Shown: in pieces, positions 1-64,000 of the stretch | Layout: each line of letters begins with the position of its first letter | How positions within the stretch are numbered: the stretch's first letter is position 1 | Source: Herbiconiux oxytropis | GTDB taxonomy: Bacteria > Actinomycetota > Actinomycetes > Actinomycetales > Microbacteriaceae | Assembly: GCF_024979315.1 (NCBI RefSeq) | Contig: NZ_JANLCK010000008.1 | Span: forward strand, 1-64,000 | DNA: 64,000 nt | Direction: 5' to 3' | Translations under genes and position numbers: made by a program | The notes under the pieces: generated by a model | Database searches by the model: none | Seen by the model: only the letters and a program-made list of their open reading frames with translations | What the model was told of the DNA's origin: nothing

Positions 1-95
1 TGTCGACAGGGCTGCCGCGCGCTGCGCGCTTGCCTTCGAGGGTCGTGGTGCGGGTCACGAGGCCAGTGTCGGTGGGTGCTGGTTGAATAAACCTC

Positions 96-1436
96 ATGAA
101 GACGACGTTCGGATCCTCGCCTGGGGCGGCCCTGGATGGGTTGGCGCGGGCGATCTCGGATGAGGTGGCGGGGTTCGTGCGGGATGAGCGGGAGATCGCG
201 AAGCTGCAGGCCCGGCAGGCGCGCCGGTTGGCGCGGGCGGTGGGGTTGGCGGAGTCTCGGGCGGAGTTGCTGCAGGGTGGGTTGACGCCGAAGGTGCGGG
301 AGTGGGCCAGGCGGTCGTTGCGGGCCGAGGTGGCGTGCGCTGCGCGGCGTTCGGAGGGTGCGGTGTCGCGGCTGATCGCGGATGCGGAGACGCTGGTGGA
401 GGATCTGCCTTCGACGCTCGCTGCCCTTGAGGCGGGTGAGGTGTCCTACGCCCACGCCCGCTCGGTGGTGGTCCACGCCGGCTCGCTCCCGATCGAGGCG
501 CGTGCTGGCTTCGAGCATGCCGTGCTTCCGCAGGCGCGGGAGAAGAACCCGGCCCGCTTCGACGACGCCGCCCGGCATCTCCGCGAGGTGCACCACCCCG
601 ACTCCATCACCCGCCGTGCCGTGCTCGCGCGTGAAGAGCGTGCCGTGTGGCTGGATGCGGAGCGTGATGGCATGGCGACCCTCCATCACCATCTGCCGGC
701 GGTGGATGCGTTGGCGATTCATGACGTGATCGACCAGGCGGCCCGCGCCGCACGAAGCGACGCCGAACCGCGCACGCAGGCGCAGCTGCGTTCGGACATC
801 CTCGCGGACCGCATCCTGGGTCGTGCTGATGGGTTGCTGGGGTTCACGCCCAGTGTGATCGTGACGGTGCCGGCGGTGGTGCTGGCCGGGTGCGAATCAG
901 CACCCACGACCCCAGCCACATCCACCCCGGGTGATCCGCACGCGGAGTTGCACGGTTACGGCCCTATCGACCCCGGCACCGCGCGCCGGATCGCCGCAGC
1001 CGCTCCCACGTTCCTGCGCGTGCTCACCCACCCCGTCACGGGCGACGTGATCGAGACCGCGGGCCGGTACCGCATCCCGACCGCACTGCGCGAGGTGCTG
1101 GTCGTGGCCGATGAGCACTGCCGCTTCCCCGGGTGCGGGCGCCGGGCCGCCCGCTGCGAGCTCGATCACACGGTGGATTGGGCGCACGGGGGTCGAAGTA
1201 CCGCGTCGAACCTCGCCCACCTCTGCACGAGCCACCATCACCTGAAACACGAGGGCGGCTGGCAGGTCGCCCGCCCACCCGACACCGGGCCCGCATCCCG
1301 CACCCTCGAGTGGCGATCACCTCTCGGCGCCACCTACCGCACCACCCCACCCACACAAGGTGGTGTGCGCGAGCTGCAAAGTGCCCATCACCATCCACCA
1401 CCCCGTGTTCGTTCCACTGACCCACCGCCCTTCTGA
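96..1436 (+). CDS. DUF222 / HNH endonuclease-domain protein (13E12 type)
   Basis: 446 aa. The long, Arg/Ala-rich N-terminal part (about residues 15-300) has the DUF222 layout common in actinobacteria. A C-terminal HNH nuclease fold follows: a CRFPGC zinc-type motif near residue 341, an LDH core near 356 and a downstream LCTSHHHLKH segment near 372-381. Proteins of this 13E12-repeat group are usually multicopy; their role (mobile or restriction nuclease) is not established. ATG at 96 is taken as start because the DUF222 region begins at once; no clear Shine-Dalgarno or TANNNT -10 is seen. The 95 bases before it carry nothing I recognise. Confidence 0.85.
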   Translation: MKTTFGSSPGAALDGLARAISDEVAGFVRDEREIAKLQARQARRLARAVGLAESRAELLQGGLTPKVREWARRSLRAEVACAARRSEGAVSRLIADAETLVEDLPSTLAALEAGEVSYAHARSVVVHAGSLPIEARAGFEHAVLPQAREKNPARFDDAARHLREVHHPDSITRRAVLAREERAVWLDAERDGMATLHHHLPAVDALAIHDVIDQAARAARSDAEPRTQAQLRSDILADRILGRADGLLGFTPSVIVTVPAVVLAGCESAPTTPATSTPGDPHAELHGYGPIDPGTARRIAAAAPTFLRVLTHPVTGDVIETAGRYRIPTALREVLVVADEHCRFPGCGRRAARCELDHTVDWAHGGRSTASNLAHLCTSHHHLKHEGGWQVARPPDTGPASRTLEWRSPLGATYRTTPPTQGGVRELQSAHHHPPPRVRSTDPPPF

Positions 1437-1642
1437 GCGCCGCCGGCGGGTGAAGGCACGACATCGCCGAGGGAGCCCGCGCGCAGTCTGTCGCGGTGAT
1501 CGCCAGCCGCCGGCGGCTCCTCGAGATTCGAAACGCCGCCCTGTGGGTGTCGGTCTTCCGCGATTCTCTTGCGACTCACCTACGTCCTGGTCGGCAAGCG
1601 CGGAGCGCGCGGCAGCCCGTCGGCCTCCGCCGGCCGACCACT

Positions 1643-1732
1643 CACGTCAGCCCGCGGGCTCGACCCCCCCACGTCAGCCCGCGGGCTCGACCACTCGCGT
1701 CAGCCCACCGGCCCGACCACCCCCCACGTCAG
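1643..1732. repeat. Degenerate direct repeats in the 1437-1775 gap
   Basis: The 339-bp gap between the HNH gene and the metallopeptidase gene contains a 23-bp word (core CACGTCAGCCCGCGGGCTCG) at 1643-1665 and exactly again at 1670-1692. A diverged copy lies at 1696-1718 and a truncated one (CACGTCAG) at 1725-1732. The spacing is 26-29 bp. The rest of the gap shows no gene, promoter or terminator I can support. Confidence 0.6.
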
Positions 1733-1775
1733 CGCGGCGGCACCGACCACGCTCGCCGCAACTGCAGCCGACGGG

Positions 1776-2660
1776 CTACAGCTCCGAGCCCGCCACCGCG
1801 AACGTGTCGCACGCCCCCGCACCCGACGCGAGCCCGGTCTCGAACCAGCGCTGCCGCGACTCGCTCGATCCGTGGGTCCACGACTCCGGGTTCACGCTGC
1901 CCGACTGCGCCTGGATCCGGTCGTCACCGATCGCCGACGCCGCGCTCAGCGCATCCGCGATCTGCGCCTGGGTGACGGGTTCGAGGAACACGACGCCGTT
2001 CTCGTCCTCGATCGTCGACGCCGCTCCCACCCAGGCCCCCGCGAAGCAGTCGGCCTGCAGCTCGGTGCGCACCGAGTCCGAGTCCGGCCCGGTGTCCGAG
2101 TGGTCGATCGACCCGAGCACCCCGGAGAGCTGCTGGATGTGGTGACCCCACTCGTGCGCCACCACGTACATCTCCGAGAGCGTGCCCCCGCTCGCACCGA
2201 AGCGCGACCGCAGCTCGTCGAAGAACGAGGTGTCGAGGTAGATGGTCTCGTCCGAGGGGCAGTAGAACGGGCCCGTCGCACTCGAGGCCTGGCCGCATCC
2301 GGTGCCCGTCGACTGCGGGAAGAGCACGAAGTCGGTGGGCGAGCGATACGAGAGGCCGAGCTTCGGCGCCTCCTCGGCCCAGTAGACGTCGAGCGAGGTG
2401 GCCGCGCCCACCATGAGGCACTCCACGTTCTCGTTCGCGTCCTCACCCGTCCGGCAGTCGAGCGCCTCCTCCGACTGCGAGCTCTGGCCACCGCCTCCGC
2501 CACCGAGCAGCCCGGCGAATCCCGACAGGTCGACACCCACGAGCTGCGACAGCAGCACCAGCCCCACCACGACCACGGCGCTCCCGCCACCGATGGCGGC
2601 GTTCCGCCCCCTCTTCGAGACCTTGCCCGAGTCGATCCTCGAGCCGCGGTTGAACGTCAT
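1776..2660 (-). CDS. Neutral zinc metallopeptidase, YpfJ/KPN_02809 family
   Basis: 294 aa. A short basic N-terminus is followed by one hydrophobic segment (about residues 22-44), a Gly/Ser-rich linker and an outward-facing peptidase domain. The zinc motif HEWGH lies near residue 168, and an ELQADCFAG stretch near 203 fits the third metal ligand of the family. It is a predicted single-pass membrane protease of unknown substrate. Leaderless start: on the minus strand a TAGGTT -10 sits 7 nt before the ATG. It is transcribed divergently from the ATPase gene at 2792. Confidence 0.88.
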   Translation of the reverse strand: MTFNRGSRIDSGKVSKRGRNAAIGGGSAVVVVGLVLLSQLVGVDLSGFAGLLGGGGGGQSSQSEEALDCRTGEDANENVECLMVGAATSLDVYWAEEAPKLGLSYRSPTDFVLFPQSTGTGCGQASSATGPFYCPSDETIYLDTSFFDELRSRFGASGGTLSEMYVVAHEWGHHIQQLSGVLGSIDHSDTGPDSDSVRTELQADCFAGAWVGAASTIEDENGVVFLEPVTQAQIADALSAASAIGDDRIQAQSGSVNPESWTHGSSESRQRWFETGLASGAGACDTFAVAGSEL

Positions 2661-2791
2661 GACCGCGAACCTACTCCAGCCCGCGCGGTCGCGAATCCCG
2701 AGCTGGCGAATGCCGGCTGAGCGGATGCGCCCGCGGCGCTACCATCGGAGCACCGGCGACACCGGCGACACCCGGCGGACGAGGGGGCGGC

Positions 2792-4024
2792 ATGAGCACG
2801 GCACATCCGGATGCGACGAGTGGCACGCTCCGCATCGGCACGCTGCAGAGCGACGAGGGCGACGACCCCGCCGAACTGCTCGCCGCCAAGTTCAACCGGC
2901 ACACGTTCTGGTGCGGCCAGAGCGGATCGGGCAAGACCTACGCCCTCGGCGTCGTGCTCGAGCAGCTCCTCATCGAGACCGCGCTGCCGATGCTCGTCTT
3001 CGACCCCAACGCCGACTTCGTGCGCCTGGCCGAGCTCCGCACCGCAGCTCCGGATGCGCCCGGCCGCGCCGCGGAGCGGGACGCGCTGGCGGCGCGCGAC
3101 ATCCGCATCCTCCGCCCGGCGCCCTGGGGCGGCGTGCCCGAGACCAGCGCGGCTGCGACCGGCGTGCCCGAGACCGGCGTGCCCGAGACCGGCGTGCCCG
3201 AGACCAGCGCCGCTGCGACCACCCCCACCCCCCTCCGCGCCCGCTTCGTCGAGCTCTCCACCCGCTCGAAGGCCGCCGTGCTCGGCATCGACCCGCTCCG
3301 CGACCGCCTCGAGTACAACGCCCTCCTGCGCCTCGAGGGCGAGCTCTCGAGCTCAGACGCCTACGAGATCGCGGCCCGCCTTCAGGACAGCGAGAATGCG
3401 GCAGCCCGTGATCTCGCCCTCCGGATCGAGAACCTCCAGATCATGGACTGGGAGGTCTGGGCCGGCGACGACGTGGCGGTCACCGACCTCCTCGTCGCCC
3501 CCGAGCGGCCCGACGCGACCGTGCTCGACATCGGCGGCTTCGCGCACCCCGACGAGTACCTCGTCGTGGCCCTCTCGGTGCTCGAGCACGTCTGGCGGCG
3601 CCGGGAGGAGCGCCGCCCCCTGCTGATCGTGATCGACGAGGCGCACAACCTCTGCGCCCCGGAGCAGGACTCGCCGCTCGGAGCCGCCGTGCGCGACCGC
3701 CTCGTGCAGATCGCCGCGGAGGGCCGCAAATTCGGCCTCTGGCTGCTGCTGTCGACCCAGCGCCCGTCGCGCGTGCACCCGTCGATCCTGTCGCAGTGCG
3801 ACAACCTGGCCCTCATGAAGATGAGCTCGCCTTTCGATCTCGACGAGCTCGCGAAGGTCTTCGGCTACGCGCCGCGCGAACTGCTCGAGCGGGCACCGCT
3901 CTTCCGGCAGGGCGAGGCGCTCTTCGCGGGAGGCTTCGCCGGCTCGCCCTCGGTGGTGCGCATGGGGGAGCGCCTCACGCCCGAGGGTGGAGTCGACGTC
4001 CCGATCCCGCTCAGACGCGGATGA
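2792..4024 (+). CDS. HerA/DUF87-type AAA ATPase
   Basis: 410 aa. Walker A GQSGSGKT at residues 41-48, Walker B LLIVIDEAHN near 277-286 and a sensor-like STQRPS near 322 define a HerA/FtsK-superfamily ATPase of the DUF87 type. Family members move DNA or act as motor partners of nucleases such as NurA, but no NurA, Mre11 or Rad50 gene is in this window, so the partner is unknown. A region of five-residue repeats (residues 114-143, GVPET/SAAAT) interrupts the fold between Walker A and Walker B. The ATG has a purine-rich GAGGGGGCGG just upstream. Confidence 0.8.
   Translation: MSTAHPDATSGTLRIGTLQSDEGDDPAELLAAKFNRHTFWCGQSGSGKTYALGVVLEQLLIETALPMLVFDPNADFVRLAELRTAAPDAPGRAAERDALAARDIRILRPAPWGGVPETSAAATGVPETGVPETGVPETSAAATTPTPLRARFVELSTRSKAAVLGIDPLRDRLEYNALLRLEGELSSSDAYEIAARLQDSENAAARDLALRIENLQIMDWEVWAGDDVAVTDLLVAPERPDATVLDIGGFAHPDEYLVVALSVLEHVWRRREERRPLLIVIDEAHNLCAPEQDSPLGAAVRDRLVQIAAEGRKFGLWLLLSTQRPSRVHPSILSQCDNLALMKMSSPFDLDELAKVFGYAPRELLERAPLFRQGEALFAGGFAGSPSVVRMGERLTPEGGVDVPIPLRRG
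3131..3220 (+). repeat. 15-bp tandem repeat inside the ATPase gene
   Basis: Six consecutive in-frame 15-mers: four exact copies of GGCGTGCCCGAGACC (at 3131, 3161, 3176, 3191) and two related copies encoding SAAAT (at 3146, 3206). They encode GVPET-SAAAT-GVPET-GVPET-GVPET-SAAAT. The copy number can change without breaking the frame. Confidence 0.9.
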
Positions 4025-4029
4025 CCAGC

Positions 4030-4102
4030 CTCTGTATACAGAGATGAGCTGAAATCCTTGAATCGTCGGGCTTTCGGGGATAGTCTGGCTTCGATGTATA
4101 CA
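4030..4102. promoter_or_regulatory. Paired GntR-type operators upstream of gntR-prpDBC
   Basis: A perfect 14-bp palindrome CTCTGTATACAGAG lies at 4030-4043. A second copy of its core, TGTATACA, lies at 4095-4102 within TGTATACAGAG, 12 nt before the gntR ATG. The centres are 62 bp apart, close to six helical turns. TNGTATACNA-like palindromes are the usual operators of FadR/FCD GntR regulators, so autoregulation and control of the prp operon from these sites is the likely reading. Confidence 0.7.
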
Positions 4103-4113
4103 GAGCGGATGCG

Positions 4114-4887
4114 ATGATGGCGCGGGCGAGCGACACGGCCTACGCCGCGCTCCGGGGCGAGATCATCGCCTGGCAGCTGCCGCCCGGCACCGTGCTGGCC
4201 GAGGTCGAGCTCTCGCAACGGCTCGGCATCTCCCGCACCCCGGTGCGGGAGGCCCTGGCCCGGCTCGTCGCCGACGGCCTCGTGGAGCCCCTCGGCGGTC
4301 GCGGTCTCGTGGTCACGGCCGTCTCGGCCGAGAACGTCGTCGAGCTGTTCGAGCTCCGCCAGGCCCTCGAGGCCCAGGCCTCCTCGCTCGCCGCCGAACG
4401 CCGCGACCCGGCACCGTTCCTCGCCCTGCAGGACGAGCTGCGCGAGGTGCCCGCCCTGCTGGCCGACCCCGATCCGGCCCACCGCTCCTACTACGAGCTC
4501 GTGGCCCGCTTCGACGAGGCCGTCGACGTCGCGGTGCGCAATCCGTTCCTCGTGCAGGCGCTCACGGGAGTGCGCACGCACCTCGCCCGCATCCGTCGCC
4601 TCTCCCGCGACAATCCCGCCCGCCTGCTCGAGGCCGCTCGCGAGCACCTGCTGATCGTCGACGCGATCATCGACGGCGACGCCCGTCTTGCCGCCGACGC
4701 CACCCGGGTGCACCTGCACCGGAGCCTCCGCTCCACCCTGGACTCGCTGACGCTGGCCCCCGATCCCACGACGTCGACGACCCCCGATCCCACAACGACC
4801 ACGACCCCCGATCCCACGACCCCCGATCCCACGACGACGACGAACACGACCCCCGACCCCCAGAAGAAGGGCGCTCCCGCGCGATGA
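4114..4887 (+). CDS. GntR-family (FCD) transcriptional regulator of the prp operon
   Basis: 257 aa. An N-terminal winged helix (about residues 8-72, with the [12 protein letters not shown] recognition helix) is followed by a helical FCD effector domain (about 80-215). The last ~38 residues are an unusual Pro/Asp/Thr-rich tail built from DPTT repeats, not part of the family fold. The 3' end overlaps prpD by 4 nt (ATGA), so regulator and enzymes are one operon. It probably senses a propionate-derived metabolite such as 2-methylcitrate (inference from context). ATG at 4114 or 4117 is possible. Confidence 0.85.
4757..4860 (+). repeat. Low-complexity CCCCGATCCCAC repeats at the gntR 3' end
   Basis: About five copies of CCCCGATCCCAC separated by ACGAC/ACGACC spacers encode the Pro-Asp-Pro-Thr-Thr tail of the regulator. 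The opposite strand has several runs of five G, a possible G-quadruplex-forming strand. The block ends 24 nt before the prpD start. Confidence 0.75.
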
Positions 4888-6419
4888 ACCTCCACGAAGT
4901 CCGCGTCCACAAGTCCGAGGAGAACCTCCCCCGGGAGGGCCAGCTGGCCTGGAAGATCGCCGAGGTCGCCGCCGACCCCGTGGCCGTGACCCCCGAGGTC
5001 ACCGACATGGTGATCAACCGGGTCATCGACAACGCGGCCGTCGCCGTGGCGAGCATCACCCGCGGCCCCGGCATCGCCGCCAGGGCCCAGGCCCTCGACC
5101 ACCCCTACGAGCACGGCCCGAGCGAGGCCCTCGGCCGGCACGGCGCCTCGGTCTTCGGTGTCACCGGAGGCTACAGCCCGGAGTGGGCCGCCTGGGCCAA
5201 CGGTGTGGCCGTGCGCGAGCTCGACTACCACGACACCTTCCTCGCCGCCGAGTACTCGCACCCGGGCGACAACATCCCGCCCATCCTCGCGGTGGCCCAG
5301 CACGTGGGCTGCACGGGCGGCCAGCTCGTGCGCGGCATCGCGACCGGCTACGAGATCCAGGTCGACCTCGTGAAGGCGATCAGCCTGCACAAGCACAAGA
5401 TCGATCACGTGGCCCACCTCGGCCCATCGGCCGCCGCCGGCATCGGCACGATGCTGGGCCTCCCGGAGGAGACCATCTTCCAGGCGGTGGGCCAGGCCCT
5501 GCACACCACCACCGCCACCCGGCAGTCCCGCAAGGGCGAGATCTCGACCTGGAAGGCGCACGCTCCGGCCTTCGCCGGCAAGATGGCCGTCGAAGCGGTC
5601 GACCGGGCGCTCCGCGGCCAGACGAGCCCCACCCCGATCTACGAGGGTGAGGACGGCGTGATCGCGTGGCTGCTCGACGGCCCAGACGCCCGCTACGAGG
5701 TGCCGCTGCCGGCCAAGGGCGAGGCCAAGCGCGCCATCCTCGACACCTACACGAAGGAGCACTCGGCCGAGTACCAGGCTCAGGCCTGGATCGACCTCGC
5801 CAGGAAGCTCCACGGCGAGCACCCCGAGCTCGCCGACCCGGCGAACGTCGGCAGCGTCACCATCCACACCAGCCACCACACCCACTACGTGATCGGCTCG
5901 GGCGCGAACGACCCGCAGAAGTACGACCCCACCGCGAGCCGCGAGACCCTCGACCACTCCATCCCCTACATCTTCACGGTGGCGCTGCAGGACGGCGCGT
6001 GGCACCACGTCGACTCCTACGCCCCCGAGCGTGCGGGCCGCCCCGACACGGTCGAGCTCTGGAACAAGGTGCGCACCCTCGAGGACGACGAGTGGACCCG
6101 CCGCTACCACTCCGAGGACCCGGCCGAGAAGGCCTTCGGCGGCCGCGTGGAGATCATCCTGCACGACGGCTCCACCATCACCGACGAGATCGCGGTGGCG
6201 GATGCGCATCCGCTCGGTGCACGGCCGTTCGCGCGCGCCGACTACGTGCGCAAGTTCCGCACCCTGGCCGAGGGCGTGATCGAGGAGGCCGAGATCGTGC
6301 GCTTCCTCGAGCTCGTGGAACGCCTGCCCGAACTCACCGTCGACGAGGTGCGCGAGCTCAACGTCGTGGCCCGCCCCGGCCTCCTCGAGGCGCTTCCGCT
6401 CCCGAAGGGACTCTTCTGA
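4884..6419 (+). CDS. prpD: 2-methylcitrate dehydratase, MmgE/PrpD family
   Basis: 511 aa, full length for PrpD. It dehydrates 2-methylcitrate to 2-methyl-cis-aconitate in the methylcitrate cycle that oxidises propionyl-CoA. The conserved RELDYHDTF and [14 protein letters not shown] segments (about residues 110-140) and the HTTTATRQ / [18 protein letters not shown] block (about 205-236) are typical of the family. It is translationally coupled to gntR (ATGA) and, at its own stop, to the first mini-ORF of the 62-bp repeat (TGATG). Cytoplasmic. Confidence 0.95.
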
Positions 6420-6481
6420 TGCTGTACTCGGCGACGTCGACGTTCACCACTCGCGAAGCTCGAAAGACAGGACTCTTCTGA
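6419..6481 (+). CDS. Mini-ORF 1 (20 aa) of the prpD-prpB repeat
   Basis: ATG at 6419 overlaps the prpD stop (TGATG). The peptide starts MLYSATSTF and ends RKTGLF; no known family. The stop at 6479-6481 shares its A with the start of mini-ORF 2. An AGGA or AAGG sequence 8-12 nt before each start could act as a ribosome binding site. Whether the peptide has a role beyond passing ribosomes on is unknown. Confidence 0.45.
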   Translation: MLYSATSTFTTREARKTGLF

Positions 6482-6543
6482 TGCTGTACTCGGCGACGTC
6501 GACGTTCACCACTCGCGAAGCTCGAAAGACAGGACTCTTCTGA
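6481..6543 (+). CDS. Mini-ORF 2 (20 aa) of the prpD-prpB repeat
   Basis: Identical to mini-ORF 1 but in the next reading frame; start and stop both lie in TGATG overlaps. Confidence 0.45.
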   Translation: MLYSATSTFTTREARKTGLF

Positions 6544-6605
6544 TGCTGTACTCGGCGACGTCGACGTTCACCACTCGCGAAGCTCGAAAGACAGGACTCT
6601 TCTGA
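6543..6605 (+). CDS. Mini-ORF 3 (20 aa) of the prpD-prpB repeat
   Basis: Identical to the two preceding copies. Its TGA shares the A of the prpB ATG at 6605, so translation can pass from prpD through three mini-ORFs into prpB. Confidence 0.45.
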   Translation: MLYSATSTFTTREARKTGLF

Positions 6606-7510
6606 TGCTGTACTCCACCGTTCCGGCCCACGAGAAGCGCGCCGCCTTCCGGGCCGCCCTCGACAGCGGCGAGCTGCAGCGGATGCCCGGCGCGTTCAAC
6701 CCGCTGAGCGCCCGCCTCATCGAGGAGAAGGGCTTCGAGGGCGTCTACATCTCGGGCGCCGTCATCGCGGCCGACCTCGGCTTTCCCGACATCGGCCTGA
6801 CGACCCTCACCGAGGTCGCGGCCCGCGGCGGCCAGATCTCCCGGATGACGAACCTGCCGACGCTCATCGACGCCGACACGGGCTTCGGCGAGCCGATGAA
6901 CGTGGCGCGCACCGTGCAGACCCTCGAAGACGCCGGGGTCTCCGGCCTCCACATCGAGGACCAGGTGAACCCCAAGCGCTGCGGTCACCTCGACGGCAAG
7001 GCCGTGGTCGACGCCGACACCGCGGTCAAGCGCATCCGGGCCGCCGTCGATGCGCGGCGCGACCCGAACCTGCTCATCATGGCGCGCACCGACATCCGGG
7101 CGAACGACGGGCTCGGAGCCGCGATCGACCGCGCCAAGCAGCTCGTCGACGCCGGGGCCGACGCGATCTTCCCCGAGGCGATGGCCGATCTCTCCGAGTT
7201 CGAGGCCGTGCGGAAGGCCGTCGACGTGCCGATCCTGGCGAACATGACCGAGTTCGGCAAGAGCGAGCTGTTCTCGAACCAGCAGCTGGCCGATGTGGGC
7301 ATCAACCTCGTGATCTACCCCGTGTCGCTCCTGCGCATCGCCATGGGCGCGGCCGAGCGCGGTCTCGACGCACTCGTCGCCGAAGGTTCACTGAAGAGCG
7401 AGGTCACAGGCATGCAGACCCGTGCGAGGCTCTATGAACTGCTCGACTATCCCTCCTACAACTCGTTCGACACATCCGTGTTCAACTTCGACGTCCCCAC
7501 CGCTCGCTGA
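6605..7510 (+). CDS. prpB: Methylisocitrate lyase
   Basis: 301 aa, normal length for the isocitrate lyase/PEP mutase superfamily. It cleaves 2-methylisocitrate to pyruvate and succinate. DADTGFGEP (residues 89-97) binds Mg2+, and the catalytic loop KRCGH (124-128, Cys126) is the signature that separates PrpB from isocitrate lyases. Translation is probably coupled through the mini-ORF chain. The next gene, prpC, starts 11 nt after its stop. Confidence 0.96.
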   Translation: MLYSTVPAHEKRAAFRAALDSGELQRMPGAFNPLSARLIEEKGFEGVYISGAVIAADLGFPDIGLTTLTEVAARGGQISRMTNLPTLIDADTGFGEPMNVARTVQTLEDAGVSGLHIEDQVNPKRCGHLDGKAVVDADTAVKRIRAAVDARRDPNLLIMARTDIRANDGLGAAIDRAKQLVDAGADAIFPEAMADLSEFEAVRKAVDVPILANMTEFGKSELFSNQQLADVGINLVIYPVSLLRIAMGAAERGLDALVAEGSLKSEVTGMQTRARLYELLDYPSYNSFDTSVFNFDVPTAR

Positions 7511-7521
7511 GGAGTGCTGAC

Positions 7522-8640
7522 ATGACCGAACCGTCCGACATCAAGAAGGGCCTCGCCGGGGTGGTGGTCGATTACACCGCCATCTCGAAGGTCAACCCCG
7601 AGACCAACTCGCTGCTCTACCGCGGCTACCCCGTGCAGGAGCTCGCGGCCTCGTGCTCGTTCGAACAGGTCGCCTACCTGCTCTGGAACGGCGAGCTGCC
7701 GAGCGCGCCCGAGCTCGAGGCCTTCGAGCAGCTCGAGCGCTCGCAGCGGGCACTCGACCCGGCGGTCACGCGCGTGATCGACGAGCTGCCGCTCACGGCG
7801 CATCCGATGGACGTGGTGCGCACCGCCGTGAGCGTCGTCGGCGCCCTCGACCCCGAGTGGGAGGACGCGAGCGCCGCCGGAACCCTCGCCAAGTCGGTCG
7901 CGCTGCTGGCCAAGATCCCCGCGATCGTCTCCTACGACCAGCGCCGACGCCGGGGTCAGGACGTCGTGGAGCCGGATGCCTCGCTCGGCTACTCGGCGAA
8001 CTTCCTGCGCATGACCTTCGGCGAGGTGCCGAGCGACGTGGTCGTGAAGGCCTTCGACGTGTCGATGATCCTCTACGCCGAGCACTCCTTCAACGCCTCC
8101 ACCTTCACGGCCCGCGTGGTGACCTCCACGCTCTCGGACCTGTACTCCGCGGTCGTCGCGGGCATCGGCGCCCTCAAGGGCCCGCTGCACGGCGGTGCGA
8201 ACGAGGCGGTCATGCACATCTTCGACGAGATCGGATCGGCCGACGCCGCAGAGGGCTGGCTCGAGGATGCGCTCGCGAACAAGAAGAAGATCATGGGCTT
8301 CGGCCACCGGGTCTACAAGAACGGCGACTCGCGCGTGCCCACCATGAAGGCCTCGCTCGACACCCTGATCGAGGAGTACGACCGGCCCGACCTGCTCGCG
8401 CTCTATGACGCGCTGAACGAGGCGATGCAGTCGCGGAAGGCCATCCAGCCGAACCTCGACTACCCGTCGGGGCCGGCCTACCACCTCATGGGGTTCGACA
8501 CCGAGCTGTTCACGCCGCTGTTCGTGGCGTCGCGCATCACGGGCTGGACAGCGCACATCCGGGAGCAGCTCGCCTCGAACGCGCTCATCCGCCCGCTCTC
8601 GGAGTACAACGGCCCGGACGAGCGGCACGTGCAGGCCTGA
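7522..8640 (+). CDS. prpC: 2-methylcitrate synthase (citrate synthase family)
   Basis: 372 aa. It condenses propionyl-CoA with oxaloacetate. The LHGGANE segment (about residues 223-229) and the GFGHRVYK active-site block (259-266) are typical of small bacterial citrate synthases; position in a prp operon marks it as the methylcitrate enzyme. A GAGGAG Shine-Dalgarno precedes the ATG. It is the last gene of the operon; the next gene (lrp) is convergent, 9 nt away. Confidence 0.94.
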   Translation: MTEPSDIKKGLAGVVVDYTAISKVNPETNSLLYRGYPVQELAASCSFEQVAYLLWNGELPSAPELEAFEQLERSQRALDPAVTRVIDELPLTAHPMDVVRTAVSVVGALDPEWEDASAAGTLAKSVALLAKIPAIVSYDQRRRRGQDVVEPDASLGYSANFLRMTFGEVPSDVVVKAFDVSMILYAEHSFNASTFTARVVTSTLSDLYSAVVAGIGALKGPLHGGANEAVMHIFDEIGSADAAEGWLEDALANKKKIMGFGHRVYKNGDSRVPTMKASLDTLIEEYDRPDLLALYDALNEAMQSRKAIQPNLDYPSGPAYHLMGFDTELFTPLFVASRITGWTAHIREQLASNALIRPLSEYNGPDERHVQA

Positions 8641-8649
8641 CTCCCGGTG

Positions 8650-9156
8650 TCAGTGCTCACCTGGGACGGCGTCGCGGATGCGGCCCCAGGTGCTGCCCTC
8701 GTCCATGTGCTCCACGCCGATCAGGTGGTCGAAGATGATGTTCGTCTGGGTCGAGGCGACCGAGCTGTCGAGGCTCAGCTCGGTCGCCACGAAGTCGCGC
8801 AGCTGCCCGGTCGATGAGCAGGCGACGTGGATGAGGAAGTCGTCGGCACCGCCCAGGAAGAAGACGTTGAGCACGTTCGGCAGCGTGATCACCCGCTGCG
8901 CGTAGGTCTTGATCTGCGCACGGGCCTGGGCCTTGAGGCGCACGGCCACGATCGCCTCGATCGGCAGCCCCATCGACGCCCAGTCGGGCTGGGCGTGGAA
9001 CGACCTCAGCGCCCCGCTGGCCTGCAGCGCCCGCACGCGCATGAGGCACGTCGACGGCGCGATCCCCACGCGCTCCGCGAGCTCTTTGTTGGGCAGCCTC
9101 CCCTCGCGGCAGAGCTCCCAGACGATCCGCTCGTCGATTTCATCGATGGTGCCCAT
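8650..9156 (-). CDS. Lrp/AsnC-family regulator
   Basis: 168 aa. An N-terminal helix-turn-helix (residues about 5-55, with NKELAERVGIAPSTCLMRVRAL) is followed by a RAM ligand-binding domain. It is divergent from the alanine dehydrogenase gene, the standard arrangement for an alanine-responsive Lrp (AldR-type) activator. A GGGAGA sequence lies 10 nt upstream of the ATG. Confidence 0.92.
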   Translation of the reverse strand: MGTIDEIDERIVWELCREGRLPNKELAERVGIAPSTCLMRVRALQASGALRSFHAQPDWASMGLPIEAIVAVRLKAQARAQIKTYAQRVITLPNVLNVFFLGGADDFLIHVACSSTGQLRDFVATELSLDSSVASTQTNIIFDHLIGVEHMDEGSTWGRIRDAVPGEH

Positions 9157-9169
9157 GCGTGCGTTCTCC

Positions 9170-9238
9170 CGAATCCGGATACGCCTTCTGGCGCACAGAC
9201 CAAATTATATTCGGACTTCGTGACAGCATCCGGAATCG
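9170..9238. promoter_or_regulatory. lrp/ald divergent control region
   Basis: Between the divergent starts lie a near-perfect inverted pair, CGAATCCGGAT (9170-9180) and ATCCGGAATCG (9228-9238, one mismatch), and an AT-rich core AAATTATATT around 9202-9211 that stands out in this GC-rich DNA. Lrp operators are typically degenerate AT-rich palindromes; TATATT inside the core could also be the ald -10. Confidence 0.45.
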
Positions 9239-9278
9239 CTTCCATACTTCTGAGGACACACGACGTGGAGGAGATCAC

Positions 9279-10385
9279 GTGATCATCGGAGTTCCGAAAG
9301 AGATCAAGAACAACGAGTTCCGGGTGGCGATGACGCCCTCCGGCGTGTTCGAGCTGGTGCGGCACGGGCACACCGTGATGGTGGAGGCCCAGGCCGGCAC
9401 GGGTGCCGCGATCGCCGACACCGAGTACGAGGCCGCGGGCGCCACGATCGTCGACGTCGACGCCGTCTGGGGCGCCGAGATGATCGTCAAGGTCAAGGAG
9501 CCGATCGCTCCCGAGTACGACCGCCTGCGCGAGGGCCAGCTCCTCTTCACCTACCTGCACCTCGCCGCGGCCGAGTCGCTCGTCGAGGCGCTGCTGGCCT
9601 CGAAGGCCACCTCCATCGCTTACGAGACCGTGCAGCTGGTCGACGGATCGCTGCCGCTGCTCGCCCCCATGAGCGAGGTCGCCGGGCGCCTCTCGGTGCT
9701 CGTCGGCGGCTACCACCTGATGGGTTCCCAGGGCGGCCGCGGTGTGCTGCTGGGCGGCGTTCCCGGCGTGCGCCCGGCGAAGGTCACCGTGATCGGCGGC
9801 GGCATGGCCGGCGAGAACGCCGTGCAGCAGGCTGTGGCGGCGGGTGCCGACGTGACCGTGCTCGACCTCAGCATCCCGCGCCTCCGCCACCTCGACGAGG
9901 TCTACGCCGGTCGCGTGAAGACCGTCGTGTCGAACGCCTTCGAGCTCGAGCAGAGCGTGCTCGAGGCCGACCTCGTGATCGGTGCCGTGCTCGTGCCCGG
10001 CGCCGCGGCACCCAAGCTCGTCTCGCACGACCTGGTCTCGCGGATGAAGCCGGGCTCGGTGCTCGTCGACATCGCGATCGACCAGGGCGGCTGCTTCGAG
10101 GACTCGCGCCCCACCACGCACGACGACCCCACGTACCCGGTCGAGAACTCGATCTTCTACTGCGTGGCGAACATGCCCGGGGCCGTCTCCTCGACGTCCA
10201 CCTCGGCGCTCACGAACGCCACGCTGCCCTATGTGGTGCAGCTCGCGAACCTCGGTTGGCGTGCGGCCGTGGCGGCGAACCCGGCGCTCGTGCCCGCTGT
10301 CTCGACCGTCGACGGGCACCTCACGCACGCGGGCACGGCCGAGGCCTTCCCTCGATTCGGATTCACCGAGCTCGCGTCGCTGTAA
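9279..10385 (+). CDS. ald: Alanine dehydrogenase
   Basis: 368 aa. It interconverts L-alanine and pyruvate plus ammonia with NAD+. The GTG at 9279 is chosen as start: a GTGGAGGAG ribosome site lies 5 nt upstream, and the protein then begins [18 protein letters not shown] as in the family; the frame is open further upstream without homology. The Rossmann motif [12 protein letters not shown] lies near residue 170. Divergent from lrp and probably activated by it in response to alanine. Confidence 0.95.
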
Positions 10386-10424
10386 CAGCGCGACACGCGA
10401 AATACGCCCGTAACGCACGGCGGG

Positions 10425-10588
10425 CATACTGGTGGAGCAACGTAAGCCGTTGCGGGCCCACCGGGCCACAAGATCTCGGTGGTGTGTGAGGGATGTCGGT
10501 GTCCCTGCCTTCGGCCTGCGATGCATCGTGCGGCCCGCGGCAGCTCCGGCTCTCCTCATGTCCTGACAACCGGTATGAAGTGAGAAGC
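10425..10588 (+). promoter_or_regulatory. 5' leader of the flavin reductase operon
   Basis: A CATACT -10-like hexamer lies at 10425-10430. Just after it is a stem-loop with GGTGG...CCACC outer and GCAAC/GTTGC inner arms (about 10431-10462), then an AGGGA/TCCCT hairpin inside the Cys-rich ORF. No FMN, SAM or cobalamin riboswitch core could be matched, so control is more likely through the leader ORF at 10482. Confidence 0.45.
10482..10583 (+). CDS. Cysteine-rich upstream ORF (33 aa), putative attenuator peptide
   Basis: It begins with GTG (10482; an in-frame GTG at 10479 is also possible) and reads V-C-E-G-C-R-C-P-C, four Cys codons in the first nine. It ends with TGA at 10581-10583, five nt before the FMN reductase ATG, in a different frame. 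Cys-rich uORFs translationally coupled to sulfur genes are known cysteine sensors in mycobacteria: ribosomes stall at Cys codons when Cys-tRNA is scarce. No strong ribosome site is visible. Confidence 0.6.
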   Translation: MCEGCRCPCLRPAMHRAARGSSGSPHVLTTGMK

Positions 10589-11140
10589 ATGGCACTGAAA
10601 GCAACGATCGTGGTGGGCAACCCCAAGCCGAGGTCGCGCACCCTCAAGGTGGCCGAGACCCTCGTGCAGAAGCTGCTCGTCGAGGGCTCCTACGAGCTCG
10701 AGGTGATCGATCTGGCCGACCACACGGCCGAGATCTTCGCCTGGCCCTCGGAGGAGATGGCGGCGCTGAACGCGCGGGTCGCCGGGAGCGACCTCGCGGT
10801 GTTCGCGTCTCCCACCTACAAGGCGACCTACACGGGGCTGCTCAAGGCGTTCCTCGATCGCTATCCGGCGAACGGACTCTCGGGGGTGACGGCCATCCCG
10901 GTGCTCACCGGAGCCGATCTCACCCACTCGATGGGGCCCACCGTGAACCTCGCACCGCTGCTCGTCGAGCTCGGCGCCACGGTTCCCGGGCGCGGGTTCT
11001 ACTTCGTGGCGGGCCAGATGGACCGCCTCGACGAGATCGTGGAGGCCGCCGCCCAGGAGTACATCGCCAACCTCGGCCGCCTGGCCGCGGTGGCGGGTGC
11101 CGCCCGCTCCCTCACTCCCGCATCCGCGCCGGTCTCGTAA
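10589..11140 (+). CDS. NAD(P)H-dependent FMN reductase (flavodoxin-like fold)
   Basis: 183 aa. The sequence opens VVGNPKPRSRT, the FMN-phosphate loop of the SsuE/MsuE/ArsH-type reductases, and has ASPTYKATYTGLLKAFLDR (about residues 72-90) typical of the family. It supplies reduced FMN to flavin-dependent monooxygenases, often those that release sulfite from sulfonates. ATG 10589 is preferred over an upstream in-frame ATG because the fold starts here and the Cys-rich uORF ends 5 nt before it. It probably forms an operon with the gene at 11159. Confidence 0.87.
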   Translation: MALKATIVVGNPKPRSRTLKVAETLVQKLLVEGSYELEVIDLADHTAEIFAWPSEEMAALNARVAGSDLAVFASPTYKATYTGLLKAFLDRYPANGLSGVTAIPVLTGADLTHSMGPTVNLAPLLVELGATVPGRGFYFVAGQMDRLDEIVEAAAQEYIANLGRLAAVAGAARSLTPASAPVS

Positions 11141-11158
11141 CCGCATCTGGAGCTGACA

Positions 11159-11698
11159 ATGACACTCACCCCTGAAACCCCCGACCTCGTCTCCGGGCCC
11201 GCGTTCGACCCGCGCGTGTTCCGCGACACCCTGGGGCACTACGCCTCGGGCATCACCATCATCAGCGGGATCGACGAGGAGGGCCCGATCGGGTTCACCT
11301 GCCAGTCGTTCTACTCGGTCTCGACCGAGCCCCCGCTGGTGTCGTTCAGCGTGATGACGAACTCCACCACCTACCCGCGTGTTCGCGAGACCGGGAAGTT
11401 CGCCGTCAACGTGCTGGCGCACGATCAGCACACCGTCTCGAACCAGTTCGCGCGCAAGGGCACCGACAAGTGGGCCGGCATCGACTGGACGCCGACCGCG
11501 GCCGGCAACCCCGTGATCGCCGACACCCTGATGTGGCTCGACTGCGACATCTGGGCCGAGCACGAGGCGGGCGACCACCACATCGTCATCGGGCGCGTCA
11601 ACGAGATGAGCCCGGCCTCGTGGCACAAGGAGGAGCCGCTGCTCTACTTCAAGGGCCAGTACCGCCACCTCCGCGACCTCGACGCCCTCGCGGGCTGA
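11159..11698 (+). CDS. Flavin reductase family protein (FMN-binding split barrel)
   Basis: 179 aa. RDTLGHYASGITIIS near residues 21-35 and FTCQSFYSVSTEPPLVSFSV near 45-65 match the flavin reductase/DIM6 split-barrel family, which reduces FMN with NAD(P)H for two-component monooxygenases. It lies 18 nt after the FMN reductase, with a GGAG site 7 nt before the ATG. Two reductases and no monooxygenase in the window suggest that the oxygenase partner is encoded elsewhere. Confidence 0.88.
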   Translation: MTLTPETPDLVSGPAFDPRVFRDTLGHYASGITIISGIDEEGPIGFTCQSFYSVSTEPPLVSFSVMTNSTTYPRVRETGKFAVNVLAHDQHTVSNQFARKGTDKWAGIDWTPTAAGNPVIADTLMWLDCDIWAEHEAGDHHIVIGRVNEMSPASWHKEEPLLYFKGQYRHLRDLDALAG

Positions 11699-11707
11699 GC
11701 ACTCTGC

Positions 11708-11763
11708 CGAGACGTCACTTTCCACGCATTCCCAGCGATCTTCGCGCGGAAAGTGACGTCTCG
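11708..11763. terminator. Inverted repeat between convergent genes
   Basis: Perfect 16-bp arms CGAGACGTCACTTTCC (11708-11723) and complement (11748-11763) around a 24-nt loop, between the stops of the flavin reductase and SNF2 genes. There is no T-tract on either side. It may be a bidirectional terminator or a dispersed intergenic palindrome. Confidence 0.6.
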
Positions 11764-11789
11764 CCGGTGGTGGGGAGGTGGGAGGGTCG

Positions 11790-14700
11790 TCAGTCCAGCA
11801 GCGCGCGGATGTCGTCGGCGGTGAGCGCGGCGTCGAAGCCGGCGTCGTCGAGCACGGCGTCGAACAGCTTCGCCTTGTGGCGCTTCAGCTCCATCACCTT
11901 CTCCTCGATGGTGCCGGTGGCCACGAGCCGGTAGACGTTCACGGGCTTGGTCTGCCCGATCCGGTGCGTTCGGTCGACGGCCTGCGCCTCGCTCGCCGGG
12001 TTCCACCACGGGTCGAGCAGGAACACGTAGTCGGCCTCGGTGAGCGTGAGGCCGAACCCGCCCGCCTTGAGACTGATCAGGAACACCGGGGCGTCTCCGC
12101 CGCGGAAGCGCTCGACGACCTCGGGCCGGTTGCGGGTGGAGCCGTCGAGGTGCTCGAAGGCGATCCCCTCGGCCTCCAGCCGGTCGGCGACCTTCGCGAG
12201 GTAGCTCGTGAACTGGCTGAACACGAGCGCGCGGTGGCCCTCGGCCGCGAGCTCGCCGAGCTGCTCCACGAGCACGTCGAGCTTCGACGAGGGGATGCCG
12301 GCGTGCGCCGGGTCGATGAGCGTAGCATCCAGACTCAGCAGGCGCAGCAGCGTGAGCGAGCGGAACACGATGAAGCGGTTGCGGTCGAGATCCTCGATCA
12401 GCCCGAAGAGCTTCTGCCGCTCGCGCTGCAGCACCGTGTCGTAGAGGTGGCGGTGGGCGGGCGCGAGCTCGACCTGCAGCACCTGCTCCTGCCGGGGCGG
12501 CAGTTCGGGCGCCACGGACTCCTTGGTGCGCCGCAGGAGGAACGGGCGGATGCGCCGGCGCAGCGTCTCGAGGGCCCGCGTGTCGAGGCCGCGTTCGATG
12601 GGCCGCTGGAACGTCTCGGCGAAGCGCGTGGGGGAGGGGAAGAGGCCGGGGGCGGTGAGGTCGAACAGGGCCCACAGCTCCATCAGGTCGTTCTCGAGCG
12701 GTGTGCCCGTGACGGCGAGGGTGAACTCCACGTCGAGCTCCCGGGCGGCGGCGTGCAGACGCGAGCGGTGGTTCTTCACGAACTGCGCCTCGTCGAGCAC
12801 GAGGCCCGCCCACGCCGTGCGGCGGTAGGCGTCGGCGTCGAGACGGAAGAGGGCGTAGCTCGTGATCACGAGGTCGGCGCCCTTGGCGGCGTCGGCCACC
12901 GTGCGGCCCGAGGCGGCCTCGGTGGCCGTGACCGTGCGCGCGACGAGACCGGGGGTGAAGCGGGCCGCCTCGTCGGCCCAGGTGGCGACCACGGAGGTGG
13001 GGGCCACCACGAGGAAGGGCGGGGGAGCGGTCGCGGGCCGGTGGTCGTGGGCGGGCTGATCGCGGGCCTGCTGCTCGTGCTGCTCTCGGGCGTGTGCGAT
13101 CAGCGCCAGGGTCTGCAGGGTCTTGCCGAGGCCCATGTCGTCGGCCAGCACCCCGCCCAGCCGGTGGCGCCAGAGGAAGGCCAGCCAGTCGAATCCGCTC
13201 TTCTGGTAGGGGCGGAGCTCGGCCGCCACTCCCGCCGGCAGGGCGGTCGCGGGCACGTGCTCGATGTCGCGGAGGCCCTCGACGGCTTCGCGCCAGGTGA
13301 CCGCCTCCACGCTCTCATGGGCGAGGTCGTCGAACTCAGCCCACAGGCTCAGCTGGTGGCGCGCGATCCGTACGCCGGTCTCCCACTCGTCGAGCGTGCC
13401 GGCCTCCTCGAGCAGCTCCTTCAGCCGGTCGAAGGCGGGGTGGTCGAGTGAGAGATAGGTCCGGTCGACCATGAGCATCTTCTTCGAGCCCTTCGAGAGC
13501 GCCTTGAAGAGCGGGCCGAACGGAATGCTGTAGCCGCCGAGGTTCACCACGATGCCGAGGTCGAACCAGTCCCGCTTGAGGGTCTCGACGGTCGTCAGGG
13601 TGACCTCTGGATGCCCCGTGAGCTCGCGGTAGACGGGGCGAGGGCCGATCACCTCCACGCGCACGCCCTCGAGGGCGTCGAGCATCGGCAGGGCCTTCTC
13701 GGCGAAGGCGGCGGCGTCGACTCCGCGGAGGGTGACGGGCGCGAGGTCGCGGGTGAGGGGCGGGACGGTCGTGGAGAAGCGGGTCAGCACGGCGTCGAGC
13801 TCGATCACGGTGTGCTCGACGATGGTGCGCTCGGCCTCGGGGTCGCGCACGCCGAGCCACTCCCAGTCGAGCTGCAGCAGGTCGTCGGCCCGGAAGCGGG
13901 CCGTGAGCAGGAGCTCGGGCGGAGGCACCTCGGGGAACGACACCGAGCCGTCGGCCGACTCGATCCCGACGCCGTGGCGGAGGGTCGGGAAGTACTCGTC
14001 GAAGAACTGCCTCGTCTCGGTCGGCGGGATCTCGAGCGGCGCGCGCCCGAGCAGGGCGAGCTGCTCGGGCGAGAGCGGATGCGGCGAGCCGTCGCGCAGG
14101 GCGGGGCCGAGCACCACCGAGGCGCGCCGGCCGGGGGCGGCGAGGCGGTAGGTGTAGAGGCCGTGCGTGCCGGTGGAGCCGGTGGAGCGGGGGTCGTGCC
14201 CCGTGTGGTCCCGCTGGCCGACATCGAAGGTGACCACGGGCTCGAGGTGGAGCGTGCCGTCGGGGCCCCGGCGGGCATCCAGACTCACGGTGGCGCCGCG
14301 GGCCAGCGTGACGACCCCGTGGCGGGCGGAGGTGACGAGCTGGATGCCGAGGCGGCCGGCCTCGTCGAGAAGCTGCCAGAGCAGGGGGCTCGTGAAGTCG
14401 TCGAGGGCCAGCCAGTCGGTCTCGGGGGCGGTGAGACCCGTGCGGGTGGCGCGGTGCAGGGCCGCGAACTGGGCGAACCACCGGTGGTGCTCGGGGTCGA
14501 GGTTGAGGCGGTTGACCTGGTGGGTGAACGTGCCCCAGGTCACGTTGGCCTTCACGAAGGCGCCGGACGACGAGCGGATGACGGGCCGCACGGCGAGGCG
14601 GCGGGTGCCGGGCCCAGCGGGGTTGCTGTTGCTGTTGCTGTCGGCGCTGTCGCCGTCGTCACCGCTGGCCTCCGCGGTCTTCGAGGTGGGGCCACGCCAG

Positions 14701-14828
14701 CGGTCGTGGGTGCGCGGGGTGAGCTCGCGCACCTCGAACTGCAGACCCATCGGTGTGGTGGGCTCGGCGGGGCCGGGCGCGGCGCTCACGACCTCGCCCA
14801 TCACCGCCTGCCAGCTGCTGCCCACCAT
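11790..14828 (-). CDS. SNF2/Rad54-type DEAD/DEAH-box helicase
   Basis: 1012 aa. The C-terminal ~480 residues hold a complete SNF2 core: DDMGLGKT (motif I, near 561), LDEAQFVKN (motif II, near 676) and QAVDRTHRIGQ (motif VI, near 953). The N-terminal half is a long actinobacterial extension without recognised motifs. It is probably an ATP-driven DNA remodeller or translocase; the substrate is unknown. ATG 14828 has GGAGG-like sequence upstream. A Ser/Asn repeat (NSNSN) lies near residue 65. Confidence 0.9.
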   Translation of the reverse strand: MVGSSWQAVMGEVVSAAPGPAEPTTPMGLQFEVRELTPRTHDRWRGPTSKTAEASGDDGDSADSNSNSNPAGPGTRRLAVRPVIRSSSGAFVKANVTWGTFTHQVNRLNLDPEHHRWFAQFAALHRATRTGLTAPETDWLALDDFTSPLLWQLLDEAGRLGIQLVTSARHGVVTLARGATVSLDARRGPDGTLHLEPVVTFDVGQRDHTGHDPRSTGSTGTHGLYTYRLAAPGRRASVVLGPALRDGSPHPLSPEQLALLGRAPLEIPPTETRQFFDEYFPTLRHGVGIESADGSVSFPEVPPPELLLTARFRADDLLQLDWEWLGVRDPEAERTIVEHTVIELDAVLTRFSTTVPPLTRDLAPVTLRGVDAAAFAEKALPMLDALEGVRVEVIGPRPVYRELTGHPEVTLTTVETLKRDWFDLGIVVNLGGYSIPFGPLFKALSKGSKKMLMVDRTYLSLDHPAFDRLKELLEEAGTLDEWETGVRIARHQLSLWAEFDDLAHESVEAVTWREAVEGLRDIEHVPATALPAGVAAELRPYQKSGFDWLAFLWRHRLGGVLADDMGLGKTLQTLALIAHAREQHEQQARDQPAHDHRPATAPPPFLVVAPTSVVATWADEAARFTPGLVARTVTATEAASGRTVADAAKGADLVITSYALFRLDADAYRRTAWAGLVLDEAQFVKNHRSRLHAAARELDVEFTLAVTGTPLENDLMELWALFDLTAPGLFPSPTRFAETFQRPIERGLDTRALETLRRRIRPFLLRRTKESVAPELPPRQEQVLQVELAPAHRHLYDTVLQRERQKLFGLIEDLDRNRFIVFRSLTLLRLLSLDATLIDPAHAGIPSSKLDVLVEQLGELAAEGHRALVFSQFTSYLAKVADRLEAEGIAFEHLDGSTRNRPEVVERFRGGDAPVFLISLKAGGFGLTLTEADYVFLLDPWWNPASEAQAVDRTHRIGQTKPVNVYRLVATGTIEEKVMELKRHKAKLFDAVLDDAGFDAALTADDIRALLD

Positions 14829-14892
14829 GCCTCCATGCTCCCATCCGCCACCGACGGCGCTGTCACCCGCTACGCCGTGGCCCGGCCTCGAC

Positions 14893-14922
14893 TTGGAGGT
14901 GGATCGATCTGCGTGCTAGGCT
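14893..14922 (+). promoter_or_regulatory. Promoter of tRNA-Arg
   Basis: TTGGAG (-35, 14893-14898) and TAGGCT (-10, 14917-14922) are separated by 18 nt. The predicted transcription start is about 27 nt before the mature tRNA. Confidence 0.7.
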
Positions 14923-14955
14923 CTGATGTTCGTGCGGAGAAGTCATCCGCACCAT

Positions 14956-15032
<77 letters not shown>

Positions 15033-15046
15033 GTAAGACCACCAGA

Positions 15047-15084
15047 ACACTCCCCCGTCGCATCACGCGGCCGGGGAGTGTTTT
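15047..15084 (+). terminator. Intrinsic terminator after tRNA-Arg
   Basis: ACACTCCCC (15047-15055) pairs with GGGGAGTGT (15073-15081) and is followed by a short T run (15081-15084). Confidence 0.8.
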
Positions 15085-15133
15085 CGTTGAGCCAGGGCGT
15101 GGCTTCCGAGAGGACCACCGAGCTCGGAACGGC

Positions 15134-15778
15134 TCACATCGGGGTCGAGGCGAAGCCGAGCCAGGTGTGACGGTTGCCTGCCCAGCACCAGCCCACCTTG
15201 GGAGCTCCGCGGCGACGGCGGCCATCGCGGCCGCTGCCGCCCGAGATCCAGATGGCCGGCGTGCGGGTGTCGAGCCCGTCGGCGATGCGCTTGCGCGATC
15301 CGATGGTCATGAAGCAGTGGCCGGGCTCGAGCAGGTCGGGCTGCTGCAGCAGCCAGCTGAGGCCTTCGTTGATGGTGAGGGGGCGGCGGCCGCGGGCGCG
15401 GAGCTCAGGCAGCGCCTCGTTCGGGGAGCGGTTGGCGAGGTCGTCGCCGCGCTCGATGCCGTGCACGAGGTAGAGGGGCTGCGCGGGGAGGTCGAGCTCG
15501 TCGAGGGGCGCGAAGTCGTCGAGGTCGGTCATGTCGGCCACCACGAATCCGCGCTTGCCGCCGCGGCTGAGCAGCGGCGCGAGGGCCGAGGGCGGCGCGA
15601 TGCAGGGGTTGACGACGAGGATCGAGTCGGGGCGCGCTCGGAGCTTGCCCGCGTAGCTGCGGAGCTCCTCCGGGCTGACGCCCGCGGCCTCGGGCAGACC
15701 CAGGTCGATCAGGCGCGCGAGCTGTTCGGAGATGGTGGGGGTGCGGGTCGTGGCGTCGGTCGTGAAGGTCAAGGACAT
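15134..15778 (-). CDS. DUF5701-like conserved protein
   Basis: 214 aa. It resembles the actinobacterial DUF5701 group (from memory of the family, not a search): an N-terminal helical part, a LLSRGGKRGFVVADMTDLDDF region near residues 70-90 and a Trp/Arg-rich C-terminus (WCWAGNRHTWLGFAS). Start at 15778 is chosen because MSLTFTT follows a GAGAGG ribosome site; the frame is open 24 codons further without support. No function can be assigned. Confidence 0.75.
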   Translation of the reverse strand: MSLTFTTDATTRTPTISEQLARLIDLGLPEAAGVSPEELRSYAGKLRARPDSILVVNPCIAPPSALAPLLSRGGKRGFVVADMTDLDDFAPLDELDLPAQPLYLVHGIERGDDLANRSPNEALPELRARGRRPLTINEGLSWLLQQPDLLEPGHCFMTIGSRKRIADGLDTRTPAIWISGGSGRDGRRRRGAPKVGWCWAGNRHTWLGFASTPM

Positions 15779-15918
15779 GGTGGTGCCTCTCGTGCCGGAT
15801 GAACAGCCCAACGCCGAAGGGGCATCCGCTATTCCGGTTGAGAAGTGCACAGGAGACGGCAGCGGAGCTGCAGAGCGGCCCGGATGCCGTCAGGGGTGCG
15901 GTTTCGAACGTCGCGCGG

Positions 15919-16263
15919 CTAGGCGCCCGAGCCGCCGGGGCCCGCGGTGTCGGAGGTGCCGCGCGCGGCGTCCCTCGCGGCTGTGGCACCCGTGCTGCCC
16001 GTGCTCCCGGTGCCGTCGGCGTCGGGGTTCGGGCTGTCGGCGTGCTCGTCGGCGGAGGACTCCGGCTCGAGGCCCTCGCCGGCGACCGTCATCGCGTCGG
16101 GATCGTCAGGATCGGCCACACGCTGCTCGTAGGTGTACTCGTCGCGGTTCGGATCCCTGCCCTGGTCGGGCGCATCCTGGTCGGGCGCATCCTGGTCGGG
16201 CGCATCCGCGTCGTGGGCCGCCCCGTCGGGGGCTGCTGTGTCATCGTGGGCTGCCGCGTTCAT
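15919..16263 (-). CDS. Small acidic, probably disordered protein
   Basis: 114 aa, rich in Asp, Ala, Pro and Gly, with no predicted fold and no known domain. Near residues 20-34 an exact 15-bp repeat (three copies, 16162-16206) encodes DAPDQ repeats. ATG at 16263 follows a GGAG site. Short acidic proteins like this are frequent but uncharacterised in actinobacteria. It is divergent from the LuxR regulator gene at 16401. Confidence 0.6.
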   Translation of the reverse strand: MNAAAHDDTAAPDGAAHDADAPDQDAPDQDAPDQGRDPNRDEYTYEQRVADPDDPDAMTVAGEGLEPESSADEHADSPNPDADGTGSTGSTGATAARDAARGTSDTAGPGGSGA

Positions 16264-16358
16264 GGGGCTCCGTTCGTCGTCGTGAGGTCTTTCGCGCGAG
16301 CCTACGACGGCGGGCGCGGGCGGCCCAGTCGATCCGGCGACAGGGGATTCCGTTCGGA

Positions 16359-16394
16359 GGCACCCCCACAACAGGGGGGTGCCACCCCTAGGAT
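16359..16394 (+). promoter_or_regulatory. Overlapping palindromes and -10 of the LuxR regulator gene
   Basis: GGCACCCCC (16359-16367) with its complement (16375-16383) forms one palindrome. GGGGTGCCACCCC (16376-16388) forms a second that shares the right arm. Directly after lies TAGGAT (16389-16394), 6 nt before the GTG start, so the palindromes cover the -35 region and are more likely protein-binding sites than RNA hairpins. Confidence 0.6.
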
Positions 16395-16400
16395 CGATAT

Positions 16401-17987
16401 GTGTTGATCGACGCCGGTAGTGAGAGGTCCGCCTCTGACGGGTCGGATCCCGGTGCCGTTCTCGAAGCCGCCATGCGGGCCGAGGAGTGGCCCCTCGTGA
16501 TCCGCATGCTCGACGAGCACTGGTCACTCCTCATCTCGACCCAGCCGGCCCTGCTCCGCGAGACGGTGCCGCGCCTTCCGCCGCACGTGCTCGCCGAGAA
16601 CCCGCGGCTGGTCCTCGCCGTGGAGTATCTGCGGAGGCTCTCCAACGACCGCACCACGACCCGCTTCCGCGGTTCGGCTCCGCCGGCCCCACCCGTGAGC
16701 CTCATGGACACGCTCGCGCAGCTCACCAGCCACGCGGCGGTGGCGAGGGCCGACGGGCGGCTCGCCGAGGCCGTGGCCGCCGTCGACGAGGCCAGGTCGA
16801 TCCTCGACGACAGCAACGCGAAGGCGCGCGACCAGCTCGCGCAGGGGCTGCCCGACCTCGAACTGCAGTGGGGGCTCGTGTGGGAGTACGCGGGAGACGC
16901 CGACCGCGCGGTGCAGGAGTACGTCGACTGCTTCGACGCCGCCCTCGTGGTCGGCAACACGATGATCGGAACCACCGCCGCCGCATCCGTCGCGTGGATC
17001 CACGCCCTCGCGGGCCGCGGCATCCAGGCCAGGCACTGGCTCGACCGCGTGACCGGCGACGAGGGTCAGTGGTGGTACCGCCGGGCCGTCATCCCGGCCC
17101 AGCTCGCACGGGCCCTCCTGCTCGTCGACGAGTTCCGCTTCGACGAGGCCCGCACGGTGCTCGCCGAGGTCGACCTCAAGGAGTACCCGGAGCGCTGGCC
17201 GTTCCAGAAGCTCCTGGCCGCCATGACCGCCACCGACCCCCTCGCGGCCTTCGAGCTCCTCACCCAGATCGACACGTCGTCGGCGGGCCTCCCGAGCAGG
17301 GTGATGAAGGAGGGCACGACGGGAGCGGTGGTCGCCATCGCACGCTCGTTCCTTCTCGCCACCTCGGGCCACGCCGTCGAGGCGCGCGCGGCGCTGCTGG
17401 CCCCGGACGCCGACCGCAGCACCCTGGCCGGCCAGATCCTGCTGTGCCTGCGCGCGGCCTCGGAGGCCCGTCTCGGCAACCACGTCACGGCGGCGCGCAT
17501 GGTCTCGCCCCTGCACGGCCGATCCATCTCGTCACCGCGCACGGCGATCGCCGTGCTGGCGATCATCGCAGCCCACGAACTCCACGACGGCGACGAGCGG
17601 CAGGCCGGCGAACGGTTCGCCATGGCGGCGAGCCTGGCCACCACCAACCGCTCCTTCTACGCGCTCAGCATCCTGCCCGGCGACGATCTCGCGAGGCTCG
17701 CCTCGCTGACCCCCGAGACCCTGCCCGCACCGGTGCTCGCCACTCTGCGCGCCCTCGCCCCGGCCGGCGATGTCGACCCCTTCGCGCGGTTGAGCGGCAA
17801 GGAGCGCGAGGTGCTCGCCACCGTGCTGGCCCTCGACAGCGTGGCGCGAGCCGCCGAGCGCCTCTTCGTCTCGACCAACACCGTGAAGACCCAGCTGCAG
17901 AGCATCTACCGCAAGACGGGGGTCAACTCCCGGGCCGAGCTCAGCGACCTCGCCACTCGTCACGGGATGCACCCGGGCTCGCAGTGA
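16401..17987 (+). CDS. LuxR-family regulator with TPR-like helical N-terminus
   Basis: 528 aa. A long all-helical region (about residues 15-440, Ala/Leu/Arg-rich repeats) precedes a C-terminal LuxR/GerE helix-turn-helix (about 458-525: LSGKEREVLATVL...AERLFVSTNTVKTQLQSIYRK). There is no Walker A, so it is not a full MalT/LAL regulator but resembles the C-terminal half of one. The start is a leaderless GTG. Target genes and signal are unknown. Confidence 0.85.
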   Translation: MLIDAGSERSASDGSDPGAVLEAAMRAEEWPLVIRMLDEHWSLLISTQPALLRETVPRLPPHVLAENPRLVLAVEYLRRLSNDRTTTRFRGSAPPAPPVSLMDTLAQLTSHAAVARADGRLAEAVAAVDEARSILDDSNAKARDQLAQGLPDLELQWGLVWEYAGDADRAVQEYVDCFDAALVVGNTMIGTTAAASVAWIHALAGRGIQARHWLDRVTGDEGQWWYRRAVIPAQLARALLLVDEFRFDEARTVLAEVDLKEYPERWPFQKLLAAMTATDPLAAFELLTQIDTSSAGLPSRVMKEGTTGAVVAIARSFLLATSGHAVEARAALLAPDADRSTLAGQILLCLRAASEARLGNHVTAARMVSPLHGRSISSPRTAIAVLAIIAAHELHDGDERQAGERFAMAASLATTNRSFYALSILPGDDLARLASLTPETLPAPVLATLRALAPAGDVDPFARLSGKEREVLATVLALDSVARAAERLFVSTNTVKTQLQSIYRKTGVNSRAELSDLATRHGMHPGSQ

Positions 17988-18017
17988 TGCAGGGAGCGCA
18001 GTGATCGCGGGCTGCGC

Positions 18018-18398
18018 TCAGAGCGCCTCGACATAGAGCCAGCGGCCGTCCTCCCGCACGAAGCGGCTGCGTTCGCGCACTTCGCCGCCGGGCGCGAAGC
18101 GGGCGCTGAACTCCACGACCCCCTCCGTGTCGAGCACGCCACCGGCGCTCCGGCCGAGGATGTCGAGGCGGTACCAGCGCACGTCGTCGTCGAGGTCGAG
18201 CGAGGCCGGGCGGGTGCTCGGATGCCAGCTCGCCAGCAGGTAGGCGGCATCGCCCACCGCGAAGGCCGAGTAGCGCGAGCGCATGAGCCGCTCCGCCGTG
18301 GGGGCGGTCGCCTCGCCCCGGTGGTACGGCGCACAGCACTCGCCGTAGGGCGATCCGCTCAGGCACGGGCACCGCACGGAATCGGCGATCGTCGTCAT
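18018..18398 (-). CDS. YchJ family protein (SEC-C motif)
   Basis: 126 aa. The N-terminal CPCLSGSPYGECCAPYH segment is the SEC-C zinc motif, followed by the YchJ domain (LMRSRYSAFAVGDAAYLLASWH). Role unknown; members are small cytosolic proteins. ATG 18398 is leaderless with GATAAT 6 nt upstream. It is divergent from the hydrolase gene, whose start is only 30 bp away. Confidence 0.88.
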   Translation of the reverse strand: MTTIADSVRCPCLSGSPYGECCAPYHRGEATAPTAERLMRSRYSAFAVGDAAYLLASWHPSTRPASLDLDDDVRWYRLDILGRSAGGVLDTEGVVEFSARFAPGGEVRERSRFVREDGRWLYVEAL

Positions 18399-18427
18399 GC
18401 GCCCATTATCGAGCCTAGGCTTGGCGC

Positions 18428-19387
18428 GTGGTGGAGACGGGGACCGGTGCGGCGGTGCAGACGGGTGCCCGGGCCGCGGCGCAGACGGGTGTGCTCGAGC
18501 GGCCCGACGGCGTGCGCATCGCGTGGGAGTCCATCCCACCGGCGGTCCCGCAGCCGGCAGCGCCGCCCACGGTGCTGCTCGTGCACGGCTTCGCCTCGAG
18601 CCGCTCGGGCAACTGGCTGCGCACGCGCTGGGCCGAGCCGCTCACCGAGGCCGGGTTCCGGATGCTGACCCTCGACCTGCGCGGCCACGGCGAGAGCTCG
18701 AAGCCGCGAACCCTCGCCGCCTACGCGCTGCCCCGCTTCCGTGACGACCTGCTCGCCGTGCTCGACGCAGCCGGAGCGCCCTCGGCGCACGTGATCGGCT
18801 ACTCGCTCGGCGCGCGCCTGGCCTGGGACCTCGCCCTCCGCCATCCGCACCGCGTGCTCTCGCTCGTGCTCGGCGGTGCTCCCGTGCAGGGCTCCTTCGC
18901 CGGTTTCGACCACACCGCGGCGCTCGCCGTGCTCGCGGGGCCGCGAGACCTGGCGGGTGCTGCGGATCCCGGCACGCTCGATCCGGAGACCGCCCGCTAC
19001 CTGCGGATGGCGGCGACGGTCGCCGGCAACGACCCGCACGCGCTCGTGCGCCTCGCCGAGGCCGTGCGCCGGAGCCCGTTCGTGCCGGAAGCCCGCGTTC
19101 CCGCCCAGCCGATGCTGTTCGTCACGGGCGCCGACGACGGCATCGCTCCCGCGGTGCGCGCCCTGGCGGAGCGGCTCCCGCACGCCACGGCGCTCGAGCT
19201 CCCCGGCCGCGACCATGTGAGCGCCGTCACCTCGCGGGTGTTCAAGCAGGCGGCGGTGGAGTTCCTGCAGGCCCCGTCACGGCAGCTCGCCGCTTCGCCC
19301 GGCGCTGCACCACCTGGATCGGTCCGAGCAGCAGCAGGAGGAAGAGCGAGTACAGCCCGAGATCCGGGACGATCTGGGAGACGATGA
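18428..19387 (+). CDS. Alpha/beta hydrolase
   Basis: 319 aa. An oxyanion-region VLLVHGFAS, the nucleophile elbow GYSLGA (near residue 124-129), acid GADDG and catalytic His in GRDHVSAV define an alpha/beta hydrolase fold of unknown substrate. Leaderless GTG start: TAGGCT lies 6 nt upstream. The last ~35 residues (Ala/Gly/Arg-rich) lie opposite the 3' end of the TMEM175 gene and look like run-on sequence with no fold. Confidence 0.85.
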   Translation: MVETGTGAAVQTGARAAAQTGVLERPDGVRIAWESIPPAVPQPAAPPTVLLVHGFASSRSGNWLRTRWAEPLTEAGFRMLTLDLRGHGESSKPRTLAAYALPRFRDDLLAVLDAAGAPSAHVIGYSLGARLAWDLALRHPHRVLSLVLGGAPVQGSFAGFDHTAALAVLAGPRDLAGAADPGTLDPETARYLRMAATVAGNDPHALVRLAEAVRRSPFVPEARVPAQPMLFVTGADDGIAPAVRALAERLPHATALELPGRDHVSAVTSRVFKQAAVEFLQAPSRQLAASPGAAPPGSVRAAAGGRASTARDPGRSGRR

Positions 19388-19886
19388 GCGCGGTCGTGAG
19401 CATGGCCAGCGCGATCAGCGACGGCACCAGGGTGAGGGTGCCCCGCACCTCGGGAGCCTGCAGCTCGGGATGCCTCATGACGATCCACTGCGACAGGCAC
19501 GCCGTGGCGCTCGTGAGCACCATCGTGCCGATGTAGAGCAGCACGGTCGCCTGCGAGGTGTTGCCTCCCTGCGCCATGAGCTCGGTGGGGAACGGCAGGA
19601 ACACGATCGTGAGCAGCCAGAAGAGGTTGACCCAGAGCAGCGCCGAGTTGTAGCCGATGTACTGCTCGAAGGAGCGGTGGTGGGCCAGCCAGAAGCGGCC
19701 GATCACCGCGAAGCTGACGACGAACACCAACAGGCTCGCGCCGTCGCGCTCGATCAGCTCGGCGAGATCGACCGTCGCCAGGTCCTTCGCGCTGTCGACG
19801 AGGGGCAGGATGAGCAGGGTGATCGCGATCGCGACGACGGCGTCGCTGAAGTTGACCAGCCGGTCGAATCCGCGCTCCGTGTGCAT
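19242..19886 (-). CDS. TMEM175 family potassium channel
   Basis: 214 aa. RLVNFSDAVVAIAITLLILPL at the N-terminus carries the FSD motif of bacterial TMEM175 channels (DUF1211), and about six hydrophobic segments follow. Bacterial forms are tetrameric K+-permeable channels. ATG 19886 is leaderless with GATAAT 6 nt upstream. The 3' end overlaps the convergent hydrolase gene by 146 nt. Confidence 0.87.
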   Translation of the reverse strand: MHTERGFDRLVNFSDAVVAIAITLLILPLVDSAKDLATVDLAELIERDGASLLVFVVSFAVIGRFWLAHHRSFEQYIGYNSALLWVNLFWLLTIVFLPFPTELMAQGGNTSQATVLLYIGTMVLTSATACLSQWIVMRHPELQAPEVRGTLTLVPSLIALAMLTTALIVSQIVPDLGLYSLFLLLLLGPIQVVQRRAKRRAAVTGPAGTPPPPA

Positions 19887-19940
19887 CTGCCCATTATCGC
19901 CAGGCGCGCGGGAATGCCCGAGCACCTCGAGGCGTTGCAC

Positions 19941-19961
19941 GCTAAAGTATTTAGCAGGGGG
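19941..19961 (+). promoter_or_regulatory. Palindromic operator/promoter and ribosome site of the MFS gene
   Basis: GCTAAAGTATTTAGC (19941-19955) is a perfect 6-bp inverted repeat with a 3-bp spacer and contains TAAAGT, a possible -10. AGGGGG (19956-19961), a strong Shine-Dalgarno, follows at once. The canonical first start (GTG 20099) is far downstream. Confidence 0.55.
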
Positions 19962-20098
19962 TAACCATCTCAGACCGCAACAGTGATGACCGGAACAGCG
20001 AGCACCGCACCATAGAGCTGGGTGTCGACACGGCAGCCACGCCCTGGCTGACCGATGCTCAGCGAGCGCGCCTGCGCCGCCCCATCAGCCAGCGCGGC

Positions 20099-21526
20099 GT
20101 GGTCTTCACGCTCGCCTTCACGGGTCTCGTCACCGCGTTCATGATGACGCTGCTCACCCCGCTCGTGCCCTCCCTCCCCGCCATCTTGAACGTCTCGGCC
20201 GAGGACTCCCAGTGGGCGGTCACGGTCACCCTGCTCGCGGCGGCGGTCGCCACGCCCATCGCGGGCCGGCTCGGCGATCTCTACGGCAAGCGCCGCATGG
20301 TGCTCATCCTCCTCGTCCTCGTGCTCGCGGGCTCGGTGGTCGCCTTCTTCGCCGACGGGCTGCTCCCGCTGATCGTCGGCCGCGCGCTGCAGGGGGCGGG
20401 CATCGGCGTGATCCCGCTCGGCATCAGCATCCTGCGCGACGTGCTGCACCGCGATCGCCTCGGCGGCGCCGTGGCACTCGTGAGCGCCACCCTCGGCGTG
20501 GGCGGTGCGGTGGGCCTGCCGGTGGCGGCCGCCATCTCGCAGTACCTCGACTGGCACTTCCTGTTCGTGCTCTCGGGACTGCTCGCGGCCGTGGGCTTCG
20601 TGCTCGTGCTCGTGTTCATCCCGGTCAGCACCCTGCGCGCCTCCGGCACCTTCGACGTGCTCGGCGCGATCGGACTCGGGGTGGCGCTCGTGGGCATCCT
20701 CCTCGGCATCTCCAAAGGCAACAGCTGGGGCTGGGACAGCCCCCTGACACTCGGCTGCCTGGGTGGTGGTCTGCTGGTGCTCCTCGCTTGGGGCGTGTTC
20801 GAACGGCGCATCTCCAGCCCCTTGATCGACCTGCGCGTCGCAGCCCGGCGCACGGTCCTGCTGACCAACCTCGCCTCCGTGACGGTGGGCTTCGCCTTCT
20901 TCGCGAGCACCGTGGTGCTGCCGCAGCTGCTCGAGGCGCCGCCGGAGACCGGAGTGGGACTCGGGCAGCCGATGCTCGTGGCGAGCCTGTGCCTCATGCC
21001 CTCCGGGCTCGTGATGTGGGCGATGTCACCCCTCGCCACGCGCCTCACCCGCGCGCGAGGCGCCCGCACGAGCCTCGTGCTCGGCATCGCGGTGATCGCG
21101 GTGGCCTACCTCATCGCGGTGTTCCTGATGACCGAGATCTGGCACATGGTGCTCATCGCCACGGCCGTCGGCGCGGGGGTCGGCTTCGCCTACGCGGCCA
21201 TGCCGACCCTCATCATGGCGGCCGTGCCCGCCACCGAGACCGCCGCGTCGAACAGCCTCAACTCGGTCATGCGCACGCTCGGCTCCACGCTCGCGAGTGC
21301 TGTGCTCGGAGTCGTGCTCGCCTCGCACCTGATCGGTTCGGGCGAGACCGCCACGCCGAGCTCAGACGGGTTCCAGCTCGCCTTCATCATCTCGGGGGCG
21401 GCCGCCGTGGCCGGCGTGCTGATCGCCGTGTTCATCCCACGTCATCACCGCGCCTACACCAAGGCGAGCCTCCCGGATGCGGACGACACCCGGGCTGCCG
21501 ACCTCTCAAAGGCCGGCGACCGCTAG
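20099..21526 (+). CDS. MFS transporter (drug:H+ antiporter type)
   Basis: 475 aa from GTG 20099. Motif A is GRLGDLYGKRRM near residue 57, and about 13-14 membrane segments follow, as in DHA2-type efflux pumps. The same frame is open back to 19955 and encodes a plausible 44-residue cytoplasmic N-terminus (ending RARLRRPISQRG) just before membrane segment 1. No ATG, GTG or TTG lies there; an ATC at 19967 sits 5 nt after AGGGGG. The true start may be that ATC (519 aa). The TAG stop lies in CTAG, which also provides the stop of the convergent epimerase gene. Confidence 0.85.
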   Translation: MVFTLAFTGLVTAFMMTLLTPLVPSLPAILNVSAEDSQWAVTVTLLAAAVATPIAGRLGDLYGKRRMVLILLVLVLAGSVVAFFADGLLPLIVGRALQGAGIGVIPLGISILRDVLHRDRLGGAVALVSATLGVGGAVGLPVAAAISQYLDWHFLFVLSGLLAAVGFVLVLVFIPVSTLRASGTFDVLGAIGLGVALVGILLGISKGNSWGWDSPLTLGCLGGGLLVLLAWGVFERRISSPLIDLRVAARRTVLLTNLASVTVGFAFFASTVVLPQLLEAPPETGVGLGQPMLVASLCLMPSGLVMWAMSPLATRLTRARGARTSLVLGIAVIAVAYLIAVFLMTEIWHMVLIATAVGAGVGFAYAAMPTLIMAAVPATETAASNSLNSVMRTLGSTLASAVLGVVLASHLIGSGETATPSSDGFQLAFIISGAAAVAGVLIAVFIPRHHRAYTKASLPDADDTRAADLSKAGDR

Positions 21527-22458
21527 ACCGCCGCGATCCGCCAGGAGGCGGTGGTGCTGCCGCCGACCGGGATGACGATGAGGTCGAGCCCCGAGTTGAA
21601 CGCATCCGGAGCGCACGTCATCGGCTCCACTGCGAGCCCCAGGCGGGGCCGCACCGGATCGGAGTCCGCCGTGTGGATCTGCACCCAGCCGCACTCGCGG
21701 CCGAAGGTCACCTGCACGCCCGTGCCACCCGGATCCGTCACCGTCACGGTCGCGGTGCCCTCGGCATCCCGGCGCCGGTCGAGCCCCGTGAACGCGTGGT
21801 CGATGGCGGTGTCGCCGAGCGGGCGGGGCTCCCGGAAGTCGAAGGCGCCGCCCTCGTCGACCTCGACGCTCGTGACCTGGAGGGGGATGAGGCGGTCGGG
21901 AGTCACGGCGAGCACGTCGTCGGCGGGCAGCGACAGCGTCCACTCCTCGAGCGGTGCGGGGCCGGCCACGAGGTACGGATGCGGCCCGGTCCCGTACGGG
22001 GCGGGCTCCCGGCCGGTGTTCGTGGCCGTCACGGTCTGCTGCAGTCCCTCGTCGTCGAGGCGGTAGGTCACCTCGAGCGCGATCCGGTGCGGGTAGCCGG
22101 CCTGGGCCGGGACGACGGCGGCGAAGACGACCTCGTCGACCTCGCGGCTCACGACCTCGTAGTCGAGCCAGCAGGCGAGGCCGTGCAGCGCATGGCCGCG
22201 GTCGGGCTCGGTGATCGAGAGCTGCCGCTCGGCGCCGGCGAACGAGTAGCGGCCGTCGACCACGCGGTTCGGCCACGGCGCGAGGGTCACACCGCGGTAG
22301 GCGGGGCGCACCTCGTCGGCGTCGAAGGGCACCACCAGGTCGCGGGCCTCGTGCTGCAGCACGCGCAGGCTCGCGCCGACACTCGCGAGCGAGGCGCGGT
22401 AGGCGCCGTGCTCGAGGTCGACACGGGTGCCGGAGAGGGGGTGGGCGGATGCGGTCAC
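21523..22458 (-). CDS. Aldose 1-epimerase family protein
   Basis: 311 aa. The galactose mutarotase-like beta-sandwich is indicated by APWPNRVVDGRYSF, HALHGLACW (active-site His) and PHPYLV (second His). It interconverts sugar anomers; the substrate is unknown. GTG 22458 is chosen because GAAGGAG lies 6 nt upstream and the fold begins at once; the frame is open a further 42 codons. Convergent with the MFS gene, sharing a CTAG stop. Confidence 0.88.
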   Translation of the reverse strand: MTASAHPLSGTRVDLEHGAYRASLASVGASLRVLQHEARDLVVPFDADEVRPAYRGVTLAPWPNRVVDGRYSFAGAERQLSITEPDRGHALHGLACWLDYEVVSREVDEVVFAAVVPAQAGYPHRIALEVTYRLDDEGLQQTVTATNTGREPAPYGTGPHPYLVAGPAPLEEWTLSLPADDVLAVTPDRLIPLQVTSVEVDEGGAFDFREPRPLGDTAIDHAFTGLDRRRDAEGTATVTVTDPGGTGVQVTFGRECGWVQIHTADSDPVRPRLGLAVEPMTCAPDAFNSGLDLIVIPVGGSTTASWRIAAV

Positions 22459-22586
22459 GTCGGCTCCTTCGGGGGCGGTTCGCCTCCACGCTAGCGGCTC
22501 GCCAGGCCGCCGCGGTTCCTGGCCGTCGGGAGGCCGTCGCGGTAGCCTGAATAGGTCCTGGACGCCGCAGAGAAGAGGAATCACTC

Positions 22587-23015
22587 ATGACCGACGAGAA
22601 CAAGCCCCCGGTTCCGCCGCAGTACCAAGCCGCGCCGCCCGTGAACCAGTACCCGCAGGGTGGCCAGCAGGGTTACGGCCAGCAGGGCTACGGCCAGCAG
22701 CCCGCCACCGTGCCAGGCAAGACGCTCGGCCTCGTCGGCATGATCATCTCGATCGTGTCGTTCTTCATCGTGCCGTTCATCGGCCACATCGCCGGCATCA
22801 TCGTCAGTGCCATCGCCAAGTCGCAGTCGAAGAAGGGCGGAGTCGAGAAGAACACCCCCGCCACGGTCGGCATCGTGCTGGGTGTGATCGGCGTCGTGCT
22901 CAGCATCATCGGCATCATCATCTTCGTCGTGGTGATCGCCGCCGTGGTCGGCCAGTGCGGCGACCTCGGCCCGGGCACCCACGTCATCGACGGAGTCACC
23001 TACACCTGCAGCTGA
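22587..23015 (+). CDS. DUF4190-type small membrane protein
   Basis: 142 aa. A Pro/Gln/Gly/Tyr-rich N-terminus with 18-bp repeats (GQQGYGQQGYGQQ) is followed by two hydrophobic segments (about 45-70 and 90-120) and a short Cys-containing tail (GQCGDLGPG...YTCS). This matches DUF4190 domain proteins of actinobacteria, function unknown. GAAGAGG precedes the ATG. Confidence 0.8.
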   Translation: MTDENKPPVPPQYQAAPPVNQYPQGGQQGYGQQGYGQQPATVPGKTLGLVGMIISIVSFFIVPFIGHIAGIIVSAIAKSQSKKGGVEKNTPATVGIVLGVIGVVLSIIGIIIFVVVIAAVVGQCGDLGPGTHVIDGVTYTCS

Positions 23016-23032
23016 TAGCGCACCGAGCCGCC

Positions 23033-23078
23033 CGGGCCCGCATCCCACGTCACATTCAGACGCACGGATGCGGGCCCG
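23033..23078. terminator. Long hairpin between the DUF4190 gene and cysK
   Basis: 13-bp perfect arms (CGGGCCCGCATCC at 23033-23045 and complement at 23066-23078) around a 20-nt loop that contains ACGTCACATT. No T-tract. Directly after it, TATTGT (23082-23087) is a possible cysK -10. Confidence 0.65.
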
Positions 23079-23126
23079 AACTATTGTGGAAGGCGTACGC
23101 CCACCACTCGAGAAGGATCCGCTCCC

Positions 23127-24065
23127 ATGGCAGCTCGCATCTACGACGACGTCACCGCTCTGGTCGGCCGCACGCCCCTCGTGCGCATCAACCGTCTCGC
23201 CGAGGGGGCCGGAGCCACGGTTCTCGGCAAGCTCGAGTTCTACAACCCCGCCAACAGCGTGAAGGACCGCATCGGCGTGGCCATCGTCGACGCGGCCGAG
23301 AAGTCGGGCGAGCTGCGGCCAGGCGGCACCATCGTGGAAGGCACGAGCGGCAACACCGGCATCGCGCTCGCGATGGTCGGCGCCGCCCGCGGCTACAAGG
23401 TCGTCCTCACCATGCCCGAGACCGCGTCGGCCGAGCGCCGTGTGGTGATGCGCGCCTACGGCGCCGAGCTCGTGCTGACCCCGGGCTCCGAGGGCATCAA
23501 GGGCGCTCTCGCCAAGGCCGACGAGATCGTGGCCTCGACTCCCGGCGCCATCCTCGCCCGGCAGTTCGAGAACGAGGCGAACCCCGCCGTGCACCGCGCC
23601 ACGACGGCCGAGGAGATCTGGGCCGACACCGACGGCGCGGTCGACATCTTCGTGGCCGGCATCGGCACGGGCGGCACCATCACGGGCGTCGGCCAGGTGC
23701 TGAAGGAGCGGAAGCCCGGCGTGCAGGTCGTCGGCGTCGAGCCGCTCGACTCGCCGCTGCTCACCCAGGGGGTCGCGGGCCCCCACAAGATCCAGGGTAT
23801 CGGCGCCAACATCGTGCCGCCCATCCTCGACCGCGAGGTCTACGACGAGATCATCGACGTGAGCCTCGACGACTCGCTCGACACCGCCCGCCGTCTCGCG
23901 AGCGAGGAGGGCATCATGGCCGGGATCTCCTCCGGCGCCATCCTGTGGGCCGCCATCGAGGTCGCGAAGCGCCCGGAGAACGCCGGCAAGACGGTCGTCG
24001 CCGTGGTGTGCGACCTGGGTGAGCGCTACATCTCGACCCCGCTGTGGGCGGGGCTCGCCGACTGA
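23127..24065 (+). CDS. cysK: Cysteine synthase A (O-acetylserine sulfhydrylase)
   Basis: 312 aa, PLP fold type [11 protein letters not shown] holds the cofactor lysine (Lys46), and EGTSGNTG near residues 71-78 binds the substrate carboxylate and phosphate. It makes cysteine from O-acetylserine and sulfide. Followed 30 nt later by cysE, which makes its substrate, so both are one transcription unit. GAAGGA lies about 10 nt upstream of the ATG. Confidence 0.96.
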
Positions 24066-24095
24066 GCCGGGCGCTGTGCAGCTGACGGTGAGCGC

Positions 24096-24728
24096 GTGAG
24101 CGCGCTGCGGCGGATCGTGCGGCGCGTCCGCGAGGACGTTCGTGCCGCCCGCGAGCACGATCCCGCCGCCAGGAGCTCCCTCGAGATCGTGCTCGGCTAC
24201 CCCGGCGTGCACGCGGTCTGGATGCACCGCATCGCCCACCGCTGGTGGCGGAGCCCTGGCCTCGCTCTTCCCGCGCGCCTGCTCTCGCAGGTCGCACGGT
24301 TCCTCACCGGTGTCGAGATCCACCCCGGTGCCCGGATCGGCCGCCGCCTCTTCATCGACCACGGCATGGGAGTGGTGATCGGCGAGACCGCGGTCATCGG
24401 CGACGACGTCATGCTCTACCACGGGGTGACCCTCGGCGGCCGCAGCACCCGGCGCGAGAAGCGGCACCCCACTCTCGGCGACCGCGTGGTGGTGGGAGCC
24501 GGGGCCACCATCCTCGGCCCCGTCGTGATCGGCGCCGATGCGAGCGTGGGCGCCGGCGCGGTCGTGGTGAAGGATGCGCGGCCGGGTGCCGTGCTCGTCG
24601 GCATCCCCGCCCGGGACATCACCCACCTGCCGGCCCATTCGGCCGAGTCCAGCCCCGAATCGCAGCCGCCTCGCCGCGAGTCCCTCACCGATCCGGCCTT
24701 CTACCTCGATCCGGCGATCTACATCTGA
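24096..24728 (+). CDS. cysE: Serine O-acetyltransferase
   Basis: 210 aa. Short actinobacterial form: an N-terminal helical part ([17 protein letters not shown]) and a left-handed beta-helix of hexapeptide repeats ([23 protein letters not shown]...). It acetylates serine for CysK. Begins with GTG 24096. The C-terminus ends in Ile (AIYI), consistent with the CysE tail that inserts into the CysK active site to form the cysteine synthase complex. Confidence 0.95.
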
Positions 24729-24763
24729 CGCTTCCGTCAGCCTGCCATCGACCGGTGTCGGGG

Positions 24764-24788
24764 GTCATGTGTACGCTGTTCACATGAC
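24764..24788 (+). promoter_or_regulatory. Palindrome spanning promoter and start codon of the MFS gene
   Basis: GTCATGTG (24764-24771) and CACATGAC (24781-24788) are perfect inverted 8-mers. The 9 nt between them include the last five bases of the -10 TACGCT (24772-24777), and the start ATG lies in the right arm. A repressor bound here would block a leaderless promoter. Confidence 0.55.
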
Positions 24789-26097
24789 TGCAGACCAGAC
24801 CGTCCAGGAGCACTGGAAGCGCAACGTCGCGCTGTTCCTCAGCGGGCAGACCGTCTCGCTCTTCGGCTCCATGATCGTGCAGTACGCGGTCATGTGGTAT
24901 GTGACGTTCGAGACCAGGTCTGGCCTCGCCGTCGCGCTCTACGCGGTCGCGGCGTTCCTGCCGCAGGGGGTCGTGTCGATCTTCGGCGGAGTGCTCGCCG
25001 ACCGCATGAACCGCAGGGTCCTCGTCATGCTGGCCGACGGCACCATCGCCGCCGTCACGCTCGTGCTCGCCTTCCTCATGCTCAACGGGGTCACCGATCT
25101 CTGGATCATCCTGCTCGCGGTCGCGGCCCGCTCCATCGGGGCGGGGGTGCAGACCCCGGCGGTGCAGGCGATGATCCCGCAGATCGTGCCCGAGGCGCAG
25201 CTCATGCGGGTCAACGGGCTGTTCCAGACCATCCAGTCCGCCATGGCGCTGCTCGCGCCCGCGGCCGCCGGTGCCGTGTTCGGTCTCTTCGGCATCGTGC
25301 CGGTGTTCTTCATCGACGTCGTCACCGCGGTCATCGGGATCGTCTTCCTCGCCTTCGTGGCGGTGCCCACCCTCGCCACGATCGCCGAGAAGACCTCGAG
25401 CTACCGGGAAGACCTCGTGGAGGGCATGCGCTACATCTGGACGCACCGGATCGTGCGCTGGCTGCTCGTCGTCTTCGCCATCATCTTCCTGCTCACCGTG
25501 GCGCCCTCGTTCATCACGCCGCTCATGGTGGCGCGGAGCTTCGGCAGCGAGGTGTGGATGGTGACCGTGCTCGAGGTCGCCTTCAGCATCGGCATGATGC
25601 TCGGCGGCGTGCTCGTGTCGACCGTGCTGGCCAAGCGCAGCCGGATCGGCCTCATCATCGGCTCCACCTTCGGGTTCGCCGTCGCGAACGTGGGGCTCGG
25701 CCTGAGCCCGAACCTCTGGGTGTTCTACGCCTTCATGTTCGTATTCGGCCTCGGAGTGCCCCTGTTCTCGGCGCCGTTCATGACCCTCGTGCAGGAGACG
25801 GTCGATCCCGACAAGCACGGTCGTGTCTTCAGCTACGTCGGCATCGTGATGGCACTCGCGACACCCATCGGCATGACCGTGTTCGGCCCCCTCGCCGACG
25901 TCATCAGCGTGCAGCTGCTGCTCATCATCGGAGGGGTCGCCACGGTGGTCGTCATGGTGGTGGCCATCCTGCTGCCGTCGGGCCGCGCCGCCATCCGCGC
26001 CGCGAACGCCACGCAGCACACGGATGGGGGCGAGCAAGACGGCAAGGGGGTGCCGGAAGGGGCCGCGGTGGAGCAGGCTCAGATGCATGACCGATGA
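24784..26097 (+). CDS. MFS transporter (MFS_3/EntS-like)
   Basis: 437 aa with about 12 hydrophobic segments. The N-terminal LFLSGQTVSLFGSMIVQYAVMWY and the motif GGVLADRMNRRVLV (about residues 63-76) fit the MFS_3 group of exporters. ATG 24784 is leaderless: TACGCT lies exactly 6 nt upstream. The 3' end overlaps the next gene by 11 nt, so both are probably cotranscribed. Substrate unknown. Confidence 0.88.
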   Translation: MTADQTVQEHWKRNVALFLSGQTVSLFGSMIVQYAVMWYVTFETRSGLAVALYAVAAFLPQGVVSIFGGVLADRMNRRVLVMLADGTIAAVTLVLAFLMLNGVTDLWIILLAVAARSIGAGVQTPAVQAMIPQIVPEAQLMRVNGLFQTIQSAMALLAPAAAGAVFGLFGIVPVFFIDVVTAVIGIVFLAFVAVPTLATIAEKTSSYREDLVEGMRYIWTHRIVRWLLVVFAIIFLLTVAPSFITPLMVARSFGSEVWMVTVLEVAFSIGMMLGGVLVSTVLAKRSRIGLIIGSTFGFAVANVGLGLSPNLWVFYAFMFVFGLGVPLFSAPFMTLVQETVDPDKHGRVFSYVGIVMALATPIGMTVFGPLADVISVQLLLIIGGVATVVVMVVAILLPSGRAAIRAANATQHTDGGEQDGKGVPEGAAVEQAQMHDR

Positions 26098-26518
26098 AGC
26101 CCGCACTCCCGCCGCACGCCGCCCACCGGGGGTGAGCGACGAGACGGTCGCCGCCCTCGGCAAGCTCTCCGAGGCGTTCGAGGTGGTGGAGCAGGCCCGC
26201 GGCATGCTCTACGGGTTCCATCGCCTCACCGGCACGGCCGACCTCGCGCTCGGTGAGGCGGTCGAGGGGCTCCGCGCTGCGGGCCACGGGGCGCTCGCCG
26301 ACCAGATCGACCGCACGCTCGTGGGCCGCAATGTGCTCGAGGGCCGCTGGACCTTCCAGATCGTCGAGGAGTACGACGCGGGCTACTACGCCGCCTTCCG
26401 CGCCGCCGACCAGTCCGCCCGTGAGGCACTCGCCGACGGGCGCCGGCACATCTTCGAGGCCGAGATGAAGGAGGCGCGCCGCACCCACGGCGAGCCCGGG
26501 CACGAAGCCCGGCCGTAA
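26087..26518 (+). CDS. Conserved hypothetical protein
   Basis: 143 aa, soluble and helical. A core of AFEVVEQARGMLYGFHRLTGTADL and RWTFQIVEEYDAGYYAAFRA looks conserved, but I cannot name the family. ATG 26087 overlaps the MFS stop region by 11 nt, which suggests translational coupling; a function tied to the transporter is possible but unproven. Convergent with the GH15 gene. Confidence 0.7.
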   Translation: MTDEARTPAARRPPGVSDETVAALGKLSEAFEVVEQARGMLYGFHRLTGTADLALGEAVEGLRAAGHGALADQIDRTLVGRNVLEGRWTFQIVEEYDAGYYAAFRAADQSAREALADGRRHIFEAEMKEARRTHGEPGHEARP

Positions 26519-26535
26519 GAGGCCGATCGTCGGAG

Positions 26536-28425
26536 CTACCGCTCCTGGGGCTCCTGCCCGTCGAGCACGTCGCGGAGGGCCACCGCGGCGTCGATCAGGG
26601 CGAGGTGGCTGAGCCCCTGCGGCAGGTTCCCGAGGAACGAGTGGTCCTCCGCCGAGATCATCTCGGCGTAGAGCCCCACGTCGTTCGCCAGCGCGACGAG
26701 CTCGTCCATCCGCAGCCGGGCCTCGTCGGCGCGGCCGAGCCGGGCGAACGCCTCCACCAGCCAGAAGGCGCAGGCCACGAAGGTGCCCTCCTCCTCCGAC
26801 ATCCCGGAGTAGCGATAGAGCAGCGGGCCGGCCGAGAGCTCCTCGTCGATCCGGGCGACGGTCTGCTCGAGCCGCTCGCGGGGGCCGAAGTCGCGGGCCG
26901 CGTGCAGGAGGATCGACGCGTCGAGGGCCTCGGTGTCCGGATGCATCGTGTAGGCACCGCGCTCCGGCGACCAGGCCTCCTCGGCCAGCCACTCCTCGAT
27001 CAGGGTGCGATTGCGGCGCCAGTGCTCGAGGTCGTCGTCGGTGGGCTTGATCTCGCCGATCGAGGCGAGGTGCAGGGCGTCGGTGATGGCCTGCCAGCAG
27101 CCGATCTTGCTCGAGGTGTAGTGGTGCTCCTCGGGCAGCTCCCACATGCCGGAGTCCTTCTTCTGCCAGTTGCGGCAGGCCGCGTCGGTGAAGGCCACGA
27201 GGAGCTCGCTCGTGCGCTCGTCGAGGATGTTGCCGGCCTCGACGTAGCGCCGCATGATGCCCACCACGTCGGCGAACACTCCGAGCTGCAGCTGGCTCGA
27301 GGCGTCGTTGCCCTCGACCACGGGCCCGATGCCCATCCAGCCCTCGGCCGTCACCTCGCGCACCTCGCCCTTGCCCGGGCCCTCCGGCACGGTGCCGTCG
27401 AGCTCGAAGAAGATGTGCAGGTCGCCGTCGAAGTCCTTGAGCGTCTTCAGCACCCACGACACGGCGGCGTGGGTCTCCTCGCGCAGACCGAAGCGGATGA
27501 GGGAGCCGACCGTGTAGGCGAGGTCGCGCACCCAGGCGAAGCGATAGTCGTAGTTCTTGCCGCCGAGCACGTTCTCCGGCAAGCCGGTCGTGGCGGCGGC
27601 GGCGATCGCCCCGGTGGGGCTGAAGATGAGCAGCTTGAGCGCGAGCGCGCTGCGCACCACCGCGTCGGACCAGGGGCCCTCATAGCCGAACTCGTCGAAC
27701 CAGCCCTCCCAGCTCGCGACGGTACGGTCGATGCCCCGGTCGACGTTGTGGGGGTCCGGCACGTGGATGGGCTCGTCGTCGGTGCCGCATAGGGCGAACA
27801 GGTGACGGGATCCCGGCGCGGTCGTGAACGCTCCGAAGAACGACAGCGGGCCGTCCGGAAAGCCGTCGGAGGGCTCGTGCGGATCGAGCCTGCCGTGCTC
27901 GAAGCCCACGAGCACGAGGTCGATGTGACCGGCCCGCAGGATCGGACCGTGCACGGTGTCGACCCGCGTCACGGGCGCTCTGCCGGTGCCCATGGCGTCG
28001 CTGTCGCCGTCGCCGAAAATGCTCCCGGGCACGACGGCCCAGCGCATCGGCACCTCGCCCTCGACCCCGTCTATGCGGCGGGCGAGCTCGAGCCAGGGGA
28101 GTCGCCCGGCCACACCCGTCACCAGGGCGTCGGTCACGGTCACCGTGCCGGTCGAGGTGCGGAAGGTCGTGCGGAGCACGTTGCTCGAGCCCACGTACTC
28201 GCGGGAGGTCACGAAGTCATCCTCCTGCGGGCGCAGCTCGATCCGGCCACCGCCGGCCGCGTCGACGAGCCCGGCGAACACGGGCGGCGTGTGCAGGGCA
28301 GGCACGGGCATCCAGTCGACCTGTCCGTCGGAGGCGATCAACGCGACCGTGCGCCCGTCGCCGATCGCGGCGTAGTCGCGCAGGGGAAGATAGGCGCGCG
28401 ACGGCGCGATGTCGGATCGGGTCAC
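26536..28425 (-). CDS. Glycoside hydrolase family 15 protein (glucoamylase/trehalase-like)
   Basis: 629 aa. RDYAAIGDGRTVALIASDGQVDW opens the protein as in actinobacterial GH15 enzymes. The (alpha/alpha)6 barrel follows, with NYDYRFAWVRDLAYT, EGWMGIGPVVEGN and YSGMSEEEGTFVACAFWLVEAF blocks. It has no signal peptide, so it is probably cytosolic, acting on trehalose or alpha-glucans. Start uncertain: GTG 28425 is preferred (AGGAG just upstream, TAGTCA 7 nt upstream); an ATG at 28452 is possible. Confidence 0.88.
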   Translation of the reverse strand: MTRSDIAPSRAYLPLRDYAAIGDGRTVALIASDGQVDWMPVPALHTPPVFAGLVDAAGGGRIELRPQEDDFVTSREYVGSSNVLRTTFRTSTGTVTVTDALVTGVAGRLPWLELARRIDGVEGEVPMRWAVVPGSIFGDGDSDAMGTGRAPVTRVDTVHGPILRAGHIDLVLVGFEHGRLDPHEPSDGFPDGPLSFFGAFTTAPGSRHLFALCGTDDEPIHVPDPHNVDRGIDRTVASWEGWFDEFGYEGPWSDAVVRSALALKLLIFSPTGAIAAAATTGLPENVLGGKNYDYRFAWVRDLAYTVGSLIRFGLREETHAAVSWVLKTLKDFDGDLHIFFELDGTVPEGPGKGEVREVTAEGWMGIGPVVEGNDASSQLQLGVFADVVGIMRRYVEAGNILDERTSELLVAFTDAACRNWQKKDSGMWELPEEHHYTSSKIGCWQAITDALHLASIGEIKPTDDDLEHWRRNRTLIEEWLAEEAWSPERGAYTMHPDTEALDASILLHAARDFGPRERLEQTVARIDEELSAGPLLYRYSGMSEEEGTFVACAFWLVEAFARLGRADEARLRMDELVALANDVGLYAEMISAEDHSFLGNLPQGLSHLALIDAAVALRDVLDGQEPQER

Positions 28426-28502
28426 TCTCTCCTGACTACGCCCACTGGGCATCCCCGGCAAGCCCCGCGCGGCCGGGCAGACCCCGTCGTACGGTCGGGT
28501 GC

Positions 28503-29396
28503 ATGGCTACGAACATGTACACCCCGCAGGATCCGACCACCCAGTACCCGCGCCCCCCGTTCCCTCCCCAGCAGCAGGAGGCACCCGGCGACGTGCGCGA
28601 GATGGACCCCGCTCCCGACCACGGTGAGACGAGCTACATCGGCAACGGCCGTCTGGCCGGGCGCAGGGCCCTCGTCACAGGAGCCGACTCCGGGATCGGT
28701 CGCGCCGTCGCCATCGCTTACGCCCGCGAGGGCGCCGACGTCGCCCTCAGCTACCTCCCCGAGGAGCAGGCCCAGGCCGAGGATGTGGCCGCTCTCATCG
28801 GGGAGGCCGGGCAGACTGCCCTGCTGCTTCCCGGAGATCTCCAGGACGAGGCGCAGAACGAGCGCGTGATCGCCGAGACCGTGTCGGCCTTCGGAGGCAT
28901 CGACATCCTCGCCATCATTGCCGGGGTCATGCCCACCGTCGACAGCATCGACGACTTCGAGACCGAGCAGCTCGACCGGGTGCTGAAGACCAACATCTAC
29001 CCGCTCTTCTGGCTCACCAAGGCGGCTTCGCCGCACCTGAAGCCCGGCGCCTCGATCGTGACCTGCTCGAGCATCCAGGGCTACGTGCCCTCGCCCTCGC
29101 TCGCCGAATACGCGGTCTCGAAGGCGGGGATCGCCAACTGGACCCGCGCCATGGCGCAGCAGCTCGCCGAGCGCGGCATCCGGGTCAACGGCGTGGCGCC
29201 CGGCCCCATCTGGACGCCGCTGCAGCCCTCGTCGGTGCCCAACGAGAAGATCGAGTCGTTCGGCGAGGACACGCCGCTCGGCCGGGCGGGCCAGCCGGTG
29301 GAACTCGCGCCGCCGTTCGTCTTCCTCGCCTCGCAGGAGTCGAGCTACGTCTCGGGCGAGACCGTGGCGGTCACGGGCGGAACGCCCACGCACTAG
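28503..29396 (+). CDS. SDR family oxidoreductase (general stress protein 39-like)
   Basis: 297 aa. A Pro/Gln-rich 45-residue N-terminal extension is followed by a Rossmann fold with VTGADSGIGRA (near residue 58) and the catalytic YAVSK (203-207). The extension and the GDLQDEAQ segment are typical of the YdaD/YhdG stress-induced dehydrogenases. Substrate unknown. ATG 28503 is leaderless with TACGGT 7 nt upstream; divergent from the GH15 gene. Confidence 0.9.
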   Translation: MATNMYTPQDPTTQYPRPPFPPQQQEAPGDVREMDPAPDHGETSYIGNGRLAGRRALVTGADSGIGRAVAIAYAREGADVALSYLPEEQAQAEDVAALIGEAGQTALLLPGDLQDEAQNERVIAETVSAFGGIDILAIIAGVMPTVDSIDDFETEQLDRVLKTNIYPLFWLTKAASPHLKPGASIVTCSSIQGYVPSPSLAEYAVSKAGIANWTRAMAQQLAERGIRVNGVAPGPIWTPLQPSSVPNEKIESFGEDTPLGRAGQPVELAPPFVFLASQESSYVSGETVAVTGGTPTH

Positions 29397-29489
29397 GCAG
29401 GACAACCAGGGCGCGGTCGGCGGCCCCCAGCTCACCACGCCCCGGGCGGCCAGCGCGCCGTCCGGGGCGAGTGCGCGAAGTAATGCCGC

Positions 29490-29681
29490 CTACTCCTCGT
29501 AGCCGAGGTTGTCGTTGAGGACCTCGACGTCGTCGTCGAAGACGGGGTCGACGTCCTCTTCGTCGGTCACGGTGGCGTCGTCGTCGATGTCCTCGGCCTC
29601 GCCGGGGTCGACCGACTCGGGGTCTTCGGGAATGGGGCTGTCGAGGATGTCCTCGTCGGCGCGGTCGATGGGATCGGACAT
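29490..29681 (-). CDS. Small acidic hypothetical protein
   Basis: 63 aa, about 40 percent Asp/Glu, no Cys and probably unstructured. A clear GGAGA ribosome site lies 3-8 nt before the ATG, which supports it as a real gene. No family recognised. It lies back to back with the FAD/Rieske oxidoreductase gene. Confidence 0.65.
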   Translation of the reverse strand: MSDPIDRADEDILDSPIPEDPESVDPGEAEDIDDDATVTDEEDVDPVFDDDVEVLNDNLGYEE

Positions 29682-29781
29682 GGTGTCTCCTCAGGTCGTG
29701 GCGTGCGGTTCCACCGTAGACACGATCGGGAGGCGGTGGCGAGCCGTCCCGCTCGGGGCGAGGCGGGAGTTCACTGGGGAG

Positions 29782-31389
29782 ATGACCACAGACTCCGACG
29801 CCCGCACCGGCACCGCCCTCTTCCGGGCCCGATCGCTGTGGCGGAACGGGCGGGGGCCGATCCCCACCCAGCCCATCGTGCCGGGGATCGTCTACGACGA
29901 CGTCGTGGTCGGCGCCGGCATCACAGGCCTCAGCACCGCGCTCATGCTCGCCGAGGCGGGGCGATCGGTCGTCGTGCTCGAAGCGGAGGACGTGGGCGCC
30001 CTCGCCACGGGCAACACCACCGGCAAGATCTCGCTGCTGCAGGGCAGCCGGCTCTCCACCATCCGCCGCCACCACTCAAAGCGGGTGCTCGAGGCCTACG
30101 TCGACAGCAACCGCGACGGCCAGGAGTGGCTGCTGGAATTCTGCGACCGTGCGGGCGTGCAGGTCGAGCGCCGCACGGCCTACAGCTACGCGCAGCACGC
30201 CGGGGGCGGATCGGCCTCGGCGGTGGAGGCCGAGCACCGTGCCGCCCGGGAGGCGGGCCTCGCGGCCACGATCGTGGAGGGCGGTCAGGAGATCGACGTG
30301 CCGTTCCCGTTCGCCTACGGCGTCGCGCTGCCGGGCCAGGCTCAGTTCGACGCCATGGAGGCGCTCGAGGCGCTCGCGGCGGCGTTCGTCGCGGCCGGCG
30401 GCCGCATCCACGACGGCACGCGCGTGCTGGGGGTCACCGCCTCCGACCCCTGCCGGGTGCGCACGACGCGCGGCGAGGTCGAGGGCCGCACGGTCGTGCT
30501 CGCCACGGCCACGCCCATCCTCGACCGCGGGCTCTACTTCTCCAAGACGCACGGCCTCCGCTCGTACGGAGCCTCATTCGAGGTGCCGGACGCCGGTGCG
30601 GACGGCCTCCCCGAGGGCATGTTCCTCTCGATCGGCGACGACGACCCGGATCGCTCCCGCTCGATCCGCACCGCGCCGGCCCGCCTGATCGGGCGCGACT
30701 CGGGCGACCTCCTCGTGCTCGGCGGCAACGGGCATCCGGTGGGCCGCCCGGGTGACTTCAGCGAGCAGGAGCGCCTCGACGACCTCGCCGAGTTCGCCCG
30801 GTCGCTCTACCCGGAGGCCCGGCTCACCCACAGCTGGTCGGCGCAGGACTACGAGTCGCACAACCTCATCCCGTTCGTCGGCCTCCTGCCGCGAGGTCGT
30901 GGCCGGGTCTACCTCGCCACGGGCTTCGCCAAGTGGGGGCTCACGAACGGTGTCGCGGCGGCGCTGCGGCTGCGCGACGAGATCCTGGGCGTGCCCCGGG
31001 ACGAGCGCCGGCACTGGCATCGCGTGCTCGGCACCCGCATCACGAAGCCCGCCGACCTCGGCCGCGGGGCGAAGGAGGGTGCGACAGTCGGTGTCGCGAT
31101 GACGCGCGGCTGGCTGGGCGCCTCGACGCGGCCGACCCCGGTTCGAAGGCCGGCCGAGCGGGAGGGTGTCGTGGCGGCCTCCCGGGGAGTGCCCGTGGGG
31201 ATCTCGACGGTCGACGGGGTCACCTGCGCCGTGCGGGCCGTGTGCCCGCATCTCGGAGGTGTGCTCGAGTGGAACGACGCCGAGCGCAGCTGGGACTGCC
31301 CGCTGCACGCCTCGCGGTTCGCGGCCGACGGAGCGCGCATCGAGGGGCCGGCGGTGACGGACCTGCCGGTGCTGCCGCGCACGCGCTGA
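29782..31389 (+). CDS. FAD-dependent oxidoreductase with C-terminal Rieske domain
   Basis: 535 aa. An N-terminal DadA-type FAD domain (VVGAGITGLSTALMLAEAG from about residue 43, ATGNTTGKIS near 75) is fused to a Rieske [2Fe-2S] domain whose ligands are visible as CPH (near 487) and CPLH (near 507). The fusion is known from several actinobacteria and firmicutes; the reaction is not established, probably oxidation of an amine or amino acid. ATG 29782 is chosen because homology begins a few residues later. Confidence 0.88.
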   Translation: MTTDSDARTGTALFRARSLWRNGRGPIPTQPIVPGIVYDDVVVGAGITGLSTALMLAEAGRSVVVLEAEDVGALATGNTTGKISLLQGSRLSTIRRHHSKRVLEAYVDSNRDGQEWLLEFCDRAGVQVERRTAYSYAQHAGGGSASAVEAEHRAAREAGLAATIVEGGQEIDVPFPFAYGVALPGQAQFDAMEALEALAAAFVAAGGRIHDGTRVLGVTASDPCRVRTTRGEVEGRTVVLATATPILDRGLYFSKTHGLRSYGASFEVPDAGADGLPEGMFLSIGDDDPDRSRSIRTAPARLIGRDSGDLLVLGGNGHPVGRPGDFSEQERLDDLAEFARSLYPEARLTHSWSAQDYESHNLIPFVGLLPRGRGRVYLATGFAKWGLTNGVAAALRLRDEILGVPRDERRHWHRVLGTRITKPADLGRGAKEGATVGVAMTRGWLGASTRPTPVRRPAEREGVVAASRGVPVGISTVDGVTCAVRAVCPHLGGVLEWNDAERSWDCPLHASRFAADGARIEGPAVTDLPVLPRTR

Positions 31390-31437
31390 GGGCGGAGTGC
31401 TCTCCGTCCGTCCAGGCGCGCTCGATAGCATTCGGAC

Positions 31438-33057
31438 ATGACGCGAGCGGGCACGGAGTCCCTGATCCGGCAGACCACGGCGGGGGCCGTGCGCGGGATG
31501 CGGGAGCGCAAGCGCGACCCCCGCGACCGGGAGGCCACGGGTCACGCCGATCCGGGCCGCACGGTGCTGAGCTGGAAGGGCATCCCCTTCGCGGCGGCTC
31601 CCGTCGCCCCCCTCCGCTTCCGGCGGCCGCAGCCCCCTGAGCCCTGGGAGGGCACGCGCCTCGCCACCCGCTTCGGGCCGATGGCGCCCCAGCGCGTGCT
31701 CAAGTCGATGGAGGTCGTGCCGGGGGTCGCCATCTCGGAGGACTGCCTCACCGTCAACGTCTGGGCGCCCGCGGGCGCTCTGCCGGGGTCGAAGCCCGTG
31801 ATGGTGTGGATCCACGGCGGCGGGTACTTCCAGGGCTCCACGGCGCAGCGCTTCTACGACGGCCGCAACCTCGCCTCCGAGGGCGACGTCGTGGTGGTGA
31901 GCCTCAACTACCGGCTCGGGGTGATCGGGTTCGTCGACTTCACGACGGTCGCTGAGAGCCCGGCGTTCGACTCCAACCTCGGCCTCCGCGACCAGATCGC
32001 CGCCCTCGAGTGGGTGCGCGAGAACGTCGCCGCGTTCGGCGGTGATCCGGGCAACGTCACGCTGTTCGGGGAGTCGGCCGGGGGAGCGTGCGTCATCGCA
32101 CTCATGGCGTCCCCGCTCGCCGACGGCCTCTTCCACCGCGCCATCGCGCAGAGCGCCCCCGTCACGAGCGTCTACGGCCGCGACCGGGCGGCCGCCGTCG
32201 CCCGTCGCTTCCTCGACATCGTGGGCATCGAGCCCGCCGACGCCCACCGGCTGCAGGAGCTCGATCCGTTCGCCCTCGTCGACGCCGGGGGCGAGCTCGT
32301 GCACGAGGTCTCCGGCCAGGTGCCGGGAACGCTCGCGCTCGCGCCGGTGCACGGCGACGACGTGCTGCCGGAGTACCCGCTCACGGTCTTCCGCGAGGGG
32401 CGGGCCCCGCGCATCCCGCTCATCATCGGCACCAACCGCGACGAGTCGTCGTTCTTCAAGCTCATGCGCTCGCCGCTGCTGCCGATCACGCCCGAGGCGG
32501 TGAAGCAGATGTTCCTCGAGATCGCCAGTGACCGGCCCGAGTTCGAAGACGCCGCCGAGCGCATCACCGCCGCCTACCCCGCCTACCCGCGCCGGTCGAC
32601 CCCCGCCGAGGTCTCGCGCGACGCCGGGTTCCGGATGCCCTCCATCTGGCTGGCCGAGGCGCACAGCCGCCACGCGCCCACCTGGATGTACCGCTTCGAC
32701 CACGCCACACCGCTCCTGCGGATCACCGGCATCGGGGCCACGCACGCGGCCGAGCTCGCCTACGTCTTCGGCTCGTTCGCTCCCTGGGGCAAGGATCTCG
32801 TGTTCCGGCTCGGCGGCCGGGCCGAGGCCCTGCGGGTGAGCGAGCGCATGCAGGCGCACTGGCTCGCGTTCGCGCGCACGGGGGTTCCGGACGACCGGTC
32901 CGCGCTCGAGGCGGTCGGGATGGGTGAGGCACCGTGGCCGCCCTACGACGAGGCGACGCGCAGCACCCTCATCATCGACCGTGAAGACGTGATCGAGCAC
33001 GATCCCGACGGTGCCGTGCGTGAGGCCTGGGGCCCGGAGATCGTCGCATTCCGCTGA
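31438..33057 (+). CDS. Type B carboxylesterase/lipase
   Basis: 539 aa. SEDCLTVNVWAP, WIHGGGYFQGS (oxyanion hole) and GESAGG with Ser212 as nucleophile identify the carboxylesterase/cholinesterase family. The acid is likely the Glu of GTNRDES and the base His that of GATHAAELAYVFG. No signal peptide, so cytosolic. Leaderless ATG: TAGCAT lies 6 nt upstream. Substrate unknown. Confidence 0.9.
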   Translation: MTRAGTESLIRQTTAGAVRGMRERKRDPRDREATGHADPGRTVLSWKGIPFAAAPVAPLRFRRPQPPEPWEGTRLATRFGPMAPQRVLKSMEVVPGVAISEDCLTVNVWAPAGALPGSKPVMVWIHGGGYFQGSTAQRFYDGRNLASEGDVVVVSLNYRLGVIGFVDFTTVAESPAFDSNLGLRDQIAALEWVRENVAAFGGDPGNVTLFGESAGGACVIALMASPLADGLFHRAIAQSAPVTSVYGRDRAAAVARRFLDIVGIEPADAHRLQELDPFALVDAGGELVHEVSGQVPGTLALAPVHGDDVLPEYPLTVFREGRAPRIPLIIGTNRDESSFFKLMRSPLLPITPEAVKQMFLEIASDRPEFEDAAERITAAYPAYPRRSTPAEVSRDAGFRMPSIWLAEAHSRHAPTWMYRFDHATPLLRITGIGATHAAELAYVFGSFAPWGKDLVFRLGGRAEALRVSERMQAHWLAFARTGVPDDRSALEAVGMGEAPWPPYDEATRSTLIIDREDVIEHDPDGAVREAWGPEIVAFR

Positions 33058-33085
33058 TCGGGCGTCACCGTGCTATTCATGGAGC

Positions 33086-33760
33086 ATGGTCGCCGAGCAG
33101 TTCATCACCCCGTTCTGGCTCGACCTCGCCGCCACGGGCCTCGGCAGCGTGCAGGGTGCGATGTTCGCGGCCCAGTTCAAGGACAGCCGGCTCGACCTGC
33201 TGGGAGTCGGCGTCATCGGCCTCGTGGCGGGAACCGGCGGCGGCATGCTCCGCGACCTGCTGCTCAACCAGACCCCGGTGTCGCTGTCGAACAACTGGTT
33301 CATCCCCGTCGCCGTGCTCGCCGCCCTCGTGGGCATGCTGCTCGAGCGCCTGTTCTCGCGGCTCAACGTCGCCATCACCATCCTCGACGCCGTGAGCCTC
33401 GGTCTCTTCTGCGCCATCGGAACGAGCAAGGCGCTCGCCCTCGGGCTGCCCATGGTGCCCGCGATCTTCGTGGGCATGGTGGCCGCGGTGGGGGGAGGCA
33501 TCCTGCGCGACATGCTGCTCGGGATGCCGATCGGCGTCATGCACGTCGGCTCCCTCTACGCCGTGGCGGCGGGCGCCGGGGCGGTGTTCCTCGCCGTGTC
33601 GACGGCAGCCGGGATGACGATCGAGTTCGGCGGGGTCGGCTGCGTGATCGTGACCACGGTCATCCGGCTGCTCGCGGTGCGCTTCGGCTGGAGCCTGCCC
33701 GAGCAGCGCGCCATCAGCACGCTGAGACGCCTGCGACTGCGCCGCAGGTCGGGCGACTGA
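33086..33760 (+). CDS. Trimeric intracellular cation channel family protein (UPF0126)
   Basis: 224 aa, about six to seven membrane segments arranged as two repeats with GLVAGTGGGMLRDLLL and GMVAAVGGGILRDMLLG, the signature of the UPF0126/TRIC family (YadS/YicG-like). Some bacterial members conduct K+ or carry small substrates. ATG 33086 is chosen: homology starts there and TATTCA lies 6 nt upstream. The basic C-terminus is cytosolic. Confidence 0.88.
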   Translation: MVAEQFITPFWLDLAATGLGSVQGAMFAAQFKDSRLDLLGVGVIGLVAGTGGGMLRDLLLNQTPVSLSNNWFIPVAVLAALVGMLLERLFSRLNVAITILDAVSLGLFCAIGTSKALALGLPMVPAIFVGMVAAVGGGILRDMLLGMPIGVMHVGSLYAVAAGAGAVFLAVSTAAGMTIEFGGVGCVIVTTVIRLLAVRFGWSLPEQRAISTLRRLRLRRRSGD

Positions 33761-33943
33761 ACCCGCGCCGAATCCGCACTGAACGTTTTCGCATCGCGGC
33801 CCGTTGACCCGGAATGAGGACGACGGCGGCTCCGAGGTGTCACAGAGAACGCATCGACCCCTCGGAGTGGCCTGCCAGCCTCGATCAATACGTTCGAATC
33901 CGTCACCGACCGACCGACCGACCGCAGCACGACAGGGAGCATC

Positions 33944-34444
33944 ATGAACATCCGCCACAAGAAGATCGCCCTCGCCTCGATGACCGGCCTGTCCATCGGC
34001 GTCGCCCTCGCCGGGTGCGCCACCGACACCACCGCCTCCACCGCCGACAGCGACTCCGCACCCACGAGCGCGGCCACGAGTGCGCCGAGCACCCCGGCCG
34101 GCACCCCCGCTCCCACCGGCGCATCGGATGCGCCCGCGGAGGCTTCAGGCGCCTACACCGACGGCACCTACGAGGCCACCGGCAGCTACACCTCGCCCAA
34201 CGGCCAGGAGGAGGTCGACGTCTCGATCACGCTCGAGAGCGACATCATCACCGCCGTGACCGTGACCCCCGAGGCCACCAACCCCAACTCCGTCAACTAC
34301 CAGAACCAGTTCGCCGACGGCATCGCGGCGGTCGTGGTCGGCCAGAGCATCGACGAGATCGAGGTCTCGCGCGTGGCGGGCTCGAGCCTCACCAGCGGTG
34401 GCTTCAACGAGGCCGTCGAGACCATCAAGAGCGAGGCGTCTTAG
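33944..34444 (+). CDS. FMN-binding domain lipoprotein, predicted ApbE substrate
   Basis: 166 aa. A signal peptide with lipobox LAGC (Cys near residue 25) is followed by a Ser/Thr/Ala/Pro linker (to ~70) and one FMN-binding (FMN_bind) domain. The last residues hold AGSSLTSGGF (145-154), which matches the flavin-transfer motif of this family with Ser148 as probable FMN acceptor instead of Thr. A predicted cell-surface flavoprotein, first of a three-gene operon with apbE and an RnfD/FNR fusion. AGGGAG precedes the ATG. Confidence 0.9.
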   Translation: MNIRHKKIALASMTGLSIGVALAGCATDTTASTADSDSAPTSAATSAPSTPAGTPAPTGASDAPAEASGAYTDGTYEATGSYTSPNGQEEVDVSITLESDIITAVTVTPEATNPNSVNYQNQFADGIAAVVVGQSIDEIEVSRVAGSSLTSGGFNEAVETIKSEAS

Positions 34445-34446
34445 CG

Positions 34447-35373
34447 GTGGCCGGCCCGGCGGCGTCCGTCTTCGCGTTCGAGGCGATCGGCACCTCGTGG
34501 CAGATCGAGACCCCGGTGCCGCTCGGCCCCGCTGAGCAGAGCGCCGTGCTCTCGCGCATCGAGGAGTTCGACCGCGTGTACTCGCGCTTCCGCGGCGACT
34601 CGCTCGTCACGGCGATCGCCTCGGCCGAGGCGGTGGGCAGCTACGAGTTCCCGGCCGACTCCGACGTGCTGTTCGAGCTCTACGACCGGCTCGCGGCGGC
34701 CACGGCCGGTGCCGTCGACCCACTCGTGGGGCGCGACCTCGAACTGCTGGGGTACGACCGCGACTACTCGCTGCGGCCGGCGCCGAGCCCTGCGCCGAAC
34801 CCTGCGCTGAGACCAGTGGCGGGCGCATCCGCGCGCGCCACCTGGACCGCCGATGTCGCCCGTCGCGGCCGCACGCTCACTACGGCGCCCGCGGTGATCG
34901 ACGTGGGCGCCGCCGGCAAGGGCTACCTGGTCGACCTCGTGGCGGGCGTGCTGCGCGAGCACGGCCGCACCGAGTTCGTGGTGGATGCCAGTGGCGACCT
35001 CGTGCACGCGGGCCCGGCATCCGTGCGGATCGGCCTGGAGCATCCGCTCGACCCCACGAAGGCCATCGGGGTCGCGACCCTGCAGAACGCCTCGCTCTGC
35101 GCATCCGCGAGCAATCGCCGCGCCTGGGGCGACGGGCTCCACCACATCGTCGACGGCCGCACGGGCAGCCCGGCCCGCGAGGTGATCGCCACCTGGGTCG
35201 TGACGAACGGCACCGGAGCGGCCCCCACGGCCCTCGCCGACGGGCTCGCCACCGCCCTCTTCTTCACCGGCGCGCACCGCCTCGCCGAGACATTCCACTT
35301 CAGCTATGTACGCATGTACGCCGACGGCCGCGCAGAGATCTCGCGCGACTTCCCAGGGGAGCTCTTCACATGA
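34447..35373 (+). CDS. apbE: FAD:protein FMN transferase
   Basis: 308 aa. It transfers FMN from FAD to a Ser/Thr of target proteins outside the membrane. ApbE features seen: EAIGTSWQIETP, RIEEFDRVYSRFRGDS, DVGAAGKGYLVDLVAG (FAD/Mg site) and LHHIVDGRTGSPA. No signal peptide is evident. GTG 34447 starts 2 nt after the lipoprotein stop, and the 3' end overlaps the next gene by 4 nt (ATGA), so the three genes are tightly coupled and the lipoprotein is the obvious substrate. Confidence 0.92.
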   Translation: MAGPAASVFAFEAIGTSWQIETPVPLGPAEQSAVLSRIEEFDRVYSRFRGDSLVTAIASAEAVGSYEFPADSDVLFELYDRLAAATAGAVDPLVGRDLELLGYDRDYSLRPAPSPAPNPALRPVAGASARATWTADVARRGRTLTTAPAVIDVGAAGKGYLVDLVAGVLREHGRTEFVVDASGDLVHAGPASVRIGLEHPLDPTKAIGVATLQNASLCASASNRRAWGDGLHHIVDGRTGSPAREVIATWVVTNGTGAAPTALADGLATALFFTGAHRLAETFHFSYVRMYADGRAEISRDFPGELFT

Positions 35374-36881
35374 AAGCACGACTCGACACGCTGATCGGCC
35401 GCGTCACGATGTACAACCTCATCGTGGGTGTGCTCGTCGCCATCGCGGCGGTCGCGCTCATCGGCAGCCTCGCGGGGCAGATCTTCTACAGCCCGCTCGC
35501 GCTGCTGGCGAGCATCGCGGTGGCCGTCATCGCCACGGTCATCTCGAGCTGGCTCTTCGCGCGGCTGTTCCGCACAGCGCCGCACCTGCCGTCGGCGGTC
35601 ATCACCGGGCTGCTGATCTTCTTCGTCTTCATCCCCACCGCCGAGCCCGGCGGCCTCGCGCTGCTCGCGCTCGCGGCGGTCGTGGCGTCGGCGTCGAAGT
35701 TCCTCATCGCCATCCGGGGCCGGCATCTGCTGAACCCGGTGGCGGCCGCCGCGGTCGTCATGTCGGTCACCACGCTCAACCCCTCGGGCTGGTGGGTGGC
35801 GACACCGCTGCTGCTGCCGTTCGTGGCCATCGGTGCGTTCCTCGTGCTGTACCGCACGCGCAAGCTCACGCTCGGCGTCGGGTTCATCGTCGTGGCGACC
35901 GTGCTCATCACGGGGCGCATGCTCATGCTCGGAACCCCGGTGCTCGATGCGCTGTGGCTCGCCGTGGGGTCGTTCCCGGTGGTCTTCCTCGCCGGCTTCA
36001 TGCTGAGCGAGCCGCTCACCCTGCCGCCGAGGCGGTGGCAGCAGTTCGTCGTGGCGGGGGTGGTGTCCGTGCTGCTGTCGATCCCCTTCCAGATCGGGCC
36101 CGTCTACTCCTCGCCCGAGATCGCTCTCGTGGTGGGCAACATCGTGGCGTTCGTCTTCGGGCAGCGGCGCGGCGTGCGGATGCGCTACCTGGGATCGCGG
36201 GCGCTGACTCCCACGAGCGCGGCATTCGACTTCGAGCCGACGGCGCCGGTGCGGTTCGTGCCGGGGCAGTACCTCGAGCTGACGCTGCCGCACCGGAAGG
36301 TCGACTCGCGGGGCACGCGCCGCATGTTCAGCATCGCGTCGGGTGCGTCGGCCGTGACTGCTCCGCTCAGTGTGGGAGTCAAGCTCTCGGATCCGTCGAG
36401 CTCGTTCAAGACGGCGCTCGTGGGTCTCGAACCGGGTGCGTCGGTGCGGGCGACGTGGGTGGGCGGCGACTTCCTGCTGCCGGCCGACACCTCCGTTCCG
36501 CTGCTGCTCGCGGCCGGCGGCATCGGTGTCACCCCGTTCGTGTCGCAGCTCCTGGGGCGCGAAGGCGGGTCGAGGCCGTCCGACGTGGTGCTGGTGTACT
36601 CGGTGTCAGGGCCCGACGAGCTCGCTTTCCTTCCCGGCCTCGCGGCCACGGGCATCCGGGTGCTCGTCACGGCGCCGACGCGGCCGGAGGGGCTGCCCGA
36701 GCACTGGGAGTACCTCGGCCCGGGCCGGGTGACCGCCGAGCTGCTGCGCACGGCGGTGGGCGATGTGACGTCGCGGCGCGCCTACGTGTCGGGTCCTCCC
36801 GGCTACGTCGACCACGTCTCCGCCGAGCTCCGCAAAGCCGGCGCCCGTCGCATCCGCACGGACCAGTTCGCCGGGTACTGA
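35370..36881 (+). CDS. Membrane RnfD/NqrB-like domain fused to a ferredoxin-NADP reductase domain
   Basis: 503 aa. About eight hydrophobic segments (residues ~15-265) of the NqrB/RnfD type, with GRHLLNPVAAAAVV and MLSEPLTLPP, are fused to a cytosolic FNR domain: RMFSIAS (FAD, 318-324), AAGGIGVTPF (NAD(P)H, ~380-389) and VSGPPGYV (~471-478). No 2Fe-2S motif and no flavinylation motif in the membrane part. Predicted to carry electrons from NAD(P)H across the membrane to the flavinylated lipoprotein (inference from domains and operon). Confidence 0.88.
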   Translation: MKARLDTLIGRVTMYNLIVGVLVAIAAVALIGSLAGQIFYSPLALLASIAVAVIATVISSWLFARLFRTAPHLPSAVITGLLIFFVFIPTAEPGGLALLALAAVVASASKFLIAIRGRHLLNPVAAAAVVMSVTTLNPSGWWVATPLLLPFVAIGAFLVLYRTRKLTLGVGFIVVATVLITGRMLMLGTPVLDALWLAVGSFPVVFLAGFMLSEPLTLPPRRWQQFVVAGVVSVLLSIPFQIGPVYSSPEIALVVGNIVAFVFGQRRGVRMRYLGSRALTPTSAAFDFEPTAPVRFVPGQYLELTLPHRKVDSRGTRRMFSIASGASAVTAPLSVGVKLSDPSSSFKTALVGLEPGASVRATWVGGDFLLPADTSVPLLLAAGGIGVTPFVSQLLGREGGSRPSDVVLVYSVSGPDELAFLPGLAATGIRVLVTAPTRPEGLPEHWEYLGPGRVTAELLRTAVGDVTSRRAYVSGPPGYVDHVSAELRKAGARRIRTDQFAGY

Positions 36882-36910
36882 GCGACGACACCCACCCCGG
36901 TTGTCGGGGG

Positions 36911-37960
36911 TCATCCTGCGCGGCGGGCCCTCACGACCAGCGGCACGACCCTCACGAACACCACCATGCCCACGAGCTCGACGAGGGTCTGTGTCACGAC
37001 GGCCAGCGGCGCCAGCGCGTAGCCCTCGGGCAGCGCGAGGGCGATCGGCAGCACGACGAGCGAGTTGCGGGTCGTGCCGCTGAAGACGACGGCGCGGCTG
37101 CGCGGCACCCCCAGCCGTGCGGCGCGCCCCGCGCCGATCCCCACCGCGAGCATGATCACGAGGAACGCGACGTAGAGCGGCACCACGCGTGCCAGGGCTC
37201 CGACCTCGGCCCCGACCGCCGCGATCTGCGAGCACACGACCACGGCGAGCGTGGCCGCCATCGCGGGAACCATCGCCGCCGCCCCCGCCGCGATGACCCC
37301 CTGGGCGACGCGTGCAGCCGGGCCTGTGGCCCGAACCCCGTCACCGGGCGTCGGTCGCCGTGCACCGCGCGCCACCACCTGCACGACCGCGGCCGCCACG
37401 AGCGGCACCACGATGAGGAGCACGAACGCACGCACGAACGGTTCGACCTCGAGCGGTGCAGCACGGCCGCCGGCCACCGCCTCGCCGGGGGTCAGCGCCG
37501 AGAAGAGCGCGAGATACGCGGGGAGCAGCACGATCTGCGCGAGCATGAGCAGCGGTGTGGCCGCGAGCAGCCGGGCGCGGTCGCCGCCCACGAGTCCGGT
37601 GAAGGCGATCACGTAGTCCACACACGGTGTCAGCAGCACGAGCAGAACCCCGATCAGGAGCGCGGGGTCGTCGGCCACGAATCGCGACAGCCCGAACACC
37701 ACGATGGGCACGACCGCGAAGTTCAGCACGAGCAGTGTGCCGAGGAATCGCCCATCCCGGAACGCGTGTCCCACCGCCGCGAGCGGCACCCCGAGGAACG
37801 TCGCGAACAGCAGCACCATGAGCAGTGGCTCGATCGCCGCTCCCGCGACGTCAGCCGCGGGCCCTGCGCCGACCGCGAGCCCCACGCCGGCTCCGACCGC
37901 GATGGCGCCCACGTACACCGCCACCTGACGACGATCCCACCACCCCACGACCCCCGGCAC
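36911..37960 (-). CDS. ACR3/BASS-type transporter, probable arsenite or anion exporter
   Basis: 349 aa, about ten hydrophobic segments. LLLTPCVDYVIAFT near residue 105-118 and SGTTRNSLVVLPIALALP near 295 fit the bile acid:sodium symporter superfamily in the arsenic-resistance (ACR3-like) branch. No arsR or arsC gene is adjacent, so arsenite is not certain. Leaderless GTG: TAGGCT lies 6 nt upstream. Confidence 0.75.
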   Translation of the reverse strand: MPGVVGWWDRRQVAVYVGAIAVGAGVGLAVGAGPAADVAGAAIEPLLMVLLFATFLGVPLAAVGHAFRDGRFLGTLLVLNFAVVPIVVFGLSRFVADDPALLIGVLLVLLTPCVDYVIAFTGLVGGDRARLLAATPLLMLAQIVLLPAYLALFSALTPGEAVAGGRAAPLEVEPFVRAFVLLIVVPLVAAAVVQVVARGARRPTPGDGVRATGPAARVAQGVIAAGAAAMVPAMAATLAVVVCSQIAAVGAEVGALARVVPLYVAFLVIMLAVGIGAGRAARLGVPRSRAVVFSGTTRNSLVVLPIALALPEGYALAPLAVVTQTLVELVGMVVFVRVVPLVVRARRAG

Positions 37961-38002
37961 GCCCCCAGCCTAAGCGCGCCACCCGCGACCCCATCCCCTC
38001 AC

Positions 38003-38063
38003 CGACGTGACATTAGACGCGCCCACATCGCTCGACGTGACACATCTTGTGTCAAGTGGGCGA
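38003..38063. repeat. Nested palindrome downstream of the photolyase gene
   Basis: TGACACA-TCT-TGTGTCA (38038-38054) is perfect and lies between CGCCCAC (near 38020) and GTGGGCG (38057-38063). CGACGTGACA occurs at 38003 and again at 38033. It may terminate the photolyase transcript or be a binding site; there is no T-tract. Confidence 0.5.
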
Positions 38064-38089
38064 GGAGGGCAGGGCCGAGCCGGGCGCCC

Positions 38090-39472
38090 CTATCGGATCG
38101 TCGCGTACGCATCGAGCGCCGCCGCCCGCGAGGCCTTCAGGTCGACCATCGGCGCCGGGTACGCTTCCGTGCCGAGCTCGGGCACGTAGCGCGCCACGTA
38201 CTGCCCCGCCGCATCGAACTTCGACGCCTGCAGCTCGGGGTTGAACACCCGGAAGTACGGCGCCGCATCCGGCCCCGACCCCGCCACCCACTGCCAGTTG
38301 AGCGCGTTCGACGCGGGATCCGCGTCCACGAGCGTGTCCCAGAACCACGCCTCGCCCACCCGCCAGTCGACCCGCAGGTTCTTCACCAGGAACGACGCGG
38401 TCACCATCCGCACCCGATTGTGCATCACCCCCGTCTGCCAGAGCTCCCGCATGCCGGCGTCGACGAGCGGGATGCCGGTGCGTCCCTTCTTCCAGCGCTC
38501 GAGCTCCGAATCGGGCAGCGACTGCCACGGGAACCGGTCGAACTCCGGCCGCATGTTCTCGGTCGTGATGGAGGGCAGATGGAACAGCAGATGATAGGCG
38601 AACTCCCGCCAGACGAGCTGCCGGAGGAACGCCGACGACCCTGCCGCCGCCCCCGAGCCCGCCCCGCGCCTGGCCCGGTGCCTGTCGACCGCCTGCCACA
38701 GCTCGAACGGACTGACCTCCCCGAACCGCAGGTGCGGCGAGAGCCCGGAGGTGCCGTCCTCGGCCGGGAGGTCCTGCTCGTCGGGGTAGTCGTCGATCCC
38801 CGAGCGGAGGAACGCGCTCAGCCGCTCGTGCGCCCCCGCCGACCCCGGCCGCCACCGCTCGCGGATCCCCCCGGCCCAGTCGGGCGCAGTGGGCAGCAGC
38901 CCCCACGAGGCGAGCTCGTCCGAGTCGAGCCGTCGGCCCTGCAGCCCGTCCTCTGCCGTCGGGGCCGGCAGCGGTGCGCGCGGGGCCGGTTTCGCGAGCA
39001 CGGCACGGTAGAAGGGCGTGAACACCTTGTACCACCCGCCCTGCCCCGTCAGCACGGTCCACGGCTCGGCGAGCAGCGACCCCTGGAAGCTCTCGACCTC
39101 GAGCCCGGCCTCCCGCAGCGAGCTCTTCAGCGCGGTGTCGACGGTGCGCTCGGCCTCGCCGTAGCGCCGGTTCCACAGCACGGCGGTGGCCTCCGTCTCC
39201 GAGACCGCGGCGTGCACCACCGCTTCGGCCGGCCCGCGACGCAGGGTGAGAGCGAGGCCCACCTCGCCGAGCTCGGCCGCGAGCGCCTCGAGACTGTGGT
39301 GCAGCCACCACCGCGAGGCGGCCCCCAGGGGCCGGATGCCGGAGCTCTCGTCGTCGAGCACGTACAGCACCACGATCGGGTCGCCCCGCCGCACGGCCTC
39401 GTGCAGCGCGGGATTGTCGCGCACCCGCAGGTCATCGCGCAGCCAGACGATCGTGGTGGGGGAGGAGCTCAT
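38090..39472 (-). CDS. phr: Cryptochrome/DNA photolyase (class I CPD photolyase)
   Basis: 460 aa. The N-terminal photolyase domain starts TIVWLRDDLRVRDNPAL; the FAD domain has LSPHLRFGEVSP, FLRQLVWREFAYH, WKKGRTGIPLVDAGMREL and HNRVRMVTASFLVKNL, complete for the family. It repairs cyclobutane pyrimidine dimers with blue light. ATG 39472 is chosen because homology begins there; the frame extends 15 codons further. It probably shares a transcript with the MarR gene 92 nt upstream. Confidence 0.92.
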   Translation of the reverse strand: MSSSPTTIVWLRDDLRVRDNPALHEAVRRGDPIVVLYVLDDESSGIRPLGAASRWWLHHSLEALAAELGEVGLALTLRRGPAEAVVHAAVSETEATAVLWNRRYGEAERTVDTALKSSLREAGLEVESFQGSLLAEPWTVLTGQGGWYKVFTPFYRAVLAKPAPRAPLPAPTAEDGLQGRRLDSDELASWGLLPTAPDWAGGIRERWRPGSAGAHERLSAFLRSGIDDYPDEQDLPAEDGTSGLSPHLRFGEVSPFELWQAVDRHRARRGAGSGAAAGSSAFLRQLVWREFAYHLLFHLPSITTENMRPEFDRFPWQSLPDSELERWKKGRTGIPLVDAGMRELWQTGVMHNRVRMVTASFLVKNLRVDWRVGEAWFWDTLVDADPASNALNWQWVAGSGPDAAPYFRVFNPELQASKFDAAGQYVARYVPELGTEAYPAPMVDLKASRAAALDAYATIR

Positions 39473-39564
39473 CCCCCCAGTCAACCCGACCGTCGCCGAT
39501 CCCGCCCGCACGTGCACGCAGCCAGGCGCATCCGCTTCGGCACCCCGCCCGACGCCGGCCGACC

Positions 39565-40008
39565 CTACTGCCCCGCGACCCCCGTGCGCAGCTTGTCGCA
39601 GAGCCGCGCGAGCAGCTCGAGCTCGTCGGGCGCGAGGTGCCCCGACATGTGCGCCGTGATCGACTCGGCGTGCAGCACCGCCGCCTTCCGGTACACGCTC
39701 ACCCCGTGCTCGGTGAGCGCCACGAGCGTGCCGCGCCCGTCCGACGGATCACCGCACTTCTCCAGGATGCCGCGGGCCGCTAGCCGATCGACCAGCCGGC
39801 TGATCGAGGGCTGCGTGAGCAGCACCTTCTCGCCGAGGTCCCGGATGCGCAGCACCTTGTCCGGCTGGATGAACAGGTTGAACATGACGTCGTACTCGTT
39901 GAGCGACACGATGTCGGTGGGGAACTCGGCGGCCAGCTGCCGCATGACGGTGACCTGGGCGCGGAACAGCGACTCCCAGGCGGCCACGGGCGAGATCTCC
40001 GGCGACAT
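39565..40008 (-). CDS. MarR-family regulator
   Basis: 147 aa. A winged helix-turn-helix with LLTQPSISRLVDRLAARGILEK and the DGRGTLVALTEHG wing. It lies between the amidohydrolase and photolyase genes on the same strand and may control either. ATG 40008 follows AGGAG by 6 nt; an upstream in-frame ATG at 40032 has no such site. Confidence 0.88.
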   Translation of the reverse strand: MSPEISPVAAWESLFRAQVTVMRQLAAEFPTDIVSLNEYDVMFNLFIQPDKVLRIRDLGEKVLLTQPSISRLVDRLAARGILEKCGDPSDGRGTLVALTEHGVSVYRKAAVLHAESITAHMSGHLAPDELELLARLCDKLRTGVAGQ

Positions 40009-40098
40009 CGCAGCTCCTGACACTCGGTGCAAAGGGATGGCCTACATTCTGGCACGGCCCAGCGGATGCGCCGGCTCACCGACTCGCCTGCACCACGG

Positions 40099-41709
40099 CT
40101 AGTGCACCCGCACGCCCCCGAGCCAGGTCTGCTCGACCGTGAGCTGCGGCAGCTCCTCGACGGTCATGGCGGAGGGATCGGCCGAGAGCACCACGAGGTC
40201 GGCGAGCTTGCCCACCTCGAGGCTGCCCACCTCGTGCTCGCTGAACAGCTGCCAGGCGGCTCCGAGCGTCTGCGCCCGCAGCGCCTCGTCGAAGCTCACG
40301 CCGTCGGCTCCGGGCAGGCGTCGTCCGCCGCGGGTCGTGCGCGTCATCGCCACCGCCATGTTGCGGAGCGGCTCGGCGGGGGTCACGGTGCCGTCGTTGT
40401 GCAGCGAGATCTCGAGCCCGGCGTCCAGCGCGGCCCGCGCGTTCGCCCATGGCCCACCGTGCTCGGCGCCGAACAGCTCGTCGACGAGCACCTCGCCCCA
40501 GTAGTACACGTGGTCGATGAGCAGGCTCACGGTGGCGCCGAGTGCGGCCGCCCGCGCGAACTGGGCGGGCGTCATGGCGCCCACGTGCTCCATCCGCAGC
40601 CGGTGGTCGCTCCGCGGATGCCGCTCGAGCATCGCCTCCCAGGTGTCGAGCACGCGGTCGATGGCGAGATCGCCGTGCACGTGGCAGGCGAGCTGCCAGC
40701 CCTCCGGGAAGTACTGCTCCACCACCTCGTCGAGCTGGGCCCGGCTGTAGTTGGCCGAGCCGTGCGATCCGGGCTCGACCCCGATCGAGCGGGTTCCGTC
40801 GGTGTCGAGGTAGGGGAACGAGATGAGGATGTTGCCGACCCACGGCGATCCGTCGGCCCACGTCTTCACCCCGGTCTGCCGCACGAGGGCATCGCCGTTG
40901 GGCAGGGGCACGGAGGCGCTCGCTCCGGGCGCCGACATCTCGTAGAGGCGCAGGCGCGCGGTGAGGCCACCGGCGGCGCGAGTCGCGTCGATCGCGGGCT
41001 GCTTCGCGTGGTCCCAGCTCATGTCGCTCACCGTCGTGATGCCGACGGCGTTCAACGAGCCGAGGTACTGCGCGAGGAGCGCGGGCAGCTCGTGGGCCGC
41101 CTCGCCGAGCACCGGGCTGAGCAGCGCGAACACGGCGCCCACCTCGAAGCCCTTGCCCGTGAGCTCGCCCGCGGCGTCCTTGTCCCAGTGCGAGCCCACG
41201 GGATCGGGGGAGTCGCGCGTGATGCCCGAGCGGGCCGCAGCCGCCGAGTTGAAGTAGACCACGTGGCCCGAGTTGTGCAGGATGACGAGAGGTGCACCTC
41301 GACCCCAGTCGTCGAGCTCGGCGAGGGTGGGGTCGGTGAGGCCCGTCTGGAGGAGGCCGTCCCAGCCGTTGAACACGACGCCCTCAGGATGCGCGGCGAC
41401 GCCGTCGCGGATCGCCGCGCGCACCTCCTCGGCCGTCGGCAGCGTCACGGGGCGGATGTCGATCATGAAGTGGCTGAGCACCACGGCGGTGTCGCTCGGG
41501 TGCCCGTGCGCCTCGACGAAGCCGGGCAGGAGGGCGCGCTCGCCGAGGAGGACGGTATCGAGATGGTCGCCCGTGGTGACGGCGGCTCGCACGTCGGCCT
41601 CGGTGCCGACGGCGGCGATCGTGCCGTCGCGCACGAGGAGGGCCCCGGCGCGGGGATGCGCGTCGTCGACGGTCAGGACGGTTCCCACGAAGAGGGTCTC
41701 GGAGGTCAT
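40099..41709 (-). CDS. Amidohydrolase family protein (YtcJ/amidohydrolase_3 type)
   Basis: 536 aa. The metal-dependent hydrolase fold is shown by LPGFVEAHGHPSD (HxH metal ligands), CHVHGDLAIDRVL and HRLRMEHVGAM, with a final PSAMTVEELPQLTVEQTWLGG typical of the YtcJ group. Substrate unknown. No signal peptide. Leaderless ATG: TACAGT lies 6 nt upstream on the minus strand. Confidence 0.88.
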   Translation of the reverse strand: MTSETLFVGTVLTVDDAHPRAGALLVRDGTIAAVGTEADVRAAVTTGDHLDTVLLGERALLPGFVEAHGHPSDTAVVLSHFMIDIRPVTLPTAEEVRAAIRDGVAAHPEGVVFNGWDGLLQTGLTDPTLAELDDWGRGAPLVILHNSGHVVYFNSAAAARSGITRDSPDPVGSHWDKDAAGELTGKGFEVGAVFALLSPVLGEAAHELPALLAQYLGSLNAVGITTVSDMSWDHAKQPAIDATRAAGGLTARLRLYEMSAPGASASVPLPNGDALVRQTGVKTWADGSPWVGNILISFPYLDTDGTRSIGVEPGSHGSANYSRAQLDEVVEQYFPEGWQLACHVHGDLAIDRVLDTWEAMLERHPRSDHRLRMEHVGAMTPAQFARAAALGATVSLLIDHVYYWGEVLVDELFGAEHGGPWANARAALDAGLEISLHNDGTVTPAEPLRNMAVAMTRTTRGGRRLPGADGVSFDEALRAQTLGAAWQLFSEHEVGSLEVGKLADLVVLSADPSAMTVEELPQLTVEQTWLGGVRVH

Positions 41710-41759
41710 GCCGCGACTGTATCGGCCGGGCGGGCACGGTGTGGGTGCGGCGCCTGTTA

Positions 41760-41875
41760 AATGATTGAGGGCCCGTCGTAGAGGCTAACGACGGGCCCTC
41801 TCCCTTGCACCAAGAGTGTCCTGCAATCACATTCCGCGGGAGCTGCCACAGCAAACAACTTCCGCTCTTCGAATA
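41760..41875 (-). ncRNA. Candidate small RNA in the gap upstream of the amidohydrolase gene
   Basis: The 267-bp gap 41710-41976 has no ORF but holds an AT-rich promoter-like block (TATATT on the minus strand near 41872-41877). About 70 nt later comes a GC-rich 13-bp hairpin (41767-41800, arms GAGGGCCCGTCGT) suited to ending a ~110-nt transcript. The alternative is the untranslated tail of the winged-helix gene upstream. No known RNA family recognised. Confidence 0.35.
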
Positions 41876-41876
41876 T

Positions 41877-41917
41877 ATAACGGTCTGGTAACGGAGCGCT
41901 AGTTACCAAAACGTTAT
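41877..41917. promoter_or_regulatory. Nested AT-rich inverted repeat
   Basis: ATAACG/CGTTAT outer arms (41877-41882, 41912-41917) enclose TGGTAAC/GTTACCA (41886-41892, 41902-41908). A TTTTT run follows on the plus strand. It could be an operator for the minus-strand promoter-like block or a terminator; no plus-strand gene ends here. Confidence 0.45.
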
Positions 41918-41976
41918 TTTTCTGGGAATCAGCTGTGCGCCCCGTTCGGGGGGTGCCCAGGACCCCGGCGCGCCGC

Positions 41977-42690
41977 TCAGAACAGGTCGGGGGAGGGGGT
42001 CGACGTGTGCCGCACCGAGACGTCGGCGTGGCGGTCGAAGCGGTAGCCGACGCCGCGCACCGTGCGCACGATGTCCTCGTAGTCGCCGAGCTTCGAGCGC
42101 AGGCGCCGCACGTGCACATCGATGGTGCGCTCGTTGGGCACCTCGTCGTCGCCCGCGCTCCAGAGCGAGGTGATGAGCTCGGCGCGCTCGATGGTGCGGC
42201 CCTCGCGGAGCACGAGGTACTGCAGCAGCTCGAACTCCTTGTAGGTGAGGTTGGCGGGGTTGTTGTCGAGCAGCACGCGCTTGCGCGAGAGGTCGACGAC
42301 AACGCCGTCGCGGGCGCGGTCCTGCTCGTCGGGGGCCTGGCGCTGCTTGGCGAGGGCGGCCGGATCCTGCAGTGCGAGCCGCACCACGTCGACGTCGCGG
42401 CCACCGGCGCCGCGAGGGGCGAGCGCCACGGCGGCGTAGGTCTCGGACGAGGGGGCGATCTCGGCGGCGAGGGCCTTCAGCGCCTCGACGATGCGGCCGA
42501 GGTCGGTGCCGTCGGCGCCGGCCTTGTCCTCGTCGATGCCGACGTAGAGCACGAAGCCACGGGCCTCGGTGCCTTCGGGCACGGCGCGGATACGGGCAGG
42601 AGCGGAGGGAGCGGCGGAAGCGACGGCGGCGGAGGCGGCGTCCGCAGTCGAGAGGGCGGTGGGGCGGGGGGCGAGGTGGGCGATCGACAT
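41977..42690 (-). CDS. Winged-helix (OmpR/PhoB C-terminal type) regulator without receiver Asp site
   Basis: 237 aa. The C-terminal trans_reg_C domain (about residues 125-222: LTYKEFELLQYLVLREGRTIERAELITSLW, NERTIDVHVRRLRSKLG, VRGVGYRF) binds DNA. The N-terminal half is Ala/Pro-rich followed by a small alpha/beta region lacking the phospho-Asp pattern of a receiver. It may therefore respond to a ligand or to its own amount. GAAGGA lies 8 nt upstream of the ATG. The 260-nt leader contains a Cys/Met-rich ORF. Confidence 0.85.
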   Translation of the reverse strand: MSIAHLAPRPTALSTADAASAAVASAAPSAPARIRAVPEGTEARGFVLYVGIDEDKAGADGTDLGRIVEALKALAAEIAPSSETYAAVALAPRGAGGRDVDVVRLALQDPAALAKQRQAPDEQDRARDGVVVDLSRKRVLLDNNPANLTYKEFELLQYLVLREGRTIERAELITSLWSAGDDEVPNERTIDVHVRRLRSKLGDYEDIVRTVRGVGYRFDRHADVSVRHTSTPSPDLF

Positions 42691-42851
42691 GGGAGTTGTC
42701 CTTCAGGCAGCGGCCCGGAGATGCGGGCCGGAAGATGTGTCAGTACTCGTGATCCGGATGCGGATCGGAAGCGGCCCCGAGAGAGGGACCGAGAGCGCGA
42801 CTCTCGCTGAGCCCGGTCAGGGCTGAGGGGTCGGCGCGGGCGAGATTCTCG
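42691..42851 (-). promoter_or_regulatory. Structured leader between the Cys/Met uORF and the winged-helix gene
   Basis: Three short perfect hairpins can form: CGGCCCG/CGGGCCG (42711-42730), GATCCG/CGGATC (about 42752-42767) and AGCCC/GGGCT (about 42810-42824); GAGAG/CTCTC (42791-42805) is a fourth. Such a series suits an attenuator that switches with ribosome position on the uORF. Confidence 0.45.
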
Positions 42852-42953
42852 TCAGCGACACATTCGACAACACATGACGACGCTGCCGGCCATCATCATG
42901 CCGGCATCCCCGAGGGCCTCAAAGGAGGTCAGGGCGTGCACGTTGTCAGTCAT
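42852..42953 (-). CDS. Leaderless Met/Cys-rich upstream ORF (33 aa)
   Basis: MTDNVHALTSF at the start, MMM in the middle and VVMCCRMCR at the stop: three Cys and three more Met-type codons near the end, where stalling would matter. TAGCTT lies exactly 6 nt before the ATG, so translation would begin at the 5' end of the transcript. Followed by 161 nt of structured leader, then the regulator gene. A Cys- or Met-sensing leader peptide is the likely role (inference). Confidence 0.6.
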   Translation of the reverse strand: MTDNVHALTSFEALGDAGMMMAGSVVMCCRMCR

Positions 42954-43038
42954 GCGTAGAAGCTAACCGGAACAGAGCGCGCATTGTCAACCCTCCGAGC
43001 GCATCCGGGATAGTTAGCACCGGTATAGGGTCTGCCGT

Positions 43039-44574
43039 ATGAGCTCACCCGCGGTCCCGTCGATCTCGCCCCGCGCCCGTTGGCAAGCCTTCGGAGTCTG
43101 CGTGGCGGTGGCCGCCCTCACGATCCTCGATCTGTCGAAGGTCAACGTGGGCCTGCCGTCGATCGAGAAGTCGCTCGGCGCCGACTCGACCGCTCTGCAG
43201 GTGATCGTCGCCGGCTACGCGCTCGCCTTCGGCCTCGCGCTCGTGCCGGCGGGCCGGCTGGGCGACCTGTACTCCCGCAAGGTCATGTTCATCATCGGGT
43301 TGAGCGGGTTCACCCTCGCGAGCGTCTTCTGCGCGATCGCCCCCGACATCGAGACCCTGCTCATCGCGCGCATCCTGCAGGGAGTCGCCGCCGGCGTGCA
43401 GATGCCGCAGGTGCTCGGGCTCGTGCAGCAGCTCTTCCAAGGCGAGGAGAGGGGCCGGGCGTTCGGGCTCTTCGGCGCCGTGATCGGGATCTCGACCGCG
43501 TTCGGGCCCACGCTCGGTGGCCTCCTGATCGCGGTCGGCGGCCCCACCGACGGCTGGCGGCTGCTGTTCTGGATGAACGTGCCGCTCGGCGTGATCGCGC
43601 TCGCCCTGGCCGCCTGGCTGCTGCCGAAGGCGCAGCCGCACCAGCCGGGCGCCCGCAACCTCGATCTCATCGGCATCGTGCTGCTCGGCATCGCGGTGTT
43701 CGCCTTCATGCTGCCGTTCGTGCTCACCACGGGCGGGCCGGACGACAGTCCCTGGCGCTGGCTCTCGCTTCTCGGATGCGCGGTCGCGGTGGTGCTCTTC
43801 ATCACCTGGGAGCGGCGCTACGAGGCGGCGGGCAAGTCTCCCGCCATCCACTTCGCGCTGTTCTCGCTCGGTTCGTACCGCAACGGTCTGCTGCTGGCCA
43901 CGGCCTACTTCGCCGCGATCCCGGCGGTCTTCTTGCTCACCACGCTGTTCCTGCAGGAGGGCCTCGGCTACGCGCCGGTGTTCGCAGGCATGGTGAGCAT
44001 CCCGTTCGCCCTGACCTCGGCCGCCACGGCGCTGATCGGTGGGCGACTGGTCTCGAAGTACGGGCGCTCGCTCGTGGTGATGGGGCTCGTGGTGGCGTTC
44101 GTCGGCTTCGTGCTCGTGCTGCTCGGCGCCGTGCTGCCGCCCGCGGAGTACTCGATCTGGTTCATGGCGGGGGCGATGGCGGTGGCCGGGGCCGGTGGCG
44201 GATTCGTCATCTCGCCGAACCAGACGCTCACGCTCGCCGAGATCCCGGTGACCGAGGGCGGTGTGGCGGGCTCGATGGCCCAGGTGGGGCAGCGCGTCGG
44301 CACGGCGGTGGGAGTGGCTGCGGCCTCGTCGATCTTCTTCGCCACCCTCTACAGCGAGGGCCCGGGCAACCCCGACAACGTCGAGGTCTACCACGACGGT
44401 TTCCGCAACGCCTTCTTCGTGACCCTCGGCCTCATCCTGGTGGCCCTCGCGATCGGCCTCGTCGACCTGCTGCGCCGCAAGCGCGCGGCCGACGACGACC
44501 CGGAGGACGACGCGTCCGACTCGGACACGGCGCCGGGGGTGCCGGTGGCGGATCCCGTGGCTACGGATGAATGA
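43039..44574 (+). CDS. MFS drug transporter, DHA2 (14-TM) type
   Basis: 511 aa, about 14 hydrophobic segments. ILDLSKVNVGLPSIEKSLGADSTALQ at segment 1 and GRLGDLYSRKVMF (motif A, near residue 74) are typical EmrB/QacA features. The C-terminal tail is acidic. Probable multidrug or metabolite exporter. ATG 43039 is leaderless with TAGGGT 7 nt upstream. Divergent from the Cys/Met leader ORF with only 85 nt between starts, so both may share regulation. Confidence 0.9.
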   Translation: MSSPAVPSISPRARWQAFGVCVAVAALTILDLSKVNVGLPSIEKSLGADSTALQVIVAGYALAFGLALVPAGRLGDLYSRKVMFIIGLSGFTLASVFCAIAPDIETLLIARILQGVAAGVQMPQVLGLVQQLFQGEERGRAFGLFGAVIGISTAFGPTLGGLLIAVGGPTDGWRLLFWMNVPLGVIALALAAWLLPKAQPHQPGARNLDLIGIVLLGIAVFAFMLPFVLTTGGPDDSPWRWLSLLGCAVAVVLFITWERRYEAAGKSPAIHFALFSLGSYRNGLLLATAYFAAIPAVFLLTTLFLQEGLGYAPVFAGMVSIPFALTSAATALIGGRLVSKYGRSLVVMGLVVAFVGFVLVLLGAVLPPAEYSIWFMAGAMAVAGAGGGFVISPNQTLTLAEIPVTEGGVAGSMAQVGQRVGTAVGVAAASSIFFATLYSEGPGNPDNVEVYHDGFRNAFFVTLGLILVALAIGLVDLLRRKRAADDDPEDDASDSDTAPGVPVADPVATDE

Positions 44575-44601
44575 GTGACGGGTGACGCGCGCGCTTATTC
44601 T

Positions 44602-44626
44602 CCGCGCCGCCGCCTCTGCGGCGCGG
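44602..44626. terminator. Hairpin between convergent MFS and upp genes
   Basis: CCGCGCCGC (44602-44610) and GCGGCGCGG (44618-44626) form a perfect 9-bp stem with a 7-nt loop; no T-tract. The rest of the 158-bp gap shows nothing else. Confidence 0.6.
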
Positions 44627-44732
44627 GCCACATGTTCGGGTGCGGTCGCTTCGAGGCCGCGCCCTCACTCTGGGTCGTCGGGTACGGCCCGCGGCTTTGT
44701 GGGATCTTCTGGAGCCGCGACCGTGAGCGGTG

Positions 44733-45365
44733 TCAGACCGTGCCGTAGAGCCGGTCTCCGGCGTCGCCCAAGCCTGGGACTATGTAGCCCTTCTCGTTGA
44801 GCTTCTCGTCCAGGGCGCCCAGGACCAGGGTGACGTCGCGGCCCTCGGTGGCCTTCTCGAGGGCGGCGACGCCTTCGGGGGCACCGAGCAGGCAGATGGC
44901 GGTGACATCCTGAGCGCCGCGCTTGAAGAGGAACTCGATCGCCGCGGAGAGCGAGCCGCCGGTGGCGAGCATGGGGTCGAGCACGAAGCACTGGCGGTCA
45001 GAGAGGTCGTCGGGGAGTCGCTCGGCGTAGGTGGTGGGCTCGAGGGTCTCCTCGTTCCGCACCATGCCGAGGAAGCCGACCTCGGCGCTCGGCACGAGCT
45101 TGACCATGCCCTCCAGCATGCCGAGACCCGCGCGGAGGATCGGCACCACGAGCGGCCGCGGCTCGGCGATGGCGACGCCCTGCGCCTCCGAGACGGGGGT
45201 GTTCACCGTGACGGGCACGACGGTCACGTTGCGCGTGGCCTCGTAGGCCAGGAGGGTCACGAGCTCTTCGGCGAGAGCGCGGAAGGTGGGTGACGGGGTC
45301 GTCTTGTCGCGCAGCACGGTGAGCTTGTGCGTGATGAGCGGGTGATCGGCAACGTGTACTCGCAT
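44733..45365 (-). CDS. upp: Uracil phosphoribosyltransferase
   Basis: 210 aa, full length. It converts uracil and PRPP to UMP. The start [29 protein letters not shown] and the PRPP loop [11 protein letters not shown] are diagnostic. Leaderless ATG: TAGATT lies exactly 6 nt upstream on the minus strand. Confidence 0.97.
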
Positions 45366-45400
45366 AGGCTCAATCTACTGGACGGCGGAGGGAGGGCCTT

Positions 45401-46006
45401 GTGGCAGAGGATCCGGCCCCCGCAGAGGCATCTGGCCGCGGGCCCGTGGCGGAGGCGACGGGTGGCGGATCTGCGGCCGAGGCACCGGGGCGCGGGCCCG
45501 CCGCCGTGCCCCCGCTGCCCTCCGACGCCGTGCTCGGCGAGTGGATGGCGCTCGCGCTGGCGGAGGCCCGCTCCGCACTCTCGACCGGGGACGTGCCCGT
45601 CGGCGCGGTAGTGCTCGATCGTGACGGGACGGTGATCGGCCGCGGACGCAACGAGCGCGAGCTGCACCGCGACCCGACCGCCCACGCCGAGGTCGTCGCC
45701 CTGCGCGAGGCCGCTGCCGCGACCGGCGACTGGCAGCTGCCGGGCGCCACCCTCGTGGTGACCCTCGAGCCCTGCGTCATGTGCGCGGGCGCCATCCTGG
45801 CCGCTCGCATCCCGAGGGTGGTCTTCGGCGCGTGGGACGAGAAGGCGGGAGCCGCGGGGTCGGTGCACGACCTCCTCCGCGACCGCCGCCTGCAGCACCG
45901 CGTGGAGGTGGTGGCGGGCATCGAAGCCGACGAGTGCGGCGACCTCCTCACGCGCTTCTTCCGCGAGCCCGGCAGGGGCCTCGGCTACGACGCCGGTGAC
46001 CGGTGA
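45401..46006 (+). CDS. tadA: tRNA adenosine deaminase
   Basis: 201 aa from GTG (GGAGGG upstream). A 40-residue Ala/Gly/Pro-rich N-terminal extension precedes the deaminase domain: HAEVVAL (zinc His and catalytic Glu) and EPCVMCAGA (two zinc Cys). It makes inosine-34 in tRNA-Arg(ACG), encoded at 14956. Convergent with the amidotransferase gene, overlapping it by 22 nt. Confidence 0.92.
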   Translation: MAEDPAPAEASGRGPVAEATGGGSAAEAPGRGPAAVPPLPSDAVLGEWMALALAEARSALSTGDVPVGAVVLDRDGTVIGRGRNERELHRDPTAHAEVVALREAAAATGDWQLPGATLVVTLEPCVMCAGAILAARIPRVVFGAWDEKAGAAGSVHDLLRDRRLQHRVEVVAGIEADECGDLLTRFFREPGRGLGYDAGDR

Positions 46007-46788
46007 GTACGCGAATCGCTGGGACCGCCACGCCCATCGCGCTCGCCCTGCTCGAGCCCGTCGAGGTACTCGGCGAGCAGACGCGCCGACGCCACCTGCT
46101 GCCCCGCTCCGTACTGGGCGCGCTCCGCCCGCAGCGAGTCGGCGTCGATCCCGTGCCGCCGGAGGTAGGCCGCGTCGGCAGCCAGCCACTCCTCGTGCAT
46201 CGCATCCGTGAGCTCCGGATGGAACTGCACCGCCAGCAGCCAGTCACCGATCCCGAAGGCCTGGTTCTCGTACGCCTCGGATGACGCCAGCAGAGTGGTC
46301 GCAGCCGGCAGGTCGAAGGTGTCGCCGTGCCACTGCGCCATCGGGATGCCGGTCACGTGCCGCACCGGCGACGACCGCCCGGCCGCGGTCGGTTCGACAG
46401 ACCGGTAGCCGACCTCCGGTGAAGGCCCCTGTCGCACCTCCTCGCCGAGAGCCGCCGCGATCACCTGGGCGCCGAAGCACACCCCGAGGGTCGGCCGTTC
46501 CTCCTCGAGCCTCGCCCGCACGAAGGCGATCTCTGGCGCGATGAACGGATGCCGATCCGCCTCGTACACGCCTGCCGTCGAGCCGAGCACGATGAGCACC
46601 TCGGCGTCGGCGACGCGCTCGAGGGCCGCACCGACCTCGTCGGCCGAGTGGCCCACCAGCACTTCGACGATCTCGATCTCGTAGCCGCGCGCTTCCAGCA
46701 CGGGCCCGAAGTTGCCGAGCCCCACGGCCGCCGAGTGCTGCACGACCGCGGCGCGGCGGGAGGCCCGCACGCTCGCGTCCGCGCTCAA
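45985..46788 (-). CDS. Class I glutamine amidotransferase-like protein
   Basis: 267 aa. VVQHSAAVGLGNFGPVLEARG opens the domain, LGVCFGAQ carries the nucleophile Cys, and VQFHPE the catalytic His. A stand-alone GATase of the GMP-synthase-like type, substrate unknown. Start uncertain: TTG 46788 overlaps the upstream stop (TTGA), while GTG 46770 is an alternative. Cotranscribed with the CDF transporter gene. Confidence 0.85.
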   Translation of the reverse strand: MSADASVRASRRAAVVQHSAAVGLGNFGPVLEARGYEIEIVEVLVGHSADEVGAALERVADAEVLIVLGSTAGVYEADRHPFIAPEIAFVRARLEEERPTLGVCFGAQVIAAALGEEVRQGPSPEVGYRSVEPTAAGRSSPVRHVTGIPMAQWHGDTFDLPAATTLLASSEAYENQAFGIGDWLLAVQFHPELTDAMHEEWLAADAAYLRRHGIDADSLRAERAQYGAGQQVASARLLAEYLDGLEQGERDGRGGPSDSRTHRSPAS

Positions 46789-47747
46789 TCCGCGCTCTTG
46801 ATGATGATGGCCGAGGTGTTGGCCTCGACCTCGAGGGGTTCCACGAACACGTCGGGCTCGATGTAGATCACGCGGGCCACCGGCACCGCCGCCCGGATGC
46901 GACGCTCGACCTCGTTGATCGTCTCCGCCACGTCGCGCAGCTCCGACTCGGGTGCGAGCGCGATCTTCGCCCCCACCAGGAGCTCGTCGGGCCCCAGATA
47001 AAGAGTCTTCATGTGGATGACACGGTCGACCTTGGGCGTGCCGGCGACGGCCGCCTCGATGGCCGCCGCATCCGCATCGCTCGCGCCCTCGCCCACGAGC
47101 AGGCTCTTGGTCTCGATGCCCAGGATGATGGCCACGAGCACGAGCAGTGCGCCGATGAAGAGCGTGCCGATGCCGTCCCACAGCCCGTCGCCCGTGAGCA
47201 CCGAGAGGCTCACGCCCACGAGGGCGAACGCGAGGCCACAGAGCGCGGCCGTGTCCTCCAGCAGCACCACGGGGAGCTCAGGCGCCTTGGCCCGGCGCAC
47301 GAACTGCACCCAGGTCTGCTTGCCGCGGTGGTGGTTCGACTCCTTGATGCCTGTGCGCAGCGACAGCCCCTCGAGCACCATCGCGATCAGGAGCACCCCG
47401 ATCGGCACCCACGGCGCTTCGATGGGGTGAGGGTTCTCGATCTTCTCGATGCCCTCGTAGATCGAGAACACGCCGCCGACCGAGAACAGGATGATCGACA
47501 CCACGAAGGCGTAGACGTAGCGCTCCCGGCCGTAGCCGAACGGATGCTCCTTGTCGGCCTTCTTCTTCGCCTTGCGGCCGCCCAGCAGGAGCAGCAGCTG
47601 GTTGCCCGAGTCGGCGAGCGAGTGCACGCTCTCGGCGAGCATCGACGACGAGCCCGAGATGAGGAACGCGACGAACTTGGCGATGGCGATGCCGATGTTG
47701 GCCAGCAGTGCCGCGATGATCGCTCTCGTGCCACCTGATGCGCTCAC
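46785..47747 (-). CDS. Cation diffusion facilitator family transporter
   Basis: 320 aa. Six membrane segments; HSLADSGNQLL in segment 2 and LLEDTAALCGL in segment 5 give the CDF metal-site pattern, and a C-terminal cytosolic domain follows. Exports divalent metals such as Zn2+ or Mn2+. GTG 47747 is chosen because GAAGAGG lies just upstream; the frame is open far upstream only because it runs antisense to the proC repeats. Confidence 0.9.
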   Translation of the reverse strand: MSASGGTRAIIAALLANIGIAIAKFVAFLISGSSSMLAESVHSLADSGNQLLLLLGGRKAKKKADKEHPFGYGRERYVYAFVVSIILFSVGGVFSIYEGIEKIENPHPIEAPWVPIGVLLIAMVLEGLSLRTGIKESNHHRGKQTWVQFVRRAKAPELPVVLLEDTAALCGLAFALVGVSLSVLTGDGLWDGIGTLFIGALLVLVAIILGIETKSLLVGEGASDADAAAIEAAVAGTPKVDRVIHMKTLYLGPDELLVGAKIALAPESELRDVAETINEVERRIRAAVPVARVIYIEPDVFVEPLEVEANTSAIIIKSAD

Positions 47748-47797
47748 GAAATCCTCTTCCTCGTCGCCGGATGATCGGCCAATTCTAGGATGGGGGC

Positions 47798-48733
47798 ATG
47801 AGCCCCGCCGCATCAACCGACGAGTCCGACCACGCGCCCTCGACAGCGCTGCCCTCGACAGCGCTCCCCTCGACAGCGCTCCCCTCGACAGCGCTCCCCT
47901 CGACAGCGCTCCCCTCGATTGCACTCCTCGGTGCCGGATCGATGGGCCGCGCCATCTTGAGCGGGCTGCTCGCGCCGGGTGTCGAGGTGCAGGGCGGAAT
48001 CCGCGTGACCAACCGCTCGGCCGCCAAGGCCGCCGACCTCGACGGCACGGCCGGCGTGACCGCGTTCGCCACCGACGACGACCCCGAGGCCAACCGCAAG
48101 GCCGTCTCGGGTGCTGCCATCGTGCTCGTGGCGGTCAAGCCCGCCATGGTCCCCGACCTCCTCGACGAGATCGCCGACGCCCTCGACGACGGCGCGATCG
48201 TGGTGAGCGTGGCGGCCGGGGTGACCGTGAGCACGTTCGAGAAGCACCTGCCCGCCTCGGTCTCCGTCATCCGCTCGATGCCGAACACGCCGGCTGTCGT
48301 GGGCAGGGCCGTGACCGGCCTCTCGGCGGGGACCCGCTCGAGCGCGGAGGAGCTCGCCCTGGTGCGCTCGCTCTTCGAGACGGTGGGGACTGTGGTGGAG
48401 GTGCCGGAATCACAGCTCGATGCTCTCAGCACCATCTCCGGCTCTGGCCCCGCCTACGTGTATCTGTTGATAGAGGCTCTGACCGAGGCGGCTGTGCAGA
48501 AGGGGTTCACCGCCGAGCAGGCCGCCGAGCTCGTCAACGGCACCTTCGCGGGAGCCGCCGAGCTCCTCGTGCGGAGCGGCGAGACCCCCACCGACCTCCG
48601 CATCCAAGTCACGAGCCCGAAGGGCACCACCGAGCGCGCCCTCGCGGTGCTGCAGGAGGCCGATCTCCCGGAGCTCTTCGGCCGTGCCACCGACGCCGCA
48701 CTCGCCCGCGCCCGCGAGCTCGCCGCGGGCTGA
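47798..48733 (+). CDS. proC: Pyrroline-5-carboxylate reductase with repeat-containing N-terminal extension
   Basis: 311 aa. It makes proline from pyrroline-5-carboxylate. The enzyme proper starts IALLGAGSMGRAIL (about residue 42) and ends with the family signature around VTSPKGTTERAL. Before it lie 41 extra residues, of which residues 14-43 are PSTAL repeats. Leaderless ATG: TAGGAT lies 6 nt upstream. A start just before the enzyme domain is not available as ATG/GTG, so the extension is probably translated. Confidence 0.93.
   Translation: MSPAASTDESDHAPSTALPSTALPSTALPSTALPSTALPSIALLGAGSMGRAILSGLLAPGVEVQGGIRVTNRSAAKAADLDGTAGVTAFATDDDPEANRKAVSGAAIVLVAVKPAMVPDLLDEIADALDDGAIVVSVAAGVTVSTFEKHLPASVSVIRSMPNTPAVVGRAVTGLSAGTRSSAEELALVRSLFETVGTVVEVPESQLDALSTISGSGPAYVYLLIEALTEAAVQKGFTAEQAAELVNGTFAGAAELLVRSGETPTDLRIQVTSPKGTTERALAVLQEADLPELFGRATDAALARARELAAG
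47837..47926 (+). repeat. 15-bp tandem repeat in the proC 5' end
   Basis: Six consecutive 15-mers encode PSTAL (five copies; four are exactly CCCTCGACAGCGCTC) and a final PSIAL that leads into the enzyme fold. It looks like in-frame expansion of the ancestral N-terminus. Confidence 0.95.
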
Positions 48734-48786
48734 GGTGGACGCGGGCTGAGACGGACCGCCGTCTCAGACCACCGTCGGGCGTCGCC

Positions 48787-49476
48787 TCAGGCTTCGAAGC
48801 GCGCGTCCCGGGCGAGCATCGCCGCCTGCAGCCGCGACGAGCATCCGAGCTTCGCGAGCACCCGGCTCACGTGGGTCTTGGCGGTCGTCTCCTCGATGAC
48901 GAGGCGCTCCGCGATGCGCTGATTGCTGAGGCCCTCGGCGAGGCAGCCCAGCACCGCACGCTCGCGGGGGGTGAGCTCGTCGAAGGGGGTGGCAGTACGA
49001 GGCGCAGACGCAGGGACCGGTGCACCCACGCCGGTCTCCGTTCCCTCACCGTCACCGCCGCCGCCGGCAGCCGCACGCAGCACGCGCCGCGTGACCTCGG
49101 GCGAGAGCATCCCCTCGCCGGCGGCCACGCGCTCGACGGCCGTCACCACCGCCGACGCCTCGGCGGTCTTCACGAGGAACCCGGCCGCCCCCGCCCTGAT
49201 GGCACCGAAGACGTACTCGTCGAGATCGAACGTCGTGAGCACGATCACCTCGGCGAGCCGCTCCGCCACGATGCGCCGGGTGGCCTCGATACCGTCGGTC
49301 CCAGGCATCCGCACGTCCATCAGCACGACGTCGGGAGCGAGCCTCCGCGCGAGCCGCACCGCTTCGGCGCCATCGCCGGCCTCGCCCACGACCGTGATGG
49401 CGGGGGCCGTCTCGAGCATGAGCCGGAGCCCGGCGCGGATCATCGCGTGGTCGTCGGCCAGGAGCACGCGGATCAC
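48787..49476 (-). CDS. NarL/FixJ-type response regulator
   Basis: 229 aa. Receiver domain (LLADDHAMIRAG, phospho-Asp in VVLMDVRMPG, LTTFD) and a C-terminal LuxR helix-turn-helix (LTPRERAVLGCLAEGLSNQRIAERLVIEETTAKTHVSRVLAKLG). Its GTG start overlaps the histidine kinase stop (GTGA), so the pair forms one two-component operon. Signal and regulon unknown. Confidence 0.93.
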   Translation of the reverse strand: MIRVLLADDHAMIRAGLRLMLETAPAITVVGEAGDGAEAVRLARRLAPDVVLMDVRMPGTDGIEATRRIVAERLAEVIVLTTFDLDEYVFGAIRAGAAGFLVKTAEASAVVTAVERVAAGEGMLSPEVTRRVLRAAAGGGGDGEGTETGVGAPVPASAPRTATPFDELTPRERAVLGCLAEGLSNQRIAERLVIEETTAKTHVSRVLAKLGCSSRLQAAMLARDARFEA

Positions 49477-50885
49477 GCGCGGCTCCCGAGGGTGCGCGTG
49501 GGGAACTCGGCGCGAACGACCCAGGTGCCCTCCGAGCGGCCCGCTGCGAAGACACCGCCCAGCGCGAGAGTGCGCTCGCGCATGGTGACGAGCCCGAACC
49601 CCGACGACGTGGTGGGGCGAACAGGGGTCGCCGCGTCGAACGCGCCCTCGAGATCGCCTGCAGCGTTCGACACCTCCACGACGAGCCGCCCACCCTCGAG
49701 GTCGTCGGTGATGCGCACCGACACGACGCTCCCGGGAGCGTGCTTGCCCGCGTTCACGATCGACTCCTGCACCACCCGGTACGCCGCCTGCTCGACGGCG
49801 GTCGGCGGCCCCACCCGGGCGAACGACCGCGGGGGGTCGACGCGCACGTCGATGCCCGATCGTCTCGAGCCCTCGACGAGCTCCCCGAGGCGCTCGAGCC
49901 CCGGAGCCGTCGCGAGCGGATCGGAGCCGCCGTCGCGCAGCAGCCCGATCATCTGCCGCATCTCGCCGAGCGACCGCACGGCCGACTCGCGCACCACGGC
50001 GAGGCTCTCCCGGTCGCGAACGGGGTCGGGCGAATGCGCGAGGCTCGCCTCCGCACGGATCGCGATCACCGACAGCTGCCCCGCGATCGTGTCATGCAGA
50101 TCGCGTGCCATCCGTGCCCGCTCGGCGGCGACCGCCTCGGCGCGATCGGTGGCGGCCACCTGCTCCGCCTGGGCGCGGTCGGCCGCGGCGACCCGCTCGA
50201 GCGCATCGGCGCGGTCCCGTTCGAGGGCCGCCCGCCCTTCGGCGAGAGCGGCGAGCTCGGCCTTCTGCACCACATTCAGCGCCCACCACACCGGCACGAC
50301 GAGGAGAGCGATCGTCTGCAGCACCAGCAGCACGGTGAGCTGCAGGGGTGCTCCGGCGACCAGCGGCACCACCCCAGTGCCGACGATGACCACGATCACG
50401 CCGCGCACGACGAGCTTGCGTCGGCCCGGCGAGGAGTAGGCGGTCGCCGCGTAGAGCAGATCGAAGAGCACGACGATCATGGCGATGCTGCCGCCGATCA
50501 CCCAGTCGGCGGCCACCGCGAGGATGCCGACGCCGAGCATCGTGAGCGGGAGGCGGCGCTTCACCAGCATCGCGCCGCAGCCCAGGGCGAGCGGCACGAG
50601 GTGCAGCCACGGCGAGGCGTCGTCGCCCAGCCAGCGCGGCGCATCCGACCACATCCCGGATGCGCCGAGCGCGATGAGGAGCACTCCGAGCGCGAACACG
50701 ATCCCGGCCGAGGCCGCGTCCTCCCAGGTCGGGGTCGCGGATTCCGCCGAGGCGGCCCCGCTCCGAGGATCGTGGAGCCTTTCGGAACTGGTCACGCTCG
50801 GGAGCCCGGATCCCGCGGAGCCGGTCACGCCCGAGACATACCGGGGATCCGCCGAGCCGGGGACATCCGGAGAGCTCGCGACCAT
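49473..50885 (-). CDS. Sensor histidine kinase (NarL/DesK class)
   Basis: 470 aa. About five to six membrane segments (residues ~55-215) are followed by a coiled coil, the HisKA_3 box RMARDLHDTIAGQLSVIAIRAE with the phospho-His, and an HATPase domain (NAGKHAPG N box, SGFGLVTMRER G box). Start uncertain: ATG 50885 (TGGGAT 6 nt upstream) is preferred over ATG 50948. Partner of the response regulator directly downstream. Confidence 0.9.
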   Translation of the reverse strand: MVASSPDVPGSADPRYVSGVTGSAGSGLPSVTSSERLHDPRSGAASAESATPTWEDAASAGIVFALGVLLIALGASGMWSDAPRWLGDDASPWLHLVPLALGCGAMLVKRRLPLTMLGVGILAVAADWVIGGSIAMIVVLFDLLYAATAYSSPGRRKLVVRGVIVVIVGTGVVPLVAGAPLQLTVLLVLQTIALLVVPVWWALNVVQKAELAALAEGRAALERDRADALERVAAADRAQAEQVAATDRAEAVAAERARMARDLHDTIAGQLSVIAIRAEASLAHSPDPVRDRESLAVVRESAVRSLGEMRQMIGLLRDGGSDPLATAPGLERLGELVEGSRRSGIDVRVDPPRSFARVGPPTAVEQAAYRVVQESIVNAGKHAPGSVVSVRITDDLEGGRLVVEVSNAAGDLEGAFDAATPVRPTTSSGFGLVTMRERTLALGGVFAAGRSEGTWVVRAEFPTRTLGSRA

Positions 50886-51010
50886 GCCGCCATCCCACCA
50901 CACCGACCCACCCCGCGCATCCTCCGAAGGATGCAGGTGCGGCGGCATCCGAGCCCAGGATGCCTCCTTCGCACGACGACAGGCCGCCGCTGTCCCGCGA
51001 GGCTCGGAGC

Positions 51011-51826
51011 ATGAGCATCGAACTCCTCGGATCCCTCGTCGTGCTGGCCCTCATCGACAGCACGAGCTTCGGCACCCTCCTCATCCCGGTCTGGCTGATG
51101 CTGGCGCCCGGACGCATCCGGCCGCAACGGGTGATGGTGTTCCTCGTGACGGTCGCGGTGTTCTACCTCGCGGTCGGCACGGCGCTGCTGGCCGGGGCCC
51201 AGGTGCTCGCGGGCGTGCTCGACGGCGGTCTCGCGTCGATCCTCGAGAGCCCCGCGGCCCGCATCCTGCAGCTGGCGCTCGGGGTGGTGCTGTTCGGCGT
51301 GAGCTTCTGGATCGACTCGCCGAAGCGCCGTGCCCGTGCCGCCGGAGCGGGGCCGGGGCGCGTGCACCGCTGGCGCGAGCGTGCCATGGGAGCGCCCGAG
51401 GTGTCGGAGGCCGGTGCGAACAGCGGATCCGCGGCCACCCGCCCCCAGGCCACACGCCCACAGGCCACCGGCCTCCTCGCCCTGATGGGCCTCGCGCTGG
51501 CGGCCGCCGCCATCGAGGTCGGCAGCATGATCCCGTACCTCGCGGGCATCGGCCTGATCTCGACCTCAGGCCTCGAGTGGCCCACGACGGGTCTGCTGCT
51601 CGCCGGCTACTGCGGTGTGATGGTGCTCCCGGCCCTCGTGCTGCTGGTCGCGCGGGTCGTCGCGGCGCGCGCGGTGGAGCCCGCCCTGAGCCGGCTGAGC
51701 GACTGGATGACCAAGCACGCGGCCTCGACGACCGCCTGGATCGTGGGCATCGTCGGGTTCCTGCTCGCCCGCGACGCCGCCGTGGCGCTCGGGCTGTTCG
51801 GCCCGCTGTCGGAGCTCGGGAGCTGA
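51011..51826 (+). CDS. GAP family (Sap-like) membrane protein
   Basis: 271 aa, six hydrophobic segments in two triplets separated by a charged loop. ALIDSTSFGTLLIPVWLML and IEVGSMIPYLAGIG fit the actinobacterial GAP/Sap family (sulfolipid-addressing protein-like, LysE superfamily). The loop near residue 140-150 has a doubled ATRPQ repeat. Probable transporter of a lipid or small metabolite; substrate unknown. Confidence 0.8.
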   Translation: MSIELLGSLVVLALIDSTSFGTLLIPVWLMLAPGRIRPQRVMVFLVTVAVFYLAVGTALLAGAQVLAGVLDGGLASILESPAARILQLALGVVLFGVSFWIDSPKRRARAAGAGPGRVHRWRERAMGAPEVSEAGANSGSAATRPQATRPQATGLLALMGLALAAAAIEVGSMIPYLAGIGLISTSGLEWPTTGLLLAGYCGVMVLPALVLLVARVVAARAVEPALSRLSDWMTKHAASTTAWIVGIVGFLLARDAAVALGLFGPLSELGS

Positions 51827-51853
51827 GCTAGGTCCCGAGGCTGTTCCGCCGGG

Positions 51854-52525
51854 CTAGTTCCCGAGCGCCGCGAACACCTCGATGTCCGAGCTCTTGCCCG
51901 AGACGATGATGAGGTCGTGGTTCGACACGACCGTCGACTCCGTGGCGTAGGTGAACGGCTTGCCGGGGCTCTTCACACCCACGACCGTCACGTGGTACTT
52001 CGATCGCACGCCCGACTCCGTGAGGTTGAGGCCGCGGATGGGCTTCGGCGGGTACATCTTGACGAGCGCGAAGTCGTCGTCGAACTCGATGAAGTCGAGC
52101 ATGCGGCCCGAGACGAGGTGCGCCACGCGCTCGCCGGCCTCGGCCTCGGGGTAGATGACGTGGTTGGCGCCGATGCGCTCGAGGATCTTGCCGTGCGAGC
52201 GCGAGATCGCCTTCGCCCAGATCTGCGGGATGCGGAGGTCGACGAGGTTCGCGGTGATGAGCACCGACGCCTCGATCGAGGAGCCGACGGCCACGACCGC
52301 CACCTGGAAGTCGGCGGCACCGATCTGGCGCAGCGCCTCGACGTTCTTGGCATCCGCCTGCACCGTGTGCGTCACGCGCTCGGACCACTTCTGCACGAGC
52401 CGCTCGTCTTCATCGATGGCGAGCACCTCGCGCCCCAGGCGGTCGAGCTCGCCTGCCGTCGCGGCCCCGAACCGGCCGAGGCCGATCACGAGCACGGGGG
52501 CGTCGTGCTTGATGCGGTCAACCAA
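51854..52525 (-). CDS. trkA: Trk potassium uptake regulator TrkA
   Basis: 223 aa. An RCK_N Rossmann domain (VLVIGLGRFGAATAGEL, acidic IDEDE) and a C-terminal RCK_C domain. It binds NAD/ATP and gates the TrkH channel. The start is TTG 52525, 8 nt before the end of trkH with AGAGG 7 nt upstream; no ATG or GTG fits the conserved LVDRIKHDAPVLVIG start. Confidence 0.92.
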   Translation of the reverse strand: MVDRIKHDAPVLVIGLGRFGAATAGELDRLGREVLAIDEDERLVQKWSERVTHTVQADAKNVEALRQIGAADFQVAVVAVGSSIEASVLITANLVDLRIPQIWAKAISRSHGKILERIGANHVIYPEAEAGERVAHLVSGRMLDFIEFDDDFALVKMYPPKPIRGLNLTESGVRSKYHVTVVGVKSPGKPFTYATESTVVSNHDLIIVSGKSSDIEVFAALGN

Positions 52526-54002
52526 CGATGGGCCTCTCTTCCGGGCGTTTGTAGAGCTGCTGGCGCTGGCTGGCGGCCAGGGCTGCGGCAAGTGTCACAG
52601 TACCAACGCGGCCCATGAACATGGTGGCCGCCATGATGTAGACCCCGGCGTCGGGGAGTGAGGCGGTGAGTCCCGTCGTGAGACCCGATGTCGCGAAGGC
52701 CGAGATGACGTCGAAGAGCACGAAGTCGAGCGGCGCCTTCGAGATCTGCAGGATGAGGATGGAGGAGACCGCCACGGTCGTGGCGCCCCACAGCACCACC
52801 GAGACGCCGAGGCGCAGCACGTCGCCCGGGATGCGTCGGCCGAACGACTCCATGTCCTGCACGCCGCGCGCCTCGGCGAAGGCGGCGAGGAAGAGCACGG
52901 CCAGTGTCGTGACCTTGATGCCGCCTGCCGTCGACGCGGAGCCGCCGCCGATGAACATGAGCATGTCGGTCACGAGCAGGCTCGAGCCGTTGAGGTCGGG
53001 GATGTTGATGGTCGAGAAGCCGCCCGAGCGGGTCATCACCGAGAGGAAGAAGCTCTGGAACACCGTGTCGCCCGCGTTGAGGGTGCCGAAGGTCTTCGGA
53101 TTGTCGAACTCGAGCACGATGTAGAGCACGGCGCCCGCCACGATCAGGAGCGCGCTCGTCACGAGCGTGAGCTTGACGTGCACCGACCAGCGCACCCGGA
53201 GATCCGGCCCGTGCCCCTTCTTGCGCTTGCGCCAGGCGCCGAGCGTGCGGGCGAGCGCGTAGATCACGGGGAAGCCGATGGCACCGAGGAAGACGCCCAC
53301 CATGAGGATGGTGAGGAAGAAGTAGTCGTTGGCGAACGGCGTGAGCCCCTCGGCGTTGGGCGCGAAGCCGGTGTTCGTGAACGCCATCGCCGAGTAGTAG
53401 AGGCTGTGCCAGATGGCCTCGCCCACCGGGATGCCGTCGATGAGCATGCGGGGGAGCAGGAGTGCTGCGATCACGAGCTCGATCACGAGGGCGCTGATGG
53501 CCACGGTGGCGAGCAGCGAGCCGATCTCGCCGAGGCGCACGGCCTGCCCCTCGGCGACCGGGCCGTGGTGCATCCGGAGCGGGTTGGTGTCGCTGGCCGC
53601 GATGAGTCGGGCGCGGAGGCCGAGGCGGCGCGAGATGACGAGCCCCAGGATGCTCGCGAGGGTGAGCACGCCCAGAGCACCGATCTGCACGCCGATGTAG
53701 ATGAGGACGTGACCGAACACCGACCAGTGGGTGGCCATGTCGACGGTCGCGAGACCCGTGACGCAGATGACCGAGACGGCTGTGAAGAGGGAGTCGGCGA
53801 GGGGGGTGACCTTGCCCGAGGCGCTCGAGATCGGCAGCGAGAACAGCACCGTGAAGATGACGATGAGGCTTGCGAAGATGAGGATCGCGAACCGCGACGG
53901 CGACTTCTCCGAGAACTCGCGCATGCCCTGGCGGAAACGGCCCGCCCAGGTGCGGCTGCGATTGAACGGGTTGCGGCTCGCCACGCTGCTGCGGATGCTC
54001 AT
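52518..54002 (-). CDS. trkH: Trk potassium uptake channel TrkH
   Basis: 494 aa, eight or more hydrophobic segments with four selectivity-loop repeats (AVSVICVTGLATVD, AMAFTNTGFAPN, SVMTRSGGFSTI, AFATSGLTTGL), complete for TrkH/KtrB. ATG 54002 follows GAGGAA by 7 nt; the frame runs further upstream without support. Operon with trkA. Confidence 0.95.
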   Translation of the reverse strand: MSIRSSVASRNPFNRSRTWAGRFRQGMREFSEKSPSRFAILIFASLIVIFTVLFSLPISSASGKVTPLADSLFTAVSVICVTGLATVDMATHWSVFGHVLIYIGVQIGALGVLTLASILGLVISRRLGLRARLIAASDTNPLRMHHGPVAEGQAVRLGEIGSLLATVAISALVIELVIAALLLPRMLIDGIPVGEAIWHSLYYSAMAFTNTGFAPNAEGLTPFANDYFFLTILMVGVFLGAIGFPVIYALARTLGAWRKRKKGHGPDLRVRWSVHVKLTLVTSALLIVAGAVLYIVLEFDNPKTFGTLNAGDTVFQSFFLSVMTRSGGFSTINIPDLNGSSLLVTDMLMFIGGGSASTAGGIKVTTLAVLFLAAFAEARGVQDMESFGRRIPGDVLRLGVSVVLWGATTVAVSSILILQISKAPLDFVLFDVISAFATSGLTTGLTASLPDAGVYIMAATMFMGRVGTVTLAAALAASQRQQLYKRPEERPIVG

Positions 54003-54116
54003 CCCAGTTCCTCGTCTCGGCCGGGCATCGGCGCCGGCTGTCGGCCGCCCCTCGGTGAACGGTGCAATGCTACTCGCGGTGGCGCGGATCGGGAGCCACC
54101 CCACTAGCCTTGGGGA

Positions 54117-54578
54117 ATGGCCGACATCTTCTCCGTGATCGCCGACCCCACGCGGCGCCAGCTCCTGTCGTTGCTGCTCGAGCGCTACGTCGCCACCGAC
54201 CAGGTGAGCGCCTCGGGAGCGGGAGACGGCGAGTACAGCGTCTCCGAGCTCGTGGCCCAGCTCGAGCTGAGCCAGCCGACCGTGTCGAAGCACCTCAAGG
54301 TGCTGCGCGACACCGGACTCGTCGTCGTGCGAGAAGAAGGCCAGCACCGCTTCTACAAGATCGACGTCTCACCGCTGGAAGACGTGGAGGACTGGCTGAT
54401 CCCGTTCCTCTCCGCCGACTTCGACACCGCGGAGGAGGACGAGCTGTGGGAGAACGCCTCGGATGCCGTCAAGTCGGCAGCAGCGTCGTTCGGCCAGAAC
54501 GTCGGACGTCGTGCGGCCGCCACCTCGCACGCCGTGAAGAGCGTCGCCGACGACCTGGTGTCGAAGCTCCGCCGCTGA
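54117..54578 (+). CDS. ArsR-family helix-turn-helix regulator
   Basis: 153 aa. MADIFSVIADPTRRQLLSLLLER and LELSQPTVSKHLKVLRDTGLVVVREEGQHRFYKID give the ArsR winged helix. A C-terminal 55-residue tail without metal-binding Cys follows, so it is not a metal sensor. Leaderless ATG: TAGCCT lies 6 nt upstream. Divergent from trkH. Confidence 0.9.
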   Translation: MADIFSVIADPTRRQLLSLLLERYVATDQVSASGAGDGEYSVSELVAQLELSQPTVSKHLKVLRDTGLVVVREEGQHRFYKIDVSPLEDVEDWLIPFLSADFDTAEEDELWENASDAVKSAAASFGQNVGRRAAATSHAVKSVADDLVSKLRR

Positions 54579-54656
54579 CCGCGTGTGTGCGGTTCATTTG
54601 TGGGACCTGTGTGACTCCTGTTGCCCGTGAGGGTGCCTGGGCCCTATAGTTTCGCC

Positions 54657-54851
54657 ATGGCAGAAGACCTGGACGACGTGCGCTTCCTCACCGTCGCCGA
54701 GGTCGCCGACATGATGCGCGTCTCGAAGATGACGGTCTACCGACTGGTGCACGCCGGCGAGCTGCCCGCCATCCGCTTCGGCCGTTCGTTCCGTGTGCCC
54801 GAATCGGCCGTGGCGTCGGCGGTCAAGAACCACATCGCCGATTCGGCGTAG
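54657..54851 (+). CDS. Excisionase-like/BldC-type small DNA-binding protein
   Basis: 64 aa, a single helix-turn-helix (FLTVAEVADMMRVSKMTVYRLVHAGELPAIRFGRSFRVPE). A close relative is encoded beside bS22 in mycobacteria (Rv0500A-Rv0500B order), and the same pair is seen here. Leaderless ATG: TATAGT lies 6 nt upstream. Confidence 0.9.
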   Translation: MAEDLDDVRFLTVAEVADMMRVSKMTVYRLVHAGELPAIRFGRSFRVPESAVASAVKNHIADSA

Positions 54852-54861
54852 CGCTTCCTGC

Positions 54862-54910
54862 TACACTTCTCCGAGGCTCTTCAGCCTCTGACCGCCGGTT
54901 CTGCGCGGTC
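54862..54910 (+). promoter_or_regulatory. Promoter and structured leader of the bS22 gene
   Basis: TACACT (54862-54867) is a likely -10. Two hairpins follow in the predicted leader: GAGGCT/AGCCTC (54873-54888, CTTC loop) and GACCGC/GCGGTC (54890-54910). They may act in autoregulation or mRNA stability. Confidence 0.5.
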
Positions 54911-54934
54911 TTCCCTGATACGTGTGAGGTTTGT

Positions 54935-55033
54935 GTGGGTTCTGTAATCAAGAAGCGTCGCAAGCGCATGGCGAAGAAGAAGCACCGCAAGCTGCTTCGC
55001 AAGACTCGCCACCAGCGTCGCAACAAGAAGTAG
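54935..55033 (+). CDS. Small ribosomal subunit protein bS22 (AURKAIP1/COX24-like)
   Basis: 32 aa from GTG, extremely basic: starts VGSVIKKRRKRMAKKKH and ends RRNKK. It matches the tiny actinobacterial 30S protein bS22, which sits near the decoding region. GAGG lies 7 nt upstream of the GTG. Too short to be found by usual ORF cut-offs. Followed by an intrinsic terminator. Confidence 0.93.
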   Translation: MGSVIKKRRKRMAKKKHRKLLRKTRHQRRNKK

Positions 55034-55068
55034 CGTCAGACTCACGTCTCGCGCGCTACGCGAGCAGA

Positions 55069-55095
55069 GCGTCAGGTTTCGGCCTGGCGCTTTTT
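55069..55095 (+). terminator. Intrinsic terminator after bS22
   Basis: GCGTCAGG (55069-55076) pairs with CCTGGCGC (55083-55090, one G-U) and is followed by TTTTT. Confidence 0.85.
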
Positions 55096-55119
55096 GCTTT
55101 CCCGGTGCACGCTCCTTCC

Positions 55120-55428
55120 ATGGCTGATCCCGAGTACTGCGCCACCCTGGTCGTCCGCGATGCGGTGACCAAGCTCGATGCGCTCGCGATCGTGGCGCTC
55201 GCCGTCGACCGGCCTGTGTCGGGAGCCGGCACCGTGCATCCGTTCATCGAGCTCGAGAGCGGTGCCCGGGTCGAGATCGAGATCCCGAAGTTCGGTGAGC
55301 CGCCGCCGCTCGCACTCGACGTGTACTCGGGCCTCGGCTTCGAGCACGCCGCCATGAGCGCGCTCGCGCTGCTCGCGCGGCTCGAGGAGGCCACGGCGTG
55401 GACGGTGAAGCCCGACTTCACCTTGTGA
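55120..55428 (+). CDS. Conserved hypothetical protein
   Basis: 102 aa, single small alpha/beta domain (ATLVVRDAVTKLDALAIVALAV; VHPFIELESGARVEIEIPKF). No family recognised. ATG 55120 is chosen; a GTG at 55105 lies in frame. It starts just after the bS22 terminator. Confidence 0.65.
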   Translation: MADPEYCATLVVRDAVTKLDALAIVALAVDRPVSGAGTVHPFIELESGARVEIEIPKFGEPPPLALDVYSGLGFEHAAMSALALLARLEEATAWTVKPDFTL

Positions 55429-55464
55429 GGCCGAACGCTCGGCGGCGCTCGGTAGGCTGAAACC

Positions 55465-55728
55465 GTGCCCACCGTCGACCTCGCCCTCATCGGCAAGCCG
55501 GGGTGCCACCTCTGCGACGACGCCCGCGAGGTCGTGCGCTCCGTGATCGCCTCGCTCGACGGGGAGGTCGATGTCTCGATGACCGAGCTGTCGATCCTCG
55601 ACGACCCGGCGCTCCTCGACGAGTTCGCCGAGGAGATCCCGGTCGTGACGATCGGCGGGCGCGTGCACACCATCTGGCGGGTCGAGCCGGCCCGCCTCCG
55701 AACCGCCCTGCTGGAGGCCGCCCCATGA
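55465..55728 (+). CDS. Glutaredoxin family protein
   Basis: 87 aa. Thioredoxin-fold with KPGCHLC (Cys14, Cys17) and the cis-Pro segment EEIPVVTIGG, as in the DUF836/glutaredoxin-like group. Leaderless GTG: TAGGCT lies 6 nt upstream. Overlaps the next gene by 4 nt (ATGA). Confidence 0.9.
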   Translation: MPTVDLALIGKPGCHLCDDAREVVRSVIASLDGEVDVSMTELSILDDPALLDEFAEEIPVVTIGGRVHTIWRVEPARLRTALLEAAP

Positions 55729-56024
55729 TCCGCCACGTCGTCGCCTGGAAGCTCCGTGCCACCGATCCCGCTCAGAAGGAGGCCGACGCCGCCGAGATCG
55801 TGCGGGTGCTGTCGGCGCTTCGCGAGACCGTGCCGTCGGTGAAGGAGCTCGACGTGGGCGCGAACATGGCGTACTTCGAGAAGAACTGGGACGTCGTGCT
55901 CGTGGCCGACTACGAGACGCTCGCCGATCTCGACGCGTACCAGGCGCATCCGGCGCACGTCGCCGCGGCGCCCGTCGTGGCCGCGCTCGTGGTTGATCGG
56001 GCCTCGGTGGACATCGAGATCTGA
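55725..56024 (+). CDS. Dabb family (stress-responsive alpha/beta barrel) protein
   Basis: 99 aa. MIRHVVAWKL at the start and VVLVADYETLADLDAYQAHPAH in the second half are the Dabb signature. Small dimeric beta-barrel of unknown substrate, coupled to the glutaredoxin-like gene. Confidence 0.9.
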   Translation: MIRHVVAWKLRATDPAQKEADAAEIVRVLSALRETVPSVKELDVGANMAYFEKNWDVVLVADYETLADLDAYQAHPAHVAAAPVVAALVVDRASVDIEI

Positions 56025-56033
56025 GGTCGATGA

Positions 56034-56107
56034 CCGAGTAACAGTAGAAATGACGAGGACCGACGCCCTATACGGCGTCAGTCCTCGTCATTTCTACCGA
56101 AACTCGG
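56034..56107. terminator. Very long hairpin between convergent Dabb and aspS genes
   Basis: 24-bp arms (56044-56067 and 56074-56097, one mismatch, 6-nt loop CTATAC; core TGACGAGGAC) are extended by CCGAGT/ACTCGG (56034-56039, 56102-56107). It ends directly at the aspS stop codon. No T-tract. Likely a bidirectional terminator. Confidence 0.75.
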
Positions 56108-57424
56108 CTAGGGCGTCAGGCGCGTCGGCCCGCGGAACAGGTAGACGACCTCGCGCAGGTTCGTCTGGTGCAGCATGAGCATCAGCACGCGCGAGAGCCC
56201 CATGCCGAATCCGCCGTGCGGCGGCACGCCGTAGCGGAAGAAGTCGAGGTAGAACTCGAGCTCCTCGGGGTCGAGCCCCTTCTCCTTCGCCTGCTCCACG
56301 AGCACCTCCACGCGGTGCTCGCGCTGGGCTCCCGTCGAGATCTCGACACCGTTGTAGATCAGGTCGTAGCTGTTGGTGAGCGATCCGTCGCCCTCGTGGC
56401 GCATGTGGTAGAACGGCCGGATGCTCGAGTCGTAGTCGGTGAGGAACACGAAGTCGTGCCCGTAGGTCTCCTTGACGTAGGCCGCGATGCGGCGCTCGCC
56501 CTCCGGGTCCATGTCGGCGTCCTCGCGGGGCACGACGTAGCCGTTCTCGGCCACGATGCGCTTCGCCTCGGCGAGCGGGATGCGCGGGAACGGCTGCGAA
56601 GGCACCTCGATGTCGACGTCGAAGAGCGCCTTGATCTCGTCGCCGTGCTTCTCCTTGACGGCGCGGAGCCCCGCGACCATGAGCTCCTCGTGCAGCTGCA
56701 TGACGTCTTCGTGCGAATCGATCCAGGAGATCTCGGCGTCGACGCTCGTGAACTCGGTCGCGTGTCGCGAGGTGAAGGAGGGGTCGGCGCGGAACGCGGG
56801 CCCCACTTCGAAGACCTTGCCGAAACCGGCCGGCTGCGCCATCTGCTTGAAGAACTGCGGACTCTGCGCGAGGTACGCCTTGCCCTCGAAGTAGTCGACC
56901 TCGAACAGCTCGGCGCGCGACTCGCTCGCCGACGCCATGAGCTTGGGCGTGTGGATCTCGATGAAGTCGTGCTCCACCCAGTAGGTGCGCCAGGCGTGCT
57001 CGAGGGTGGTCTGCACCCGGAAGACGAGGTTCTGCTCGGGGCGGCGCAGGTCGAGGAAGCGCCAGTCCATGCGCTTGTCGACCCCGGAGTCGGGGGCGAT
57101 CGGCGTCTCGGGGATGGCGGCGGTCACGACCTCGAGAGAGGTGAGCTTGACCTCGATGCCGCCGAGCTTCACGCGCTCGTCGTGCTTGAGCTCACCCGTC
57201 ACCGTGATGAAGGAGCCCTGGGCGAGACCCGAGATGGCCTCCGAGATCGCCTCGGTCTCGTCGGTGCGCGGATTCACGAGCTGCACGGCGCCCGACTCGT
57301 CGCGCAGCACGACGAACTGCACCTTCTTCTGGTCGCGAACGGTGTCCACCCAGCCCGAGACGACCACGGGGCCGGCTTCGAGGGCGGAGAGGTTCTTGAC
57401 GAGGGTGCGAGTCGGTTCGGTCAC
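56108..57424 (-). CDS. aspS: Aspartate--tRNA ligase, archaeal (AspRS2-like) type
   Basis: 438 aa, much shorter than the ~590-aa bacterial AspRS and lacking the GAD insertion. The N-terminal OB fold (VVVSGWVDTVRDQKKVQFVVLRD) and class II motifs (FRADPSFTSRHATEFTSVDAE motif 2; GGFGMGLSRVLML motif 3) are complete. Enzymes of this form may be non-discriminating and also charge tRNA-Asn for GatCAB. GTG 57424 is chosen since homology begins there. Confidence 0.94.
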   Translation of the reverse strand: MTEPTRTLVKNLSALEAGPVVVSGWVDTVRDQKKVQFVVLRDESGAVQLVNPRTDETEAISEAISGLAQGSFITVTGELKHDERVKLGGIEVKLTSLEVVTAAIPETPIAPDSGVDKRMDWRFLDLRRPEQNLVFRVQTTLEHAWRTYWVEHDFIEIHTPKLMASASESRAELFEVDYFEGKAYLAQSPQFFKQMAQPAGFGKVFEVGPAFRADPSFTSRHATEFTSVDAEISWIDSHEDVMQLHEELMVAGLRAVKEKHGDEIKALFDVDIEVPSQPFPRIPLAEAKRIVAENGYVVPREDADMDPEGERRIAAYVKETYGHDFVFLTDYDSSIRPFYHMRHEGDGSLTNSYDLIYNGVEISTGAQREHRVEVLVEQAKEKGLDPEELEFYLDFFRYGVPPHGGFGMGLSRVLMLMLHQTNLREVVYLFRGPTRLTP

Positions 57425-57491
57425 GGTAGAGGAGTCTACCGGCCCGGCCCCGTGTGCACCGGGCCGGGTCCGGCGCACCGGATAGAGGAGC

Positions 57492-57605
57492 TCAGGCGCG
57501 GCGCGTGGGGATGCGGCGGTAGCCGTCGATGCCGATGGCGCGCACGGTGGCGGCGATGCCGGCGACGGAGACGAGAGCGAACGCGGAGAGGGTGATGATG
57601 GTCAT
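57492..57605 (-). CDS. Small membrane protein (37 aa)
   Basis: MTIITLSAFALVSVAGIAA forms one hydrophobic segment, then a basic tail (YRRIPTRRA). AAAGG lies 8 nt upstream of the ATG. Too short for routine gene calling; no family recognised. Its upstream region carries CTACA/TGTAG repeats. Confidence 0.6.
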   Translation of the reverse strand: MTIITLSAFALVSVAGIAATVRAIGIDGYRRIPTRRA

Positions 57606-57638
57606 GGTCGGTGCCTTTCTTCCTCTCTATTCCAGTCG

Positions 57639-57694
57639 CTACAACTGTTCAGCACAATCTCATAGTTCTACAGCTCTGGTGTAGCGCAGCTACA
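57639..57694. promoter_or_regulatory. Cluster of CTACA/TGTAG half-sites
   Basis: CTACA at 57639, 57668 and 57690 and TGTAG at 57680; GTGTAGC-GCA-GCTACAC (57679-57695) is a perfect palindrome. It lies between the 37-aa protein gene and the histidine phosphatase gene, whose TAGACT -10 is at 57733. Confidence 0.5.
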
Positions 57695-57745
57695 CGATCC
57701 TGTTCTCGGCGGATACACGGCGACCGCGATCGTAGACTGGATGCC

Positions 57746-58399
57746 GTGCCCGCCGCCCAACTCCATCTCGTCCGTCACGGAGAAGTCTTCAACCCCGACG
57801 AAGTGCTCTACGGGCGACTGCCGAACTTCGGGCTCTCCGACCTCGGCAAGCGGATGGCGGCGGCCGCCGCGAACGACCTCGCCGTGCGCGCCCGCCCGGT
57901 GAGCGCGATCTACACCTCGCCTCTGCAGCGAGCCCGCGAATCCGGTGAGCCCATCGTGGCCGCCTTCGGGCTGGAGCCGCGCATCGAGGAGCGCATCATC
58001 GAGCCCACGAATGCCTTCGAGGGCCGGCGCATGAAGGGCAAGGGCGGGGCGCTCCGGGATCCGCGGATGTGGCGGCACCTCTACAACCCGTGGCGGCCGG
58101 CCTGGGGCGAGGCCTTCCGGAGCATCTCCGGGCGCATGCTCGCGGCCATGGACGACGCCTTCGACACCGCAGAGAAGGCGGGCGACGGCGACGTCGTCAT
58201 GGTCAGCCACCAGCTCCCCATCTGGATGGCGCACCGAGCGATCGTAGGCGAGCGACTGCCGCACGACCCGCGGAAGCGCCGCTGCGCCCTCTCCAGCATC
58301 ACGACCTTCGAGCGCCGCGACGGCCGCTTCGTGGAGGTCGGCTACTCCGATCCCGGCGCCCCCCTCGCCGCTGCTGCGGTCGACGTGGGAGCCGTATGA
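57746..58399 (+). CDS. Histidine phosphatase family protein
   Basis: 217 aa. LHLVRHGEV at the N-terminus carries the phospho-accepting His; SPLQRARES and VMVSHQLPIW complete the phosphoglycerate-mutase-like active site. In actinobacteria this gene often precedes the cytochrome c maturation cluster, as here. GTG 57746 is leaderless with TAGACT 7 nt upstream. Overlaps the next gene by 4 nt. Confidence 0.92.
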   Translation: MPAAQLHLVRHGEVFNPDEVLYGRLPNFGLSDLGKRMAAAAANDLAVRARPVSAIYTSPLQRARESGEPIVAAFGLEPRIEERIIEPTNAFEGRRMKGKGGALRDPRMWRHLYNPWRPAWGEAFRSISGRMLAAMDDAFDTAEKAGDGDVVMVSHQLPIWMAHRAIVGERLPHDPRKRRCALSSITTFERRDGRFVEVGYSDPGAPLAAAAVDVGAV

Positions 58400-58980
58400 G
58401 ACGGCGACTCGCGGTGGCGGCCACGCTCGCTGCCGCCGCTCTCGTGCTGACCGGCTGCTCGAACGACCCGCTCGCCGAGCAGTACCGCGAGGGCAGCGGC
58501 AAGAACTTCATCTCCGGTGACGGCGCCGTGACCGAGATCGCCGAGGCCGACCGCGGTGAGCCGATCGAGTTCAAGGGCGTCGACGAGAACGGCGAGACGG
58601 TCTCCTCCGCCGACTACGCGGGCGAGGTGCTCGTGGTCAACTTCTGGTACGCCGGATGCGCCCCGTGCCGCGCCGAGGCGCCCCTGCTCGAAGAGGTCAA
58701 CGCCGAGTACGCGGGCCAGGGAGCATCCTTCCTCGGCGTGAACGTGCGCGATCAGGCGTCGACCGCCCAGTCGTTCGCGAAGACCTTCGGCGTGACCTAC
58801 CCCTCCGTCGTCGACACCGACGGAGCGCTGCAGCTCGCGTTCTCGGGCACGATCGCACCCAATGCCGTGCCCACCACTCTCGTGGTCGACACCGAGGGAC
58901 GGGTCGCCGCCCGCATCCTCGGGCGCGTCACGGAGGCGTCGATCCTCGACGCGCTCGTGAAGTCGAACCTGGCCGGCTGA
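58396..58980 (+). CDS. resA: TlpA/ResA-type thiol-disulfide lipoprotein
   Basis: 194 aa. Signal peptide with lipobox LTGC (Cys near 21), then a thioredoxin domain with WYAGCAPCRAE (CxxC) and the cis-Pro loop NAVPTTLVVD. Keeps apocytochrome c cysteines reduced outside the membrane. Coupled to the phosphatase gene (ATGA); ccdA begins 2 nt after its stop. Confidence 0.92.
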   Translation: MRRRLAVAATLAAAALVLTGCSNDPLAEQYREGSGKNFISGDGAVTEIAEADRGEPIEFKGVDENGETVSSADYAGEVLVVNFWYAGCAPCRAEAPLLEEVNAEYAGQGASFLGVNVRDQASTAQSFAKTFGVTYPSVVDTDGALQLAFSGTIAPNAVPTTLVVDTEGRVAARILGRVTEASILDALVKSNLAG

Positions 58981-58982
58981 CG

Positions 58983-59768
58983 GTGGACAACCCCTTCGCC
59001 GAGATCGTGCTGAGCGGTCAGCTCCTGCTCGCCATCCCGGTCGCCCTCCTCGCGGGTCTCGTCTCCTTCGCCTCCCCCTGCGTGCTGCCGCTCGTGCCGG
59101 GCTACCTCGGCTACGTCGGCGGCATCTCCGAGGCGGGGAGGGCCGCGGGCAGCGCCTCGGGCGCCGACGAGAAGGCCGCGCGCCGGGCCGGGCGCCGCCG
59201 CATGCTGCTCGGCATCGCCCTGTTCATCCTCGGCTTCTCGCTCATCTTCCTGGCCTACTCCGCCGTCTTCGGAGCCCTCGGCTTCTGGCTGATCCAGTGG
59301 CAGGACACGATCACCCGCATCATGGGTGCCGTCGTGATCGTGCTCGGCCTCGTGTTCATCGGGCAATTCAGCTTTCTCCAGCGCACCTTCAAACCGAGCT
59401 GGCGACCGGCCACGGGGCTCATCGGCGCCCCCGTGCTCGGCATCGTCTTCGGTCTCGGCTGGACCCCGTGCATCGGCCCGACCCTCAGCGCCATCCAGGC
59501 GCTCAGCCTCACGAGCGGTTCCGCTTGGAGCGGCGTGCTCCTCGGCCTCTTCTACTGCATCGGCCTCGGCGTGCCCTTCCTGCTCGTCGCCCTCGGGTTC
59601 GAGTGGGTGGCGGGCTCGGTCGCGTTCCTCAAGCGGCACATCCGCACCATCAACATCATCGGTGGCGCACTCCTCGTGCTCATCGGCATCCTGATGGTCT
59701 CGGGCCTCTGGACGATCTGGGTCTACCAGCTGCAGGCGGTGATCACCGGCTATGTCACGCCCGTCTGA
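58983..59768 (+). CDS. ccdA: Cytochrome c biogenesis protein CcdA
   Basis: 261 aa, six membrane segments. The redox Cys lie in SFASPCVLPLVPGYL and GLGWTPCIGPTL. It passes electrons from cytosolic thioredoxin to ResA. GTG 58983 start; 3' end overlaps resB by 17 nt. Confidence 0.94.
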   Translation: MDNPFAEIVLSGQLLLAIPVALLAGLVSFASPCVLPLVPGYLGYVGGISEAGRAAGSASGADEKAARRAGRRRMLLGIALFILGFSLIFLAYSAVFGALGFWLIQWQDTITRIMGAVVIVLGLVFIGQFSFLQRTFKPSWRPATGLIGAPVLGIVFGLGWTPCIGPTLSAIQALSLTSGSAWSGVLLGLFYCIGLGVPFLLVALGFEWVAGSVAFLKRHIRTINIIGGALLVLIGILMVSGLWTIWVYQLQAVITGYVTPV

Positions 59769-61407
59769 TCACTACGACTCCACCGAGATCACCCAGCCCC
59801 GGCTCGGCCCGGTCGGCTGGCTGCGCTGGTTCTGGCGGCAGCTCACGAGCATGCGCACGGCGCTGTTCCTCCTCCTCCTGCTCGCCCTCGCCGCCGTGCC
59901 GGGCTCGCTCGTGCCGCAGCGTGCGGCCGACCCCAACGGCGTCACGCAGTACTTCGTCGACAACCCGGATCTCGCGCCCGTGCTCGACTCGGTGCAGGCC
60001 TTCGACGTCTACACCTCGGTCTGGTTCTCGTCGATCTACCTGCTGCTGTTCGTCTCGCTCATCGGCTGCGTCATCCCGCGCACGAAGCACCACTTCGAGG
60101 CCCTGCGCGCCAAGCCGCCGCGCACCCCCGCACGGCTGTCGCGGCTCGCGGGGTTCACGACGCGCGAGATCGAGGGCGCTCCGGATCGCTCGGCCGCCTC
60201 GGTGATCGAGTCGGCGCGCGCCTTGCTCAAGCGCCAGCGCTACCGCACGGTCGTGTTCACGAACGTCGACAAGCGCACCGGGCAGGAGGTCGTCTCGGTG
60301 TCGGCCGAGCGCGGCTACCTGCGCGAGACCGGCAACCTCGTCTTCCACTCGGCGCTCGTCGGCATCCTGCTCGCCGTGGGCATCGGCGGCGGGTTCGGCT
60401 ACAGCGGTCAGCGCGTGATCGTGGAGGGCCAGACCTTCGTGAACACCCTGCTGGCCTACGACTCCTTCAACCCGGGCCGGTTCTTCAACGACAGTCAGCT
60501 CGCGCCCTACTCCATCACCCTCGACGAGTTCGAGGCCACCTACGAGACCCAGCCGAACAACGCCTTCGGCCAGCCGCTGGACTACACCGCCTCGGTCACG
60601 ACGAGCGAGGGCGGCGACGAGTCCGAGGCGGCCATCAAGGTCAACGAGCCGCTCAAGATCGGCGGCACCGACGTCTTCCTGCTCGGCAACGGCTACGCGC
60701 CCACCATCACGGTGCGCGACACCGAGGGCGAGGTCGTCTTCACCGACTCGGTGCCGTTCCTGCCGCAGGACTCGAACCTCACCTCGCTCGGTGTCGTGAA
60801 GATCCCGGATGGCCTCGCCGACCAGGTGGGTCTCATCGGCTTCTTCTACCCCACCCAGGCGGAGTCGGCCACGGGCGCCTACTTCTCCTCGTTCCCGTCG
60901 CTGGAGTACCCGGTGCTCACCCTCAACGTCTACGACGGCGACCTCGGTCTCGACGGCGGCGTGCCGGCATCCGTCTACTCGCTCGACACCGACAGCATGA
61001 ACCAGCTCACGGGCGGATCGACCGGTGTCGACTCGATCGAACTCGTGCCGGGCCAGGAGGCGGAGCTGCCGAACGGACTCGGCACCGTGAGCCTCGACGA
61101 CGTGAAGCGCTTCGCGTCGTTCGACGTGCACCACGACTCGACCCAGGGCTGGGTGCTGCTGTTCGCGATCCTGGTCACGGCAGGGCTGCTCACGTCGCTG
61201 TTCATCCCGCGGCGACGGGTGTGGGTGAAGGCGGCCGAACGGGCCGACGGCACCCTGCACGTCGAGTACGCGGGGCTCGCCCGTGGCGACGACCCCCGTC
61301 TCGACGAGGCCGTCGACGCCCTCGCCACCCGGCACGCCGCCGGGTTCCCCGCTGCGGATCCTGCGGGTTCCGGCGGACCCTCGTCTCCTCCCGAATCCAA
61401 GGCTTAG
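59752..61407 (+). CDS. resB: Cytochrome c biogenesis protein ResB
   Basis: 551 aa. Three N-terminal membrane segments, a large extracytoplasmic domain (about residues 215-460) and one C-terminal segment followed by FIPRRRVWV, as in ResB/Ccs1. With CcsB it forms the haem-delivering synthase of system II. ATG 59752 overlaps ccdA. Confidence 0.93.
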   Translation: MSRPSDHYDSTEITQPRLGPVGWLRWFWRQLTSMRTALFLLLLLALAAVPGSLVPQRAADPNGVTQYFVDNPDLAPVLDSVQAFDVYTSVWFSSIYLLLFVSLIGCVIPRTKHHFEALRAKPPRTPARLSRLAGFTTREIEGAPDRSAASVIESARALLKRQRYRTVVFTNVDKRTGQEVVSVSAERGYLRETGNLVFHSALVGILLAVGIGGGFGYSGQRVIVEGQTFVNTLLAYDSFNPGRFFNDSQLAPYSITLDEFEATYETQPNNAFGQPLDYTASVTTSEGGDESEAAIKVNEPLKIGGTDVFLLGNGYAPTITVRDTEGEVVFTDSVPFLPQDSNLTSLGVVKIPDGLADQVGLIGFFYPTQAESATGAYFSSFPSLEYPVLTLNVYDGDLGLDGGVPASVYSLDTDSMNQLTGGSTGVDSIELVPGQEAELPNGLGTVSLDDVKRFASFDVHHDSTQGWVLLFAILVTAGLLTSLFIPRRRVWVKAAERADGTLHVEYAGLARGDDPRLDEAVDALATRHAAGFPAADPAGSGGPSSPPESKA

Positions 61408-61416
61408 GCTCTCTCT

Positions 61417-62448
61417 GTGACGCAAACGCTCGACGATCTCTCCCTCATCCTCATCTACTCGGCCATGGGGGTGTACGCCCTCGCCTTCATCGCGTTCACG
61501 CTCGACCTGGCGCGGCGGTCGTCGACGGTCAAGAAGGCCGTGGCCGAGGATGTGCCCGTGGCCGTGGGGGCGGGAGTCTCCGGCGCATCCGGATCCGTCC
61601 TCTCCAAGGGCGGCTCGGGCGGCTCGGGCGACTCTGGCGACTCGGCCGATTCGCTCGTCTCGCTCGAGGGTCGCGACTCCTCCGGCCGCCGCTCGCTCGC
61701 GCTGCGGCTGGGCGTGGTGTTCACGGTGCTGGCCTTCGTCATCCAGCTCGCCGGCGTCATCCTCCGCGGCATCGCGGCCGCCCGCGTGCCGTGGGCCAAC
61801 ATGTACGAGTTCTCCATCACGGGGACCGTGCTCATCGTGGCCGTCTTCCTCGTGCTGCTGCTCAGGGAGGACCTGCGGTTCCTTGGCACCTTCGTGACCG
61901 GGCTCGTGCTGGTGCTCCTCGGCGTCTCCACCATCAACTACTACGTGGCGATCTCGCCGCTGCCGCCGGCGTTGCAGTCGGCCTGGCTCGTCATCCACGT
62001 GCTCGTCGCGATCCTCGGCACGGCGTTCTTCGCGCTCGGCGGTGCGCTCTCGATCATCCAGCTGCTGCAGACCCGTGGGGATGCGATGGGCCGGCTGAGC
62101 GCGGCACTCAGGCTGCGGTTCCTCCGCACGCTGCCCGACGCCGACTCGCTCGAGCGACTCGCCTACCGGGTCAACATCGTGGGCTTCGTGTTCTGGACCT
62201 TCACCCTCATCGCCGGCGCCATCTGGGCCGAGCGCGCTTGGGGCCGCTACTGGGGCTGGGACACCAAAGAGGTGTGGACCTTCATCATCTGGGTGATCTA
62301 CGCGGGGTACATCCACGCACGGGCCACACGCGGGTGGCGCGGGTCGAGGTCGGCGTGGCTCGCGATCGTGGGTTTCGCGGCGGTGCTGTTCAACTTCGGC
62401 GTGGTGAACGTGTTCTTCAAGGGACTGCACGCCTACTCGGGGCTGTAG
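61417..62448 (+). CDS. ccsB: Cytochrome c biogenesis protein CcsB/ResC
   Basis: 343 aa, about eight membrane segments. WGRYWGWDTKEVWTFIIW is the WWD-type haem-handling motif. A Gly/Ser/Asp repeat (GGSGGSGDSGDSAD) lies in the first cytosolic loop. GTG 61417 is preceded by TAGGCT at 6 nt: although directly behind resB (9 nt) it has its own leaderless promoter signature. Confidence 0.94.
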   Translation: MTQTLDDLSLILIYSAMGVYALAFIAFTLDLARRSSTVKKAVAEDVPVAVGAGVSGASGSVLSKGGSGGSGDSGDSADSLVSLEGRDSSGRRSLALRLGVVFTVLAFVIQLAGVILRGIAAARVPWANMYEFSITGTVLIVAVFLVLLLREDLRFLGTFVTGLVLVLLGVSTINYYVAISPLPPALQSAWLVIHVLVAILGTAFFALGGALSIIQLLQTRGDAMGRLSAALRLRFLRTLPDADSLERLAYRVNIVGFVFWTFTLIAGAIWAERAWGRYWGWDTKEVWTFIIWVIYAGYIHARATRGWRGSRSAWLAIVGFAAVLFNFGVVNVFFKGLHAYSGL

Positions 62449-62456
62449 ACCGCCGC

Positions 62457-62540
62457 CGGCTGTTCAGAACTGCAATCCTCCCGAGGACCGCGGCCTCTGA
62501 CGGCTCGGAAGCCGTCTGCGTTGCGGTTTCGAACCGGATC
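62457..62540. terminator. Imperfect palindromes between convergent ccsB and menC
   Basis: A perfect hairpin GACGGCT-CGGA-AGCCGTC (62499-62516) lies inside a longer imperfect inverted repeat whose arms are around 62457-62475 (CCGGCTGTTCAGAACTGCAA) and 62521-62536. No T-tract. Confidence 0.55.
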
Positions 62541-62545
62541 GCACG

Positions 62546-63541
62546 TCAGAGCAGAGCGTGCACGCGGGTGACTCGGTCGCGCCACCACTGTTCGCGGGCG
62601 AGGGCCGGGCGCAGGCGCTCGAGCAGGCCGGCGTCGGGCACCGGCCGTTCGACCGTGATGCTGCCGCCTCGGGCGCGCAGGCTCCTGGCGGGTGCGACGA
62701 CGTCGGTCTCGAAGAGGTCGACCGTGGCGAGCCCGCAGTCGTAGGGGAGTTCGGGGAGGGCCGCGGCGAGATGCGCGCCGAGGGCGATGCCCACCGAGCT
62801 CTCGAGTGCCGAGGAGATCACGGCGGGGAGGCCGGCCTCCGCCACGACGGCGAGGGCGCGGCGGAGGCCGCCGAGCGGCTGGGCCTTCACCACGAGCAGG
62901 TCGGCGGCGCCCGCACGGGCCACGGCGAGCGGATCGTCGGCCTTCCGCACGCTCTCGTCGGCGGCCACGGGGATGCCCAGGTAGCCGATGCGGCGGCGGA
63001 GCTCGGCGAGCTCGTCGACGCTCGCGCACGGCTGCTCGAGGTACTCGAGATCGAACTCCGCGAGGCGGTGCACGGCGTGCTCGGCCTCGTCGAGGTTCCA
63101 GCCGCCGTTGGCGTCGAGGCGGATGCGGCCCTCGGGGCCGACGAGTTCGCGCACGCGGGCGATCCGGTCGACGTCGTCAACGAGGGTCTGGCCGCGTTCG
63201 GCGACCTTGACCTTGACCGTGCGGCAGCCGTCGTAGTGCGCGAGCACGCGCTCGACGTCGGCGGCCGGCACGGCGGGCAGGGTCGCGTTCACGGGGATGC
63301 TCGTGCGGACGAGGGGCGGCGCTGGCCGCCAGCCGAACTCGAGGGCGGCACGGAGCCAGGCGGCCGACTCGACGTCGTCGTATTCCGGGAAGGGGGAGAA
63401 CTCGGTCCAGCCCTCGGGGCCCTCGATGAGGGCGAGCTCGCGCACGGTCTGGCCGCGGAAGCGGGTGTGCAGGGGGAGGGCGACCACGCGCATCCGCTCG
63501 AGGATGTCTGCCAGGGCGGGGTGTTCCTGTTCGTCCAGCAC
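62546..63541 (-). CDS. menC: o-Succinylbenzoate synthase
   Basis: 331 aa, enolase superfamily. VKVKVAER and VVKAQPLGG hold the acid/base lysines; LDANGGW, EQPC and ADES the metal ligands. Menaquinone pathway. GTG 63541 is chosen with GACACT 6 nt upstream; divergent from menB. Confidence 0.92.
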   Translation of the reverse strand: MLDEQEHPALADILERMRVVALPLHTRFRGQTVRELALIEGPEGWTEFSPFPEYDDVESAAWLRAALEFGWRPAPPLVRTSIPVNATLPAVPAADVERVLAHYDGCRTVKVKVAERGQTLVDDVDRIARVRELVGPEGRIRLDANGGWNLDEAEHAVHRLAEFDLEYLEQPCASVDELAELRRRIGYLGIPVAADESVRKADDPLAVARAGAADLLVVKAQPLGGLRRALAVVAEAGLPAVISSALESSVGIALGAHLAAALPELPYDCGLATVDLFETDVVAPARSLRARGGSITVERPVPDAGLLERLRPALAREQWWRDRVTRVHALL

Positions 63542-63625
63542 TCCACAAGTGTCGTCCCGCTCACACCCATCCACAATCCCGCCCCCCGACGTGGGCCGGA
63601 TCGGCCGGGCGCGTAACCTTGCAGC

Positions 63626-64000
63626 ATGAGCGATCGCACCACCGTCTCCGACATCTTCGACCCCTCCGAGTGGGTCGTCGCGCCCGGTTCCGAGGGCTTC
63701 ACCGACATCACGTACCACCTCGACACGGCGGGTCAGGTGGCGCGCATCGCGTTCGACCGGCCGGAGGTTCGGAACGCCTTCCGACCCAAGACGGTCGACG
63801 AGCTCTACTCGGCGCTCGACGACGCGCGGCAGAACCCGCGCGTGGGGGCGGTCCTCCTCACGGGCAACGGTCCGAGCCCGCGCGACGGCGGGTGGGCGTT
63901 CTGCAGCGGGGGAGACCAGCGCATCCGTGGCCGCGACGGCTACAAGTACTCCGAAGAGGAGACCGCGGCGGGCATCGATCCGGCGCGGGCCGGGCGCCTG
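63626..64000 (+). CDS. menB: 1,4-dihydroxy-2-naphthoyl-CoA synthase, 5' part
   Basis: 125 codons are visible; the gene continues past the window end. VARIAFDRPEVRNAFRPKTVDEL and GWAFCSGGDQRIRGRDGY are diagnostic for MenB of the crotonase superfamily, including the actinobacterial N-terminal extension. Leaderless ATG: TAACCT lies 6 nt upstream. Confidence 0.95.
   Translation, partial: MSDRTTVSDIFDPSEWVVAPGSEGFTDITYHLDTAGQVARIAFDRPEVRNAFRPKTVDELYSALDDARQNPRVGAVLLTGNGPSPRDGGWAFCSGGDQRIRGRDGYKYSEEETAAGIDPARAGRL

Follow-up and report, generated by a model that had tools for sequence, protein, structure and literature searches.

Identical Overlapping Mini-ORFs Between prpD and prpB of Herbiconiux oxytropis: A Probable Chain of Bridging Mini-Cistrons

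Three identical, overlapping mini-ORFs lie between prpD and prpB in Herbiconiux oxytropis. The array is probably a chain of bridging mini-cistrons that likely allows ribosomes to cross an insert and keeps termination-reinitiation coupling between the two genes. This reading draws on the anatomy of the array, the ancestral state of the junction, a relative with a single copy of the unit, the lack of conservation of the encoded peptide, and bridging frames in inserts of other lineages that are unrelated in sequence. What appeared as a single odd repeat becomes comparative evidence: at one junction, the stop/start overlap is kept through many different inserts. The window, which is the whole stretch of DNA that was analyzed, comprises 64,000 nucleotides of contig NZ_JANLCK010000008.1 (assembly GCF_024979315.1).

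Results

Structure of the Array

The gene order around the array is GntR-type regulator, prpD, prpB and prpC (Table 1). The regulator and prpD overlap by 4 nt (ATGA, 4884-4887), so a stop/start overlap is already present upstream. The match of prpD to NCBIfam NF042438 has a score of 868, which is under the cut-off of 950. An upstream in-frame start for prpB was rejected, as the ORF listing contains no ATG, GTG or TTG from the preceding stop to 6605.

Table 1. Features at and around the prpD/prpB junction of the window.
Feature	Position	Strand	Basis or remark
GntR-type regulator	4114..4887	+	ORF; NCBIfam matches all below cut-off
prpD, 2-methylcitrate dehydratase	4884..6419	+	ORF; NCBIfam NF042438, E 1.4e-261; stop TGA 6417-6419
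Shine-Dalgarno-like AAGGGA	6405..6410	+	Within final prpD codons, 8 nt 5' of first mini-ORF start
Whole array	6408..6615	+	Four 22-bp junction copies alternating with three 40-bp fillers; Tandem Repeats Finder, 100%
22-bp junction copies	6408-6429, 6470-6491, 6532-6553, 6594-6615	+	Sequence
40-bp fillers	6430-6469, 6492-6531, 6554-6593	+	Sequence
Mini-ORF 1	6419..6481	+	20 codons; -1 overlap at each end
Mini-ORF 2	6481..6543	+	Identical to mini-ORF 1
Mini-ORF 3	6543..6605	+	Identical to mini-ORFs 1 and 2; TGA overlaps prpB ATG
Shine-Dalgarno-like AGGA	6593..6596	+	5' of prpB; equivalent sites in units: 6469-6472, 6531-6534
prpB, methylisocitrate lyase	6605..7510	+	ORF; NCBIfam TIGR02317, above cut-off

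Tandem Repeats Finder (TRF) gives the array a period of 62, 3.4 copies and 100% matches. This agrees with the earlier note, which described three perfect 62-bp copies that each encode a 20-codon ORF, and adds a further 22-bp copy of the junction. The four TGATG junctions that it listed (prpD/1, 1/2, 2/3 and 3/prpB) are all present at the ORF starts given in Table 1. The 62-bp unit is not an independent 62-mer. It is composed of a 40-bp filler, which occurs three times in the array, and a 22-bp duplicate of the junction between the end of prpD and the start of prpB (GGACTCTTCTGATGCTGTACTC), which occurs four times. Because a duplicated closed unit carries the junction along with it, the four TGATG junctions are one fact and not four coincidences.

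To sample the repeat background, the window was combined with twenty 20-kb stretches of its genome, giving 464 kb. A period of at least 25 with at least 95% matches is found in four of the 136 TRF rows in this sample, including the prpD/prpB array. The other three rows have units of 27-33 bp in at most 2.5 copies. As a repeat, the prpD/prpB array is far from chance. In simulations, 69% of random 40-nt fillers matched to this composition keep the frame open, and 21% of fillers with a length drawn at random from 20-80 nt give a closed chain. Because random fillers are this often open or closing, the window locus alone is no proof of selection on the frame. The window filler does not correspond to any recognized repeat, and a single open frame of 20 codons is nothing unusual.

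The array is real, and its copy number of three rests on one assembly. An assembly error, with a true copy number that is lower (for example one, as in the relative G014 described below) or higher, is very unlikely. The array, at 208 bp with a 62-bp period, does exceed short assembly k-mers, the host genome (4.13 Mb) is a 32-contig draft, and the single copy in G014 is also uncertain, with a contig coverage of 4.88. Against such an error, the unit is independently present in G014, and the two units of a second chain, in genome G023, are non-identical (71 and 65 bp). In addition, assemblers collapse tandem copies more often than they invent them.

Herbiconiux Relatives

In 14 of the 16 Herbiconiux genomes, prpD and prpB are joined directly by TGATG, and all 14 have AAGGG among their final prpD codons. 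The unit is absent from these 14 genomes, is present once in G014 and is present three times in the window. G014 (locus L002) is a MAG of Herbiconiux sp. nzgw90. The variation in copy number among relatives that the earlier note had in view is therefore found within the genus, and chains of one and two mini-ORFs occur elsewhere.

The G014 unit keeps the frame and both TGATG junctions and differs from the window mini-ORF by four substitutions (S4P, T8M, F9C and F20V). All four are nonsynonymous and none is at a third codon position. At codon positions 1 and 2, the window and G014 differ at 4 of 42 mini-ORF sites versus 21 of 1626 sites in prpD and prpB, where few such positions differ (p=0.003). 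At third positions, 0 of 21 mini-ORF sites differ versus 89 of 813 in the flanking genes (53/512 in prpD and 36/301 in prpB; p=0.15). The mini-ORF peptide is not conserved; the frame length and both overlaps are conserved.

It is extremely improbable that the 20-residue peptide is itself functional, as a small protein or a leader peptide. Its frame is intact in both genomes having the unit, but every difference between them changes the peptide. Among the 16 single-ORF loci of the survey below, peptide matches (E<=0.01) occur only within L022/L047/L052 and within L044/L063. A functional peptide was rejected on these two grounds.

Both flanks of the array in the window retain sequence that is common to the genus. 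The insertion probably occurred once, before the window and G014 split, and was later expanded to three identical copies. A 30-nt core of the filler, searched with up to three mismatches in the window's own 4.13-Mb genome, is found in the three array copies and nowhere else. A second 30-nt core is found at one place in G014, in 0 of the 14 other genus genomes and in 1 of the 398 family genomes sampled, which is the window's own (G014 is outside that sample). In a search of plasmids for the source of the filler, matches are partial, with a lowest E of 0.4 among the matches listed (10 of 25 records). Two other clues were set aside: a 20-nt piece of the filler has two 3-mismatch places versus one for the reversed control, and a 14-nt filler match 3' of prpB in relatives (E 0.055) was judged to be chance.

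Survey of prpD-prpB Junctions

The survey covers 234 loci. Besides the window, these are the best 80, loci from 14 genomes of the genus, and 139 more from family genomes among the matches listed, out of 316 family genomes that match. They were chosen for similarity to the window prpB and are not a random sample. Removal of nine loci without detectable prpD leaves 225, and removal of 13 exact duplicates leaves 212 distinct junctions. The spacing is a -1 overlap in 167 of these, 0-4 nt in 14, 5-20 nt in nine and more than 20 nt in 22.

Of the 22 gaps longer than 20 nt, 15 hold a single bridging ORF that both begins and ends on TGATG; these ORFs span 31-286 nt. L248 (genome G023) bridges its gap with two ORFs in series and the window with three, and each joint is again TGATG. 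In all, one, two or three mini-ORFs lead without interruption from the prpD stop to the prpB start in 17 of the 22 long gaps. The bridging ORF of L047 ends 1 nt before prpB. The other four long gaps (L172, L211, L231 and L261) have no start at the prpD stop and no bridge. These counts suggest that serial cistrons may have been overlooked in spacers of 31-286 nt.

Neither an overlap nor a bridge is present in 27 of the 212 junctions (14 with gaps of 0-4 nt, nine with gaps of 5-20 nt and four that are longer), so the overlap is not indispensable. At the 14 junctions with gaps of 0-4 nt, coupling may persist. On a FastTree phylogeny of about 510 nt from the prpD and prpB ends, the bridged state requires at least 11 changes as the fewest, a count in which gains and losses are not told apart.

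In 15 of the 16 single-ORF cases, the gap equals 1 mod 3 and the frame is open, versus 3.2 cases expected (P=2e-10). The expectation is one third for register multiplied by the openness in 1,000 dinucleotide shuffles per insert. When the most permissive row is taken from each of 10 tree groups, with representatives chosen by hand from leaf order, the result is 10 of 10 (P=1.7e-7). When the miss, L047, represents its group, the probability of at least 9 of 10 is 7.5e-6. L248 and the window have more than one unit each and were left out of the tree-group test, where L002 represents the window's group. The P values take TGATG at the prpD end as given, because direct TGATG is the common state, and do not use TGATG at the prpB end (15 of the 16 cases). 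The other two frames are each stop-free in 9 of 16 inserts, so the chance argument is mostly one of register. The earlier proposal that a mini-ORF chain links prpD to prpB gains from these tests, as the surveyed loci retain bridging frames much more often than chance predicts. L011, L022, L047 and L052 share a core, and the open frame of that core may simply come with the repeat.

Shine-Dalgarno-Like Motifs

The AAGGGA region in the final prpD codons forms a duplex of -9.2 kcal/mol with a 15-nt anti-Shine-Dalgarno (anti-SD) tail, and the end of the unit forms one of -7.1 kcal/mol. In 32 of 50 -1-overlap junctions among the best 80 loci, the third codon ahead of the stop is GGA. For comparison, GGA accounts for 5 of the 88 Gly codons in prpD, prpB and prpC of the window. 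The prpB SD of the window (-19 to -4) is weak, at -3.7 kcal/mol with a 7-nt anti-SD, an energy also reached by 22 of the 156 remaining windows in the array. Across the survey, 17 of 18 bridged loci and 153 of 167 direct junctions have an SD-like tetramer in the stretch from -19 to -4 relative to prpB. The mean SD duplex energy is -7.4 kcal/mol at bridged loci, -4.5 at direct junctions and -2.6 in other insert windows.

Because the SDs of bridged loci are as strong as or stronger than those of direct ones, de novo initiation at prpB could suffice. The insertion would then be neutral, with prpB initiated de novo from its own SD and the mini-ORFs untranslated by-products. The SD-like tetramers, the openness of most random 40-nt fillers and the 27 junctions that are neither overlapped nor bridged are consistent with such neutrality. 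It fails to predict, however, that 15 of 16 single inserts, mostly unrelated, are in register, open and TGATG-ended, and it appears distinctly unlikely.

Sequence and Folding of the Inserts

The 18 bridged inserts form 13 sequence groups (blastn, E<=1e-3). L002 groups with the window, L011 with L022, L047 and L052, and L044 with L063; the other ten are singletons. No match is found between the four unbridged inserts and the 18 bridged inserts at the same threshold. For six inserts (L022, L031, L038, L044, L052 and L196), 0-2 of 100 shuffles fold better than the insert itself. No significant advantage over shuffles is found for the remaining 12 of 18; for the window array, 91 of 100 shuffles are as low. 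A single window unit has a fold z of +0.48 versus shuffles, with no excess folding. The folds had suggested that the inserts of relatives are mostly hairpins, which the shuffles do not support (6/18).

With at most one mismatch, GGTCGTTGAGCGAGCG is found at 20, 51, 64 and 70 places in the genomes of L011, L022, L047 and L052, respectively, all of which are Microbacterium. It is found at three places in the window's genome versus one for a reversed control. L248 contains two repeat copies 71 bp apart, and its 33-nt core is found at 60 places in G023 with up to three mismatches. Reversed-pattern controls for the cores of the four Microbacterium loci and of G023 give 0 or 1 place. A preference of REP copies for coupled junctions, such as that of the mycobacterial interspersed repetitive units (MIRUs), was rejected: 34 stretches around other G023 REP copies, scanned crudely for ORFs with no gene caller, yield no second clear ATG-started TGATG bridge. 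At another locus, L318, a 59-bp REP array contains three 20-codon frames linked by TTGA. This case was not counted, as the likely start of the next gene is further on.

The structure or sequence of the inserts might itself be functional, in mRNA stability, processing, termination or as an internal promoter, with the ORF merely letting ribosomes through. The six well-folding inserts and the cores of L011, L022, L047, L052 and L248 that are repeated elsewhere in their own genomes point in this direction, and promoter activity has been reported for the senX3-regX3 spacer, which carries MIRUs (PMC4213456). A function of this kind is nevertheless highly improbable. The majority of inserts (12/18), including that of the window, fold no better than shuffles. 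No promoter- or terminator-like match occurs at the window locus (6200-6800), and Rfam gives none at gathering scores over 4000-9200. An RNA element in the window was rejected from these results and the lack of excess folding.

Discussion

Probable Bridging Mini-Cistrons

In the ancestral state, prpD and prpB shared a one-base TGATG overlap, with an SD-like motif in the last prpD codons. This combination is the hallmark of termination-reinitiation coupling. In an ancestor common to the window species and its nearest sampled relative, 40 nt and a 22-bp junction duplicate would have entered the overlap. The insert may have been tolerated as a closed ORF from the prpD stop to the prpB start. A ribosome finishing prpD would reinitiate, read 20 codons, terminate and reinitiate at prpB, and the peptide would be a mere carrier for the ribosome. 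The 22-bp direct repeats could then have led to tandem expansion to three units by slippage or unequal recombination, and any copy number would leave both proteins and all overlaps intact. With a fraction e passing at each step, three units would give about e^3 of the yield of a direct junction, plus de novo initiation. As judged from the sequence, the mini-ORFs are probably translated, with initiation at their starts, and reinitiation rather than de novo initiation probably dominates. Slippage is a plausible step in the expansion of the unit.

In two E. coli pairs, a stop-start distance of 38 nt is reported to lower reinitiation by 80-90%, and in a third pair to abolish it (PMC10666635). Because coupling drops steeply with distance, an insert at prpD/prpB should break the coupling of prpB unless ribosomes translate the insert over its whole length, and 17 of the 22 long junctions have the appearance of being translated in this way. 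An exception in reporter work is bioBF, which is reported to show no coupling despite an overlap (PMC6728339).

The number of units might also set the PrpB/PrpD ratio, with selection or phase variation acting on copy number. The different copy numbers among relatives and the second chain, of two, in G023 agree with such tuning. The 22-bp direct repeats that flank each filler are a substrate for reversible slippage, and incomplete reinitiation implies a multiplicative loss at each junction. However, three identical copies in one assembly equally fit a recent neutral expansion, and more than one unit is present in only 2 of 18 bridged loci. Tuning is considered unlikely, and coupling kept alive across an insertion appears better supported than copy-number tuning of PrpB output. 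A further reading, rather improbable as a whole, takes the prpD-prpB overlap as a site at which inserts land repeatedly and mostly survive as relay cistrons, and the window array as a reversible variable-number element setting PrpB/PrpD stoichiometry through the number of termination-reinitiation steps. If this were true, the 22-bp junction repeats would allow the copy number to move among 0, 1, 2 and 3 with both proteins unharmed.

If the pattern of bridging mini-cistrons holds in wider samples, it would be reporter-independent evolutionary evidence that termination-reinitiation coupling matters in living cells. It would also provide a natural 0/1/2/3-step series for measuring the efficiency of each step.

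Comparison with Known Systems

Rickettsia palindromic elements are in-frame insertions that extend a protein, whereas the prpD-prpB inserts form separate overlapping cistrons. In the available accounts, these elements and REPs share with the inserts that palindromic repeats are tolerated in expressed DNA. The window unit is not a REP, as it is found at a single locus and has no excess folding. The high copy number of REPs is found for insert cores elsewhere (L248, L011, L022, L047 and L052).

The bicistronic design of synthetic biology has an SD inside the leader and a stop/start overlap. As in the window, a short leader ORF delivers ribosomes downstream (mentioned in PMC12548453). In contrast to this design, the window chain is natural, lies in an operon and has up to three ORFs in series. 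The axe-txe operon minigene is similarly a tiny operon ORF that is reported to influence translation of the next gene, but in the available text of that source it is apparently neither a repeat nor a bridge across an insertion (PMC8708949).

Described termination-reinitiation pairs share with all four window junctions the one-base overlap and an SD-like motif in the upstream ORF (PMC6728339, PMC10666635). The window junctions fall within the -1 or -4 stop/start overlap that defines such pairs. They differ in that coupling in the window would pass through serial mini-cistrons and not from gene to gene. Among the titles and abstract openings listed from open-licence literature, no description was found of bridging mini-ORFs at prpD-prpB, of recurring different bridging inserts at one junction, or of chains of bridging mini-ORFs outside mycobacteria.

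A close likeness is to the MIRUs of mycobacteria, whose copy number varies among strains (MIRU-VNTR typing) and for which the original paper is reportedly that of Supply et al. from 1997. The earlier note knew of no described example of such a relay. This statement falls because MIRUs, as a precedent, have the same architecture (PMC4213456). At senX3-regX3, M. tuberculosis H37Rv is reported to have three identical 77-bp MIRUs and CDC1551 two of 77 bp and one of 53 bp (PMC4213456). The window unit is also a small ORF that overlaps the flanking stop and start, and its array also consists of identical tandem copies in an operon spacer. MIRU coupling has a reported spacing of -4 nt, whereas the window junctions are all -1 (PMC12548453 for MIRUs). 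MIRUs are an interspersed family, whereas the window unit is confined to a single locus, and other genera carry a wide variety of inserts. The unit copy numbers compared here (0, 1 and 3) are those of different species of the genus. On these features, the window unit is MIRU-like in architecture and falls outside MIRU membership on two counts. Together with the different inserts of other genera, it suggests that the MIRU principle extends beyond mycobacteria and beyond a single repeat family.

Stop/start overlaps and the end of prpD

The stop/start overlaps begin one gene earlier than prpD/prpB, because the GntR-type regulator ORF and prpD also overlap (table). Among the 80 loci that best match the prpB region of the window, 50 junctions have prpD directly overlapping prpB, and in 32 of these the third codon from the prpD stop is GGA. 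This codon is uncommon in the prp genes of the window (5 of 88 Gly codons). From these sequences, GGA at the end of prpD looks as if it is retained for an embedded SD.

Repeats in related loci and elsewhere in the window

The prpD-prpB gaps of four Microbacteriaceae loci contain inverted-repeat inserts with common ends. The L044 and L063 inserts share the ends GTACCGTT...CATTCGGTAC and are alike by blastn. The L038 and L049 inserts share GTATTCAGTC...GACTGAATAC, a likeness judged by eye only.

Locus L318 of a relative's genome (G023) contains a REP array with a 59-bp repeat. TTGA motifs in this array join three 20-codon frames through 4-nt overlaps, and the ORF upstream of these frames terminates within the first repeat. 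The TTGA-joined frames may be incidental.

Within the window, the ORF with the GVPET repeat appears ATPase-like by eye.

Coordinates of overlaps and repeats
Feature	Location	Method
ATGA stop/start overlap, regulator ORF and prpD, 4 nt	window 4884-4887	
Tandem array, 15-bp period, 5.5 copies, 98% matches	window 47837-47918	Tandem Repeats Finder
TTTTPDP-like repeat, C-terminus of regulator ORF	window 4757-4861	Tandem Repeats Finder and ORF listing
GVPET repeat, putative ATPase-like ORF	window 3130-3220	Tandem Repeats Finder and ORF listing
REP array	L318 1216-1500
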